A stretch of DNA of 64,000 bases, taken from assembly GCA_902523885.1 (NCBI GenBank), contig CABZAV010000003.1, forward strand, positions 75,527-139,526, read 5' to 3'. Of the stretch, positions 1 to 64,000 are shown piece after piece. The number at the start of each line of letters is the position of its first letter. Within the stretch, counting starts at the first letter, position 1. Position numbers and translations under genes: made by a program. The notes below the pieces were generated by a model. It made no database searches. It was not told where the DNA came from and saw only the letters and a program-made list of their open reading frames with translations. Source of the DNA: an uncultured SAR86 cluster bacterium (lineage in GTDB: Bacteria; Pseudomonadota; Gammaproteobacteria; Magnimaribacterales; AG-339-G14).

Positions 1-495
1 ACTAGTTAGTTGTCCTTGCTCAACCATTGCGTCAGTCATTTTTTTATAAGCGGTTAAATAAGCCTCTTCGTTTTTAATATTCATTTCGAAGACAGCAAAA
101 ACTGTATCTTTCGTCCAATCACCTTGTTCATAAACTGCCTTGACTAAATTTTGTTCGGTTGGAACAGAAACTTCAGCCATTTCAGTTAAGAATGTTGCGT
201 AATCAGGGCAAGTACTCAAGATTACTAAAGTCTCATCTAGGACTTTTGAACCTTCATAAGTCACTACAAAAGTATGCGTAGATGCCTCACCACCATTGAA
301 AGTTTCTGCCATCAAAGCCACTGTACTCGGGGTTTTTTGACCGCATTCAGAAGCATTAAACTTATCCATCGCCGCAACCACTGCTGGTGGATTGGTTGTA
401 GAAATGCCGTAGTAGGCATAGTACGTATCCATTGCATGATCATCTGCTTGAGCAAAACCGCTCAAAGCAAAAAGAAGTATTAAAGTTTTTTTCAT
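1..495 (-). CDS. Secreted protein, 3'-truncated by window edge; paralog of the 511-1218 gene
   Basis: Own translation from CAT at 493-495 on minus: MKKTLILLFALSGFAQADDHAMDTYYAYYGISTTNPPAVVAAMDKFNASECGQKTPSTVALMAETFNGGEASTHTFVVTYEGS...GDWTKDTVFAVFEM...; open to the window edge; AGAGGAG Shine-Dalgarno upstream; aligns with the 511-1218 product. Not in ORF track. Confidence 0.85.
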   Translation of the reverse strand, partial: MKKTLILLFALSGFAQADDHAMDTYYAYYGISTTNPPAVVAAMDKFNASECGQKTPSTVALMAETFNGGEASTHTFVVTYEGSKVLDETLVILSTCPDYATFLTEMAEVSVPTEQNLVKAVYEQGDWTKDTVFAVFEMNIKNEEAYLTAYKKMTDAMVEQGQLTS

Positions 496-510
496 GAAAT
501 CTCCTCTAAG

Positions 511-1218
511 TTATTGCTTTGGCCAAGATTTTACCGGAAACACTAAAGATGTGTTGATGACATCTCTAACCATTCCTACTTTTTTAGAAAATTTTGCAAA
601 AGCTGGCGAAGCTGTTAATGCGTCCTGATTCGCTACCAAGCTTTCATAATCTTGAGCGCCAACGTAGACAAAATGAGAAGCCTCATTATTGCCAAGGAAT
701 ATTCTATTTAATCCATAAGATCCTGTGACGGAACCATCAGCAACATTAGAGTCCATCAATTCGGTCCAAGCTTTGGCATAAGCTGCTTCATTAGTTGTAG
801 TAATTTCGTATCTCAAAAAAACATTGTCTTTTGTCCAATCACCAACTTCAATCGCTGGGATAATTGCGAACTCAGATACCGCTTCCGCTCCTGAGGCAAT
901 GCCTTGTAACATTTTTACCGCTTCTGGACAGCTTTGCATAAGAGCTCCAGCTTTGGTGAAATCTTCCATAGTTTCATAAGAAACGATAATAAAATGAGTT
1001 GATGCATCGGAACCATTAATTGGCTCGGCCATAAGGCCAATATCCGCTGGCATCTTTTCCCCACACTCAGAGGCAGCAAACTCATCAAGAGCTCCTACCA
1101 CTGCAATAGGGTTAGTAACATCCATAAAATAAAAAGCGTGCATGGCATGTCTGCCTTCGCCTTCTGCATGAATAGATAGCGACATCATTGTCGAAATAAT
1201 AATTAATATTTTTTTCAT
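511..1218 (-). CDS. Secreted two-repeat protein of unknown function
   Basis: ORF track; signal peptide MKKILIIISTMMSLSIHAEG; start moved to the second Met because GGAGAGA is the likely SD for it; paralogous to upstream partial gene. Confidence 0.85.
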   Translation of the reverse strand: MKKILIIISTMMSLSIHAEGEGRHAMHAFYFMDVTNPIAVVGALDEFAASECGEKMPADIGLMAEPINGSDASTHFIIVSYETMEDFTKAGALMQSCPEAVKMLQGIASGAEAVSEFAIIPAIEVGDWTKDNVFLRYEITTTNEAAYAKAWTELMDSNVADGSVTGSYGLNRIFLGNNEASHFVYVGAQDYESLVANQDALTASPAFAKFSKKVGMVRDVINTSLVFPVKSWPKQ

Positions 1219-1281
1219 TTTTCTCTCCATTGAAAAAATTTAAGGGGTAACTAATATGAGACAATTGCAGCTAAAAGTGAA

Positions 1282-1767
1282 GTGAAATTTTTAATTTTAA
1301 GTAAAAAACGTGTGACTTTTTGTCTCATACTTTTGTGTTTGACAACAAATTTATTTGCAAAGGAATTATTAACTGAAATTACAGTTACAGACGGCGACAC
1401 GGTTAGAGGGAAGTACGAAAATGAGTTGATCCGAATAAGATTGGCTGAAATTGACGCACCCGAATTAAAACAAGCTTTTGGTATCGAATCTAAAAACTGC
1501 TTAAAAAAATTAATCAGACAATCTGGCGGTAAAGTTTTTTTTAAATTCAAAGAAAAGGATCGTTATAAAAGGCACGTCGGCTGGATCTATTCTGAAAATC
1601 TCGATATCAATTTAGAAATGGTCAAAAGAGGTTGTGCCTGGGTTTATGATCGTTATGCAGAAAGAGAGGTACTTTTCAACCATCAGAATTTGGCTAAAAA
1701 AAACAAACTTGGACTTTGGAAGAATACCAATGCTGTTAAACCCTGGGATTGGCGACGTCTAAATTAA
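1282..1767 (+). CDS. Staphylococcal nuclease-like (thermonuclease) secreted protein
   Basis: TVTDGDTVRGKY...IRLAEIDAPE...VGWIY...GCAWVY..Y..REVLF..QNLAKKNKLGLWKN: SNase-family motifs; GTG start. Confidence 0.9.
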   Translation: MKFLILSKKRVTFCLILLCLTTNLFAKELLTEITVTDGDTVRGKYENELIRIRLAEIDAPELKQAFGIESKNCLKKLIRQSGGKVFFKFKEKDRYKRHVGWIYSENLDINLEMVKRGCAWVYDRYAEREVLFNHQNLAKKNKLGLWKNTNAVKPWDWRRLN

Positions 1768-2135
1768 GAAAGATCGATAGCGAATTTTTTTAAGACTTCC
1801 AACGGCGCATGATTTAAAGCGGATTCTTCGGTACTCTGTAAAACAACTTTGGGAGCAGAGCCTGCTTCCCAGGCTTCGACCCAACGATCCACACAAAGAC
1901 ACCAGCGGTCACCGGCCTTTAAACCAGGAAACCCAAAATCTTCCATTGGGGTAGAAAGATCGTTGCCTCTGGAGGCGGAGAAAGTCAAAAAATCATCCGT
2001 CATCACTGCACAGACTGTGTGCTTGCCGTGATCTTCTTCGCCTGTAGTACAACAGCCGTCTCGGTAAAATCCAGTCAAAGGCTCAAACGAACAAGGAATC
2101 AAAACTTCTCCAAAAACATTTTTAGATTCACTCAT
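1764..2135 (-). CDS. DUF2237 family protein
   Basis: NVFGEVLIPCSFEPLTGFYRDGCCTTGEEDHGKHTVCAVMTDDFLTFSASRGNDLSTP...GDRWCLCVDRWVEA matches remembered DUF2237 pattern; start chosen at MSESK. Confidence 0.8.
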   Translation of the reverse strand: MSESKNVFGEVLIPCSFEPLTGFYRDGCCTTGEEDHGKHTVCAVMTDDFLTFSASRGNDLSTPMEDFGFPGLKAGDRWCLCVDRWVEAWEAGSAPKVVLQSTEESALNHAPLEVLKKFAIDLS

Positions 2136-2176
2136 AGGGATTATTTTACCCAACTATTTACTTATATAATAAGAAG

Positions 2177-3613
2177 ATGAACATATTTGATGGCGTCAAA
2201 TTTAATAACTCTTTTGCGAAACTCTCTGAAGAGTTTTATACCAAGCAGAAGTGGTCATCTTTTGAAAAAGCGCACTTGATTTCATTTAATAAAGACTTAG
2301 CAAAAGATTTAGGCTTAAACCCTGAACTGAAACCAGAGGAATTGGTAAAAATTTTCAATGGTGAAATTGAACACCAAAACTCCGAGTCATTAGCAATGGT
2401 TTATGCCGGCCATCAATTTGGCAGCTGGGTGCCGCAATTGGGAGACGGCCGCGGAATTTTGTTTGGCCAAATTGAAACCCCTCAAGGATTGCGAGATTTA
2501 CATATAAAAGGGGCTGGCAAAACTCCTTATTCAAGATTTGCTGATGGCAGAGCCGTCTTGAGATCTACAATTAGAGAATATCTATGTGGTGAGGCTATGC
2601 ATGGCCTGAGGATTCCCTCTTCGCGCGCCTTATTGATGTTTGGTAGCAATGAACTTGTTTTTCGAGAAACAACTGAGACTGGCGCAATGTTGGTTAGAAC
2701 TGCTAAAACTCACATACGGTTTGGTCATTTTGAATACTTGAAACACAACGATAAAAAAGAGTACCTAGTAGAATTACTAGATCATGTGTTGGCGGAATAT
2801 TTTCCGGATCTGGTTGATAGAAAAGACAAATATGAAATTTTCTTTGAGCAAACAGTTCAATCAACAGCGGAATTGATAGCAAACTGGCAGGCGGTTGGTT
2901 TTGCCCATGGGGTAATGAATACCGACAACATGTCGCTACTTGGTGAGACATTTGATTTTGGTCCATTTGGCTTTCTAGAATCCTATGATCCAAATTTTAT
3001 TTGCAACCATTCTGACGCAGGTGGTAGATACGCTTTTAATAATCAACCAGCGATAGGTTTATGGAATTGCCAAGCCCTAGCAGCTGCGTTGGATGAAATT
3101 ATTGCTGAGGAAAAATTAATTGAGGCACTAAAAAAATATCAACATTATTTCTATGAACATCTAATTGATCTCTATCGAAAAAAATTAGGTCTGCAAGAAA
3201 AACTTGAGGGCGATGCGAAGTTAATCGAATCTTTGTTGACTTGGTTGCAAAATTCTAAAAAGGATTACACAAACTTTTTTAGAAACTTGCATGACATTCA
3301 TGAACCTAAAAACATCATCTTTGAGGATGCAGAAGGGAAAGCCTGGTCAAAAAAATTTAAAGAACGCTTTGGGTTAGAGAAGCTTTCTACCAAGAAAGCC
3401 CAGCAGAAAATGCTTGCCAATAATCCCAAATATATTTTGCGGAATTATCTTGCTCATCAAGCTATACGGAAAGCAGAACAGAATAATTTTTCTGAGATAG
3501 AAGTATTGATGAAATTACTCAGTCAACCTTTCAACGAGCATTTGGAATACGAAGATTATGCTAAGTCGTCTCCTGATTGGGGTAAGTCTCTAGAAATATC
3601 CTGCTCGTCATAA
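2177..3613 (+). CDS. selO: SelO/YdiU-type pseudokinase protein adenylyltransferase (UPF0061)
   Basis: AMVYAGHQFGSWVPQLGDGRGILFGQ, HIKGAGKTPYSRFADGRAVLRS, HGVMNTDNMS, terminal CSS. Confidence 0.93.
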   Translation: MNIFDGVKFNNSFAKLSEEFYTKQKWSSFEKAHLISFNKDLAKDLGLNPELKPEELVKIFNGEIEHQNSESLAMVYAGHQFGSWVPQLGDGRGILFGQIETPQGLRDLHIKGAGKTPYSRFADGRAVLRSTIREYLCGEAMHGLRIPSSRALLMFGSNELVFRETTETGAMLVRTAKTHIRFGHFEYLKHNDKKEYLVELLDHVLAEYFPDLVDRKDKYEIFFEQTVQSTAELIANWQAVGFAHGVMNTDNMSLLGETFDFGPFGFLESYDPNFICNHSDAGGRYAFNNQPAIGLWNCQALAAALDEIIAEEKLIEALKKYQHYFYEHLIDLYRKKLGLQEKLEGDAKLIESLLTWLQNSKKDYTNFFRNLHDIHEPKNIIFEDAEGKAWSKKFKERFGLEKLSTKKAQQKMLANNPKYILRNYLAHQAIRKAEQNNFSEIEVLMKLLSQPFNEHLEYEDYAKSSPDWGKSLEISCSS

Positions 3614-3778
3614 TCAGCAAAGATTATTTTTTTCACAAGCCAAACAAATTTTTGAGAGGCCCATTTCTTGATGTCGATTTTTGGAAAAATAATTAAAAGG
3701 CAGCTTTTTCAAACAAGAACTACATTTTTTTTGATTTTTCATATTGGAATTCTAACAAAAAAAAGTCCTAAAAAAGTA

Positions 3779-3808
3779 GAACCCCCGAGGCCGAAGCTTC
3801 AGGGGTTC
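3779..3808 (-). terminator. Rho-independent terminator-like hairpin (minus-strand orientation)
   Basis: Minus strand GAACCCC-T-GAAGC-TTCG-GCCTC-G-GGGGTTC then TACTTTTTTAGGACTTTTTTTT; UUCG tetraloop and U-rich tail. Confidence 0.65.
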
Positions 3809-3860
3809 AAGGGGGGAGAAGAAACTCTTAAAAAACTTTTATTTGTTTCTAACTTCGATT

Positions 3861-3962
3861 TTAAGCACCGAAAGTTAATATTCCTAAACTACCTACGTAA
3901 AGTAGGATTGAGAAGCAAACCACATAACCCACTGTGCCTATTACTGCTCTATAAACATTCAT
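3861..3962 (-). CDS. Putative 33-aa single-pass membrane microprotein
   Basis: Own translation: MNVYRAVIGTVGYVVCFSILLYVGSLGILTFGA*; GGAG 7 nt upstream of ATG; downstream terminator on the same strand. Below the ORF track length cutoff. Confidence 0.5.
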   Translation of the reverse strand: MNVYRAVIGTVGYVVCFSILLYVGSLGILTFGA

Positions 3963-4324
3963 TTTGTAACTCCATTTAGTTATGAATTGTTGATGCATAT
4001 GATAAACCAAGCAAAAAGACCATTTTTTTCCCTACAAACTAAGTAAAAAAAGATATTTGCACATTTTGTTATCAAAATAGGCTTTTTTATTACCAAAATG
4101 GCTCAACAAGGCTCAAAGTATAGCCAAATAAGCTTTTAAAGCTATAGCAAGATGACCGATTTTCTAGTTTTTAGCAGTAATGTTATAAAGATTTTACAAA
4201 AAGTTATAAAAAATAGCTTTTTTTATGCTTTTTTGATTTTTTATCTTTCTAATAATTTTAAATACTGTTTTTTTGGGTTTGATTTGATCTAAAATAGTCC
4301 AGCCAAACAATTAGGAGCAGCATC

Positions 4325-5338
4325 ATGAGGCAAATACAAATTCAAAAACCCGGTGGTTTAGAAAATTTAAGATTGGAGAATGTAGACTCTCCCAATTTAG
4401 CAAATGACGAGGTTTTGATGAAGATTCATGCCAGCAGCCTAAATTATCATGATCTGATGGTAGCGCTAGGTCTAATTCCTACGGATGATAAGCGAGTCCC
4501 ACTTTCTGATGGAGCAGGAGAAATTCTTGAAGTTGGTTCAGATGTAACTAAGTGGAAAATTGGTGATAAAGTCATGAGTGTTTGTTTCCCGAATTGGGTA
4601 GACGGTCCTCCAAAATACGAACTGTTGAGTTTTATTGGTGATAACGAAGACGGTTATGCCGCAGAAGTCATCGCAATTAAAGAAACTGCGCTCACAAAAA
4701 TACCAGACAACCTCTCCTTTTCTGAAGCAGCAACATTACCTTGTGCTGGACTTACTGCTTGGCGAGCATTGGTAGATAAAGGGAATTTAAAAAAAGATGA
4801 AACTGTATTGGTTCAGGGTACCGGTGGTGTTTCAATTTTTGCACTGCAGTTGGCTAAATGCATGGGGGCAAAAGTCATCGCGACATCATCGTCTGAAGAA
4901 AAGTTAGCAAAACTCAAAGAACTTGGCGCAGACGAACTGATAAACTATAAGGAACACCCAGAATGGGGAAAGGAAGTTTTAAAAATTACAAACAACGAAG
5001 GTGTTGATCACGTTATGGAAGTTGGCGGTGGTGGAACTTTTGGGGAATCTGTGCGAGCAGCGAAACTTGGCGGACATATTGCTTTAATTGGTGTTTTAAG
5101 TGGTCCAGCAGTGAGTGAAATTATTTTGCCCAGAATTTTTCTTAAACAGGTGCGTTTGAGTGGTATTGCAATGGCCAATCAACAATCTCAAATAGCTATG
5201 ATTGAATTTATTGAAAAACACAATATAAAACCGATCATTAGCGATACTTTTGATTTAGCTAATCTTTCCGATGCCTTTCAACATCAAATAGACAATAAAC
5301 ATTTTGGCAAGATTTCCATAACAATGGGAGCTGAATGA
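4325..5338 (+). CDS. Zinc-type alcohol dehydrogenase-like protein (MDR superfamily)
   Basis: VLVQGTGGVSIFALQLAKCMGAKVIATSSSEEKLAKLKELGAD Rossmann region; MDR domain organisation. Confidence 0.88.
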   Translation: MRQIQIQKPGGLENLRLENVDSPNLANDEVLMKIHASSLNYHDLMVALGLIPTDDKRVPLSDGAGEILEVGSDVTKWKIGDKVMSVCFPNWVDGPPKYELLSFIGDNEDGYAAEVIAIKETALTKIPDNLSFSEAATLPCAGLTAWRALVDKGNLKKDETVLVQGTGGVSIFALQLAKCMGAKVIATSSSEEKLAKLKELGADELINYKEHPEWGKEVLKITNNEGVDHVMEVGGGGTFGESVRAAKLGGHIALIGVLSGPAVSEIILPRIFLKQVRLSGIAMANQQSQIAMIEFIEKHNIKPIISDTFDLANLSDAFQHQIDNKHFGKISITMGAE

Positions 5339-7011
5339 ATAATTATGATTTTGTAGTTCTTGGAGGAGGTTCAGCAGGTTGCGTGCTGGCAAATAGATTA
5401 AGTGCAAATCCAAATCATACGGTCTGTTTAATTGAAGCTGGATCTAAAGATAATAGCATCTCTATTAAAACGCCTGCTCTCTTCGCCTTCATGGGAGATA
5501 AGAGTAAATACAATTGGGCTTTTTTAACTGAGCCTCAAAAAGGTTTTGCCAAAGAAAAATCTTTGGAACACGAGGTTGCTGTTGTAGACACCACTGGCCA
5601 AACTCATAAAATAAAAGAAGAACTGGAAGAACACAGGAGAGGCTACCAACCGAGGGGGAAAACTTTAGGTGGGTCGAGCTCGATCAATGCCATGTTATAT
5701 GTACGAGGGCATAAATGGGATTACGATCATTGGGCAAGTCTTGGCAATTCAGGCTGGTCTTATGATGATGTTCTACCTTACTTCAAAAAAGCAGAACATA
5801 ATGAAATGATTGACAATGAATATCATGGACAGGATGGGCCTCTGAATGTTACCAATATCCCTCATAAAAATAGATTTGTGGACTACTTTGTTGAAGCAGC
5901 TTCTAAATTTTATAAAGTCAACGATGATTACAATGGCAAGGAGCAAGAAGGAGTTGGCATTTATCAAACGACTCAAAAAAATGGAAAAAGATGTAGTGCA
6001 GCTACTGCTTACCTGCATCCTGTAAAAGACAGACCAAACTTAGAAATCTTAACCAACACGACAATTGATAGAATAATTTTCGAAGGAAATAAAGCTACAG
6101 GTGTGGAATGCTTAGATAAAAGCAATCGTTCTTTTTGTGTTGGTGTAAAAAAGGAAGTATTAGTATCTTCAGGAGCTTTTGGATCGCCACAGATTTTAAT
6201 GCGTTCTGGAATTGGTCCGACCGAAGAATTAAAAACTCATGGCATCGATACCTTATTTAATATCCCAGGGGTAGGGAAAAATTTACAAGATCATATTGAT
6301 TACGTAAGTGTACATCTTCACCAAAGTACTGATTTGATAGGTCTTTCTCTGCAATCTATTTTTTTTAAGTTTCCACTCGAAATCCTAAAATATTTATTCA
6401 CTAAAACTGGTCAATTTACTTCTACCATCGCCGAGGGTGCTGGATTTATTAAGTCTTCTCCTGAACAAGAAATTCCAGATCTTCAACTGCATTTCTGCGT
6501 TGCTCCAGTTAAAGATCATGGTAGACAATTTGTATATGGTAATGGGCTGAGCTGTCATGTTTGCTTATTGCGACCAAAATCTAGAGGCGAAGTCACCTTA
6601 AATTCAAGTGATCCCAAAGACCCACCAAAAATTGATCCCAAGTTTCTGAGTGTCCAAGCAGATGTTGATCTATTGGTGACTGGTTACAAAAAGATGATGG
6701 AAATCATGAATACCGAACCATTAAAGGAACATACCAAAAATAATCTCAGGCCAGTTGATTTAAGTAGCGACGAAAAAATTGAGGAGGCAATAAGAGAGGA
6801 AGCCGATACCGTCTATCACCCAGTAGGCACTTGCAAAATGGGCACAGATGAAATGAGCGTAGTGAATCACGAACTAAAAGTTCATGCTCTTGATAATGTC
6901 AGAGTTGTAGATGCATCCATCATGCCGACTTTGATTGGTGGTAATACCAACGCACCGACCATAATGATTGGAGAAAAAGCTGCAGACATGATCAAAGCGA
7001 CTTGGTCGTAA
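5335..7011 (+). CDS. GMC-family FAD-dependent oxidoreductase (choline dehydrogenase-like)
   Basis: DFVVLGGGSAGCVLANRLS; RGYQPRGKTLGGSSSINAMLYVRGHKWDYDHWA; HPVGTCKMG; overlaps ADH stop by 4 nt. Confidence 0.92.
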   Translation: MNNYDFVVLGGGSAGCVLANRLSANPNHTVCLIEAGSKDNSISIKTPALFAFMGDKSKYNWAFLTEPQKGFAKEKSLEHEVAVVDTTGQTHKIKEELEEHRRGYQPRGKTLGGSSSINAMLYVRGHKWDYDHWASLGNSGWSYDDVLPYFKKAEHNEMIDNEYHGQDGPLNVTNIPHKNRFVDYFVEAASKFYKVNDDYNGKEQEGVGIYQTTQKNGKRCSAATAYLHPVKDRPNLEILTNTTIDRIIFEGNKATGVECLDKSNRSFCVGVKKEVLVSSGAFGSPQILMRSGIGPTEELKTHGIDTLFNIPGVGKNLQDHIDYVSVHLHQSTDLIGLSLQSIFFKFPLEILKYLFTKTGQFTSTIAEGAGFIKSSPEQEIPDLQLHFCVAPVKDHGRQFVYGNGLSCHVCLLRPKSRGEVTLNSSDPKDPPKIDPKFLSVQADVDLLVTGYKKMMEIMNTEPLKEHTKNNLRPVDLSSDEKIEEAIREEADTVYHPVGTCKMGTDEMSVVNHELKVHALDNVRVVDASIMPTLIGGNTNAPTIMIGEKAADMIKATWS

Positions 7012-7088
7012 AGGATTAAGACGTTTGTATATCTGCTGATTTTTACTTTAAAATCTTAGATAGTAGATATTCATCCAAAGGGGGCAAT

Positions 7089-9152
7089 GTGAAACATCTT
7101 TTTATAATTATTTTAGTTTTAACTTTTATCAGCTGTACTGATACTAGATACGAAATTGTTGATTATTCTGGTGTTGCTCCAGCTGTAACGACGATCCCTG
7201 ATTATAACGAAGACAAGAATGCTTACTTTGGCGATACTCATATTCATACTAAATATTCTTTTGACGCTTATATTTTCGGCACCACTGCAACTCCTGACGA
7301 TGCTTACCGATTTGCCCAAGGAGAAGCTATTCAACACCCACTTGGTTTTGATATGAAAATAAAAGAGCCGCTGGATTTTTATGCTGTAACCGATCACGCT
7401 TTTTTCCTTGGCATGATTAACGCTTGGGCGGATACTTCGACTTATGCTTCAACTCTACCTGGCGTAGAAGCTTTTCATGATTTGAACCGTGATGACAACC
7501 GAGGCGTTGATTCCATAGTTGATCGTTTTAATTTATTTGGCAATCAAGTAAGAAACATTCTTGCTGATGTGCGTCCTTGGTGGGATCCAACTTTATGGCG
7601 AGCCATCTTAACTCCACACTTACAAATTGGCTCCAAAGTTTTTGATCACGATACACATATTTCTGCATGGGCAGATATAGTGCGTGCTGCAGAGGAAGCT
7701 AATGATCCTGGAAGATTTACTACTTTCACTGCTTATGAATTTACAACTTCGACTGATGTTGGCAATGGAAACCTTCATAGGAATGTAATTTTTAAAAGCG
7801 ATCAAATACCAGTGAGACCTCACTCTAGAATTGATTCGATAAATCCAGAAAATTTATGGAAATGGATGGATGGTTTGAGAGAGATGGGCGTAGACTCAAT
7901 TGCTATTCCTCACAACTCCAACGGTTCTAATGGTGCAATGTTTGATATGCGAACTTTTAATGGAAAACCCATTACTCAAGCCTACTCGGATATGAGAATG
8001 AGAAATGAGCCAATCGTAGAAATGACTCAGGTAAAAGGAACTTCAGATACTCATCCGCTTTTATCTCCAAATGATGAATTTTCAGATTTTGGAATTTATG
8101 AATCTAGAATCGGTTCTTTTCCTAGAACTTATAGTTTTCCAGCTGGTGGATATGTTAGGGATGCTTTTATTAAAGGCATGGTTTTGGAATACAGCGCACA
8201 AGGAAATCCTTTCAAGTTTGGTTTAATTGGAGCGAGCGATTCTCACACTGGGGCTGGAGCCTATAGCGAAGAAGATTATTGGTCGAAAATTGGAATTATT
8301 GATGGTACTCCCGAAGGCCGAGGTAGTGTTCCTTTGAGTGAATTACAAGTAGATCAATTGCCTCAAGGCGGTGCAGGTGTGAGTGTCACTGAAACCGATC
8401 AAGGCACTTACGCAAATACAGGCTTTGAAACCTGGGGTGCATCTGGTCTTGCAGGAGTTTGGGCCGAAGAAAATACAAGAGATTCGATATTTTCAGCAAT
8501 GCGACGCAAAGAGACTTTCGCCACGACAGGCAATAGAATGAAAGTTAGATTTTTTGGAGGATTTGAAACGAATCAACTAGATTTAAATGACGAGAACCTA
8601 GTCAAAGCTGCTTATGCAAATAGTTCGACTATGGGAGGCGAAATTTTAGCCGACGGAGACAAAGTTCCAAGTTTCTTGGTTTGGGCACAAAGAGACAAAC
8701 ATGGAGCACCCCTGCAAAGAGTACAAATTATCAAGGGTTCAATCAATCAATTTGATTCGTCTCCAACCGAAGTTATATACGACGTTGCATGCTCCAATGG
8801 CCTGGAAGTAAATCCTGAAACGAATAGATGTCCAGACAATGGTGCGCGAGTTGATATCGAAACCTGCGCTTTTTCAAAAGACGTTGGCTCAGCTGAATTA
8901 AAAGCAACTTGGACAGATCCTGATTTCAATCCTAACGATAGAGCTTTTTACTATGTAAGAGTTTTGGAGAATCCCACCTGTAGGTGGTCGACTTGGGATG
9001 CAATCAAAAGAGGTTTGGCCCCGAGGCCTGATATTCATGACACAATTCAAGAGAGGGCCTGGTCTTCGCCAATCTGGTTTGTTCCAACTGGCTCCAACGA
9101 ATTAGCGCCCGCACAATCTATGCAATCAGATTTAGCTGAATACGTTGAATAA
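7089..9152 (+). CDS. DUF3604 domain lipoprotein (PHP-like metal-binding motifs)
   Basis: Lipobox LTFISC; FGDTHIHTKYSFDAYIFGTTATPDDAYRFAQGE; DFYAVTDHAFFLG; LIGASDSHTGAG. Confidence 0.88.
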   Translation: MKHLFIIILVLTFISCTDTRYEIVDYSGVAPAVTTIPDYNEDKNAYFGDTHIHTKYSFDAYIFGTTATPDDAYRFAQGEAIQHPLGFDMKIKEPLDFYAVTDHAFFLGMINAWADTSTYASTLPGVEAFHDLNRDDNRGVDSIVDRFNLFGNQVRNILADVRPWWDPTLWRAILTPHLQIGSKVFDHDTHISAWADIVRAAEEANDPGRFTTFTAYEFTTSTDVGNGNLHRNVIFKSDQIPVRPHSRIDSINPENLWKWMDGLREMGVDSIAIPHNSNGSNGAMFDMRTFNGKPITQAYSDMRMRNEPIVEMTQVKGTSDTHPLLSPNDEFSDFGIYESRIGSFPRTYSFPAGGYVRDAFIKGMVLEYSAQGNPFKFGLIGASDSHTGAGAYSEEDYWSKIGIIDGTPEGRGSVPLSELQVDQLPQGGAGVSVTETDQGTYANTGFETWGASGLAGVWAEENTRDSIFSAMRRKETFATTGNRMKVRFFGGFETNQLDLNDENLVKAAYANSSTMGGEILADGDKVPSFLVWAQRDKHGAPLQRVQIIKGSINQFDSSPTEVIYDVACSNGLEVNPETNRCPDNGARVDIETCAFSKDVGSAELKATWTDPDFNPNDRAFYYVRVLENPTCRWSTWDAIKRGLAPRPDIHDTIQERAWSSPIWFVPTGSNELAPAQSMQSDLAEYVE

Positions 9153-9160
9153 ATAATTAA

Positions 9161-9961
9161 GTGTCAAAAAAACTAATCTTATTTTTAGGAATAGGTTTAT
9201 CAATTTTTTTGATAGATCTTTTGCTAAATCCACCCAATGAAGATAAAACTATTTATATTTCAAACGAAGAAGTTATTGCTTTAATCAATACTTGGAGTTT
9301 GCAAGTTGGAAGAGAGCCTAATAACGATGAGATAAGATCTATCATTGATAGTCTTATTGAAGAAGAAATTCTTTATAGAGAAGCTTTAAGGCTTGGCTTA
9401 GATAGCGAAGATAGAATTATCAAAAGAAGACTTGCCCAAAAAATCACTTTTCTAAAGCAGGAGACAATCTCAACCGAGCCGGAAATTGAAAAACTTGAAA
9501 AATTTTATGAAGAAACAAATGAAACATACTTGATCCCTCAAAATTTTAGTTTTACACATCTTTATTTTGCCGAAAACAAAAATGGAAACGAAAGAGCTGC
9601 TCAAGCCATGGAAGACCTTTTAAATGATAAATCAGTAATAAATGCTGACCCTTTTTTATTGGGCAAAAATTTTTCAAATAGGAGCTTGCTAGATATTGAA
9701 AGAGACTTTGGAGAAGCTTTTTCGAAAGCTTTTTTAACTTTATCGCTTGGCAATTGGCAAGGACCAGTTACATCTACTTACGGCAGTCACCTGGTAAAAA
9801 TTTTAGATAGTAATGAAGAATACATGCCATCTTTTGAAGAAGTGATTTCTCAAGTCAGAGTAGACTTTTTATTAAAACAAAGAGACCTGCAAATAAAGAA
9901 CTTCGTAGATGAATTAAAAACAGACTACCAAGTAATTATTAGTCCTAGATTTACACAATGA
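9161..9961 (+). CDS. PpiC/SurA-type (parvulin-like) membrane-anchored peptidyl-prolyl isomerase
   Basis: N-terminal TM; IDSLIEEEILYREALRLGL; QNFSFTHLYFAE; GDWGE-like ERDFGEAFSKAFLTLSLGNWQGPVTSTYGSHLVKI; GTG start. Confidence 0.8.
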   Translation: MSKKLILFLGIGLSIFLIDLLLNPPNEDKTIYISNEEVIALINTWSLQVGREPNNDEIRSIIDSLIEEEILYREALRLGLDSEDRIIKRRLAQKITFLKQETISTEPEIEKLEKFYEETNETYLIPQNFSFTHLYFAENKNGNERAAQAMEDLLNDKSVINADPFLLGKNFSNRSLLDIERDFGEAFSKAFLTLSLGNWQGPVTSTYGSHLVKILDSNEEYMPSFEEVISQVRVDFLLKQRDLQIKNFVDELKTDYQVIISPRFTQ

Positions 9962-10914
9962 CGCTTATTAAAAATTTTATTTTTTCTTGTCTAATTTTTT
10001 TAAGTATTAATTTATCGAGTCATGAGTTTAGTCCTGCTCATTTGATCATGAATGAGAAAGAAGACTCTAACTATGAGACTACTTGGATGTATCCAATAAG
10101 ATCTATTGGAGAAAGAGCATCTCTTTTATTTCCAGAAAAATGCACTGCTCTCAGCCAAATTCCTTATAGACAAGGTAAATATTCTATAGAAAAAATATCT
10201 CTCAACTGTGATTCAACTATTAGAGGAGCAGAAATCAAAGTTGTGGGACTAAGTGTCTTAAATGACGCTCTTGTGACGATTAACTTTTTAGATAAAAAAA
10301 GGTTTGAAGGGTTGATGAATTTGAAGAATTCGACAATTAAAATTCCTAAAAATGAGCAAACTTTTCCAACAGCCTATTTTGTTTTAGGTGTTGAGCATTT
10401 AATAGGCGGCCCAGATCATCTTTTATTTGTGATGGGCTTGTTATTTATAGTCTTCGGCTGGAAGAATTTATTAAAGACCATAACTGCCTTCACTTTAGCG
10501 CACAGTATCACTTTAGCGCTTTCAGTCTTGGGAATAGTGCAGCTTCCGTCTGGTAGTATCGAAGCATTAATTGCTTTGACCATTATTTATTTGGCCTTTG
10601 AAATTAACTCAGAAGACAAACTAAAGAAAACTCCATGGCTAATGGCGTTCGGTTTTGGTTTGCTTCATGGCTTTGGATTTGCTGGTGCCCTATCAGAAAT
10701 AGGAATAGCAAATGATCAACTTTTGCTATCTCTACTTTTTTTCAACATAGGAATTGAAATCGGCCAATTAATCATGATCCCAATTTTTCTTTTTGGAATC
10801 TACTTGCTTTCAAAAATAAAATTGGAAAGAGGTTCTTATATCGGTGCTTCTTATTTGTTAGGAGGTATTGGCAGTTATTGGTTTATCGAAAGGGTGATAG
10901 GCATTATGACTTAA
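9958..10914 (+). CDS. HupE/UreJ family membrane protein
   Basis: FVLGVEHLIGGPDHLLFVMGLLF; LAHSITLALSVLG; GLLHGFGFAGALSEIGI; overlaps previous gene by 4 nt. Confidence 0.87.
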   Translation: MTLIKNFIFSCLIFLSINLSSHEFSPAHLIMNEKEDSNYETTWMYPIRSIGERASLLFPEKCTALSQIPYRQGKYSIEKISLNCDSTIRGAEIKVVGLSVLNDALVTINFLDKKRFEGLMNLKNSTIKIPKNEQTFPTAYFVLGVEHLIGGPDHLLFVMGLLFIVFGWKNLLKTITAFTLAHSITLALSVLGIVQLPSGSIEALIALTIIYLAFEINSEDKLKKTPWLMAFGFGLLHGFGFAGALSEIGIANDQLLLSLLFFNIGIEIGQLIMIPIFLFGIYLLSKIKLERGSYIGASYLLGGIGSYWFIERVIGIMT

Positions 10915-10944
10915 AAAAAGGCTGCCTCAGCAGCCTTTTTTTCG
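10915..10944. terminator. Bidirectional Rho-independent terminator
   Basis: aaaaaaaGGCTGCctcaGCAGCCttttttt between convergent genes. Confidence 0.9.
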
Positions 10945-10949
10945 CTAAC

Positions 10950-11747
10950 TTAAATTAAAGGAATTTCACCACTTGCATAAGCTCTCACATCATTACAAGA
11001 TGCAATATCCTGAAACTCTTGATTTAAGTCAGAAGCAGTTGCTTGAAATTCTGCGTCACCCTCTTTTCTTCCTTCAACAGTCTGATGGAAATTACCCCAA
11101 GCATAGTCAAATTCTGCCTCATAATCAGGAGCAAGAATCATATAATTATAAGGCTCATCATATTCCAAACCTGAACTTAACCAAACTTCAAATTTATCTA
11201 TTACTGCTCTTAGATCTTCAACTCCTTTACCCTCATTATAAGTACATAGTTGATATTCTGATGAGAAATTAGTTAAATCCCAATCACCCATTGCAAAAGG
11301 ATCTCTTGGCATATAAGCATCGAAGGAAAAGGTTCTCTCGGCTTCACATTTAAGAATATTTTCATTATCTGTAAGAAAATTTTGAGCTCTATCGTAATTG
11401 TTCCAATTTTCCCAAGTTGCTTGAGAATCTTCTTTGGAATTCCAAACTAATTGCCAGAAACCTCCTTCGGTATCATCCTCTCTTTGTTCTTCGTAGGCTA
11501 TTCCAAAAGACTGAATCATAGAAGAATCTATTTCTACTTGAATCTCTTGCCAAGTAGGTAACATTGTCTCTGCAAATGCCTCAGGTGAATAATCAGGACC
11601 GCCGGTGCAGGGGACATATTCAACATAAAACTTTTGGGGGTAAGTATCTGATCCTAAATCAGAATAAGTTGGAGTTGATTCACTGCTGCAAGCAGAAATA
11701 ACTCCAAGCAAGGCTACAAGCATTGCTATTTTATATTTTATTTTCAT
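10950..11747 (-). CDS. Lipoprotein with two repeated domains, unknown function
   Basis: Lipobox ...LLGVISACSSES; start reset from 11810 to 11747 based on AGGAGAG SD; distant resemblance to the 511-1218 product around the central GDW. Confidence 0.8.
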   Translation of the reverse strand: MKIKYKIAMLVALLGVISACSSESTPTYSDLGSDTYPQKFYVEYVPCTGGPDYSPEAFAETMLPTWQEIQVEIDSSMIQSFGIAYEEQREDDTEGGFWQLVWNSKEDSQATWENWNNYDRAQNFLTDNENILKCEAERTFSFDAYMPRDPFAMGDWDLTNFSSEYQLCTYNEGKGVEDLRAVIDKFEVWLSSGLEYDEPYNYMILAPDYEAEFDYAWGNFHQTVEGRKEGDAEFQATASDLNQEFQDIASCNDVRAYASGEIPLI

Positions 11748-11806
11748 TTTTCTCTCCTTTGAAAAATTTATAAGAGGATTAAGATTAGTAGATTTCTGAT
11801 CTTTCT

Positions 11807-12670
11807 TCAAATCTTAATAGTTTCTTTTATTTTCTCTTTGAGTTTTTCTAAATGTGGATTGTTTTTATTTGAAAATATTTCATTCAATTTTTCTTCATGA
11901 TCCCTAAAATCTAGGATCCCTTTTTTATAACTATCTCTAGCTTTTAAATTTTTCCAATAAGCCTTAATTTTAGGAAGCTCCGACATCTCCAGTACTGAAT
12001 CAAGCCTCAAATCTTGCAATCTATAAAAGCAACACATTAAATTGATATCGGCATGGCTAAAATCACCGAATAAAAATCCATCTTCTGGTAAGTTTTTTTC
12101 GAGCTCTGATATTCCTTGCACAAAACCCTTGTATGCAAGAGGACCAACCCTATCTTTAAGCGACGAAAAATACATAGTTACAAAGGCAATTTTTCTTTCC
12201 CTGCGAGGATGTCTAAGAATAATATTCCATATGGCTTTATAACTTAATTTTTTAATTAACGTCTCTATCAAACTCATAGAGAAAAGCGGAATGGTAGTTC
12301 CCAAAGTTTTTCCCATTGGGACGCCTTCTGTGATGGTAGTATCGTAAACCCAATTTCTTAATTTTTCCCGACTTGCCTCATCTTTTGGCCATAGATTTAC
12401 ATTATTTTCCCCTTCTAGATCGTCTAATCTTTCAATAATATAGGCGCTGTCTCTGACTATTTCATCGTTGATCTTCAATACAGGAACCACCCCAGTTGGG
12501 TTTACATTTTTAAGGTAATCTTTGGTAATGTTTTCTGCTTCTTCATAGTGATCGCATAATTTAATCGGGACATGATCAAATTCGAGCCCCTTTTCGAATA
12601 GTGCAACTCTTACCATTTGGCTACAAAGTGACCAATTGGCATGATAAAGAGTAAGTTTTGGTTTCGTCAT
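11807..12670 (-). CDS. Glutathione S-transferase family protein
   Basis: LTLYHANWSLCSQMVRVALFEKGLEFDHVPI...NPTGVVPVLKINDEIVRDSAYIIERLDDL: GST N-domain. Confidence 0.85.
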   Translation of the reverse strand: MTKPKLTLYHANWSLCSQMVRVALFEKGLEFDHVPIKLCDHYEEAENITKDYLKNVNPTGVVPVLKINDEIVRDSAYIIERLDDLEGENNVNLWPKDEASREKLRNWVYDTTITEGVPMGKTLGTTIPLFSMSLIETLIKKLSYKAIWNIILRHPRRERKIAFVTMYFSSLKDRVGPLAYKGFVQGISELEKNLPEDGFLFGDFSHADINLMCCFYRLQDLRLDSVLEMSELPKIKAYWKNLKARDSYKKGILDFRDHEEKLNEIFSNKNNPHLEKLKEKIKETIKI

Positions 12671-12736
12671 AATTCAACAGGTTGCATCATGTCTTCTTAT
12701 AATATAGTTTAGATTAAGGATATCAATTTTAGGTAA

Positions 12737-13117
12737 ATGCTAGATAAAGTTTTTTTGTTTTTATTTGGGCTCGAATGGCTTGGCTTCGGGATTCTGGGTT
12801 TATTTTTTCCTGAGATAATCACTGGTCTCCTTGGGGTCTATGAATATTCAGCAGTTTATTTAAATGAAACCAGAGCTCTGTATGCTTTTTTTACTCTCAT
12901 TGGCCTGATGTCTTTTATAAGTATTTATCGAATAAATTTAAGAAAAAAAGTTTATCTAACTTATGCAATTTTCTTAGGAAGCTTCGTCGTAGGAAGAATT
13001 ATAAGTTTTCTATTAGACGATAGTTTGAATACAACTACTTTTTATATTTTCTTAAATGAAATAGTCGTTTTTGTAATTTGTTTTTGGCGCTATTCAAAAA
13101 GAGACTTTATTTTCTAG
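12737..13117 (+). CDS. DUF4345-like membrane protein
   Basis: Four hydrophobic segments; ETRALYAFFTLIGL; family assignment from memory. Confidence 0.6.
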   Translation: MLDKVFLFLFGLEWLGFGILGLFFPEIITGLLGVYEYSAVYLNETRALYAFFTLIGLMSFISIYRINLRKKVYLTYAIFLGSFVVGRIISFLLDDSLNTTTFYIFLNEIVVFVICFWRYSKRDFIF

Positions 13118-14055
13118 AGTAGATTTTCTTTCAAAAACTCTAGTGCATCTTTTTTACAGGCTCGTCTTAAATCCCAAGTCCCGCCAGTCCATGCCCCGAA
13201 CTTTGCAATTTCTTCAAATAATTTTAATCTGTCCTCCGGGCTATTCAGTGATAGTACCTTTCCATCATCTGTTTCATAAGTCATGTCACCGTTATTATCT
13301 ATTTTTGCAAATCTTGATACTTTTGGGGCTATTGAATCAGGCCAAAAAGTTTTGGGATACATTGAATCAAAACCATGCAACCCTCCTTGGTAGAGAATAT
13401 CTTTACAATTAGCTCCTGATTCATTTATCCCTATAGTCAATTCCTGAGCAAGGTTAAAAGGAGTGTAATCATCTTGGTCACCCAAAAGATTTAGAATCGG
13501 TGCTTTTGTCCATCTCATCTCTTCGGGCCAATATGAAGCTAAAGGATAATAATTTAAATGTAGTGCAAACCTCTCTCCATCTGGAGCTAACTTTTCTGCC
13601 AATGGCAACCATCCTGCGTAAAGAGACGAGCCTGCACCTAAACTCCAACCACAAATACCGATCTTATTTTTGTCTATATCAGGGTGTTTAGAAAGAAACT
13701 TTAAAGGTTCAAATGCATCAGCCAAAATCATTGCTGTGGTGACGGCCATTTGTTCTTCCGCTGTTGAAGTCACACCTCTTGATTCAAAACTATTTACCTG
13801 AAACACAGCTATACCAGATTCCAAAATATCCTTGATCATTTCATATTGTGCAGCGCCCCATCCACCACTGTGGTGAACACAAACCATGCAAGAATATGGT
13901 TTTTTTCCTTCTTCAGGAAATAATAACCATCCTTCTAAGTCTTGCTCTGGCAAGTTATCTAATTCATTTACGATGTGAAAAAATTCAAAAGGATTGGTTG
14001 ATTTGTACTTTATGAAACCAAAATCTCCCTCTTTGAAGCTTAAATCTTCATTCAT
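13114..14055 (-). CDS. Alpha/beta hydrolase, dienelactone hydrolase-like
   Basis: PYSCMVCVHHSGGWG; KIGICGWSLGAGSSLYAGW nucleophile elbow; LLGDQDDYTP; LHGFD. Confidence 0.82.
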   Translation of the reverse strand: MNEDLSFKEGDFGFIKYKSTNPFEFFHIVNELDNLPEQDLEGWLLFPEEGKKPYSCMVCVHHSGGWGAAQYEMIKDILESGIAVFQVNSFESRGVTSTAEEQMAVTTAMILADAFEPLKFLSKHPDIDKNKIGICGWSLGAGSSLYAGWLPLAEKLAPDGERFALHLNYYPLASYWPEEMRWTKAPILNLLGDQDDYTPFNLAQELTIGINESGANCKDILYQGGLHGFDSMYPKTFWPDSIAPKVSRFAKIDNNGDMTYETDDGKVLSLNSPEDRLKLFEEIAKFGAWTGGTWDLRRACKKDALEFLKENLL

Positions 14056-14185
14056 AATTACCTATAAAATGTAGTCAGGAATATATTATATTTTAGATAT
14101 GATATATCAATAAAATTTGGCATAATAGTTTTCCTTTTACTGAATCCAGTATCATTTAAGGGAAGGAATTTTAGAGAGAAGAATT

Positions 14186-15709
14186 TTGAATCATAATTTA
14201 CCAATACCTAGCTTATTAGACATCGCGATAAAAAAAAGCGAAGGCATTCAGATAAAAAATGGTGCTTTTGTTGTCACTACGGGTAAAAGAACTGGAAGAA
14301 GTCCAGCAGATAGATTTTTAGTTGACGATGCTTTGACACATGGTGTTGTCGATTGGGGCGAGAACAATCAACCGATAGAAGCTGAAAAATTTTTAAATCT
14401 TTGGGATGAATCCGAAGAGTATCTTAAGAGTAAAGATAAATATACAGCTGATCTTCATGTTGGTGCCAGCTCGGAACATTACCAGCCGGTAACAATTGAG
14501 AATGAATTCGCTTGGCAAAATATGTTTTGTCAAAGCTTATTTATTAAAACGGAATCTTTCAACCCCAAATCAAAAGATGTTTGGCAACTTAGATCTGTTC
14601 CAAGCTTCAAATGTGATCCTAGTCGTCATGGAACGAATTCCGATGGAACGGTAATAATCAATTTTTCAACCAAACAGATCTTAATCCTTGGAATTGGTTA
14701 TGCAGGAGAAATGAAAAAATCTATGTTTGGGATTATGAATTTTATTCTTCCCGAAGAAGATGTCTTATCGATGCACTGTGCAGCTAATGCAGGAAAAGAT
14801 GGCGATGTGTCATTGTTTTTTGGACTATCGGGTACCGGGAAAACAACTCTTTCAGCAGATCCTGAAAGATGGCTAATTGGCGACGACGAGCATGGTTGGG
14901 GAGACGGTATTGTTTTTAACATTGAAGGCGGATGCTATGCCAAAACTGTAGACCTATCTCAAAAAAATGAACCAGTTATTTGGAACGCAATAAAAAACGG
15001 CACCATTTTGGAAAACGTAATTTTTGATCCTAACAGTTTAGAGGTAGATTACACCGATCAATCTTTAACTGAAAATACCAGGGCTTGTTATCCTCTTAGT
15101 CACGTTGATCAACATTTAGAAAAAAATTATGGGGGCGAGCCGCAAAATATTATCTTTTTAACTTGCGATCTATCCGGAGTGATGCCACCGGTTTCAATAT
15201 TATCCAAAGAGCAGGCTGCCTATCATTTTTTAAGTGGTTATACAGCAAAAGTTGGCTCTACTGAATTAGGATCGACTGAAGAAATATCTTCTACTTTTTC
15301 AAACTGTTTTGGTGCACCATTTTTCCCAAGAAAAGCTCAAGTATATGCAGATCTATTAATGAAAAGAATTGAAGGCTTTGGTAGCAAAGTTTATATAGTA
15401 AATTCTGGTTGGACTGGAGGATCTTATGGGGTTGGAGAAAGATTTAACATTCCAACTACTCGAAATATTATTAAAGCAATTCAGTCAGGGTCTATTGAAG
15501 AAAGTCCAAAATCTAAACTCGACATTATGAACGTAGAAATTCCTACAGAACTAGATGGAGTAGAAACTAAAATTTTGAATCCATCTGAAACTTGGTCTGA
15601 CCAGGGTCTCTATAAAAAAGCAGCTGAAGATTTGGCGATTAAGTTTAATGAGAACATCTCTAAATTTGAAGTAACAGACGAAATCCTTGCTTCTGGCCCT
15701 TCTACCTAA
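14186..15709 (+). CDS. pckA: Phosphoenolpyruvate carboxykinase (ATP)
   Basis: [53 protein letters not shown] start. Confidence 0.96.
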
Positions 15710-15762
15710 TTAGACTATAGAAACTTATTTTAATTTGAGTCATTAATTATTGAATAAAATTC

Positions 15763-17313
15763 ATGCCAAATGCATTTAAGGACTCACTAAAAAAATTAAG
15801 TGATCTCAACCTTGCTAATTATTCAAACTTTTCTCAAAGAGGTATTGAGAAAGAATCCTTAAGAGTTAGTGATTCTGAAATATCTAACTCGGATCATCCA
15901 AAAGTTTTAGGCTCAGCCCTAACAAACCCTTTTATTACAACGGATTTCTCTGAAGCTTTATTGGAGTTTATTACGAGAAAATCCTCTTCAGTTGAAAAAG
16001 CTCTTGATGATTTAAAAATTATTCTAGCCTACACACATCAAAATATTGATGATGTTATTTGGCCAGGTAGTGTCCCTTGCTCTATAAAAGAAGAATCAAA
16101 GATTAGAATTGCAAATTATGGAATTAGTAATTCAGGAAAACTAAAGGAACTTTATAGGATCGGACTAAGTTATAGATATGGAAGCATGATGCAGTGTGTA
16201 TCAGGCATCCATTATAATTTTTCATTGAATGAAGATTTTTTTAAAAAATGGCAAGGTCAGAAAGAGAACTTTCGATCTTTTCAAGACGAAAAGTATTTGA
16301 ACTTGGTAAGAAATTTTAGGAAAAATGCTTGGCTTCTTCTTTATTTATTTGGTGCGAGTCCAGTTGTCCCAAATACCTTCCTAACCGATAGAAAAAATTT
16401 CCTCAAACCTCTCAACAGCGAAGACTCTTTTTTAGAAAATGCAACCTGTTTGAGGATGAGTGAATTAGGCTATATGTCTGAAGCTCAAGATAACCTGAAT
16501 ATTGCTTATAACACCTTGGACGAATATATATCTGACCTGAGAAATGCTTTGACGAAAAAGTATGAGCCGTATGAAAAAATTGGCTTAAAAAAAGGGAATC
16601 AACACATACAAATTAATGACTCAATTATTCAAATTGAAAACGAATATTACAGTTCTATAAGACCAAAAAGAGTTGTTGATAGTGGCCAAAGGCCTATAAA
16701 TGTTTTAAAAAACAAGGGCATAGAATATGTAGAGGTAAGATGTTTGGATAATAATCCCTTTCTTAGAGGTAGCATTGATAAACATACAGCTTATTTTATT
16801 GAAGCTTACCTTATGGTTTCGCTTATTGACGAAAATTACTCTTTTGATGAAATTAGAATTAAAGAAATTCAAGACAACTGGCAAAATACAGTCAGAAATG
16901 GCAGAGATTCAAAGCTGTTGCTAAAGCGCGATGGTAAAACTATTTCTGTTAAAGATGCCGCCAATGAAGTATTTAGCAAAATTTATGACTATGCCTACGC
17001 TCTTCCAATTGAGGCATACGATCTTAAAAATAAAATCTTAAGGTCTTTAGATGTACAAAAATCAAAAATTCGTGACTCAGAGTTAACGCCTTCGGGAAAG
17101 ATTTTAAAAGAAATGCAAGAAAAAAATCTTACTTGGGATGAATTTTGCAACGTTAGAGCAGAAAAAAATATTAGTTATTATAAATCCTTAAAAAAAGATA
17201 CAACAAATATAAAAATATCTTCAGAGATTTCACTTGAAGATTTTGAAAAATTAGAGTCTTCGAAACAAGTTGATTTTGATACTTTTTTAAAGGATTATTT
17301 AAACGCTATATAA
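15763..17313 (+). CDS. gshA: Glutamate-cysteine ligase (E. coli-type)
   Basis: RGIEKESLRV; TDFSEALLEFITRK; MMQCVSGIHYNFS; YVEVRCLDNNPF. Confidence 0.93.
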   Translation: MPNAFKDSLKKLSDLNLANYSNFSQRGIEKESLRVSDSEISNSDHPKVLGSALTNPFITTDFSEALLEFITRKSSSVEKALDDLKIILAYTHQNIDDVIWPGSVPCSIKEESKIRIANYGISNSGKLKELYRIGLSYRYGSMMQCVSGIHYNFSLNEDFFKKWQGQKENFRSFQDEKYLNLVRNFRKNAWLLLYLFGASPVVPNTFLTDRKNFLKPLNSEDSFLENATCLRMSELGYMSEAQDNLNIAYNTLDEYISDLRNALTKKYEPYEKIGLKKGNQHIQINDSIIQIENEYYSSIRPKRVVDSGQRPINVLKNKGIEYVEVRCLDNNPFLRGSIDKHTAYFIEAYLMVSLIDENYSFDEIRIKEIQDNWQNTVRNGRDSKLLLKRDGKTISVKDAANEVFSKIYDYAYALPIEAYDLKNKILRSLDVQKSKIRDSELTPSGKILKEMQEKNLTWDEFCNVRAEKNISYYKSLKKDTTNIKISSEISLEDFEKLESSKQVDFDTFLKDYLNAI

Positions 17314-17326
17314 AAAGGAGAAGTTG

Positions 17327-18301
17327 ATGAAGGCATATGTTTGTAGAGAATTCGGACCGGTTGAATCTCATAAGGTTGAGGAAGTAGAAGATCCTAGAGC
17401 TGAGGCCGGCCAAGTTGTAGTTGATGTAAAAGCTGCAGGAGTGAGCTTCCCTGACGTTTTAATTGTTCAAGGAAAGTATCAATTTCAACCTCCTTTTCCT
17501 TTTTCTCCAGGAGGAGAAATTGCAGGTGTAATTAGTGAAGTTGGCGAAGGCGTTGTCGATTGGAAGGTAGGAGATCGAGTAATTGCTATGACTGGAAATG
17601 GCGGGATTGCTGAGAAGGTAGTGGCTTTTGAAATGACTTTGATGCCACTTCCAGAAACAATGGATTTTAAAGACGGCGCAGCATTTCCTCTTAACTATGG
17701 AACTACTTATCACGCCTTAAAACAAAGAGGCCAATTGCAATCTGGCGAAACTCTTCTCGTTACTGGCGCTGGAGGAGGAGTTGGCACAACAGCTATTGAA
17801 ATTGGTAAAGCAATGGGAGCGAAAGTAATTGCTGCAGCCAGCACCGAAGAAAAATTAGAGATTGCTAAAAACCTTGGTGCCGACGAAACAATAAATTATA
17901 GCGATGGTGAACTGAAAGAAAAAGTAAAGGCTTTAACCGATGGTTTAGGAGCAGATGTTATTTACGATCCAATCGGCGGGGATATTTTTTTACAATGCAT
18001 GCGATGTGTAAATTGGAAAGGCAGAGTTTTAGTAATTGGTTTTGCAAGCGGTCCTATTCCTGAAGTACCTACTAACCTAGCACTACTTAAAGGGTGTTCT
18101 ATCGTAGGTGTTTTTTGGGGAAGGTTCACTGGCGCTGAGCCAGAAGAAAATTCAAAAAACTTTGACGAATTATTTGCGCTTCATGCCGAAGGCAAACTCA
18201 AACCACAAATTACCAAAAGCTACTCTCTAGATAATGCAGCCGAAGCGATATCGTCTTTAGAAAACAGAAAAGCTACTGGGAAAGTAGTTATAGAAATTTA
18301 A
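17327..18301 (+). CDS. NADPH:quinone oxidoreductase-like MDR protein
   Basis: LLVTGAGGGVGTTAIEIGKAMGAKVIAAAST; start at ATG (17327) behind AAGGAG rather than TTG at 17324. Confidence 0.88.
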   Translation: MKAYVCREFGPVESHKVEEVEDPRAEAGQVVVDVKAAGVSFPDVLIVQGKYQFQPPFPFSPGGEIAGVISEVGEGVVDWKVGDRVIAMTGNGGIAEKVVAFEMTLMPLPETMDFKDGAAFPLNYGTTYHALKQRGQLQSGETLLVTGAGGGVGTTAIEIGKAMGAKVIAAASTEEKLEIAKNLGADETINYSDGELKEKVKALTDGLGADVIYDPIGGDIFLQCMRCVNWKGRVLVIGFASGPIPEVPTNLALLKGCSIVGVFWGRFTGAEPEENSKNFDELFALHAEGKLKPQITKSYSLDNAAEAISSLENRKATGKVVIEI

Positions 18302-18331
18302 AAAAAAGGAGGCTTTAGCCTCCTTTTTTTA
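18299..18331. terminator. Bidirectional Rho-independent terminator
   Basis: aaaaaaaGGAGGCtttaGCCTCCttttttt between convergent genes. Confidence 0.9.
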
Positions 18332-18342
18332 TTAACAAAGCT

Positions 18343-18756
18343 TTATTCTTTTGGTTCTGGTGCAGTCCAGATTGGAAGAATCAAACTTATTAAAACAACT
18401 ATTATAAATATAATTGCCATCGGATCTGCTGGTATTAAAGAAAATGCATCCAAAGATCCACCACCAAAAAAATCAACAATTGCTTGAGAGCTTTCGGATA
18501 TTTCATCCAATTGTGCAAGACTGTAAGCCACTCCTTCCTGTTGTGAGTAAAGAAAGCCTAAAGTTAAACAATTAAAATAGACAACTGTAATGGAAAAAAG
18601 AGTTGCTAGAATTTTACCAACAATTGTTGCTCCATCTTGATACATTCTGTAAACGCCTCCAAAAGCCATAAAAAGCAAAAAGGTAAAGACCATTAAATAA
18701 AGGGCGTTACTTATTAAAAAAGAATTAAATTGTGAAATTATTTGAAATTCAGTCAT
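18343..18756 (-). CDS. Small multi-pass membrane protein, paralog of the adjacent gene
   Basis: Three to four hydrophobic segments; aligns along its length with 18765-19169 product. Confidence 0.78.
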   Translation of the reverse strand: MTEFQIISQFNSFLISNALYLMVFTFLLFMAFGGVYRMYQDGATIVGKILATLFSITVVYFNCLTLGFLYSQQEGVAYSLAQLDEISESSQAIVDFFGGGSLDAFSLIPADPMAIIFIIVVLISLILPIWTAPEPKE

Positions 18757-18764
18757 TTCTCCTC

Positions 18765-19169
18765 CTATGCCTTAGTCCAAATTCTTGCAAACAACATAAT
18801 TGTTACAACTGTCCACCAAGCCGTATTAATTGGGTTAGCGGTAAAAATATTTTGTGCGCCACTTGGTTCACCTGTTCCATAAACATCTACAAAACCTTGT
18901 GCTCCGGCACTTATGGTTTCTAATTGCTCAAATCCATAAGCTGTTCCAGCTAAAAGACTAAATAGAATAGCCCCAACAGTTAAACCGTTAAAAATTATTC
19001 CAAGACTAAACAAAGAAACTAATGATTTGCTTACAATATCTGCGTCTTCTGCTCTTACTTGGTTAGCAGCTCTGAAAGCCACCCAAAGTAAGAAAAATAC
19101 GCCAGCTTGATAGATGGCATTTGCCATTAGTCCACCATTCATAGTAGACCATAATTGATATTCTTCCAT
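18765..19169 (-). CDS. Small multi-pass membrane protein, paralog of the adjacent gene
   Basis: Start moved to MEEYQ because TTAGGAGGAGAG lies just upstream; hydrophobic; aligns with 18343-18756 product. Confidence 0.78.
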   Translation of the reverse strand: MEEYQLWSTMNGGLMANAIYQAGVFFLLWVAFRAANQVRAEDADIVSKSLVSLFSLGIIFNGLTVGAILFSLLAGTAYGFEQLETISAGAQGFVDVYGTGEPSGAQNIFTANPINTAWWTVVTIMLFARIWTKA

Positions 19170-19267
19170 ATTCTCTCCTCCTAATATGTAGTAAATAAGA
19201 TTAATTCTCATTTAAATCATATCAGATAAAAACTTAGTGAAAAACTTTTAATACGACAGTAAGGTGA

Positions 19268-19915
19268 CTAATTAGAGAACTTTATAACGCTTTCTAAAGC
19301 CTCAGCCATCATTTCAGGAGTATAAGGTGTTTTAAAAAATCCATGATATTTACCTGAAGGATCAATCAAGGCCAAATTCATACTATGATCCATGTCATAG
19401 TCTGTATTTTTTGAGTCAATCACTGGTGTGAATGGCAAAGTTAAATTTAACGAAATCTGGTAAATGTCTTTAATATTTCCTGAAACTCCTTTAAATTCTT
19501 TATTAAACGCTTTGGCGTATTCGTTTACCCTTTCTGGGCTATCTCTATCAGGATCTATAGAAATCATTACAAAATTTATTTTTTCTATAAGTCCCTCTTT
19601 CTGTGAAAGCATTTGAGCAGTTTTTGCCATCTTTTGCATCGTCATTGGACACATGTCAGGACAAGAAGCAAAGCCTAAAAACACCAAGTCCCACTTGCCT
19701 TCAAAATTAGCCTCGGTAAAAGGTTTGTCATTTTCAAAAAGCGAAAAAGTATTTAAATCTCTTTTGGTATTAAGTTGGTAAAACTTCAATAACTTGTATT
19801 GGTCATTGGTTAGTTCCTTTTCTGCGACCGTGCTGTAAACAAAAAGCCCTATAACCATTGACACGATAGCCAAACAGGAAATAACTGTATAGGTGATACC
19901 TTTATTTTTTGTCAT
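19268..19915 (-). CDS. SCO1/SenC family copper chaperone
   Basis: FLGFASCPDMCPMTMQKMAK; VMISIDPDRDSPERVNEYAKAF; DMDHSMNLALIDPSG. Confidence 0.93.
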   Translation of the reverse strand: MTKNKGITYTVISCLAIVSMVIGLFVYSTVAEKELTNDQYKLLKFYQLNTKRDLNTFSLFENDKPFTEANFEGKWDLVFLGFASCPDMCPMTMQKMAKTAQMLSQKEGLIEKINFVMISIDPDRDSPERVNEYAKAFNKEFKGVSGNIKDIYQISLNLTLPFTPVIDSKNTDYDMDHSMNLALIDPSGKYHGFFKTPYTPEMMAEALESVIKFSN

Positions 19916-19919
19916 GAAA

Positions 19920-20807
19920 TTAAATTAATCTATCCAGAATCATCGAAACAAACAATATTGTCAAATAGATTATTGAATATAAGAAAAATGGAATTGCTCC
20001 ACTATTATATTTGTCCTGCATTAGGCGTGCAGCTAAAAAGATAAAAATTAAACCTAAAGAGCTTGCTGAAATAAAATAAAAGATTCCTAAGCTACCTATT
20101 GCAAAAGGTAGAAGCGAGCAGGCCAAAAGAAGAAAGGAATAAAGTAAAATTTGAATTTTAGTATATTCGATACCTTTGACTACCGGCATCATCGGAACAT
20201 TAGCATTTTCATAATCCTCTATCCTGTCTATGGCTAAAGCCCAAAAGTGTGGAGGCGTCCAAACAAATATAATAGCAACCAACAACAAAGGCAAAGGCGA
20301 GATAGACCCAGTCAAAGCAACCCAACCTAAAACGGGGGGCATTGCTCCAGCGAGACCTCCAATGACAATATTTTGCGGTCCAGCGAATTTTAAAATTCTG
20401 GTATATAAAAATGCATAGAAAATCCAAGTTGCAACGGTGAGTGCCCAAGATAGGAAATTATTAAAAGTTAGCAATAGAAAAGAGCCAATTATAAAAAGGA
20501 TTGCCGCGAAAGTAATTGCATTTATGACGGGAATTTTTCCAGATACTAGCGGCCTTCTATCCGTTCGCTTCATTTTTCCATCTATTTCTAAATCTAATAT
20601 TTGATTTATAGCCGCACTAGAGGCAGCGATGAGGCCAATGCCAAATATTCCAGTCAACGCCATAAGAAGATTTGTTTCAAAGCCATCGACTAGAAACATT
20701 GCCGTAGCAGCAGTTAGCACTAACAAATAAATAATCGAGGGTTTTGTGAGTTGAATATAAGCTCCCAAGTTAAAAGATGGATTCTTCTCTTTAACGCTAG
20801 CTATCAC
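19920..20807 (-). CDS. cyoE: Protoheme IX farnesyltransferase
   Basis: QLTKPSIIYLLVLTA; AAINQILDLEIDGKMKRTDRRPLVSG; GGLAGAMPPVLGWVALTG; WTPPHFWALAI. Confidence 0.95.
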   Translation of the reverse strand: MIASVKEKNPSFNLGAYIQLTKPSIIYLLVLTAATAMFLVDGFETNLLMALTGIFGIGLIAASSAAINQILDLEIDGKMKRTDRRPLVSGKIPVINAITFAAILFIIGSFLLLTFNNFLSWALTVATWIFYAFLYTRILKFAGPQNIVIGGLAGAMPPVLGWVALTGSISPLPLLLVAIIFVWTPPHFWALAIDRIEDYENANVPMMPVVKGIEYTKIQILLYSFLLLACSLLPFAIGSLGIFYFISASSLGLIFIFLAARLMQDKYNSGAIPFFLYSIIYLTILFVSMILDRLI

Positions 20808-21792
20808 TTACTTTTAACCTGAAATATGAAATTGAAATTAACAACAATAAAGCACCAAGATTATGAGCTATTGCTACGTATAAAGGAAGTGAATAAATAA
20901 TGTTAGAAACACCTAATATTAATTGAAGAAATAATAATGAGATTAAAATTTTAGCAAAACCGAATTGTCTTTCTTTAGCCAAAATGAAGGTCAAAAATAG
21001 AAAGTAAGCTGTTACAAAATAAGCACCAAATCTATGCACAATATGAATCGCTAATCTTGCTTCGTGATCAAGTTGACCGCCCAAATAATCTGGCCCTATG
21101 CTTTGTAAAAAATTAAATCCCATTTTGAAATCTGCATTAGGGATAATCTCTCCCTGACAAAGAGGGAAATCTGGACATGCTAACGAAGCATAATTAGAGC
21201 TGAGCCAAACTCCTAAAATAATCTGAATTATTAGAACCGGAAAAGCCCAATTCAGGATGTTCTTGGAAGAAGCTGTCATGGAATATAAGTTTTTATTACC
21301 TTCGCTCAGTTCTTTTAGTTTTACATATATTAAAAATATAAGTGTGGTAGTAGCAAAACCTCCCAACAAGTGAATTGATACTATTTGCGGCCATAACTTA
21401 AGACTGACTGTTAAATATCCAAACGTTGATTGAAACAATACCAATAAGGTAAGAGCTCCTGATAGCTTTGTAACTAATTCATTTCGGGGTTTTAAAAAGA
21501 ACGACATAGCAAAAATTGCAATAATTAGAAGGCCTAAGCTTCCTGCAAAATATCTATGCACAACTTCAGGAATTGCTTTCTCAACCTCAAACTCTCTTTC
21601 GGGATATAGAGCATTGGCTTGGCTTATCTCTGCTTCAGTCGTCGGCATCCAAACGAAACCATAACAACCTGGCCAATCTGGGCACCCAAGCCCTGCGTCT
21701 ACGAGTCTTGTCCATGCTCCTAATGCAACTACAGAAAATGCCAAAAATATCCCAATCAATGTGATAACTTTTAATTTATTCAAGTTAACCAA
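20797..21792 (-). CDS. ctaA: Heme A synthase (COX15/CtaA)
   Basis: GAWTRLVDAGLGCPDWPGCYG; EVVHRYFAGSLGLL; ACPDFPLCQG; IHIVHRFGA. Confidence 0.93.
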   Translation of the reverse strand: MVNLNKLKVITLIGIFLAFSVVALGAWTRLVDAGLGCPDWPGCYGFVWMPTTEAEISQANALYPEREFEVEKAIPEVVHRYFAGSLGLLIIAIFAMSFFLKPRNELVTKLSGALTLLVLFQSTFGYLTVSLKLWPQIVSIHLLGGFATTTLIFLIYVKLKELSEGNKNLYSMTASSKNILNWAFPVLIIQIILGVWLSSNYASLACPDFPLCQGEIIPNADFKMGFNFLQSIGPDYLGGQLDHEARLAIHIVHRFGAYFVTAYFLFLTFILAKERQFGFAKILISLLFLQLILGVSNIIYSLPLYVAIAHNLGALLLLISISYFRLKVSDS

Positions 21793-22363
21793 TTTTTGAA
21801 GCTCCTAATAATTTTTTTAAATCTGCAAGAAGTTTTTTGCCATCCACTTCTCCTGAATAATGCAAAATAACATTGCCAATAGGGTCAACAACAAACATAT
21901 TTGGTTGTGCAAACGGATCGATTCCGTTCTTAGTAAATGCCTCAGTAATTTTAGATTGATCTTTAACATCAATAAAATTTAAGTCAGGATAAGTAGAAAA
22001 AAAGTTTTCTAGTTTTGGTTTGATTTCTAATGGAGCAGCAATGTATCTTTTTACGCGAGTTTGCTGTCTAGCGAGAAGAACATTTACTTGTCTCGCAACG
22101 TATATTAAGTCTGCGCAGCTCTCGAGACATGTGTCGTTGATAAAATGAACTAACATCCATTTTCTTTCCATGCTGTCGACATTTAAATTTTGATAATCTA
22201 ATTCTAAATTAAGATTTCCTACATCGATTGGGTCAGTAAGCAAATGTCCGTAATTCACTCTTTCTTCAGGCCCGTATCCAGAATAATACCAAACCGTACT
22301 AACTGTAATAACAAGAATAGGTGTTAAAAAAATTAGCAGTGCTGTTATAAAACCCTTATTCAT
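21785..22363 (-). CDS. Thioredoxin-fold SCO-like cytochrome oxidase assembly-associated membrane protein
   Basis: N-terminal TM; WMLVHFINDTCLESCADLIYVARQVNVLLARQQTRVKRY with CxxxC; located between SURF1 and ctaA; start at MNKGF. Confidence 0.75.
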   Translation of the reverse strand: MNKGFITALLIFLTPILVITVSTVWYYSGYGPEERVNYGHLLTDPIDVGNLNLELDYQNLNVDSMERKWMLVHFINDTCLESCADLIYVARQVNVLLARQQTRVKRYIAAPLEIKPKLENFFSTYPDLNFIDVKDQSKITEAFTKNGIDPFAQPNMFVVDPIGNVILHYSGEVDGKKLLADLKKLLGASKIG

Positions 22364-23063
22364 TGTCTTTTGTCTCACCTTTTCTTAAAAAAAACACATA
22401 CCCTACAATTAAAACTATTGCTAATCCAAACCATTGAACCGCGTATCCAAAATGTCTAAAAGAACTTAAATTGATAGGCTGCCAAGTTTTAACAAAGGCT
22501 GATTCAGACAATTCCGATAATTCCAATATGTAAGGTGACAAAGGTTTTCCAAGAAAATTAGATAGCTCGCTTAGATTTACAGTTTGCACTAAGATCGGAT
22601 TATTTTTTTTATTCATTTTTTCATTTTCTAGTACAAAATCTTTCGATTCGGGTCTTAAAACTCCTTGTATTTTTAAAATATTCTTTGAACTTTTTATCAT
22701 TGGTAAGTTAGTTCTATCCTCTAATTCAACCCATCCTCTAGAAACTAAAACTAAACCACTATTGGTTGTTTCAAATGGTGAAAACACTTTTAATCCAGGT
22801 TTGCCATTATGAATTCTGTTGTCTAAAAAAAATATATTTTCTAAATATCTTCCCTCTAAAACGACGTTTCGGTACAAATCAGATTTTAGGAATGTATTAT
22901 ATTTGATCTCTTTCACAGGTTGAGATTGACGTTCTAAAAAAGTATTTTCTAATTCTTTTTTATTATAGCCTCTGTCTATTTGCCAAACTCCAAGAGATAA
23001 TACAATTAGTAATAGTAAAAAAAAAGTTAACGAAGCTTTCCAATTACTTATCAAGGTATTCAT
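22356..23063 (-). CDS. SURF1 family cytochrome oxidase biogenesis protein
   Basis: LGVWQIDRGYNKKELE; NRIHNGKPGLKVFSPFETTNSGLVLVSRGWV; HFGYAVQWFGLA. Confidence 0.92.
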   Translation of the reverse strand: MNTLISNWKASLTFFLLLLIVLSLGVWQIDRGYNKKELENTFLERQSQPVKEIKYNTFLKSDLYRNVVLEGRYLENIFFLDNRIHNGKPGLKVFSPFETTNSGLVLVSRGWVELEDRTNLPMIKSSKNILKIQGVLRPESKDFVLENEKMNKKNNPILVQTVNLSELSNFLGKPLSPYILELSELSESAFVKTWQPINLSSFRHFGYAVQWFGLAIVLIVGYVFFLRKGETKDNE

Positions 23064-23077
23064 TCTATAATTTAAAA

Positions 23078-23287
23078 ATGGTATTTAAAATAATCGTAGT
23101 CTTGCTAGCAGCTGCAATGTTGATAAGTCTTTTTTCTAGTGCTTTTTTTCTTGTCAAAGACAAAGGGAATACAGAGAGAGCCCAAAATACTTTAAGAATT
23201 CGCGTGACAATTGCTGTTTTAATTATGATTACCGTGGCCATTGGCATCTATACCGGTCAACTTGGTGTAAATATTCCTTTTGGTTAA
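23078..23287 (+). CDS. DUF2909 twin-transmembrane protein
   Basis: 69 aa with two TM segments, LRIRVTIAVLIM; position opposite SURF1/coxC. Confidence 0.8.
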   Translation: MVFKIIVVLLAAAMLISLFSSAFFLVKDKGNTERAQNTLRIRVTIAVLIMITVAIGIYTGQLGVNIPFG

Positions 23288-24186
23288 AAAATATAAACTA
23301 CTAGCACTAAAAGAATCCAAACCACATCCACAAAATGCCAATACCAGGATCCAGCTGCTAAGCCAAAATGATCGTGGTCACTGAAAGCACCACCAAAACC
23401 TCTTATAGTCATTATTGTAAGAATTATGGCACCAAGACAAACATGAAATCCGTGAAAGCCAGTCAATAAAAAGAAAGTTGTTCCGTATATTCCTGCTCCA
23501 AGCGTCAAGCCCATATGTGTGTAGGCTTCGTAATATTCCAAGCCTTGGAGAAAAACAAATACATACCCAAGAGTCAAAGTTGCAACCATCCACAATTTAA
23601 AGGCCGTCCTGTTCCCTTTTCTTAGGCCTGCTTCGGCCAAAGCAATTGTGCCACTGGAAGTTATCAAACAAAGCGTATTCCAGAAAGGTAGCCAAGTATG
23701 TAGTTTTGAAACTGCTGGTATCGACATGCTGTGGTGAGCCCCAGGAAATTGTTCGTTATCCGGAGTAACTAGAAGAGGCCAAGCTGCTTCGAATCCTGGC
23801 CATAAAATATTCGTTATTGCTTTTTCTCCCTCTCCACCTAGCCAAGGCACAGCAAAGAGTCGCACGTATCCCAATGCTAAAAAGAAAGCAAAAAAGAACA
23901 TAACTTCTGAAAAAATAAACCAGGCCATTCCCCAAACAAACGATTGATTTAATTGCCCGCTATACATGCCAGAATCATTTTCCTTAATGACACTACCAAA
24001 CCAAAAAAACATGGTCCCCCAAATGACAGCAAAAGAGGTGATTAGTAACCAATGTGCATTAGAATCCTCTTCACCCCAGTTATTCATCGTAAAAGAAGCG
24101 CCTAAGACAAAAAGCAATAGCCCAAAAGCCATAAAAATTGGCATTCTGCTGCTTGCTGGAACGTAATATGAAGAATCAGAGCTCAT
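23284..24186 (-). CDS. ctaE: Cytochrome c oxidase subunit III
   Basis: MAWFIFSEVMFFFAFFLA; GLEYYEA; FFLLTGFHGFHVCLGA; WYWHFVDVVWILLVLVVYIF. Confidence 0.96.
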   Translation of the reverse strand: MSSDSSYYVPASSRMPIFMAFGLLLFVLGASFTMNNWGEEDSNAHWLLITSFAVIWGTMFFWFGSVIKENDSGMYSGQLNQSFVWGMAWFIFSEVMFFFAFFLALGYVRLFAVPWLGGEGEKAITNILWPGFEAAWPLLVTPDNEQFPGAHHSMSIPAVSKLHTWLPFWNTLCLITSSGTIALAEAGLRKGNRTAFKLWMVATLTLGYVFVFLQGLEYYEAYTHMGLTLGAGIYGTTFFLLTGFHGFHVCLGAIILTIMTIRGFGGAFSDHDHFGLAAGSWYWHFVDVVWILLVLVVYIF

Positions 24187-24722
24187 TAATTTTTTGCTTG
24201 GAGATTAGCAAACTCCTCGGTCACATCAAATAAAGTATACCCCAAAGCCAACGAAGAAATATCAGCGGGCAACTCTGGATCAATAATAAATTTAACAGGA
24301 ATCGTGATGGATTCGCCTGCTGCTAAAAATTGTTGCTCAAAACAAAAGCATTCTGTTTTATGAAAATACCTAGCTCCCCTTCCAGGAGAAACACTTGGGA
24401 CAGCTTGAGCTATCATTGGTTTATCTGTCGTGTTTGTAAAGGTGAAGTCCATTAAGTAATCTTGCCCTGTTTCCACTTTCATTTGTGGTGAACTTGATTT
24501 GAAAGACCATGGCATTTGTTTGTTGTTAGAAGTGACAAAAGTAATTTTTACTTCTCTAGATGAAATCTCTTGATCGTAAGTAGTAATAGTTGGTCCGGTA
24601 ACTTTTCCATTCAATCCAGTAATGTCACAGAAAACATCATATAAAGGCACTAAAGCAAACCCAAAGCCAAACATTCCAAAAGTAAAAAGGATTAATTTTA
24701 GAGTACTTTTTCGAGCTTCCAT
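24186..24722 (-). CDS. ctaG: Cytochrome c oxidase assembly protein CtaG/Cox11
   Basis: FGFALVPLYDVFCDITGLNGK; FTNTTDKPMIAQAVPSVSPG; FHKTECFCFEQQ. Confidence 0.95.
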   Translation of the reverse strand: MEARKSTLKLILFTFGMFGFGFALVPLYDVFCDITGLNGKVTGPTITTYDQEISSREVKITFVTSNNKQMPWSFKSSSPQMKVETGQDYLMDFTFTNTTDKPMIAQAVPSVSPGRGARYFHKTECFCFEQQFLAAGESITIPVKFIIDPELPADISSLALGYTLFDVTEEFANLQAKN

Positions 24723-24728
24723 ATCTTA

Positions 24729-26336
24729 TTAAGAGCTAGACTTTAGGCTTTCCATTGATGGTGGTGAACTGAAAGTGTGATAAGGAGCTGGTGAATCTAC
24801 AGTCCACTCAAAACCTCTATCTTTTGCACCTTCCCATACTTCGGTAGTAGCCTCTTTTCCATTATAGATACACTTGAGCACTATGAATAAGAAAAGTAGC
24901 TGAGAAATTCCAAATAAGAACGCTCCTACACTAACCATCATGTTCCAGTCAGCAAATTGCATTGCATAGTCAGGAATTCTTCTTGGCATTCCTGCAAGTC
25001 CGACAAAATGCATTGGGAAAAATGTCAAATTCACCGAAATGAATGACATCCAAAAATGAACTTTCCCAAGAGTTTCGTCGTACATTTTTCCAGTCCATTT
25101 TGGAATCCAATAATAAGCTGCTGCTAAGAGCGAGAAAAGTGCTCCTGGAACAAGCACATAGTGAAAGTGTGCTACAACAAAATAAGTATCGTGATATTGA
25201 AAGTCAGCCGGAGCAATAGCAAGCATAATTCCTGAAAGGCCTCCAATTGTAAATAAAGCTACAAAGGCAATGGCAAACAACATTGGCGTTTCAAAAGTTA
25301 GTGATCCCTTGAACATGGTAGACAACCAATTGAAAACTTTAACCCCCGTCGGAATCGCAATTAACATTGTCGAATACATAAAAAATAATTCACCCGCAAT
25401 TGGCATACCCACCGTAAACATGTGATGAGCCCATACAACGAAAGACAAAAGTGCGATAGAAGCAATTGCATAAACCATGGATGAGTATCCAAAAATTGGT
25501 TTTCTAGAAAAAGTCTCAATAATGTGAGAGACAATTCCAAAGGCTGGCAAGATCATAATGTAGACTTCGGGATGGCCGAAAAACCAAAAAATATGTTGGA
25601 AAAGGACAGGATCTCCACCGCCGCCGGCTTTAAAGAAACTTGTGCCAGCATGGATATCCATTAACATCATAGTTACGGCTCCAGCCAACACTGGCATGAC
25701 GGCAATTAGCAAGTAAGCTGTTATAAACCAAGACCATACAAAAAGGGGCATCTTCATGAGCGTCATGCCCGGTGCTCTCATATTTAAAATGGTAGTAATA
25801 ATGTTTATGGAACCCATAATCGATGAGGCCCCCATAATATGTACGGAGAAAATAAAAAATGTAACTGTGGGTGGTGCATACTCAGTTGATAAGGGTGCAT
25901 AGAAAGTCCAGCCGAAATTTGGAGCTCCGCCTTCCATAAAGAATGTACTCAAAAGTATTCCAAAAGCTACAGGCAGAATCCAAAAACTCAAATTATTTAG
26001 CCTTGGTAAAGCCATGTCGGGCGCTCCAATCTGCATTGGTATCATCCAATTTGCAAAACCTACAAATGCCGGCATGATCACTCCGAAAACCATAATCAAT
26101 CCATGGTTAGTTACCATCTGATTGTAAAATTCTGGAGATACAATTTGACTTCCTGGTTCAAAGAGCTCAGCTCTAATTACCATAGCCATTGCTCCACCAA
26201 TGAATAGCATTACCAAGCTAAACCATAGGTACATTGAACCAATATCTTTATGGTTTGTAGTGTAAAGCCACCTTGAAAAACCTTTCGCCGGTCCGTGGTG
26301 GTGATCGTCGTGATGTGAATCTATAACTGCGCTCAT
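24729..26336 (-). CDS. ctaD: Cytochrome c oxidase subunit I
   Basis: WLYTTNHKDIGSMYLWFS; HIFWFFGHPEVYIMILPAFGI; HHMFTVGM; DTYFVVAHFHYVL. Confidence 0.97.
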   Translation of the reverse strand: MSAVIDSHHDDHHHGPAKGFSRWLYTTNHKDIGSMYLWFSLVMLFIGGAMAMVIRAELFEPGSQIVSPEFYNQMVTNHGLIMVFGVIMPAFVGFANWMIPMQIGAPDMALPRLNNLSFWILPVAFGILLSTFFMEGGAPNFGWTFYAPLSTEYAPPTVTFFIFSVHIMGASSIMGSINIITTILNMRAPGMTLMKMPLFVWSWFITAYLLIAVMPVLAGAVTMMLMDIHAGTSFFKAGGGGDPVLFQHIFWFFGHPEVYIMILPAFGIVSHIIETFSRKPIFGYSSMVYAIASIALLSFVVWAHHMFTVGMPIAGELFFMYSTMLIAIPTGVKVFNWLSTMFKGSLTFETPMLFAIAFVALFTIGGLSGIMLAIAPADFQYHDTYFVVAHFHYVLVPGALFSLLAAAYYWIPKWTGKMYDETLGKVHFWMSFISVNLTFFPMHFVGLAGMPRRIPDYAMQFADWNMMVSVGAFLFGISQLLFLFIVLKCIYNGKEATTEVWEGAKDRGFEWTVDSPAPYHTFSSPPSMESLKSSS

Positions 26337-26351
26337 AATTTATTCCTTAAT

Positions 26352-27494
26352 TTAAAGTTTATTAGTTTTATAATCTAAAATCTCTTTTGGGATGACTATT
26401 TTGCCATCGCCAGTTTCTGCATTACCCCAAGCCTGTCTTGTGTATGTTATGACAGCTGCTATCTCAACTTCAGAAAGTTGCTCTGCATACGATGCCATTG
26501 CCGCTCCCTGAACTCCTTCCATGAGAATTTCTATGTGTCTAGCTTTGTTTCTCATGACTATTTCACTTCCAACAAGTGAAGGAAAAACAGGCGGTATTCC
26601 TCTGCCGCCGACTTGGTGACAAGCAACACAATTTTTTTGATAAATTGCCTCTCCAATTTCCATGAGCTCGCTGGTGCTCCAAAGTTTCTCTGTTAAAAGA
26701 GCTTGTTGGATTTTTGCCTCTTTCTTATCTTTAATAAAAGTTGAATATTCTTGTGGCGACACTGCTTTGACTACAATTGGCATATAGCCATGGTATTGAC
26801 CACATAACTCAGTACATTGTCCTCTGAAAACTCCAGGCTCATTAACATAAGTCCATCCCGTATTAACAAATCCTGGGATAGCATCTTGTTTAATTGCAAA
26901 ATCAGGAACCCACCAAGAGTGAATGACATCATTTGCAGTAATTAAAAATCTAACTCTTGTATTGGTTGGAATTACCAAAGGTTCATCTACTTCCAAAAGA
27001 TAGTTTTCGTCTTTAGGGGCCAAATTATTTCTTTTGTCTAAGGAGGTTGAAAGATTGCTGAAAAACCCAACCTCGTCTTCAATGTATTCGTATTGCCATT
27101 TCCACTGATGGCCCGTGATTAATATGTTTATGTCACCTTCTTGATCATCATAAGCTTTGATCATTACTGAGGTCGCTGGTACGGCGAGCACAATTAATAT
27201 CAAGGCAAATAATATTGTCCAAGTGAGTTCTAAAGCGGTGCTGTCATCAAAATCAGCTGGTTTTACCCCCTCTTTTTTTCTGTACTTGAAAAGAATGAAA
27301 GCCATTGCTAACAAAACAGCAATACCAATAGCAAGGCAGACGTAAAAGACTGTCATGTGAAGGCCAAATATTTCCTGACTCAATTGGGTGGCACCAGGGC
27401 TCATATTCAAGTCATCCCAGGCTCCAAAAGAAACATTTGCAGTCAGCGCTGCCACAAGGCTTAATGAATATTTTATAGCTCTAAACATAAACAA
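26352..27494 (-). CDS. ctaC: Cytochrome c oxidase subunit II with fused C-terminal cytochrome c domain
   Basis: GHQWKWQYEY; IHSWWVPDFAIKQDAIPG; RGQCTELCGQYHGYMPI (CuA); NCVACHQVGGRG heme-binding CxxCH. Confidence 0.96.
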   Translation of the reverse strand: MFMFRAIKYSLSLVAALTANVSFGAWDDLNMSPGATQLSQEIFGLHMTVFYVCLAIGIAVLLAMAFILFKYRKKEGVKPADFDDSTALELTWTILFALILIVLAVPATSVMIKAYDDQEGDINILITGHQWKWQYEYIEDEVGFFSNLSTSLDKRNNLAPKDENYLLEVDEPLVIPTNTRVRFLITANDVIHSWWVPDFAIKQDAIPGFVNTGWTYVNEPGVFRGQCTELCGQYHGYMPIVVKAVSPQEYSTFIKDKKEAKIQQALLTEKLWSTSELMEIGEAIYQKNCVACHQVGGRGIPPVFPSLVGSEIVMRNKARHIEILMEGVQGAAMASYAEQLSEVEIAAVITYTRQAWGNAETGDGKIVIPKEILDYKTNKL

Positions 27495-27531
27495 TAATTG
27501 TGATTGAGCGTAATTTTAGCTTATTAGGCTG

Positions 27532-28380
27532 TTACTCTCCATGCTTTGCGATTAGCTCTGAAGTGTCAGGTTTAAAGCCGGTCCAAAGGAAAAAAGACTC
27601 TGCAGCTTGTTCTACTAACATGCCCCAGCCATCTATTACAACGGGCACTTTAGCTCTGTCAGCTAAATCCATAAAAGGAGTGAAAGCCTGAGAGTAGTAT
27701 AAATCAAGGGCTAGAGAGGTATTTCTAAAAACTGATTCGTCTAAATTTAAATTTTGGTTAGGATTTGTCGAGACTGAAGTAGCATTGATTACTACATCAA
27801 ATTCAAAATCTTTCAACGCTTCGAAGCTTAAACTAGACGCTATAAGATTAGAACTTTTGCTTGTCTGCAAGGCTTTAGAGCTGAATTCTTTGGCAATTCC
27901 CTCTGCTTTTTCTACTGTTCTGTTGGCAATGACTATGGACTTAGGTTGTTCTTTTAAAAGAGATGGCAAAATCCCTCGAGATGCTCCTCCAGCGCCTATT
28001 ACCAAAATAGATTTTTCTTTGATGCTTTGATTTTTATTTACAGTTAAATCTTTTACTAGTCCAAGCCCATCCGTACAATCACCTAAAATTTTGCCTTTGT
28101 TGTTGAAGAGTACATTTATAGCCTTTGTTATTTCTGCTCTATCTGATATTTCATCCGCTAAGCTTAAGCAATCTTCTTTAAAAGGAAGAGTGATACTCAA
28201 GCCTTTGCCTCCATCAAGAAAAAACGAATGCACCCAATCGTCTAAATTGGATTTACTCAATTCAACTTTGTTAAATTCGATATTTATGCCGGCTTGATTA
28301 GCAAAATCTTGGTGAATCTCAGGTGATCTACTATGAGATATTGGCGACCCAATTACTGCTAGTTTTATTTTCTTAACCAT
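27532..28380 (-). CDS. aroE: Shikimate dehydrogenase
   Basis: LAVIGSPISHSRSPEIHQDFANQAG; VLVIGAGGASRGILPSLL; INATSVS. Confidence 0.94.
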   Translation of the reverse strand: MVKKIKLAVIGSPISHSRSPEIHQDFANQAGINIEFNKVELSKSNLDDWVHSFFLDGGKGLSITLPFKEDCLSLADEISDRAEITKAINVLFNNKGKILGDCTDGLGLVKDLTVNKNQSIKEKSILVIGAGGASRGILPSLLKEQPKSIVIANRTVEKAEGIAKEFSSKALQTSKSSNLIASSLSFEALKDFEFDVVINATSVSTNPNQNLNLDESVFRNTSLALDLYYSQAFTPFMDLADRAKVPVVIDGWGMLVEQAAESFFLWTGFKPDTSELIAKHGE

Positions 28381-28901
28381 TCTTTGCTTTCTAAATCTTG
28401 TACAGGCGTAGGCCTTTTTAAACTACCTAATTCTCCCTCAATAATAAGAACCTTGTCTTTGAAAAAAGTTCTTATTTCATTTGAATCTCTTGCAGGTTCA
28501 TTTCCGCTAATGTTCGCTGAGGTTGAACATATAGGCATTCCAAGAGTTTCTGTAAGTTTTATAACTGTTTTATGGCTACTTAATCTCAATGCAATTAATC
28601 CTGTTGGGCCCAAGAGCCATTTTGGAGTCCGAGACGAAGATGAAACAAGCCATGTATGAGGACCAGGCCATTTTGAATACATTCTTTTCTTAAGTTTTTC
28701 ATCTAGATGTTCAGTAAATGGCGTCAATTGCTCCATAGATCCGCCTAGAACTATAATTCCTTTATTTTTTGGCCTTTTTTTAAGAAGAATTAGCTTTTTT
28801 ACTGCCTTTTCTGAAAAAGGATTGCACCCTATACCCCAAACTCCTTCGGTTGGATAAGCAAAAATCTGGTCTTGAAGAAATAAATTCTTTAAATCAGGCA
28901 T
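28365..28901 (-). CDS. tsaC: L-threonylcarbamoyladenylate synthase (YrdC/TsaC)
   Basis: FAYPTEGVWGIGCNPF; KWPGPHTWLV; IALRLSSHKTV; PICSTSANISG. Confidence 0.93.
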   Translation of the reverse strand: MPDLKNLFLQDQIFAYPTEGVWGIGCNPFSEKAVKKLILLKKRPKNKGIIVLGGSMEQLTPFTEHLDEKLKKRMYSKWPGPHTWLVSSSSRTPKWLLGPTGLIALRLSSHKTVIKLTETLGMPICSTSANISGNEPARDSNEIRTFFKDKVLIIEGELGSLKRPTPVQDLESKEWLRK

Positions 28902-29389
28902 TAGCTGGCCTGAAGTTCGTCATTTTCCTTCTTCAATTGTTGTTTTTGTTGGATTCTTGCCTCTCTAATATCATTTTCAAGCTTTTCATCACTAATTGCC
29001 AGCATTTGAGCAGCTAAATGCCCTGCATTTATTGCTCCAGCTTTTCCTATAGCCACTGTGGCAACTGGAACACCTTTCGGCATTTGAACTGTAGACAATA
29101 AAGCATCGAAGCCGTTAAGTGGACCGCCATCACCAGGCACACCAATGACCGGCACCGAAGTGTGTGCTGCAATATTACCGGCCAAGTGAGCCGCCATGCC
29201 AGCTATCCCAATAAAAACTTTAGTGCCCGATGAAATTTCAGTTTGGATATGTTCTTGAAGTACTTCTGGCATTCTGTGGGCACTTAGAACGTTGATGGAA
29301 TTTTCCACCCCAAAACTATCTAGAACTTCTGCCGAGGCTTTAGCCAAATCAAGATCTGTTTTAGATCCTATTACTATTGAAACTTTCAA
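28901..29389 (-). CDS. purE: 5-(carboxyamino)imidazole ribonucleotide mutase
   Basis: IVIGSKTDLDLAKASAEVLDSFGV; VLSAHRMPE; GMAAHLAGNIAAHT; VPVIGVP. Confidence 0.95.
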   Translation of the reverse strand: MKVSIVIGSKTDLDLAKASAEVLDSFGVENSINVLSAHRMPEVLQEHIQTEISSGTKVFIGIAGMAAHLAGNIAAHTSVPVIGVPGDGGPLNGFDALLSTVQMPKGVPVATVAIGKAGAINAGHLAAQMLAISDEKLENDIREARIQQKQQLKKENDELQAS

Positions 29390-29456
29390 AAGTTACTCCA
29401 TTAAATGTTAAATAAAATTTATAACCTATAATAAATGTTTATCTTAATTAAATAAA

Positions 29457-29966
29457 ATGGCATTAAGAAATATATTAGTTTTTCCAGATCCAAGATTGAG
29501 GGAAGTTGCAAAGGAAATAAAAGTTTTTGATGAAAAGCTAAAAACACTTTCAGAAGATCTTTTGGAGACTATGTATGAGTTCAATGGAATTGGATTGGCA
29601 GCAACTCAGATTGGGGTATCTAAAAGAATTCTAGTTTTAGATATCAGTGAAGAAAAAAATGAACCGCAGGTTTTTGTTAATCCAAAAATTAAAATTTTAG
29701 AAGGCGAAGAAACGGCAGGATATGAAGAAGGCTGTCTTTCCGTACCAAGTTTTTATGAAGAAGTAATTCGTCCAGTCAATGTTGAAATTACTTTTAATGA
29801 TTTGGAAGGCAATGAAAAGAAAATAAAACCAACTGGATTATTGAGTGTGGTTGTTCAGCATGAAACTGATCACTTGGATGGAAAACTTATGGTTGATTAT
29901 ATTTCGTCGACGAAAAGAGAAAGGATAAGGTCTAAGTTATTGAAATTAAAAAAACAAAAAAAATGA
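29457..29966 (+). CDS. def: Peptide deformylase
   Basis: GIGLAATQIGV; EEGCLSVPSFY; QHETDHLDG. Confidence 0.97.
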   Translation: MALRNILVFPDPRLREVAKEIKVFDEKLKTLSEDLLETMYEFNGIGLAATQIGVSKRILVLDISEEKNEPQVFVNPKIKILEGEETAGYEEGCLSVPSFYEEVIRPVNVEITFNDLEGNEKKIKPTGLLSVVVQHETDHLDGKLMVDYISSTKRERIRSKLLKLKKQKK

Positions 29967-30895
29967 AAATTATTTATGCTGCTACACCTGAAATTTCAAT
30001 TTCTTGTTTAGAAAAATTGTTAAATTCGTCTCATGAATTAAGCTTGATTTTGACTATGCCTGATAAGCCTTCTGGAAGAGGAAAAAAATTAATCCCTGGG
30101 CCGATAAAAAAATTTTGTATAGACAATAGTTTGCCTTTTATACAACCTGAAAACTTAAATAATTTTGAGCTTGAAAATAAACTTAAAGAGATTGCTCCAG
30201 ACTTACTAATTGTATTTGCTTATGGAAAAATCATTCCTAAAAAGATATTTGAATTGCCAACTCACGGCTCTATAAATATCCATACTTCTCTTCTTCCAAA
30301 TTATCGAGGCGCTGCTCCTATACAAAGAGCAATAATAAATGGAGAAAAATCTTCTGGGATTACTTTCATGAAATTATCTGAAGGTTTAGACGAAGGGCCA
30401 ATTTTAGAAAACTTTGAAATGGCAATAGAAGATGATGATACTGCAGGTACTTTGTCAGCCAAAATGGCTGAAGTATCTTCTAATAAAATTATACAAACTA
30501 TTGATAATATTGAATTAAATAATTTTAAAATAACAGAACAGGATCATTCAAAAGCTTCTTATGCAGATAAACTATTAAAGAAAGAATCTTGCATAGAATG
30601 GAACAATAAAGCTTTAGATATTAAAAATATGATAAATGGTTATAGCCCTAACCCATGTGCATATACAACATACAAAAAAGAAAGAATTAATATTTATAGA
30701 GCAAAACTTAATTCAACTAAGAGTGAAGGTGTAGGAAAAATTATGGAATTTTCAAGAAATAAACTCTTGATTGGTGCTGTAGATTTTTCGGTTGAACTAT
30801 TGGAACTATCTAGACCGGGCAAAAGAAAAATATCCATAGGTGATTTTTATAATGGCTCTAATGATTTTTTTAATCCTGGAAAATATATTACTTAA
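29963..30895 (+). CDS. fmt: Methionyl-tRNA formyltransferase
   Basis: PDKPSGRGKKLIPGPIK; INIHTSLLPNYRGAAPIQRAIINGE; MKLSEGLDEGPIL. Confidence 0.96.
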   Translation: MKIIYAATPEISISCLEKLLNSSHELSLILTMPDKPSGRGKKLIPGPIKKFCIDNSLPFIQPENLNNFELENKLKEIAPDLLIVFAYGKIIPKKIFELPTHGSINIHTSLLPNYRGAAPIQRAIINGEKSSGITFMKLSEGLDEGPILENFEMAIEDDDTAGTLSAKMAEVSSNKIIQTIDNIELNNFKITEQDHSKASYADKLLKKESCIEWNNKALDIKNMINGYSPNPCAYTTYKKERINIYRAKLNSTKSEGVGKIMEFSRNKLLIGAVDFSVELLELSRPGKRKISIGDFYNGSNDFFNPGKYIT

Positions 30896-30943
30896 AGTTC
30901 ACAAATATTTAAGTAAGAGTATAATTTTTACAGGTAAAAAAAC

Positions 30944-32299
30944 TTGAATATTGTAATCCTTGGTGCAGGGCAAGTCGGATCAGAATTATCAGAAATTCTG
31001 GCAGAAGAACATAATGTAACCCTCATCGATATCAACGAAGAAAAACTACAGAAAATTTCTGATCACAACGATCTAAGAACAATTTGTGGAAACTGTTGCT
31101 ATCCAAAAACTTTAGAATCAGCCGATATAGCGTCAGCGGATCTTGCTGTTGCAATGACCCAATGGGACGAGGTCAATATGGTTGCTTGTCAAATGATCAA
31201 GCATATAAATAAAAAAACTAAGACAATGGCAAGAATTAGAGCTACTCAATATTTAGCTGGAAAGGGAAGAGAAATTTTTGAAGCAGGAGATTATTCCATT
31301 GATGTGATAATTAGTCCTGAAAATTTAATTACCAATTACATAACAAAATTAATAGAGCTTCCTGGTGCAATGCAAGTTTTGGATTTTGGAAATTCTATGG
31401 CTTCAATGGTGCAAGTTAAAGCAACAAAAGGAGCTCCGATAACTGGTCATAAAATTTCAGAATTAAAAGATCATATTCCTAGTGCCGACACTAGAGTTGC
31501 AGCTATTTATAGAAGCAACGAATTAATTATTCCTACCGGCGACGATTTCATTGAAGAAAAAGATGAAGTATTTTTTATTACGGCAAGATCTAATTTAAGA
31601 AAAGTTATGTCAGAGATAAGAGAAGAAGGCGCCCGATATAAAAATATAATGATAGCCGGTGGTGGAAGAATTGGCAGAAGAATTGCTAAAGCCTTAGAGA
31701 AAAATTTCAGGGTAAAAATTGTAGAAACAGATAAAGAGAGATGCGTTTATTTATCAGAAAAACTTTCAAATAGTTTAGTTTTGCACGGTGATACTTCTGA
31801 CTCAGAATTATTAGATGAGGAGGGAATAGATCAAATAGACGTTTTTTGTGCGGTAACAAATAATGACGAAGCAAACGTTATGTCTTCATTATTAGCAAAA
31901 AGGCAAGGCGCAAAAAATGTATTAACTTTGGTTAATAAGAGCAACTATATTGAACTCATCAAAGATGAAGATTTAGAAGTTTCTATTGCCCCAACACTCA
32001 TTACAATTGGAGTTGTGTTACAAAATGTTGTTAGCTCTAGACTCGCCAATGCTTATTCATTTAAGGGTGGAAAAGCTGAAGCTCTAGAAGTAATAGTAGA
32101 TTTAGAGAAGAATAAAGGGCTTATAGGGAAGGGAATAGACGAAATTAAGGTCCCTGAAGGCTGCATGATAGGTGCTCTTTTGAGGGACAAAGAGGTGAAA
32201 ATAGCGCATCACGACGTTAAAATAGCTGAAAACGACCATTTAGTGATATTTTTAGCTGATAAAAACAATTTTCAAAAGTTAGAAAGCTCTTTGGCCTAA
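30944..32299 (+). CDS. trkA: Trk potassium uptake NAD-binding protein TrkA
   Basis: IVILGAGQVGSELSEIL; two RCK_N/RCK_C pairs (second IMIAGGGRIGRRIAKAL); TTG start. Confidence 0.95.
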   Translation: MNIVILGAGQVGSELSEILAEEHNVTLIDINEEKLQKISDHNDLRTICGNCCYPKTLESADIASADLAVAMTQWDEVNMVACQMIKHINKKTKTMARIRATQYLAGKGREIFEAGDYSIDVIISPENLITNYITKLIELPGAMQVLDFGNSMASMVQVKATKGAPITGHKISELKDHIPSADTRVAAIYRSNELIIPTGDDFIEEKDEVFFITARSNLRKVMSEIREEGARYKNIMIAGGGRIGRRIAKALEKNFRVKIVETDKERCVYLSEKLSNSLVLHGDTSDSELLDEEGIDQIDVFCAVTNNDEANVMSSLLAKRQGAKNVLTLVNKSNYIELIKDEDLEVSIAPTLITIGVVLQNVVSSRLANAYSFKGGKAEALEVIVDLEKNKGLIGKGIDEIKVPEGCMIGALLRDKEVKIAHHDVKIAENDHLVIFLADKNNFQKLESSLA

Positions 32300-32323
32300 T
32301 TTATTGAATTTTAACAGAAAATA

Positions 32324-33775
32324 ATGAAATATAGACTAATTTCGCAGATTTTAGGCATAGGTCTAATTATTTTTTCTCTTTTTCAGCTCTTGCCAATTGT
32401 AATTGCCTTGATTTACCAAGAAGAGTCTATTATCTCTTTTGCAAATTCATTCTTAATTACATTTGTATCAGGATTATTTCTGATAGCTGTTAACTTTAAT
32501 AAAGAATATGAGGATTTAAAGATCAGAGATGGGTTTTTATTAACCGTTTTGCTTTGGTTTACATACTCTATTTTTGCAAGTTTGCCGTTTTTTTTAGGGT
32601 ATAGAAGCAATGTAACAATAGTGAATGCTTACTTTGAAGCGGTATCAGGCCTTACAACTACTGGGGCGTCTATTTTCTCTGATTTAGATACTCAACTTAA
32701 ATCCATATTATTTTACAGAGCCATGCTGCAATGGCTTGGTGGCTTAGGAATAATAGTATTGGCCCTTGCTCTCTTTCCACTGCTTGGTATAGGTGGAATG
32801 CAACTTTATAGAGGTGAAACGCAAGGATCTGTTTCTGGCACTAAATTAAGGCCGAAAATGGCAGAGACAGGCAAATCTCTTTGGCAAGTATACTTGCTGC
32901 TCACTTTTACTTGTTTTCTTTGCTATTTTTTCTCTGGAATGGGTCTCTTTGACGCAATTACTCATTCCTTTACAACAGTTGCAATAGGTGGATTCTCAAA
33001 TTATGACGAGAGCTTTGCCTATTTCGATAATAATTTTCTATATTTATTTGGCTCAATTTTCATGTTTTTATCTGCCCTAAGCTTTTCCCTTCATTTTGTA
33101 GCATTAAGAAAAAGAGAGCTAAAAGGTTACTTTCTTGATCCTGAACTTAAATTTTTTTCAAACATAGCTCTTTTATCTTTTCTATTCGTATTTGTCTCGA
33201 TGATTATTTTTACTGAAAATAATGATTTGTCCTTACTTATGAAATCACTTTTTCAAACATTATCGTTTTTAACTACGACTGGATTTACCTCGGGAGATCA
33301 TAGCTCTATGCCTTCTTATCTGCCCTATTTTTTAATAGGCCTTGCTGGAATGGGTGCTTGTGCCGGATCTACAGGAGGAGGAATAAAAGCGGTAAGAATT
33401 TTAATTTTTTTTAAGCAGGGTATTAAAGAATTAAAAAAACTTGTTCATCCTAATTCAGTCCTCCCGCTCAAAATAGGAAATAAGATAATTAACCAGGAAA
33501 TAAAAGATTCCGTTTGGGGATTTATAGCAGTTTATGTAATTACCTTAATAATTGGGACAATACTTTTATTAGGCTCCGGATTAAATTTTGAAACAGCATT
33601 CTCAGCTGTATTTTCATGTATTAATAATTTAGGTCCAGCGCTTGGCGATGCAACTTTTAATTACGATTCTTTAAACGAAATTAGTAAACTATTTTTGTCA
33701 TTTGCAATGATCTTAGGTAGGCTAGAGATTTATACGCTGTTAGTGTTATTTACAAGCTTCTTTTGGAGGACATAG
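32324..33775 (+). CDS. trkH: Trk potassium uptake transmembrane protein
   Basis: EAVSGLTTTGASIF; AMLQWLGGLGIIVLAL; GAGSTGGGIKAVR-like GMGACAGSTGGGIKAVRIL. Confidence 0.93.
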   Translation: MKYRLISQILGIGLIIFSLFQLLPIVIALIYQEESIISFANSFLITFVSGLFLIAVNFNKEYEDLKIRDGFLLTVLLWFTYSIFASLPFFLGYRSNVTIVNAYFEAVSGLTTTGASIFSDLDTQLKSILFYRAMLQWLGGLGIIVLALALFPLLGIGGMQLYRGETQGSVSGTKLRPKMAETGKSLWQVYLLLTFTCFLCYFFSGMGLFDAITHSFTTVAIGGFSNYDESFAYFDNNFLYLFGSIFMFLSALSFSLHFVALRKRELKGYFLDPELKFFSNIALLSFLFVFVSMIIFTENNDLSLLMKSLFQTLSFLTTTGFTSGDHSSMPSYLPYFLIGLAGMGACAGSTGGGIKAVRILIFFKQGIKELKKLVHPNSVLPLKIGNKIINQEIKDSVWGFIAVYVITLIIGTILLLGSGLNFETAFSAVFSCINNLGPALGDATFNYDSLNEISKLFLSFAMILGRLEIYTLLVLFTSFFWRT

Positions 33776-33826
33776 TAAGCACTTACTATAGTTAAAAATA
33801 ATACATAGATGAAATAGGAATTTAAA

Positions 33827-35175
33827 TTGACTGCTAAAACGATGGAAGAACTTGTAGCTCTTTGTAAGAGAAGAGGTTTTATATTTCAGTCAAATGAAAT
33901 CTACGGAGGTCTTCAAGGTTTGTATGATTTTGGACCTTTAGGGGTTGAATTAAAAAACAATATTAAGCAATCTTGGTGGGCTTCTATGGTTTATGACAGA
34001 GATGACATAGAGGGCTTAGATGCATCTATTTTGACCCACCCGGAAGTGCTTAAATATTCTGGTCACGAAGATACTTTTACAGACCCTATGGTTGACTGCA
34101 AATCCTGTGGGGAGAGATTTAGAGCTGATCAAGTTCCTGATTATTGTAAAGAAGATGATTTAACTAAGCCTAGACAATTTAATTTGATGTTTAAGACCAA
34201 TGTGGGTCCCATTGAAGATGGCGCCAGCTTTGGATATTTGAGACCTGAAACTGCGCAGCAAATCTTTACTAATTTTAAAAACGTTATTGATTCTACCTCT
34301 AGAACTTTGCCATTTGGAATTGCACAGATTGGAAAGGCCTTTAGAAACGAAATAACCCCCAGAAACTTTATTTTTAGAGTAAGAGAATTTGAACAGATGG
34401 AATTAGAATATTTTGTTGATCCTAGCAACGATGAAGAATGGCACGACAAATGGGTGGAATTAAGGCTTGCTTGGTGGGAGGCTCAAGGAGTCCCTAAAGA
34501 AAAAATAAAGCTTTTAGATGTAGAAGGAGAAGAGTTGGCTCATTATTCAAAAAAGACAGTTGATTTGATGTATGAATTTCCGCACGGCTTGGAAGAATTA
34601 GAAGGAATTGCTAATCGAACTGATTTTGATCTCGGATCACATAGCAAAAATCAAGAAGACTTGGAAATTAAGGCTAAAGTAGCAAAAAATAACTCTTCTA
34701 ACGCAAAACTAGCCATTCAAGAGCCAGAGACCAACAAATGGGTAGTTCCGTTTGTAATTGAACCTTCTGCAGGAGTTGAAAGGGCGTTTTTGGCTATTTT
34801 AAACGAAGCTTACAAGATTGAAGAGCTTGATGATGGGAAAACAAGGTCTTTATTGTCTTTAAAGCCTCATTTAGCGCCAATAAAAGCTGCTGTGATACCG
34901 CTTAAGAAAAATAACAAAGATTTAGTAGATTTGGCCTATAAACTTAAAAATCAGTTGCAAGGCATGAAATTGGGTAGAGTTGTCGTTGAAAATACAGGTA
35001 ATATTGGTAAAAGTTACAGAAAACACGATGAAATTGGAACTCCTGTCTGTATTACCGTAGATTTTGATAGCTTGGAAAAAAATAAGGTTACTTTGAGAGA
35101 CCGTGACGATATGAGTCAGGAAACTCTAGACATAGGGGAGATTTCTTCTTTTTTTCAGCAAAAAATCTCTAGTTA

Positions 35176-35176
<1 letters not shown>
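33827..35176 (+). CDS. glyS: Glycyl-tRNA synthetase, single-chain (dimeric alpha2) type
   Basis: [79 protein letters not shown]. Confidence 0.95.
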
Positions 35177-38132
<2,956 letters not shown>

Positions 38133-38138
38133 TCAATA

Positions 38139-39164
38139 TTATAAATCAATAACGGAATTTAATTTAATATTTTCAGGTTTTTTTATAGAAGAAATAATTT
38201 TTTGACCTTTAACTTTTTCTATAGACTTTAAGGCTAAATACAAATTTTCTTCATCAAACTCTGCTGTTGCATCATCAATTAAATAAAAAACTCTTTTGTC
38301 GGTATGATTTGTAGTGTACTCTCCAAAACTTAAAAAAATCAATAAAATCAATAGTTTTTGCTCTCCTCTAGAAAGAACATCCCCTGCTTTTTCTTTTAAA
38401 ATATTTACATCCAAGTCAAATCTTTGGGGTCCAAACTTTGTATATCCTCTTTTCATGTCCTCTTGAAAGTTTCTTCTTAGAACTTCTATTAATTCGCCCT
38501 TCTCCCAGCCTTTATAAAAATTTAAGGACATTTGATTTATAATTTCTTTCCACTTTTTATCTAGAGGTAAATTGTCAAAAAACTGAGGAATATTTTTAAT
38601 TACTTTGTTCAATATTTCTTCTCTATCTTTAGTAATTTTTTCTGCATGTTCCACTAATAATTTTGTCCAAATGTTAATTTCTTCTTCGTTGTTTTTTTTA
38701 AGTACCATATTTCGAGTAGAAAGAGTTTTTTTGAATTTTTTAAGATTATCTACATAATCATGTTTCACGTGAAACATAAAATAATCTAAAAATTTTCTTC
38801 TTATTTCCTTATCAGATTCCAGGAAAGCTAGGCTAAAGTTATTTATTAAAATTGGAAAATTTTTAAATTTATACTCTTCGGTTTTATATCCATTGTTGGT
38901 TGCTAAATTCCTTCTTTTTTTTTCAAAAACTAACAAATCTCCATCCAGCTTCGCGTTCAGTATAAAATTTTCTTTTTCACGATTTATTAGACTATTTATA
39001 GACGAAGTTCTAAAAGATCTAGATTTCAATAAGACGTGAATTGCTTCTAAAACGGAAGTCTTGCCAGAACCGTTTCTACCAGTGATGAGAGTTGTTTCTT
39101 GGAGATTAAAAACTATGTCAATAAAAGGCCTAAAATTAATTAAGTGGATTCTTGATAGATACAT
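38139..39164 (-). CDS. recF: DNA replication and repair protein RecF
   Basis: LINFRPF; TGRNGSGKTSVLEAIHVL; LSRGEQKLLILLIFLS; YLIDDATAEFDEEN. Confidence 0.95.
   Translation of the reverse strand: MYLSRIHLINFRPFIDIVFNLQETTLITGRNGSGKTSVLEAIHVLLKSRSFRTSSINSLINREKENFILNAKLDGDLLVFEKKRRNLATNNGYKTEEYKFKNFPILINNFSLAFLESDKEIRRKFLDYFMFHVKHDYVDNLKKFKKTLSTRNMVLKKNNEEEINIWTKLLVEHAEKITKDREEILNKVIKNIPQFFDNLPLDKKWKEIINQMSLNFYKGWEKGELIEVLRRNFQEDMKRGYTKFGPQRFDLDVNILKEKAGDVLSRGEQKLLILLIFLSFGEYTTNHTDKRVFYLIDDATAEFDEENLYLALKSIEKVKGQKIISSIKKPENIKLNSVIDL
38761..38776. promoter_or_regulatory. parS centromere-like site (ParB binding), inside recF
   Basis: TGTTTCACGTGAAACA, exact match to the canonical 16-bp parS palindrome. 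Confidence 0.95.
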
Positions 39165-39167
39165 TTA

Positions 39168-40268
39168 TCATAATCTCATTGGCATGATTACATGTATCAA
39201 ACTTTCATCATCAATATTTTTGACTAAACAAGAGTTTTCAGAACCAAAAAAAACAAACTCCACTTCATTGTTTGAAATAACGGATAAAGATTCTTGTACG
39301 TAGGATATATTGAAACCAATTTCAAATGAATCTCCCGCGTAATCAACAGGAACCTCCTCTTCTGCACTCTCTTTGCTAGGGTTATTAGCACAAATTTTTA
39401 AATTATCTTGATCTAAAATAAATTTTACCCCTCTATACTTTTCATTTGATAAAACTGCGGCTCTATTCAAAGCCGTTTGAACAGAAGATTTATTAGCTTT
39501 AAGTTTCTGCTCTATTCCTTGTGGGAAAACTTTTTCATAATCGGGATAAGAGCCTTCAATTAATTTTGATATAAAAGTAAATTCATCTGAAAAAACTCTT
39601 AATTGGTTGGAGTTAAAAGATATATTTACATTATCAGGATAAAGATTCAGCAATTTTTGGAGCTCTATTGCCGATTTCCTAGGAATTATTATTTTTTCAT
39701 CAGTAAAGTCTGTTTTTATTTTGCAAGAAGCCCAAGCTAACCTATGCCCATCCGTTGCAACTACATTTATTTGAGCAGGAGATACTTCTAATAAGATTCC
39801 ATTCAAATAATATCTAACATCTTGAGATGCCATTGCAAAAGAGGTTTTTTCTATTAACTCTGCCAATTCTTTTCCAGGCAGAGCTACTTCCTTTTCAAAT
39901 TCACTTATTTCGGTAACCGGAAAATCTCCTACAGGAAGCGTCGAGAAGTCTGCATGGAATTTAAGCGCACTAATCTCCAATTGACTCTCTAAAAGCTCAA
40001 AGGTTAAAACAGTATCCTCAGGCACAGATCTTACTAAATCAGCAAGTTTCCTAGCTGAGACCGTAGTTTCTCCTTCACTTTCTAATTCTATCTTTGGAAT
40101 TTTAAAAGTAAGCTCTATCTCTAAATCTGTAGCTATCAAGGTAAGCCCTACCTTTTCAGCTTTTAAAAGAATGTTAGATAGTACTGGAATGGATTGTCTT
40201 TTTTCAGCTACTGAGGCAACAAGACTCAATGCCTCTGATATTTCTTTTTTTTCTACTGTGAATTTCAT
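39168..40268 (-). CDS. dnaN: DNA polymerase III beta sliding clamp
   Basis: MKFTVEKKEISEALSLVASVAEKRQSIPVLSNILL; VVATDGHRLAW; terminal HVIMPMRL. Confidence 0.97.
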   Translation of the reverse strand: MKFTVEKKEISEALSLVASVAEKRQSIPVLSNILLKAEKVGLTLIATDLEIELTFKIPKIELESEGETTVSARKLADLVRSVPEDTVLTFELLESQLEISALKFHADFSTLPVGDFPVTEISEFEKEVALPGKELAELIEKTSFAMASQDVRYYLNGILLEVSPAQINVVATDGHRLAWASCKIKTDFTDEKIIIPRKSAIELQKLLNLYPDNVNISFNSNQLRVFSDEFTFISKLIEGSYPDYEKVFPQGIEQKLKANKSSVQTALNRAAVLSNEKYRGVKFILDQDNLKICANNPSKESAEEEVPVDYAGDSFEIGFNISYVQESLSVISNNEVEFVFFGSENSCLVKNIDDESLIHVIMPMRL

Positions 40269-40271
40269 TGT

Positions 40272-41603
40272 TTAAGCAGTTAGAGCTCTTACTAATTTTT
40301 TATAATCTTCTTCAATGCCGCTATCTTCCTCTCTAAGTTCTAATATTCTTCTGCATGCATGGAGCACTGTGGTATGGTCTCTACCTCCAAAGGATTCGCC
40401 AATTTCTGGCAAACTATGATTAGTTAATTCTTTAGCAAGACTCATCGATAATTGTCTTGGTCTAGCTAAGGAGCGATTCCTTTTGCTTGATAACAAGTCT
40501 GAAAGCTTTATATTATAGTAATCTGAGACAGTTTTTTGTATATTGTCAATGCTTACTTGTCTTGCTTGTATGGCCAATAAATCTTTTAAAGATTCTTTAA
40601 TCAAATTTACATCTATTGGTCTATTAGTAAATTTAGAATTTGCCCCAACCCTTTTCAAAGATCCTTCTAGTTCTCTAACATTAGATCTAACCTTTTGCGC
40701 AATATAAAAAGCACTGTCTTGTGGTAAATCTATTCCCATTTCCTCAGATTTACTCAAGAGGATAGCAACTCGCGTCTCAAGCTCAGGCGGCTCTATAACA
40801 ACAGGAAGCCCCCAACCAAGTCTTGATTTCAACCTTTCTTCTAAGCCTGAGATTTCCTTTGGATACCTATCACAAGTAAGAATCATTTGTTGACCGCCTT
40901 CTAACAAAGCGTTAAAAGTGTGAAATAATTCTTCTTGAGACTGCTCTTTTCCAGCAAAAAATTGAATATCATCTATCAATAGGGCATCAACAGTTCTATA
41001 AAAGTTTTTAAATTCGTTAATTGCGCCTAATTGAAGGGATTTAACCATATCGCCCACAAATCTTTCTGAATGAACATAAACAATTTTTTTTGAAGGATTG
41101 TTTTCTTTTAATTTATTTCCTACTGCATGCATTAGATGAGTTTTTCCCAATCCAACACCTCCATAGATAAATAGTGGATTATAGGCTCCGTCTGGCATCT
41201 CAGAAATTTGCTTAGCTGCTGCAAGGGCAACATTGTTTGATTTTCCTTGTACAAATGTTTTAAAGGTAAAATTTGGAATTAAAGAATTTTCCTTGTTTGA
41301 AAATAAGGAAGTCTTTCTTTTAGTTTTATCCTTTAAATTCAATAGGTTATAAGTGTTTTCCAGTTCGTAAGTTAAAGAAAAATCCTTAATTCCTGCTGCC
41401 TTAGTTAAATGCTTTCTAAATTCATGATCCAGATTTTCTCTTATATATTCTTTAATAAAATCATTTGGTGCTAGAACATAAAAAGATCTCAGACCATTAA
41501 TTTTATCTGCTTCAACCAGATCTAAAGGATTAATCCATGTGGCATATTGTTCTGAAGGCAAACTGTTTTCAAAACTTTTCTTGCACTTATTCCATATTTG
41601 CAA
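40272..41603 (-). CDS. dnaA: Chromosomal replication initiator protein DnaA
   Basis: [61 protein letters not shown]. Confidence 0.98.
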
Positions 41604-41654
41604 AATCTTTCTCCTAAAAAGATATTTCCTAAATGTTATTACTTTTGTATAAAC

Positions 41655-41702
41655 TTATCCACAGGATATCCATTATATAAAATGTGGATAAGTTGTAGAT
41701 AA
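41655..41702. promoter_or_regulatory. DnaA-box cluster in the dnaA-rpmH intergenic region
   Basis: TTATCCACA (41655-41663), TGTGGATAA (41683-41691, inverted), TGTAGATAA (41694-41702, one mismatch). Confidence 0.85.
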
Positions 41703-41764
41703 CTTATTTTAATTGATTTTTTTTTAAAACTATATATTATCTGCAATTCCTTATTATTCTAATC

Positions 41765-41899
41765 ATGAAGAGAACTTATCAGCCCAGTAAAATTAAAAGA
41801 AAGAGAACTCATGGGTACAGAAAGAGAGCTTCTACTTTAGGCGGACAATCAGTTCTAAAAAATAGAAGATCAAAAGGACGCAAAACCCTGACTGTTTAA
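41765..41899 (+). CDS. rpmH: 50S ribosomal protein L34
   Basis: Own translation: [44 protein letters not shown]; below ORF track cutoff. Confidence 0.97.
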
Positions 41900-41903
41900 T
41901 CTC

Positions 41904-42236
41904 TTGAAATTGGCTTCATTAAAAAATAAGTCTGATTTTGATTTAATCTTTAAAAAAAATAACTTAAAAATTTCATCTGGTGAGTTTTCCGCTCTTCTTG
42001 TCTTCAAAAATAAAAAAGAAATTAATTATGGTTTCATATTTCCAAAAAAAAATATTAATCTTGCTGTAAATAGAAATTTTGCGAAACGATCTGCTAAAGA
42101 AATGCTTAAGACTTTAAGTCCAAAAAAAGGTTTTGATATTGTATTTTTAGTAAGAAAGAAAATTGTTAATTTTGATAGAGATGTAGTGAAAAAAAATTTC
42201 GCTGAGCTTAAAAGAAAGATAGAATTCTGTTTTTAA
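41904..42236 (+). CDS. rnpA: Ribonuclease P protein component
   Basis: Position after rpmH; LKNKSDFDLIFKK...YGFIFPKKNINLAVNRNFAKRSAKEML; TTG start. Confidence 0.88.
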   Translation: MKLASLKNKSDFDLIFKKNNLKISSGEFSALLVFKNKKEINYGFIFPKKNINLAVNRNFAKRSAKEMLKTLSPKKGFDIVFLVRKKIVNFDRDVVKKNFAELKRKIEFCF

Positions 42237-42248
42237 ATATTCATACTA

Positions 42249-42494
42249 GTGAAAAGAAAAATAAGCAACTTGGCGTCAAAATGTTTGATATTGATAATTA
42301 GATTTTATCAAATATTTATAAGTCCTTTAACTGGTAACAACTGCAGATATCACCCAACCTGTAGTGCATACTTTATTAAAAGTTTACAAATACATGGTCC
42401 AATTAAAGGATTTGTATTGGGCGTTAAAAGAATTTCTAAGTGTCATCCCTGGGGAGGCAAAGGATTTGATCCTGTGCCAGAAAAGGAAAAATAA
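42249..42494 (+). CDS. yidD: Membrane protein insertion efficiency factor YidD
   Basis: [64 protein letters not shown] start. Confidence 0.95.
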
Positions 42495-44143
42495 TGGAAA
42501 ATTTTCAAAGATATTTTTTAATGTTTTCAATATTGATCTTCTCTTATTTTTTGCTGATAAGATGGGATCCTCCAATACAAGATTTCAATTTAGAAGTAGA
42601 GGGAAACAATAGTGAGCGCTTACTTATTGATGATTCACAAAATTTTGAAGAAGCTGCTCCTTTTAATGAAAACCTTTCAAATATTGAGTCTCTTAATAAT
42701 GAGTGTGCTGTAAGTAACATTAAAACTTTAGAGACACCTTATTGGTCCCTGGATATTGATTTAAAAAAAGGAGAAATTGTAAAATCTACTTTAAAAAACT
42801 ATCCAATTGAAATTGACTCATTGGGAAGAAAAACTTTATTCAACAAATGCGGACCGGAAAAATATTCACAAGTAAGCGGCTTTGAATTTCTTAATAAAGA
42901 GCTAAATCCAAAAAATAATTTTTTCTCGATTAAAGAAACATATACATCTGGCGGCCAAAACTTTTTTGTTTTGGAAAAAGCTGAAAAAGACTTGCTCTTC
43001 AAAAAAATTATAAGTTATAAAAATGAAGATTATTTTATTTCCGTTACTGATAAAGTTTTAAATCTTTCAGTATCTGAAATAACTTTTGCGCCCTTCTCTA
43101 AAATTGATCGATCAAGCGTAGATTTAGATGCAGATGAAAATTCAATTTTTAATCCCGCCAGTTTTGCTTACCTTGGGCCTGCTTTTCAAACCTCTAATGT
43201 AAATTACAATAAAATTTCCTTTTCAGATTTAACTGAAGAATCTTTTAGAGAACTATCTACCGAAGGTTGGGTTTCTATGTTGGAACACTATTTTATTAGC
43301 GCAATAGTGCCCGAAGAAGGATCTAATTTTATATTTCAAGCAAGGAAAAGTACGAAATCTGATGTCTTCTCAATTGGTTTGGTAGGCGAAACAAAATCTA
43401 TTTCGCCTAACAAAGAAGCTTCCTTCAATCAAAAAGTCTATTTTGGACCAAAAATTAAGAAGGAACTTCAAAAAGCACACCCTGAGCTTGATTTAGCTGT
43501 TGATTATGGCTGGCTATGGTGGATAGGACAACCAATGTATTCGGCCATGTCTTTTTTCCATGATTTAACTGGGAATTGGGGTTGGTCTATTGTGTTGGTC
43601 ACAATTCTTATAAAAATCCTTTTATGGCCTTTATCTATGGTTTCTTATAGAAATATGGGAAAAATGCGAGCAGTTCAGCCCAAAATGCAAGAAATTCAGG
43701 AAAGGCACGCAGACGATAGACAGGCATTATCAAAAGCAATGATGGATCTTTATAAGAAAGAGAAGGTTAACCCGGCTCTTGGGTGTTTGCCAATGCTAAT
43801 GCAAATGCCTTTCTTTTTAGCTTTTTATTGGGTTCTAATAGAAACAGTAGAGCTTAGGTATGCTCCTTTTTTGTTCTGGATTACTGACTTGTCTGCAAGA
43901 GATCCTTTGTTTATTTTGCCCATTCTAAACATGGCAGCGATGTGGGGGATGCAGCAACTTCAGCCACAGCCAGTTGGCGCAGATCCAATCCAAGCTAACG
44001 TGTTTAAATATATGCCTTTAATATTTGGAGTTTTATTTGCATTGTTCCCCGCTGGGCTCGTCCTTTATTGGTTTCTTAATTCTCTAGTTTCCGCTGTTCA
44101 GATGGTCATGCATGGCCCCAAAAAGGCGAAAGCAAGCGCCTAA
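42494..44143 (+). CDS. yidC: Membrane protein insertase YidC
   Basis: LDLAVDYGWLWWIGQPMYSAMSFFHDLTGNWGWSIVLVTILIKILLWPLS; MPLIFGVLFALFPAGLVLYWFLNSLVS. Confidence 0.96.
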   Translation: MENFQRYFLMFSILIFSYFLLIRWDPPIQDFNLEVEGNNSERLLIDDSQNFEEAAPFNENLSNIESLNNECAVSNIKTLETPYWSLDIDLKKGEIVKSTLKNYPIEIDSLGRKTLFNKCGPEKYSQVSGFEFLNKELNPKNNFFSIKETYTSGGQNFFVLEKAEKDLLFKKIISYKNEDYFISVTDKVLNLSVSEITFAPFSKIDRSSVDLDADENSIFNPASFAYLGPAFQTSNVNYNKISFSDLTEESFRELSTEGWVSMLEHYFISAIVPEEGSNFIFQARKSTKSDVFSIGLVGETKSISPNKEASFNQKVYFGPKIKKELQKAHPELDLAVDYGWLWWIGQPMYSAMSFFHDLTGNWGWSIVLVTILIKILLWPLSMVSYRNMGKMRAVQPKMQEIQERHADDRQALSKAMMDLYKKEKVNPALGCLPMLMQMPFFLAFYWVLIETVELRYAPFLFWITDLSARDPLFILPILNMAAMWGMQQLQPQPVGADPIQANVFKYMPLIFGVLFALFPAGLVLYWFLNSLVSAVQMVMHGPKKAKASA

Positions 44144-44146
44144 TAA

Positions 44147-45457
44147 TTGATAAATACAGAAGACATAATTGTTGCTTGCTCCTCGCCGCCAGGGTCTGGA
44201 GCAATATCTTGTATAAGAGTTTCAGGAAAAAATTGTTCAAAATTGTTTAAAAAAATATCCGGTAAAAAGATGGTTCACAAAGAGGCTGCTATATGCAAGA
44301 TTCAGCTTGAACATGGTTTAACGGAAAAGTGTGTACTTACTTCGTTTGTTTCGCCGAATTCATACACAGGAGAGGATGTCATAGAGATTTCTTGCCACGG
44401 AAATCCTCTTATTGTGGAACTTATAATATCCAAATTAAACAGCCTTGGTTGCAGAAATGCTGAGCCAGGGGAATTTACTATGCGATCATACTTAAATGAA
44501 AAAGTAAGCTTAGTAGAGGCAGAAACTATTGCGGATCTAATTTCTGCTGAAACCTACGAAAAATTGAAAACTATCAACAAATCTCTTTCGGGTGAATTTG
44601 AAAAAGAAATAAACAAGACTATATCAAAATTAAAAAAGATTAGAACAAAAATTGAAGGAGAAATTGATTTTAATGATCAAAGCATAAATATTAATATTGT
44701 GTCTCTTAAGTCGGAGTTAAAAGATTTTAATGTATTTTTCAAAGATTTTACCAGCAAGATAGAGGCAGCAGTATTACTCAACGAAGGTGTAAAAGTCGTA
44801 ATAACTGGGCCAGAAAATGCAGGAAAATCCACCCTAATGAATATTTTGGCTGAAGAAAATGTCTCTATTGTTTCAGAAACTCCTGGAACTACACGTGATC
44901 TGTTGTCAAAATCTATAAAAATACAAGGTTTTGTCTTTGACTTTGTTGATACTGCAGGTTTGAGCGATGAACAACATGGGGAAATTGAAAAAATAGGCAT
45001 GGAAAGGGCTAAAAAGGCTTTGAATCAAGCAAATATAATTATTGAACTAATAGATCCAGAAAACATGAATTATAAAGCTCAATACCCAAGAGATCCTAAG
45101 GTCTTAAAAGTTATTAATAAGTTAGACCTTTTTGAAAACTCGGAAGAAAATAAATTATGTATTTCTGCAAAATACAATAAAAACATAAACGAATTAAAAG
45201 ATTCTCTTGTTAGCGCTGCGTTTAAATCTAAAAACAAAACCTTGGAGGGATTTTCTGCTAGAACTAGGCACTTGGAACTAATCAATAAGTGTTATGCAGA
45301 AACTATTGCTGCGGAAAAACTTTGTTTTGAAGATTCCGTTGAGCTTTCTGCAGAGCATTTAAAATCAGCTAGTAATTTTTTAGGTCAGATTATGAGTCCC
45401 TATTCTTCTGATGATTTGTTGGGAGAAATTTTTTCTTCTTTTTGTATTGGTAAATAA
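44147..45457 (+). CDS. mnmE: tRNA modification GTPase MnmE
   Basis: IIVACSSPPGSGAISCIRVSG; SYTGEDVIEISCHGNP; GPENAGKSTLMNIL; terminal FCIGK. Confidence 0.95.
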   Translation: MINTEDIIVACSSPPGSGAISCIRVSGKNCSKLFKKISGKKMVHKEAAICKIQLEHGLTEKCVLTSFVSPNSYTGEDVIEISCHGNPLIVELIISKLNSLGCRNAEPGEFTMRSYLNEKVSLVEAETIADLISAETYEKLKTINKSLSGEFEKEINKTISKLKKIRTKIEGEIDFNDQSININIVSLKSELKDFNVFFKDFTSKIEAAVLLNEGVKVVITGPENAGKSTLMNILAEENVSIVSETPGTTRDLLSKSIKIQGFVFDFVDTAGLSDEQHGEIEKIGMERAKKALNQANIIIELIDPENMNYKAQYPRDPKVLKVINKLDLFENSEENKLCISAKYNKNINELKDSLVSAAFKSKNKTLEGFSARTRHLELINKCYAETIAAEKLCFEDSVELSAEHLKSASNFLGQIMSPYSSDDLLGEIFSSFCIGK

Positions 45458-45481
45458 CCCGTGTTGAAGATGTTCGTTTTT

Positions 45482-45682
45482 TGTGAATTATTTTTTTTGT
45501 TTTGACAATTGTTTTTTTTACTAACAATAAGTTACATTTTATACACAAAAGGCATCTCTATTTATTAACAAGGTTTTTAATTCATGAAATCTAATTTATA
45601 GTTGCGTCTTGTGAGTTATCAACAGATATAGGCATGCTCAACAATAACAACAATAATATAAATATATATATAAATATATTAT
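45482..45682. promoter_or_regulatory. Candidate oriC: DnaA-box-like sites plus AT-only tract upstream of mnmG
   Basis: TTATACACA (45539-45547, exact TTATNCACA); one-mismatch sites TGTGAATTA (45482-45490), TTATTAACA (45562-45570), TTATCAACA (45616-45624); 31-bp A/T-only tract 45652-45682. Confidence 0.55.
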
Positions 45683-45700
45683 CAATATAAGTAATAAGAA

Positions 45701-47590
45701 ATGAATAAGTTTGACATCATCGTTATCGGAGGCGGACATGCGGGAACAGAAGCTGCCTTTGCGTGCGCCAGATATGGAAAGAGGACTTGTTTAATAACTC
45801 AGTCAAAAAAAGATATAGGAAAAATGTCTTGTAATCCAGCAATCGGTGGAATAGGAAAGAGCCATTTAGTTAAAGAAATAGATGCTATGGGTGGCCTTAT
45901 GGCTTCCAGTGCAGATAAAGCGGGTATTCATTTTAGAGTTCTAAATGCTTCTAAAGGCCCTGCTGTAAGAGCAACAAGAGCTCAGTCAGATAGGAAGTTG
46001 TATGCGAGATCAGTAAAGGAATTTATTGAAAGTGAGCACTTACTTACAATAGTGGAATCCGAGGTTTATGAGCTGCTATTAAAAAATTATAAAGTTAGCG
46101 GAGTTGTTTTAAAAAACGATAAAGAGCTTAGATCAGATAAGGTAATTTTGACTGCCGGAACTTTTCTAAATGGCAAACTTTTTACGGGTGAAGATTCATC
46201 AGAGGGAGGCAGAATAGGGGAAAAACCTTCAAAAAACCTGGCAAGGTTTTTGTCGGAATTAAATCTAAAAACGGGCAGATTAAAAACGGGAACGCCGCCT
46301 AGACTAAATATTAATTCCATTGACTGGAGCAAAACCATCGAGCAACGTGGAGATGTTCCGAGACCTACAATGTCTTTCGTAAATTCATCCGATATCCATC
46401 CAAAACAATTAAGTTGTTTTTTAACTAGAACTTCTAAAGAGACCCACGATCACATAAGAAAAGGAATAGATAAATCCCCTATGTTCTCAGGAAAAATTGA
46501 AGGAGTGGGACCAAGGTACTGTCCTTCTATCGAAGATAAAATTTTTAGATTTTCCGATAAACCTTCTCATCAAATTTTCATTGAACCAGAAGGTCTTGAT
46601 TCAAACTTAGTCTATCCCAATGGCATTTCAACTAGTATGCCCGCAGACATACAAAAAAAAATGATTTCTTCAATACCGGGTTTCGAAAAAGCAAAAATAG
46701 AACAATTTGGATATGCTGTTGAATATGATTTTTTTGATCCTAGAGAGTTAAAACACACTTTAGAAACAAAAAAAATAGATAATTTATATTTTGCAGGACA
46801 AATAAACGGCACGACAGGTTACGAAGAAGCCGCAGCACAAGGATTAGTAGCTGCAGTAAACGCTTGCCTAGTTCTTGATGATAAAGAGCCTTGGATATCT
46901 TCTAGAGACGAGAGTTATATAGGAGTTTTAATAGATGATTTAGTAACTTTAGGGACAAAAGAACCTTATAGGATGTTTACCAGCAGAGCAGAACACAGAC
47001 TTTTGTTAAGAGAGGACAATGCTGATCAAAGGCTCACACCCTTAGCAAAAAAAATTGGCCTTATAGACGAAACAAGGTGGAAAAAATTTCAATCTAAAAT
47101 GAATGCTATTAATAGCGAAAAAGCCAGACTATCAAGCATAAAAATAAAAAAGAAAGATCTGCCGGGAGCGCTTGAAGCAAACAAAAATAAAAACGACCAA
47201 AAAATTACAGCGCTAGAAGCTCTTAAGAGGCCAGACGTTGTTTATCAAGATCTCTGCAATTTGCTAAAAATAAAAGAAGCCTCAGAGGAAGTAGCTTTAG
47301 ATGTGGTCACAGAAGAGAAGTATTCAGGTTATATTTCTCGTCAGAAAAAAGAAATAGAGAAGATAAAAAGCAACGAAAACGCGTTAATACCAGACCAACT
47401 CTCTTATCAAGAAATAAAAGGGCTATCTAACGAATCAAGACAAAAGTTATTAGATGTAAAACCAAGAACCATCGCACACGCTCAACGAATTCCAGGAATA
47501 ACACCAGCGACAATATCGCTGTTGCTTGTGCACTTAAAAAAAACACAAAACTGGAAGAACACCAATGTCTCTGAAAAGCCTGTTTCATAA
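45701..47590 (+). CDS. mnmG: tRNA uridine-5-carboxymethylaminomethyl modification enzyme MnmG
   Basis: [74 protein letters not shown]. Confidence 0.98.
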
Positions 47591-48167
47591 AGCAAACTTA
47601 AAGCTTTCACAAAAAAAACAAGACCAGTTAAGCGAATACGCAAACTTGATCATAAAATGGAATAAAACCAGAAATCTGGTATCTAGAAATGCCAATTTAG
47701 AGACAATAAATGAACACATCTTTGACTGCGCCTGTTTAATACCGCACTTAGAAGAAAGTAATCTTTTAGATGTGGGCAGTGGCGCGGGGTTGCCAGGGCT
47801 GGTTATTTCGATTTTAGATGATAAAAAAAACATAAAACTACTAGAACCAAACCAGAAAAAGATATCTTTTTTGACTCACGCTCAAGCCAAACTTGATTTA
47901 AAAAATACAATCATATTTAAAGAAAGAATTGAAAACCTAGAAGAAATAAACGAAGAAATAATAATTACAAGAGCCGTTATGGATCCAAAGAAACTGTTGA
48001 ATATAATATCCAAACAAAAAAATAAAAACTTAAAAATTATAATGATGGTTTCAGAACCGGTAGAAATTTCTTACCCAAACTGGGAATTAAAATTTTTAAT
48101 ATCCGAAGCTCAAAGAGTTCTTGGTAAAAATCGAGGATTTTTAAACATCACTCCTATAAAAAACTGA
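47565..48167 (+). CDS. rsmG: 16S rRNA m7G527 methyltransferase RsmG
   Basis: [48 protein letters not shown]; overlaps mnmG by 26 nt. Confidence 0.93.
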
Positions 48168-48177
48168 TATAGTAATT

Positions 48178-48960
48178 TTGTTGATTACTCTAGTTGTTGC
48201 GAATCAAAAAGGAGGTGTGGGCAAAACCACAACCGCTTTAAATCTTGCAGCTTCCTTATCCGCGGCCTCAAGAAAAGTTTTATTGATTGACTTAGATTCC
48301 CAAGGAAACTCTACAACCGGTACAGGCGAAGAAAAGAATGAGGGCCTCCATTCTCTACTTGATGTTATGGTGAATGAAAGTGATTCACTTGAAAAAGTTA
48401 TTGAAGAGACAAAATATAAATTCGATTTAATTCCAGCAAACTCCGATCTGATATCCGCAGAGATAGAGCTGAGCTCTCTTCCCAGCCCTACTTCTATTTT
48501 AAAGAAAAAGTTAGCTGATATGCAGGCGTCATATGATTATGTTGTAATCGACTGTCCGCCATCACTTGGCATGATGTCGGTAAATGCTTTAAGAGCAGCT
48601 TCAAAAGTTTTAATTCCGCTTCAGTGCGAGTATTACTCCTTGGAGGGTCTTGCATCGATGAACAAGACGATAAAAGAAATTAACGAGGCAACCGGAGAAA
48701 ACATTGAAATAAACGGCATCTTAAGAACAATGTACGATTCTAGAATTAGGCTTTCTAGAGAGGTCTCTAAAGAACTTGAAGAACACTTTTCAGAGCAGTT
48801 ATGTGACACTGTAATTCCCAGGAACGTCAAATTAGCAGAAGCTCCTAGTTTTGGTATGCCGGCACTTTATTATGAACCAGAGGCAAAGGGGACGCTGGCT
48901 TACTTGGCCCTAGCAGGCGAAATAATAAATAAATTTGAAAGCAGCATAAATGTTTCATAA
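48178..48960 (+). CDS. parA: Chromosome partitioning ATPase ParA
   Basis: VVANQKGGVGKTTTALNLAASLS; IDLDSQGNSTTG; VIDCPPSLGMMSVNAL; TTG start. Confidence 0.96.
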   Translation: MLITLVVANQKGGVGKTTTALNLAASLSAASRKVLLIDLDSQGNSTTGTGEEKNEGLHSLLDVMVNESDSLEKVIEETKYKFDLIPANSDLISAEIELSSLPSPTSILKKKLADMQASYDYVVIDCPPSLGMMSVNALRAASKVLIPLQCEYYSLEGLASMNKTIKEINEATGENIEINGILRTMYDSRIRLSREVSKELEEHFSEQLCDTVIPRNVKLAEAPSFGMPALYYEPEAKGTLAYLALAGEIINKFESSINVS

Positions 48961-49818
48961 ATGAACGAAGAAAACAACAAAACACTGAAAAGAGGGCTTA
49001 GCGCTTTGCTTGGAGAAGAAAACTCCCCCAGAAAAAGTGCCAATGCTTCATCGGTCAACGTCGACAAAATATCGCTGAGCAGATTTCAAGCTAGAACCGA
49101 TATATCAGATGAAAGCCTTGAAGAACTGACAGCCTCGATAAGGTCGCAAGGGGTCATTCAACCCCTCATAGTTAGAAAAACATCTGCTGGAAATTTTGAG
49201 CTTGTAGCAGGAGAGAGAAGATTAAAGGCCTCAAAGAAAGCAGGCTTATCAGAAGTTCCCGTTGTTGTTAAAGACCTTACTGACGAGGAAATAATTAAAA
49301 TGGGTCTTATAGAAAACTTACAAAGAGAAGATTTAAATCCGCTCGACGAGGCCAAAGGAATTCAAAGGCTACAAAAAGAATTTGATATCACTCAGGAAGA
49401 CCTGGGCGTTTCATTAGGAAAGTCGAGGACGGCTATTTCCAATTCTTTAAGGCTTTTGCAATTGACATCGCCAGTGCAGGCAATGCTTGAATCAGGCAGT
49501 TTAAGTATGGGCCATGCCAGGCCTTTATTAACTTTACCTGAAGCAATTCAAGAAAAATTTGCTTTAAAAATTGTCAAATCTGGCATGTCGGCTAGACAAG
49601 CAGAAAATTTAGCGAAAACATATCAGAAAGAAAAAAGAGCAAAGGTCAAATCAGCTAAAGATCCTAATTTGGTTAATTTAGAAACCGAGCTGGGCGATGT
49701 CTTGGGTGCAAAAGTAGCAATAGCTCATCAAAAAAAAGGCTCGGGAAAAATAACTTTTTTTTATAAAGACTTAGATCAGTTAGACCAAATAATTGGTCCG
49801 CTAAGAAAAAAAGAATAA
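48961..49818 (+). CDS. parB: Chromosome partitioning protein ParB
   Basis: RGLSALLGEE; SIRSQGVIQPLIVRK; YELVAGERRLKASKKAGL-type; MGLIENLQREDLNPLDEAKG. Confidence 0.96.
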   Translation: MNEENNKTLKRGLSALLGEENSPRKSANASSVNVDKISLSRFQARTDISDESLEELTASIRSQGVIQPLIVRKTSAGNFELVAGERRLKASKKAGLSEVPVVVKDLTDEEIIKMGLIENLQREDLNPLDEAKGIQRLQKEFDITQEDLGVSLGKSRTAISNSLRLLQLTSPVQAMLESGSLSMGHARPLLTLPEAIQEKFALKIVKSGMSARQAENLAKTYQKEKRAKVKSAKDPNLVNLETELGDVLGAKVAIAHQKKGSGKITFFYKDLDQLDQIIGPLRKKE

Positions 49819-49842
49819 GCTAAAAAAAAATCTATTAAGTTC

Positions 49843-49872
49843 TTGAATAGACAGCACTGACCTAACTATAAT
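49843..49872 (+). promoter_or_regulatory. Putative sigma70 promoter of atp operon
   Basis: TTGAAT (49843-49848) - 18 bp - TATAAT (49867-49872), just upstream of atpB. Confidence 0.6.
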
Positions 49873-49890
49873 GCTTTGCCCGAGCAACTT

Positions 49891-50775
49891 ATGGCAGAGA
49901 AAAATCTTACAGAAAATCTAATACCAACGGCTGATTACATTAGCCACCATTTGACTAATTTAACTTATGGTTGGTGCGAAAAATCACAATCCTGGGGATT
50001 TGCATATCATCAGCAAAATATTTTTAAAGAAACTTCATGCAAAGTTTCAGAAATGGGTTTTTGGTCTTTTCATCTTGATACAATTTTTATGTCTACCTTT
50101 TTGGGGTTAATCTTTTTTGGCTTTTTTGGTTTGGTATTGATGGGAGCTAAAAAGGGCGTGCCCGGAAAAGTTCAAAACTTCGCAGAATTTGTTTTTGAGT
50201 TCATAAGCGGCGCGGTAAAAAGTAATTTCCATGGAACTTCAAAAATAATTGGACCGCTTGCTTTTGCTTCATGTGTCTGGATTTTATCTTGGAACTTAAT
50301 GGACTTGCTTCCAGTAGAGATGACAAACTTTTTTGGAGCCAATTTAGTTAACTCTGAGGGGACTAGTTATGTTGGATATTTTAAAGTGTTGCCAACAGCA
50401 GATGTAAATGCTCCGTTAGCATTAGCCCTAGTTGTGATGTTTTTTGTAACTTTCTACACAATAGCGAATCATGGCCTTGGAGGCTTCTTAAAAGAATTTA
50501 TAAACCCTATAGAATTAGTAGGTTATTTTTCCAAGCACGTGGCTCTTGCCTTGAGGCTTTACGGAAATCTTTTCGCAGGAGAAATGATTTTTATTCTAAT
50601 AGGAATTATGTTCGGACAGTTTCTATTGTCATTTGGACAAACGCTGTGGTTTATTCCAGGGCTTATGATGAATTTGGTGTGGGCTCTTTTCCACATACTT
50701 ATAATTGCTTTGCAGGCATATATCTTTATGATGCTGACCATTGCTTACATTAACTTGGCTTGTGCGAAACACTAG
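49891..50775 (+). CDS. atpB: F0F1 ATP synthase subunit a
   Basis: LNLLPVEMT-like MDLLPVEMTNFF; YFSKHVALALRLYGNLFAGEMIFILI; ALFHILIIALQAYIFMMLTIAYI. Start set to ATG 49891 because TTG 49876 nearly overlaps the -10 element. Confidence 0.94.
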   Translation: MAEKNLTENLIPTADYISHHLTNLTYGWCEKSQSWGFAYHQQNIFKETSCKVSEMGFWSFHLDTIFMSTFLGLIFFGFFGLVLMGAKKGVPGKVQNFAEFVFEFISGAVKSNFHGTSKIIGPLAFASCVWILSWNLMDLLPVEMTNFFGANLVNSEGTSYVGYFKVLPTADVNAPLALALVVMFFVTFYTIANHGLGGFLKEFINPIELVGYFSKHVALALRLYGNLFAGEMIFILIGIMFGQFLLSFGQTLWFIPGLMMNLVWALFHILIIALQAYIFMMLTIAYINLACAKH

Positions 50776-50797
50776 CCCAAAATAAAAGGAGAAAAAA

Positions 50798-51019
50798 ATG
50801 GAAGAATTAAGATTGGTTGCAGGAGCTTTGCTCACCGGACTTGGTGCGCTTGGAGCCGGAATCGGGATTGGTACTTTAACCTCAAAATATATAGAAGCTT
50901 TGGCTAGACAGCCAGAATTACAAGGACTTTTATTTGGTCAACTTCTAATTGCTATGGGTTTGATCGATGCATTGCCTGTAATCTCATTGGCCGTTGGATT
51001 ATTGTTCTTATTCACGTAA
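50798..51019 (+). CDS. atpE: F0F1 ATP synthase subunit c
   Basis: GLGALGAGIGIGTLTSKYIEALARQPE; AMGLIDALPVISLAVGLL. Confidence 0.97.
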   Translation: MEELRLVAGALLTGLGALGAGIGIGTLTSKYIEALARQPELQGLLFGQLLIAMGLIDALPVISLAVGLLFLFT

Positions 51020-51032
51020 AAGAAAATAATAA

Positions 51033-51503
51033 ATGAACGTTAATGCTACTTTTTTTGCGGAGCTAATAGCTTTTTGCATATTTATTTTTATAACTTACAG
51101 ATATCTTTGGCCAAGTTTTTCAAACATTCTAGAAGCTAGACAAGAAGAAATTTCTGAGGGTTTGGAGGCTGCCATTCAGTCACAAAGAAAGCTTGAGGAG
51201 GCCAATGAAGAATCGAGAAAGCTTGTAGAAGACGCAAAGTCTGAAGCCTCTTCGCTCATTGCGCAGGCTGGCTCTAGAGGAGATCAAATTGTTGATGAAG
51301 CTAAAAATCAAGCTATTGAAGAACAAAAGAAAATAAAAGATAGCGCCGAAGCTGACATAGAACAAAATATAACAAAAGCCAAAGAAGGGCTTAGAGAAGA
51401 AGTTGCTGCTTTGGTTATCGCTGGCGCTGAACGAATATTAAACAAAGAAGTCGATGAATCTTCAAACAAAGATATCGTCGATGCGTTAATTAAAGAGTTA
51501 TAA
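51033..51503 (+). CDS. atpF: F0F1 ATP synthase subunit b
   Basis: MNVNATFFAELIAFCIFIFITYRYLWP then long helical region; operon position. Confidence 0.95.
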   Translation: MNVNATFFAELIAFCIFIFITYRYLWPSFSNILEARQEEISEGLEAAIQSQRKLEEANEESRKLVEDAKSEASSLIAQAGSRGDQIVDEAKNQAIEEQKKIKDSAEADIEQNITKAKEGLREEVAALVIAGAERILNKEVDESSNKDIVDALIKEL

Positions 51504-51507
51504 AAGC

Positions 51508-52044
51508 ATGTCGGAATTACTTACTCAATCAAGACCTTATGCTGAAGCAATTTTTGAAATTGCAAAAGAAGAAAATGCTCTGGATCTTTGGGTTTCTGAT
51601 TTAACCCTTATAGCTATCTCCATGCAGGAAGCCGAAGTCAAACGCTTGATTGATTCTCCTGATATTTCTCAAAAAATAAAAGCTGAAACTTTTGCAAAAC
51701 TCTTTGAAGGAGAAATATCGAATAAAGTGCTCAATTTTGTATTAGTTCTGGGGCAGGCTAATAGAATAAAACTTTTGAAAAGCGTACTGGATAATTTTAA
51801 AAATTTGGTTGCTTTAGAGAAAAATGAAAAAAATATAGTCATATCTTCTTCTTATGCCTTGGATTCTGAACAAGTAGAAAAAATTAAAGAAGCAATGCAA
51901 AAAAGAACAGGATCAATAATTAATGCTTCAACAGATATAGATAAATCTTTGATAGGCGGAATAAAAATTTCATATGACGATCAAGTAATTGATTTGTCAT
52001 TAAAAAATAAACTTGAGGCCTTAAAGGCGCAACTTAGAAACTAG
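51508..52044 (+). CDS. atpH: F0F1 ATP synthase subunit delta
   Basis: [46 protein letters not shown]. Confidence 0.95.
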
Positions 52045-52054
52045 CAGGTACGAA

Positions 52055-53599
52055 ATGGATAACTTAAACCCATCAGAAATTAGCAAAATTATTAAAGATA
52101 GAATAAATAATTTAGAGGTGTCCTCAGACGAATCTAACGAAGGAACAATTGTATTCTTGTCCGATGGAATCGCGAGAGTGCATGGCTTAAGCGAAGCCAT
52201 GTATGGGGAATTGATTGAGTTTCAAGGCGGTATTTTTGGTATGGCCCTTAACTTAGAAAGAGATTCAGTTGGTGTCGTCATATTTGGTGATTACAAACAG
52301 TTAGCAGAAGGCGATACAGCAAAATGTACTGGGAAGATTTTAGAGGTTCCAGTAGGACCAGAACTTGTGGGCAGAGTAGTTGATGCCCTTGGAAACCCAA
52401 TCGACGGTAAAGGCCCAATTGACAGCAAGCTTACTTCGCCAGTAGAAAAAGTGGCACCTGGGGTTATGACTAGAAAACCTGTAGATGAACCAGTTCAAAT
52501 TGGCCTGAAAGCTGTTGATAGCATGGTGCCAATTGGCAGAGGCCAGAGAGAGCTTATTATTGGAGACAGACAAACAGGTAAAACAGCAATCGCTTTAGAT
52601 GCGATCATTAATCAGAAGGGCACAGGCGTAACCTGTGTATACGTTGCAGTGGGACAAAAACAATCTTCTATTGCCGCAGTAGTTAGAAAACTAGAAGAAT
52701 TTGGGGCAATGGAGCACACCATTGTCGTTGCTGCAGGTGCGGCTGACCCTGCACCAATGCAATTTTTAGCACCATACTCTGGCTGTTCAATGGGAGAATA
52801 CTTCAGAGATAAAGGCGAAGATGCTTTAATTATTTATGATGATTTGTCTAAGCAAGCAGTTGCTTATCGTCAAATTTCTCTCTTGCTGAGAAGACCGCCA
52901 GGACGCGAGGCATATCCTGGAGACATCTTCTATTTGCATTCAAGACTACTAGAAAGAGCTTGCAGAGTTAATGAGGAATACGTTACTGAAGAAACTGATG
53001 GAAAAGTAAAAGAACAAACGGGCTCCTTAACTGCTTTACCAATTATTGAAACGCAAGCAGGGGATGTATCAGCTTTTGTGCCAACCAATGTTATTTCAAT
53101 TACGGATGGACAAATATTTCTAGAAACTTCCTATTTCAACAAAGGACTTTTGCCAGCAATGAATCCTGGAATATCAGTATCTAGAGTGGGTGGGGCAGCT
53201 CAAACGCCGCTTATCAAAAAACTTGGAGGAGGAGTTAGAATTGCCTTGGCACAATTTAGAGAGTTAGAAGCTTTTGCTCAATTCGCCTCGGATTTAGATG
53301 ATGCTTCAAGAGAGCAACTCGAGCTTGGTCAAAAAGTAACCGAGCTAATGAAACAAAAACAGTATTCACCGATGTCAGTTTCGGAAATGGGACTCGTTTT
53401 ATTTGCAGTTGAAAAAGGATATTTAAAAGACGTAGAGTTAACAAAAATTGCTGACTTTGAATCCGCTCTCCTATCTTATATGGCAACCGAACACAAAGAC
53501 TTTATGGATGCTTTAGCTGTTTCGGGAGAGTACTCTGATGAAGTGCTTAAAACTTTTACCGATGCTATCGACAAATTTAAATCAACGCAAACTTGGTAA
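52055..53599 (+). CDS. atpA: F0F1 ATP synthase subunit alpha
   Basis: [57 protein letters not shown]. Confidence 0.98.
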
Positions 53600-53602
53600 T
53601 CT

Positions 53603-54463
53603 ATGGCTAATACTAAAGAAATAAGAAAACAAATCTCAAGTATTACCAATACGCAGAAGATAACTAGCGCGATGGAAATGGTTGCGTCCAGTAAAATGAG
53701 AAAAACCCAAGACAGAATGGAAATGGGCAGACCTTATGCCGATAGAATGCTTTCTGTAATTGGTCACTTAGCCAATTCAAATCCAGAATACAAACCCGTT
53801 TATATGTCGGAAAGAGAAGTTAAAGGCATTGGAGTTATAGTAATTGGGTCTGATAAAGGTCTTTGTGGTGGTTTGAATATCAATCTCTTTAGAACTTTGC
53901 TGCCTTTTCTTAAAGAACAAACTGACAGCGGAATAAGACAAATGTTTTGCCCAATCGGCACCAAAGCAAAAGTTTTTTTTAATTCCTTTGGAGGAGATGT
54001 GGTGGCTGCTTCTGAAAAGTTAGGTGATATTCCTTCTCTCGAAGATTTAATTGGCTCTATTAAAGTTTTATTGGATAAATTTGAACAAGGAGAAATAGAT
54101 AAAGTTTACTTAGCCAGCAACAGGTTTGAAAACACAATGACCCAGCAGCCAGAAATTAGGCAACTGCTCCCTTTGTTGCCCGAGGACACGCCAGAACTAA
54201 AACATAGGTGGGATTATATTTATGAACCAGACGCAAAAGAATTATTAGATGGATTGATGCAGAGATACATCGAGTCGCTGGTATATCAAGCCGTTATTGA
54301 AAACATAGCCTGTGAACAAGCGGCAAAAATGGTGGCAATGAAAAATGCAACAGAGAACGCTGGAACGATAATTGATGAATTACAACTTATTTACAACAAT
54401 GCTAGGCAAGCAGCAATCACTCAAGAACTTTCTGAGATTGTTGCTGGAGCTGAAGCAATATAG
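53603..54463 (+). CDS. atpG: F0F1 ATP synthase subunit gamma
   Basis: [64 protein letters not shown]. Confidence 0.97.
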
Positions 54464-54476
54464 ATTTTTGAGGTAA

Positions 54477-55856
<1,380 letters not shown>

Positions 55857-55859
55857 AGC

Positions 55860-56273
55860 ATGGCTACCATTCAGTGCAGTATTGTAAGTGCCGAAAAGGA
55901 AATCTTCTCCGAGAGCGTTTCCATGGTTGTTGCAACAGGATCAATGGGCGAATTAGGAATCACGCCAGGACACTCGCAACTTTTAACCGGTATTAAGCCT
56001 GGGCCAGTAAAAATAGTTAAAGAGAATGGCGAGGAAGAAGTATTCTTTTTATCCGGTGGTTTTATAGAAGTTCAGCCTGATGTGGTGACTCTTTTGTCCG
56101 ATGTTGCAATTAGAGCTGAAGACATTGACGAGGAACAAGCTGAAAAAGCCAGAGAAGCAGCTGAAAAAATTAAGGAAAATGCAGACTCCGATTTAGATTT
56201 CTCAAGAGCAAGAGCCGAATTGGCTGAAGCTGCTGCAAGACTTCAAACCTTGCGTAAATTACGCAAGAAGTAG
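55860..56273 (+). CDS. atpC: F0F1 ATP synthase subunit epsilon
   Basis: QCSIVSAEKEIFSESVSMVVATGSMGELGITPGHSQLLTGIKPG. Confidence 0.96.
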   Translation: MATIQCSIVSAEKEIFSESVSMVVATGSMGELGITPGHSQLLTGIKPGPVKIVKENGEEEVFFLSGGFIEVQPDVVTLLSDVAIRAEDIDEEQAEKAREAAEKIKENADSDLDFSRARAELAEAAARLQTLRKLRKK

Positions 56274-56288
56274 TTTAATATCTCTCAT

Positions 56289-56307
56289 AAGCCAATTTTA
56301 TTGGCTT
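56289..56307 (+). terminator. Hairpin between atpC and glmU (weak terminator/attenuator)
   Basis: AAGCCAA-TTTTA-TTGGCTT followed by CTTTTAAAATG. Confidence 0.45.
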
Positions 56308-56315
56308 CTTTTAAA

Positions 56316-57662
56316 ATGAATGTCGACATAATTATATTAGCTGCTGGACAAGGGAAAAGGATGCAGTCTAATTTACCCAAAGTTCTTCAGCCTTTAGGCA
56401 ACAAACCGCTTTTGCAACACGTAATCGATACTTGCTCTCAAATAAATAAGTCAAAACTTCATATAGTAGTCGGCGGTCATAACAAACTCATTCAATCTTC
56501 TGTAAAAGCTCCAAGATCTACTAATTGGGTGCTACAAAGAAAGCAACTTGGAACGGGCCATGCAGTCAAACAAACCCTATCGAGTTTAAGACCTAACTCC
56601 TGTGTAGTTGTAGTTTACGGCGATGGGCCCTTGGTAAGAATTAAAACTTTAAAAAAACTTATTTCAAGAACTTCTAGAGATAATTTGTCTCTTTTAACTT
56701 TTGAAGCGTCCAATCCAAAAGGTTTAGGCAGGATCATTAGACAAAGCAATTCAAAGGTAGTCGGCATAGTTGAAGAAAAAGATGCATCTGTTAGTGAGAG
56801 AAAAATTACTGAGGTTAATTCAGGAATTATGGCCACTTCATCTAAAAATTTAAAAGTTTGGCTGCCTCAACTCAAAAATAATAATGCTGCCAAGGAATAT
56901 TATTTAACGGATGTTGTTTCTTGTTGTCACAATGAAGAAAAAAGCATAACAGTAATAAACCTTGGAAATTCTGAAGAATTGTTAGGCGCTAACGATGCTC
57001 AAGAATTGCAAAATTTAGAGCGCATCTATCAAAAAGAAATGGCAAAAAGTTTCATAGAAAAGGGCGTTAAATTTGCTGATGTTAATCGAGTAGATTTTAG
57101 AGGTGAAATAGTTATTGGTAAAAATGTCTTCATCGATATTAATGTGGTTTTACAAGGAAACGTTTCTCTAGGAAATGATTGCATCATCTCAGCAGGCGCT
57201 GTAATTAAAGATTCAAAATTAAATAAAAAAGTTAAGGTAGAACCTTATTCGGTAATAGAAAATTCTCAAATTGGCGACAATTCATCTATTGGCCCATTTG
57301 CCCATGTTGGCCCAGGGGCAGAATTAGAACAAGGCGTCGAAGTAGGAAATTTTGTTGAAGTTAAAAGAAGCAAGATTGGCAAAAAAACAAAAGCCAAGCA
57401 CTTAGCCTACATAGGAGATGGCGCATTGGAGGCGGAAATAAATGTTGGTGCTGGAACAATTTTCGTAAATTACGACGGTAAAAATAAGAACAAAACTAAA
57501 GTTGGATCAAACGCTTTCATAGGCTCCAATAGCTCTCTTGTTGCCCCTTTGATAATTGGTAAAAACAGCATGATCGGGGCTGGTTCAGTCATAACCAAAA
57601 ACGTTTCAGAAAATAAATTGGCTTTGGGCAGAAGCAAACAAAAAAATATTAAGAAAAGATAA
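56316..57662 (+). CDS. glmU: Bifunctional GlmU (UDP-GlcNAc pyrophosphorylase / GlcN-1-P acetyltransferase)
   Basis: IIILAAGQGKRMQSNLPKVLQPLGNKPLLQHVI; left-handed beta-helix repeats; FVEVKRSKIGKKTKAKHLAYIGD; start ATG 56316 preferred to 56301. Confidence 0.96.
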   Translation: MNVDIIILAAGQGKRMQSNLPKVLQPLGNKPLLQHVIDTCSQINKSKLHIVVGGHNKLIQSSVKAPRSTNWVLQRKQLGTGHAVKQTLSSLRPNSCVVVVYGDGPLVRIKTLKKLISRTSRDNLSLLTFEASNPKGLGRIIRQSNSKVVGIVEEKDASVSERKITEVNSGIMATSSKNLKVWLPQLKNNNAAKEYYLTDVVSCCHNEEKSITVINLGNSEELLGANDAQELQNLERIYQKEMAKSFIEKGVKFADVNRVDFRGEIVIGKNVFIDINVVLQGNVSLGNDCIISAGAVIKDSKLNKKVKVEPYSVIENSQIGDNSSIGPFAHVGPGAELEQGVEVGNFVEVKRSKIGKKTKAKHLAYIGDGALEAEINVGAGTIFVNYDGKNKNKTKVGSNAFIGSNSSLVAPLIIGKNSMIGAGSVITKNVSENKLALGRSKQKNIKKR

Positions 57663-59488
57663 TGTGCGGAATAATTGCAGCAGCTACTGACAGAAGCGTC
57701 GGAAAACTTCTAGTTCAGGGGCTTCATAAAATGGAGTACCGAGGTTATGACTCGGCGGGTATTGCTTTGCACCAAGAGGATGGTGTTGCACATTTAAGAA
57801 CGCTCGGGAAAGTCAATTTGCTCGAAGAAAGAATGATACAAGAAAAGCCGAAAGGCAAAGTAGGCATTGCGCACACTCGATGGGCAACTCATGGCGAGCC
57901 TTCTGAATCAAATGCCCATCCTCATTCGTCAAAAAATAGAGTGTTTATTGTGCACAACGGCATCATTGAAAACTACTTAGCTTTGAAAGCTGCTTTATCA
58001 AAAAAAGGTTATTTATTTCAGTCTCAAACGGATTCAGAATTGATAGCTCACCTTATTGATAGTTTTCTAAATGATGGCAAAAGTATGATTGAAGGCATGC
58101 AGGCGCTTAAAACTAGTCTTGAGGGAGCCTACGCAATTGCAGCAATAGATAAGGAAGACTCAAATTATTTTTATTTAGCCAGAAACAAATCTCCTTTGCT
58201 TTTAGGTTTGGGGAAAGATGAGTATTTTGCTGCTTCAGATCCTCTGGCAATTGGCGAATTAACAAATCAGTTTATTTTTTTAGAAGATGGAGACACAGCA
58301 GCAGTCTCGGCATCAGGCTTAGAAATCTTTGATGAAAATCAAAAAGCTGTTGAAAGAAATGTCACAAAAATTGATATTTCTGCTGAGACGACTTCAAAAG
58401 GGAATTATAAGCATTTCATGGAAAAGGAGATTTACGAACAACCTCAAGCCATCAGAAATACCTTAGATGGAAGAATCGGTGGCGAAGACGTTTTAGAGAA
58501 TATTTTCGGAGAAGGCTCTTCAAAGTTGCTAGCGGAAGTAAAAAGAATCCAAATTGTCGCTGCTGGCACTAGCTTGCATGCAGGCAGAGTTGCGGCAAAC
58601 TGGTTTTCAGCAATTTCTCAAGTACCAACGCAAATAGATTTTGCGAGTGAATATACATACAAAAATCCTTATATTGATGAAAATACTTTGCTAGTAACCA
58701 TTTCTCAATCTGGCGAGACTGCGGATACATTGACTTCTTTGAGGCATGCAAAAAATCAAAGCTACTTAGGCTCCTTAACTATTTGCAACGTACCAACCAG
58801 CTCCATTGCTAGAGAATCTGATTTTCTCTTACTCACTAATGCTGGTCCAGAAATAGGTGTTGCTTCAACCAAAGCTTTTACCACTCAGTTAGTCGCACTG
58901 ATGATGTTGGCAATGTCGATTGCCAAGGCAAAAAATGTTAATCCCAAACTTAGAACAAGAATTGTTACGGCCTTGCGAGCATTGCCTGAGATTGTTGAAG
59001 AATCTTTAAAACTAAAAAAAGAAATTCAAGAGATTTCGCCCAAAATTGCAGAAAAAGACAATGCTCTTTTTCTTGGACGCGGTATGTTTTATCCAATCGC
59101 TAAAGAAGGAGCATTAAAGTTAAAAGAAATTTCTTATATTCATGCTGAAGCTTATCCAGCAGGCGAGTTAAAACACGGACCACTAGCATTGATTGATGAG
59201 AATATGCCTGTCGTGGCGCTTGCTCCAGAAAGCGAATTGGCCGAAAAACTTATTTCAAACTTGGAGGAAGTAAAAGCAAGGAGCGGGACTTTGTACGTTT
59301 TTGGAGATGCATCTAGCAATATGCAAATCGATTCTGGCAAGTTAATGACTATGCCAAAATGTGACTTTTTATTGACGCCTATTCTTTATACTATCCCGCT
59401 GCAAATATTGTCTTACGAGGTGGCTCTGATCAGAGGTACAGATATCGATCAACCAAGAAACTTAGCTAAGTCTGTCACCGTGGAGTAG
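57662..59488 (+). CDS. glmS: Glutamine-fructose-6-phosphate aminotransferase (isomerizing)
   Basis: CGIIAAATDRSVGKLLVQGLHKMEYRGYDSAGIA; ...DIDQPRNLAKSVTVE* conserved C-terminus. Confidence 0.98.
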   Translation: MCGIIAAATDRSVGKLLVQGLHKMEYRGYDSAGIALHQEDGVAHLRTLGKVNLLEERMIQEKPKGKVGIAHTRWATHGEPSESNAHPHSSKNRVFIVHNGIIENYLALKAALSKKGYLFQSQTDSELIAHLIDSFLNDGKSMIEGMQALKTSLEGAYAIAAIDKEDSNYFYLARNKSPLLLGLGKDEYFAASDPLAIGELTNQFIFLEDGDTAAVSASGLEIFDENQKAVERNVTKIDISAETTSKGNYKHFMEKEIYEQPQAIRNTLDGRIGGEDVLENIFGEGSSKLLAEVKRIQIVAAGTSLHAGRVAANWFSAISQVPTQIDFASEYTYKNPYIDENTLLVTISQSGETADTLTSLRHAKNQSYLGSLTICNVPTSSIARESDFLLLTNAGPEIGVASTKAFTTQLVALMMLAMSIAKAKNVNPKLRTRIVTALRALPEIVEESLKLKKEIQEISPKIAEKDNALFLGRGMFYPIAKEGALKLKEISYIHAEAYPAGELKHGPLALIDENMPVVALAPESELAEKLISNLEEVKARSGTLYVFGDASSNMQIDSGKLMTMPKCDFLLTPILYTIPLQILSYEVALIRGTDIDQPRNLAKSVTVE

Positions 59489-59490
59489 AT

Positions 59491-59501
59491 TTGGTTGTAC
59501 C
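59491..59501 (+). repeat. Left inverted repeat of putative cassette
   Basis: TTGGTTGTACC, 2 nt after the glmS stop codon. Confidence 0.6.
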
Positions 59502-59523
59502 AGTTAATTGAAGGACTTTGAAA

Positions 59524-59805
59524 ATGACTAGAAATCCGATCTTTTTTACCTTTTTTTTGATATCTATCCTATTTCAAGGTTGTAAACCTGGAATCTTTAA
59601 AGACGCGATCCAAGGTGAGTGGAAATACACTCAAAAATATAAAAATTGCTTATCGAAAGTAGAGAAATATATGATTAGAGAAAATGGATATCCCGAATCG
59701 GAATGGGGTGAAATTTGGTTTGATCAAGAGATGTATAGAAGGTGCGATAATCTTATTCCAGAGTCTGAAAGAAAAATAATTATAAGGGAAGGAATTTTCG
59801 ATTAG
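59524..59805 (+). CDS. Small lipoprotein of unknown function
   Basis: MTRNPIFFTFFLISILFQGCKPG: signal/lipobox; no family recognised. Start at ATG within ORF. Confidence 0.65.
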   Translation: MTRNPIFFTFFLISILFQGCKPGIFKDAIQGEWKYTQKYKNCLSKVEKYMIRENGYPESEWGEIWFDQEMYRRCDNLIPESERKIIIREGIFD

Positions 59806-59928
59806 CGTGAAAAAAAGAAATTCGACAATTAAAACTGCTCAATTACTCTTTTTTAAGTATATTTTTAATTTTAAAAGACACTAAAAACACGCACTATAGG
59901 TTTTAGTGCATAATAAATAGACTTTAGT

Positions 59929-60654
59929 ATGTTAATAATTAGTAAAATGAAATTTAAGATTTCAGCATTATATTTCTTAATCCTTTTTTCCCAACTTTCA
60001 CTTTCTTCAATTAAATATGATAAGACTCCATGGACTTTTGAAGACTCTTCTGTTTATCCTTCTTGTTTAGAAACGGTAAGAGATTCAGGCGATCATTATG
60101 AAGCAGTATCAGATTTCTATAAACTAAACGAAGATTATTCTAACTTCTATGACAACCCGGGTCTTTTTTTTGAAAATCCAGTATCTCTTTATCCAAAAAA
60201 ACCAATAATTCCTTCTTGGTGTGATCTTGATGTTTTCGCTTCTGAAAGTCATTGCAAAGACGGACTTAAGTTACATAAAACTTATCCTTCGTGTAATAAC
60301 TTGCCAAAAGACTTCAAAATTATCGATGATGGATCATATATTGAAATTTATTTAGAAGATTTTTATTCTGATGGAGAAATTAGTTATTCAGGATTTCAAA
60401 AATATCACTTACAAAAAAAAATTTCTGTAGAGACTTGTCAAAAATTAGCGCCTAATGTTCTTGGTAAATGTTTGGATTCTTATTTTCTCGTCAAAGACGA
60501 GAATGGAGGAGGATCATTCACATCGAGATACTTTTATGTCTTTGGCATTTTTGACATTGCTGATAAAAAAAACGGCAGTTATGAGGTTCTCCCTTTGAAA
60601 CAATTTGATTCTTTTGAAGAAGGGATGGAATTCCTATCTAGAATGAACCAATAA
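59929..60654 (+). CDS. Secreted Cys-containing protein of unknown function
   Basis: Signal-peptide-like KFKISALYFLILFSQLSLSS; no family recognised. True start may be the Met at 59947. Confidence 0.65.
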   Translation: MLIISKMKFKISALYFLILFSQLSLSSIKYDKTPWTFEDSSVYPSCLETVRDSGDHYEAVSDFYKLNEDYSNFYDNPGLFFENPVSLYPKKPIIPSWCDLDVFASESHCKDGLKLHKTYPSCNNLPKDFKIIDDGSYIEIYLEDFYSDGEISYSGFQKYHLQKKISVETCQKLAPNVLGKCLDSYFLVKDENGGGSFTSRYFYVFGIFDIADKKNGSYEVLPLKQFDSFEEGMEFLSRMNQ

Positions 60655-60697
60655 ATTAAGCATTTTTTTGACCCAATCTAAAGATTATAAAAAAACA

Positions 60698-60708
60698 GGT
60701 ACAACCAA
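60698..60708 (-). repeat. Right inverted repeat of putative cassette
   Basis: GGTACAACCAA, reverse complement of 59491-59501. Confidence 0.6.
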
Positions 60709-60717
60709 TTCAACTTC

Positions 60718-60734
60718 GTCACTGTCGAGTAGAT
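60718..60734 (+). repeat. Second, degenerate copy of glmS 3' end
   Basis: GTCACTGTCGAGTAGAT vs glmS end GTCACCGTGGAGTAGAT (59474-59490); 15/17 identical, both differences synonymous in the glmS frame (VTVE*). Confidence 0.65.
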
Positions 60735-60740
60735 CTACAT

Positions 60741-60759
60741 AGGGGTTTTAGCAACCCCT
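60741..60759 (+). terminator. Rho-independent terminator-like hairpin
   Basis: AGGGGTT-TTAGC-AACCCCT followed by TCTAAAAAATTTTTT. Confidence 0.75.
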
Positions 60760-60783
60760 TCTAAAAAATTTTTTATATGCCCT

Positions 60784-60824
60784 TTGTTAAAACATTAACA
60801 ACACTCAGAAGCAAATGGCATAAT
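60784..60824 (+). promoter_or_regulatory. Putative promoter/operator of the type III R-M genes
   Basis: Perfect inverted repeat TTGTTAA-aaca-TTAACAA (60784-60801); -35-like TTAACA, 18 bp, -10-like CATAAT (60819-60824). Confidence 0.5.
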
Positions 60825-60832
60825 AAAAAATA

Positions 60833-63082
60833 ATGAAATTAACAGATAATGAAAAACGAGATGTAGTAAAACTTATTGAGGAAGGCAAAGTCTTACCTGA
60901 AAAATATCGTTTCTTATTATTTGATGAATCTAAACAAGTAGAACTTACCTGGAACGGCAAATCTGATGAAGTCACAAACGTTGTTCTACCATTTCAAATC
61001 ATTGAACAAATAGACGAACCAAGAAATGAAGAAGTCAAAATGGCACAAGGGTCATTTGATTTTACATCAGGTCGTCAAATGACAGGTTGGACTAACAAAC
61101 TCATATGGGGAGATAACAAATATATTCTTTCCTCACTTAAAAACGGTCCCATGAGAGAGGAGATTGAAAAAGAAGGTGGAATCAAACTGATTTATATAGA
61201 CCCACCATTTGATGTTGGTGCAGATTTTTCTATGAATGTAGATATTGGTGAGGGTTCTTATGAGAAAAAACCAAACGTTTTAGAGCACATTGCATATAGA
61301 GATACATGGGGCAAAGGAAAAGATTCATTCCTGTCAATGATATATCAACGATTAGTTTTGATGAAAGATTTATTGGCAGACGATGGAAGTATATTTGTTC
61401 ACTGTGATTGGAGATTAAATTCTTCCATTAAATTAATAATGGATGAAATATTTGGAGTTGATAATCTGATTAATGAAATTATTTGGAAAAGAAGAGGAGG
61501 AGTCTTAAATGAAACAAATCGTTATGGAAATGTTGTGGATTTCATACTCTATTATGCAAAAACTAACCAAAGTGTTTTTTATCCTCAAAAGACAAAAGAT
61601 GATGAGAATACAAAAGAGTATATAAAAAAGAGGTTTAATAAAACAGAAACTGACGGAAGAAAATATATGTTGCAACCAATGGGTGCACCAAAAGACAGAC
61701 CAAATTTAAAATATATGTATAAAGGATACAGTCCTCCAAAGAATGGTTGGTTGGTTTCCGAAGACCGAATGAAAGAATTAGATGAAAAGGGATTGTTGTA
61801 TTTACCTGAGGACAAATCATTAAGAATTTCAAGAAAGATTTATGAGGATGATTACGAAGGGCAATTGGTTGACTCATTATGGACAGATATATTCCCTATA
61901 AATCCAGTTGCAAAGGAAAGAATAGATTACCCAACCCAAAAACCTGAAAAACTTTTAGAACGCATAATAAATTCAACAACCATTGAGGGAGACCTAGTCG
62001 CAGATTTCTTTTGTGGTTCAGCAACAACTGCAGCAGTTTCAGAAAAATTGAATAGAAAATGGATATGTTCTGACCTTGGCAAATTTTCTATTCACGCATC
62101 AAGAAAAAGAATGATTGGTGTTCAAAGAGAAATGAAGAAAGAAGAAAAAAATTGGAGAGCATTTGAAATTCTCAATCTAGGAAAATATCAAAGACAGCAT
62201 TATATCTATGATGGCAAAGAAGAAAGAGATGAATTGAAACAAAATGAAAAAATAAAAAAAGAAAAAGAATTTGAAAATCTCATACTGGGAGCATACAAAG
62301 CAATTAGTGTAGATGGGTTTGCAACTATCCATGGGAAAAAGGGTTCTGACTTCGTTTCTCTAGGTCCGATAAATCAACCTTTGTCTAGAAACCATGTTGA
62401 GGAAGTTATAACAGAATGTGTGAAGAATAAAATAACTTCAGTTGATATTCTTGGTTTTGAATATGAAATGGGTTTATTTCCAACAATCCAAGAAGAGGCA
62501 AAAGCAAAGGGATTAAGGTTATCTTATAAACAAATTCCAATGGAAGTTTTTGATAAGAGAGCAGTTTCCAAGGGAGAGGTATTATTTCATGATGTTGCAT
62601 ATATTGAATTTAAACCTCATTTTGATGGAAGAAAACTTTCAATTGAGTTAACTGATTTTGCTGTTTTTTATAATGAAGGCAATCTAAGTATTGATGAATC
62701 ACTTCCAAATGGTAAGTCTAAAGTTGTCGTTGAAAATGGTCAAATTGTGGAAAAGAAAAAAAACAAGGACGGCATTATCTCTGAATCAATTCTTACTACA
62801 AGTTGGCATGATTGGATAGATTATTGGTCTGTTGATTTCGATTATGAGTCAAAACCTGAAATTATTAAGTTCAAAACAGAAGATGGAAATGTAGAAGAAG
62901 AGTGGACAGGTAATTATGTCTTTGAAAATGAATGGCAATCATTTAGAGGGAAAAAGGGCAAAGATAAATTAGAACTCAAGTCATCTGATAGAGAAATAGC
63001 AAAAGATAATACTAAAGTTGCAGTCAAAGTAGTAGATATCTTTGGTAATGACACGATGAAGGTTCTTGAGGTTAAGGTCTAA
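60833..63082 (+). CDS. Type III restriction-modification system DNA methyltransferase (Mod)
   Basis: LIYIDPPFDVGADF (motif IV) preceding TQKPEKLLERIINSTTIEGDLVADFFCGSATTAAVSEKLNRKWICSDLG (motif I region): beta-class methyltransferase order. Confidence 0.93.
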   Translation: MKLTDNEKRDVVKLIEEGKVLPEKYRFLLFDESKQVELTWNGKSDEVTNVVLPFQIIEQIDEPRNEEVKMAQGSFDFTSGRQMTGWTNKLIWGDNKYILSSLKNGPMREEIEKEGGIKLIYIDPPFDVGADFSMNVDIGEGSYEKKPNVLEHIAYRDTWGKGKDSFLSMIYQRLVLMKDLLADDGSIFVHCDWRLNSSIKLIMDEIFGVDNLINEIIWKRRGGVLNETNRYGNVVDFILYYAKTNQSVFYPQKTKDDENTKEYIKKRFNKTETDGRKYMLQPMGAPKDRPNLKYMYKGYSPPKNGWLVSEDRMKELDEKGLLYLPEDKSLRISRKIYEDDYEGQLVDSLWTDIFPINPVAKERIDYPTQKPEKLLERIINSTTIEGDLVADFFCGSATTAAVSEKLNRKWICSDLGKFSIHASRKRMIGVQREMKKEEKNWRAFEILNLGKYQRQHYIYDGKEERDELKQNEKIKKEKEFENLILGAYKAISVDGFATIHGKKGSDFVSLGPINQPLSRNHVEEVITECVKNKITSVDILGFEYEMGLFPTIQEEAKAKGLRLSYKQIPMEVFDKRAVSKGEVLFHDVAYIEFKPHFDGRKLSIELTDFAVFYNEGNLSIDESLPNGKSKVVVENGQIVEKKKNKDGIISESILTTSWHDWIDYWSVDFDYESKPEIIKFKTEDGNVEEEWTGNYVFENEWQSFRGKKGKDKLELKSSDREIAKDNTKVAVKVVDIFGNDTMKVLEVKV

Positions 63083-64000
63083 TGGGTTTAGATAAAAACT
63101 TTCCTCGTCATCCTCACGCAATTATCAGTCCTGATGTTCGTTGGTATCCAGGCAGTGACGCAATAGGTGAAAAAGGAAGAGAAAAACTTTTACCACCCCT
63201 AGTAAATAGAATTAGAAAAGAGGTTTATGACTGGAGAGAAGCAGGTTATCCAAATATATCTGAAGTATCTCAATCCCTTTTAACTTATTGGTTTAAAACA
63301 GACCATCCCAATGGGTTTCAATATTATTTTGCACAAAGAGAGTCAGTTGAATCAATCATTTATTTATATGAACATGAAGATATAAGAAACCCATCTGAAC
63401 TTCTTAAATATGACTCCTCAGGTGTTTTGGTTGATTCTATGTTTGAGGAAACATGGTTAAGACTAGTCGTAAAACAGGCAACAGGAACTGGTAAAACAAA
63501 GGTGTTGTCTTTGTTAATGGCATGGTGTTATTTCCATAAAGAATTCAATGAAGACTCTGAACTTTCACAAAATTATCTTCTTCTTGCACCAAACACTATT
63601 GTTTTAGACAGATTAAAAGACGATATAGAGGGATTGAGTGTTTTTAACAAAGACCCAGTTCTTCCACCAAATGGTTATGGTGGCAGGTCTTGGAACTTTT
63701 ATCCAAAGGTTCACATACAAGATAATATTGGTTCTCTTTCAAAAAGTGGAAATATTTTCTTAACAAACATTCAAAGGTTTGTGACAAGAGCAGAAAAAGT
63801 TGATGAGAACTCAAGTATGGATTATTTCCTTGGAGATAAACCTGTGACCAAGACAACCGATAATAAAATTCTTGTTCGAGATATAGTAAATAATATTGAT
63901 GACATTATCGTATTTAATGATGAGGCACATCACATACATGACAAAAAACTTGCATGGTTTAAAACTATTGAGACTATAAACAACAGTCTTGTTCAAAAAG
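63082..64000 (+). CDS. Type III restriction endonuclease, helicase/Res subunit (partial, runs off window)
   Basis: Own translation: MGLDKNFPRHPHAIISPDVRWYPG...LVVKQATGTGKTKVLSLLMAWCYFHK...LLLAPNTIVLDRLK...DIIVFNDEAHHIHDKK (Walker A and DEAH-box); TAATG coupling with mod. Not in ORF track. Confidence 0.92.
   Translation, partial: MGLDKNFPRHPHAIISPDVRWYPGSDAIGEKGREKLLPPLVNRIRKEVYDWREAGYPNISEVSQSLLTYWFKTDHPNGFQYYFAQRESVESIIYLYEHEDIRNPSELLKYDSSGVLVDSMFEETWLRLVVKQATGTGKTKVLSLLMAWCYFHKEFNEDSELSQNYLLLAPNTIVLDRLKDDIEGLSVFNKDPVLPPNGYGGRSWNFYPKVHIQDNIGSLSKSGNIFLTNIQRFVTRAEKVDENSSMDYFLGDKPVTKTTDNKILVRDIVNNIDDIIVFNDEAHHIHDKKLAWFKTIETINNSLVQK

Follow-up and report, generated by a model that had tools for sequence, protein, structure and literature searches.

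The large serine recombinases (LSRs) CcrA/CcrB insert the SCC/SCCmec and ECC elements at the 3′ end of rlmH, where direct-repeat att sites flank the inserted DNA; the att site of the circular form is a dyad made by inverted repeats, and remnants of the elements can persist (PMC6222049). The arrays described here resemble these elements in their insertion at the 3′ end of a housekeeping gene, their flanking direct repeats and their dyad att site, but the target is glmS instead of rlmH, the core is GTNACNGTNGARTRR instead of TATCATAA, the units are mostly smaller than 1 kb and LSR-less, the arms vary from unit to unit, and the LSR gene contains or adjoins the site. We placed the glmS arrays outside SCC/ECC on the basis of the target gene and the core; no CcrAB pair was identified. 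Tn7 also inserts downstream of glmS, generating a 5-bp duplication and leaving the gene untouched; the same gene end is targeted in our arrays, but the last glmS codons are exchanged and the boundary lies inside codons. Integron cassettes likewise form arrays of small, promoter-poor-looking units behind a fixed site, and their paired sequences are particular to each cassette, whereas the arrays at glmS possess no attC consensus, do not generally come with an IntI-like enzyme, involve a serine-family recombinase, exchange at AC and not at G/TT, and carry arms at both cassette ends, unlike attC, whose R and L boxes are at the cassette 3′ end. Phage-type LSRs (LI/A118, TP901-1 and SPbeta YokA) share with the LSRs of this locus the Resolvase, Recombinase and zinc-ribbon domains, sequence similarity and an attP half-site of ~25 bp with an outer motif at positions 16-24 (PMC3783163), but they lack the extra C-terminal domain that here is encoded across the att site and cut off from the LSR by integration, and the many LSR-less cassettes with a shared core.

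We analysed a 64,000-nucleotide stretch of DNA (the window) from an uncultured SAR86 cluster bacterium, in which glmS occupies 57662-59488. A scan of the whole window placed TTGGTTGTACC at 59491-59501, beginning 2 nt past the glmS stop, and its exact reverse complement at 60698-60708, ending 9 nt short of a copy of the glmS tail at 60718, with no third match at up to one mismatch. The perfect 11-bp inverted repeats that had been predicted to delimit the segment after glmS are thus both present and unique in the window. With mismatches allowed, the repeats become arms of 22 nt (59484-59505 and 60694-60715) that are 86% complementary, so that the similarity extends inward, as the original prediction had it, and outward as well. 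The features of the locus are as follows.

59474-59488, + strand: core 1, the last glmS codons and stop, GTCACCGTGGAGTAG; exchange at AC, 59477-59478; left end of cassette 1
59478-60721, + strand: cassette 1, 1244 bp, from the AC of core 1 to the AC of core 2
59484-59505, + strand: left arm of cassette 1; perfect stretch 59491-59501
59518-59805, + strand: ORF listed at 95 aa, with its ATG probably at 59524 and a start resembling that of a lipoprotein; no family over the curated cut-off
59929-60654, + strand: ORF of 241 aa with a hydrophobic start; no family over the curated cut-off
60694-60715, - strand: right arm of cassette 1; perfect stretch 60698-60708
60718-60732, + strand: core 2, a noncoding copy of the glmS end, GTCACTGTCGAGTAG; exchange at 60721-60722
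60722-64000 (window end), + strand: cassette 2, type III restriction-modification; runs on to about 66058, a unit of 5337 bp
60735-60745, + strand: left arm of cassette 2, CTACATAGGGG; pairs, one base off the usual register, with CCCCTTTGTAG past the window end
60833-63082, + strand: mod, type III methyltransferase, cargo of cassette 2
63082-64000 (cut by the window end), + strand: res, type III restriction subunit, cargo of cassette 2; about 5608-8256 in L031, the locus of the window

On window statistics alone the repeat is modest: two or more matches at up to one mismatch arose in 13 of 100 shuffles, and the same 7 kb contains another inverted pair that is longer and less perfect. Decisive support comes instead from its recurrence, since the core together with the window's arm was detected in 11 of the 204 genomes of the order, distributed over six genera, with no match for a reversed-pattern control. 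Where these loci were read the inserts differed, the units with this arm type carrying different cargo except for one unit common to two genomes (G016 and G356). The repeats are kept at the boundary in related loci, and the cassette 1 segment is missing from the relatives examined; both observations agree with the mobile unit that had been proposed. The same holds for its description as a non-autonomous cargo unit beside glmS, as cassette 1 contains no recombinase and the same ends surround other inserts elsewhere. Its two ORFs gave nothing above the curated cut-off in Pfam and nothing in NCBIfam or PADLOC, and the two proteins had no match at the other glmS loci examined. The prediction had seen no direct target duplication; the glmS-end core, however, is directly repeated at 59474-59488 and 60718-60732, and this core is the recombination site.

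We read the DNA behind glmS, up to 20 kb, in 34 genomes of the host's order and then in more, which gave 48 loci in total. This DNA consists largely of tandem units (112 units examined, median 675 bp), each starting within a duplicated glmS 3′ end, whose core is TCNGTNACNGTNGARTRR. At least two exact glmS-end cores were present within 12 kb in 23 of the 34 loci, and up to seven units followed one another. Nearly all core copies are in the orientation of glmS, and the units run from core to core. When 14 genomes were searched whole, the cores were found behind glmS, the exceptions being three copies spread over two other contigs; in the same genomes a reversed-pattern control for the core gave zero matches. 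The genomes of the order, mostly fragmented assemblies, are ~1.1 Mb in size, and 23 of 25 encode proteorhodopsin, both of which point to SAR86. Extra core copies were rare among 274 genomes of the class, nearly all of them outside the order. Four candidates were followed up, and only one, G062 of another order (locus L078), had two nearby copies; it was rejected as a core-bounded unit, being another type of insertion, 1.9 kb long, between glmS ends that share a longer repeat. We read an ORF in this insertion as Fic-like.

The exchange point was mapped with 160 cores. The core follows the pattern TCN1 GTN2 AC N3 GTN4 GAR stop, whose third positions are free to vary. Cores that had their left flank but not their right flank in common agreed at N1 and N2 (0.67 and 0.59, against backgrounds of 0.34 and 0.26) and were near background at N3 and N4 (0.38 and 0.34, against 0.32 and 0.32). 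Cores with the same right flank agreed at N3, N4, R and the stop (0.63, 0.52, 0.81 and 0.78), and N1 and N2 were not shared. These results place the exchange between N2 and N3, at AC. In this comparative mapping the crossover lies at the dinucleotide in the centre of the dyad. The sharpest case is the unit common to G016 (family f1) and G356 (family f3), which is 1391 bp long, has the window's arm type and encodes a HIT-domain protein. It shows no mismatch from AC to AC; the first mismatches outside it are at N2 to the left and at N3 to the right, and the last 120 bases of glmS agree at only 82. An identical unit beside diverged glmS sequence demonstrates a recent transfer and a boundary fixed at AC. 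Other units are 94-99% identical between families over nearly their whole length. The units and cores, the exchange point and the transfer between families are thus established at the level of sequence. One anomaly is the pair G000/G006, which differs at N1, N2, N3 and N4, a pattern unexpected from a single exchange at AC. In this pair (loci L002 and L001) the glmS 3′ ends are 97% identical at third codon positions, and the last four codons are all different, two of them left of the mapped exchange point. A first estimate from this pair alone had put the exchange left of TCN and was discarded once the 160 cores placed it at AC.

The mapped boundary bears directly on the proposal, made in the original prediction, of a DDE transposon with TGT...ACA termini. 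A remnant of a DDE or Tn7-like transposon at attTn7 would account for the position behind glmS and for the TGT...ACA within the repeats. The exchange, however, occurs 13 nt outside each repeat, at the central AC of the core, which puts the boundaries inside glmS codons; the arms also vary between units while the core stays constant, and no transposase, including Tns genes, was matched in the window's units. We consider this origin extremely improbable.

Arm pairing was assessed by joining the two ends of each unit as in a circle and counting base pairing across the core. In the 112 units the arms pair in a fixed register, about 10-28 from the core centre and best at 16-25. At positions 14-27 an average unit formed 9.2 of 14 pairs, compared with 5.3 when the arms came from different units and 3.5-4.4 when the register was slid, and at least 11 pairs were formed in 61 of the 112 units, compared with 4.2% of controls. 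The arm sequences differ from unit to unit (27 arm types) around the constant core. The excess of pairing within units over that between units indicates that the arms match each other and not one common sequence. Since an LSR attP half-site is 25 bp long with its zinc-domain (ZD) motif at 16-24 (PMC3783163), the pairing maximum at 16-25 lies over the published motif, as in a near-palindromic attP of ~50 bp. Strong pairing was absent in 51 of the 112 units, which we attribute to fusion or decay. For instance, one unit of 684 bp appears to be a fusion: its cargo is shared with two consecutive units, of 538 bp and then 249 bp, and no core separates them.

We found LSR genes that carry the site. 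When viral contigs were scanned for the core plus a portion of the flanks, one matched: L092, a contig of 7404 bp with a 77-bp terminal repeat (circular). Its site is an intact palindrome in the usual register, located inside a gene for a 733-residue LSR (about codons 599-605), and only 3 of 7284 positions of L092 pair equally well. The Resolvase, Recombinase and zinc-ribbon Pfam domains of this LSR all score above the cut-off. In G408, a 6047-bp unit at glmS has at its right end a 551-residue LSR, with PF00239 and PF07508 above the cut-off and PF13408 just under it. The unit also encodes a rolling-circle Rep (PF23343). At the left end of the same unit, against the glmS core, is an ORF related to the C-terminal domain of the L092 LSR; the G408 LSR ends before the core, and the C-terminal domain is read in a different frame. 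A profile built from this domain matched 21 places, in 19 of which the domain starts at a core and points away from it; the window's cassette 2 accounts for one of the 21, at its right end outside the window. The arms of an LSR-less unit in G032 (unit 2) are nearly those of the G408 element. The LSRs are similar to YokA and TP901-1 integrase and are phage-integrase-like by PHROGs. Arm pairing and the site-carrying LSR elements are established on the same footing as the exchange point. The recombinase expected to share the window's ends was found in part: elements that have ends of this kind and encode a recombinase do occur, but none was found with the window's arm type (TTTGGTTGTACC arms).

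Viral scans with two specific arm types gave no matches, and the 12 matches of a generic viral scan, which had no visible array and no paired arms, were taken as chance. Relatives of the L092 or G408 LSR were found nowhere else among the viral contigs. Two more LSR genes, of 525-526 residues, lie away from glmS (G032:C1, about 250674, and G035:C2, about 1414). L092 also encodes a second, small serine recombinase (1649-1883 in reverse-complement coordinates), whose C-terminal helix-turn-helix fits the profile of the LSR C-terminal domain.

These LSR genes also weigh on an integron-type explanation, in which a tyrosine integrase would act on folded, single-stranded, attC-like hairpins, accounting for arms that pair with themselves and share no sequence. 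The cassette arrays, the mostly uniform orientation of the small units and the conservation of the arms as pairing and not as sequence are all as such a system would have them. The exchange, however, takes place at the dyad centre and not at the hairpin base, the palindrome sits in an LSR gene, and the LSR domain abuts the cores. Most genomes of the order moreover contain only two full-length tyrosine recombinases, of ~300 residues and XerC/XerD-like, and no IntI-like tyrosine integrase was present beside glmS in the places checked. We judge the integron-type explanation to be highly unlikely; the single-strand hairpin reading was dropped after the dyad centre emerged as the exchange point and site-carrying LSR genes were found. 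XerC/XerD, nearly the sole tyrosine recombinases present, received no support as the movers.

The rest of the window's array illustrates how cargo is rearranged. Its third unit, of 468 bp, lies beyond the window and ends at a decayed core at ~66523 (L031 9049), and the sequence past this core is common to G006, G001 and G007, which belong to the same genus and have different units between glmS and that shared boundary. The res gene of cassette 2 is 95.5% identical to that at L120 8365-11013 in G470, a member of another family; both are behind glmS, and their arms differ. The methyltransferases of the two loci are only 73% identical, in contrast to res. We read this as module shuffling within a transferred restriction-modification system. 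The same cargo with different arms, together with fused or chimeric units, suggests that homologous exchange also shuffles cargo. It is conceivable that nothing moves site-specifically at present, and that the remains of old, decayed LSR insertions are spread by homologous recombination, both within the arrays and at glmS. The rearranged units just described are what this would produce, some cores have decayed, and LSR bodies are rare, occurring in few of the 204 genomes of the order. Two observations stand against it. The 1391-bp block does not differ between families, both its breakpoints fall at AC and the glmS sequence beyond it has diverged; further units are nearly identical across families over almost their full length. 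We regard decay with homologous spread as unlikely, though less so than an integron-type system.

With high confidence, we conclude that the segment after glmS is a non-autonomous cassette, integrated site-specifically at the glmS 3′ end, presumably by an LSR. In the proposed mechanism, the circular intermediate of a cassette would carry a palindromic attP of ~50 bp, composed of the right arm, the glmS-end core and the left arm. The LSR would catalyse recombination of this attP with the glmS 3′ end as attB, the exchange taking place at the central AC. Integration would split the palindrome so that one arm comes to lie at either end of the cassette, the two forming inverted repeats. The half-core brought in would rebuild the last GlmS codons and the stop, keeping GlmS intact, and the displaced half-core would be left behind the cassette. 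Restoration of GlmS codons by a half-core would explain the codon-like degeneracy of noncoding cores. Because each junction would keep a core, units could stack and arrays grow. The autonomous parents would be small LSR elements, and LSR-less cassettes would be mobilised in trans, relying on an LSR with matching arms.

A wider reading, which we advance tentatively and at somewhat less than even confidence, is that glmS serves in this one order as a gene-cassette platform used by many LSR families, every one of which would have a separate arm code, the core being common to all. The att site in or beside the LSR gene would then make integration a built-in switch that parts the LSR from its C-terminal domain, and the LSR-less cassettes would form a gene pool between families. 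A literature search, which covered little of the subscription journals, found no LSR at glmS, and SAR86 was never joined with serine recombinases. The LSR-type, integron-like cassette arrays at glmS are a variant of SCC-like working with a different target, core and recombinases.

If this account is correct, many recombinase/site pairs are predicted, and the target sequence is present in most of the gammaproteobacteria sampled. The variable arms on a constant core provide a natural series for studying changes in the arm specificity of serine recombinases. Reading between glmS-end cores would be a simple finder of recently transferred genes, and cargo such as restriction-modification systems would be tied to a defined route of spread. 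Ocean bacteria with small genomes would thus own an integron-like site for gene acquisition that is run by serine recombinases.
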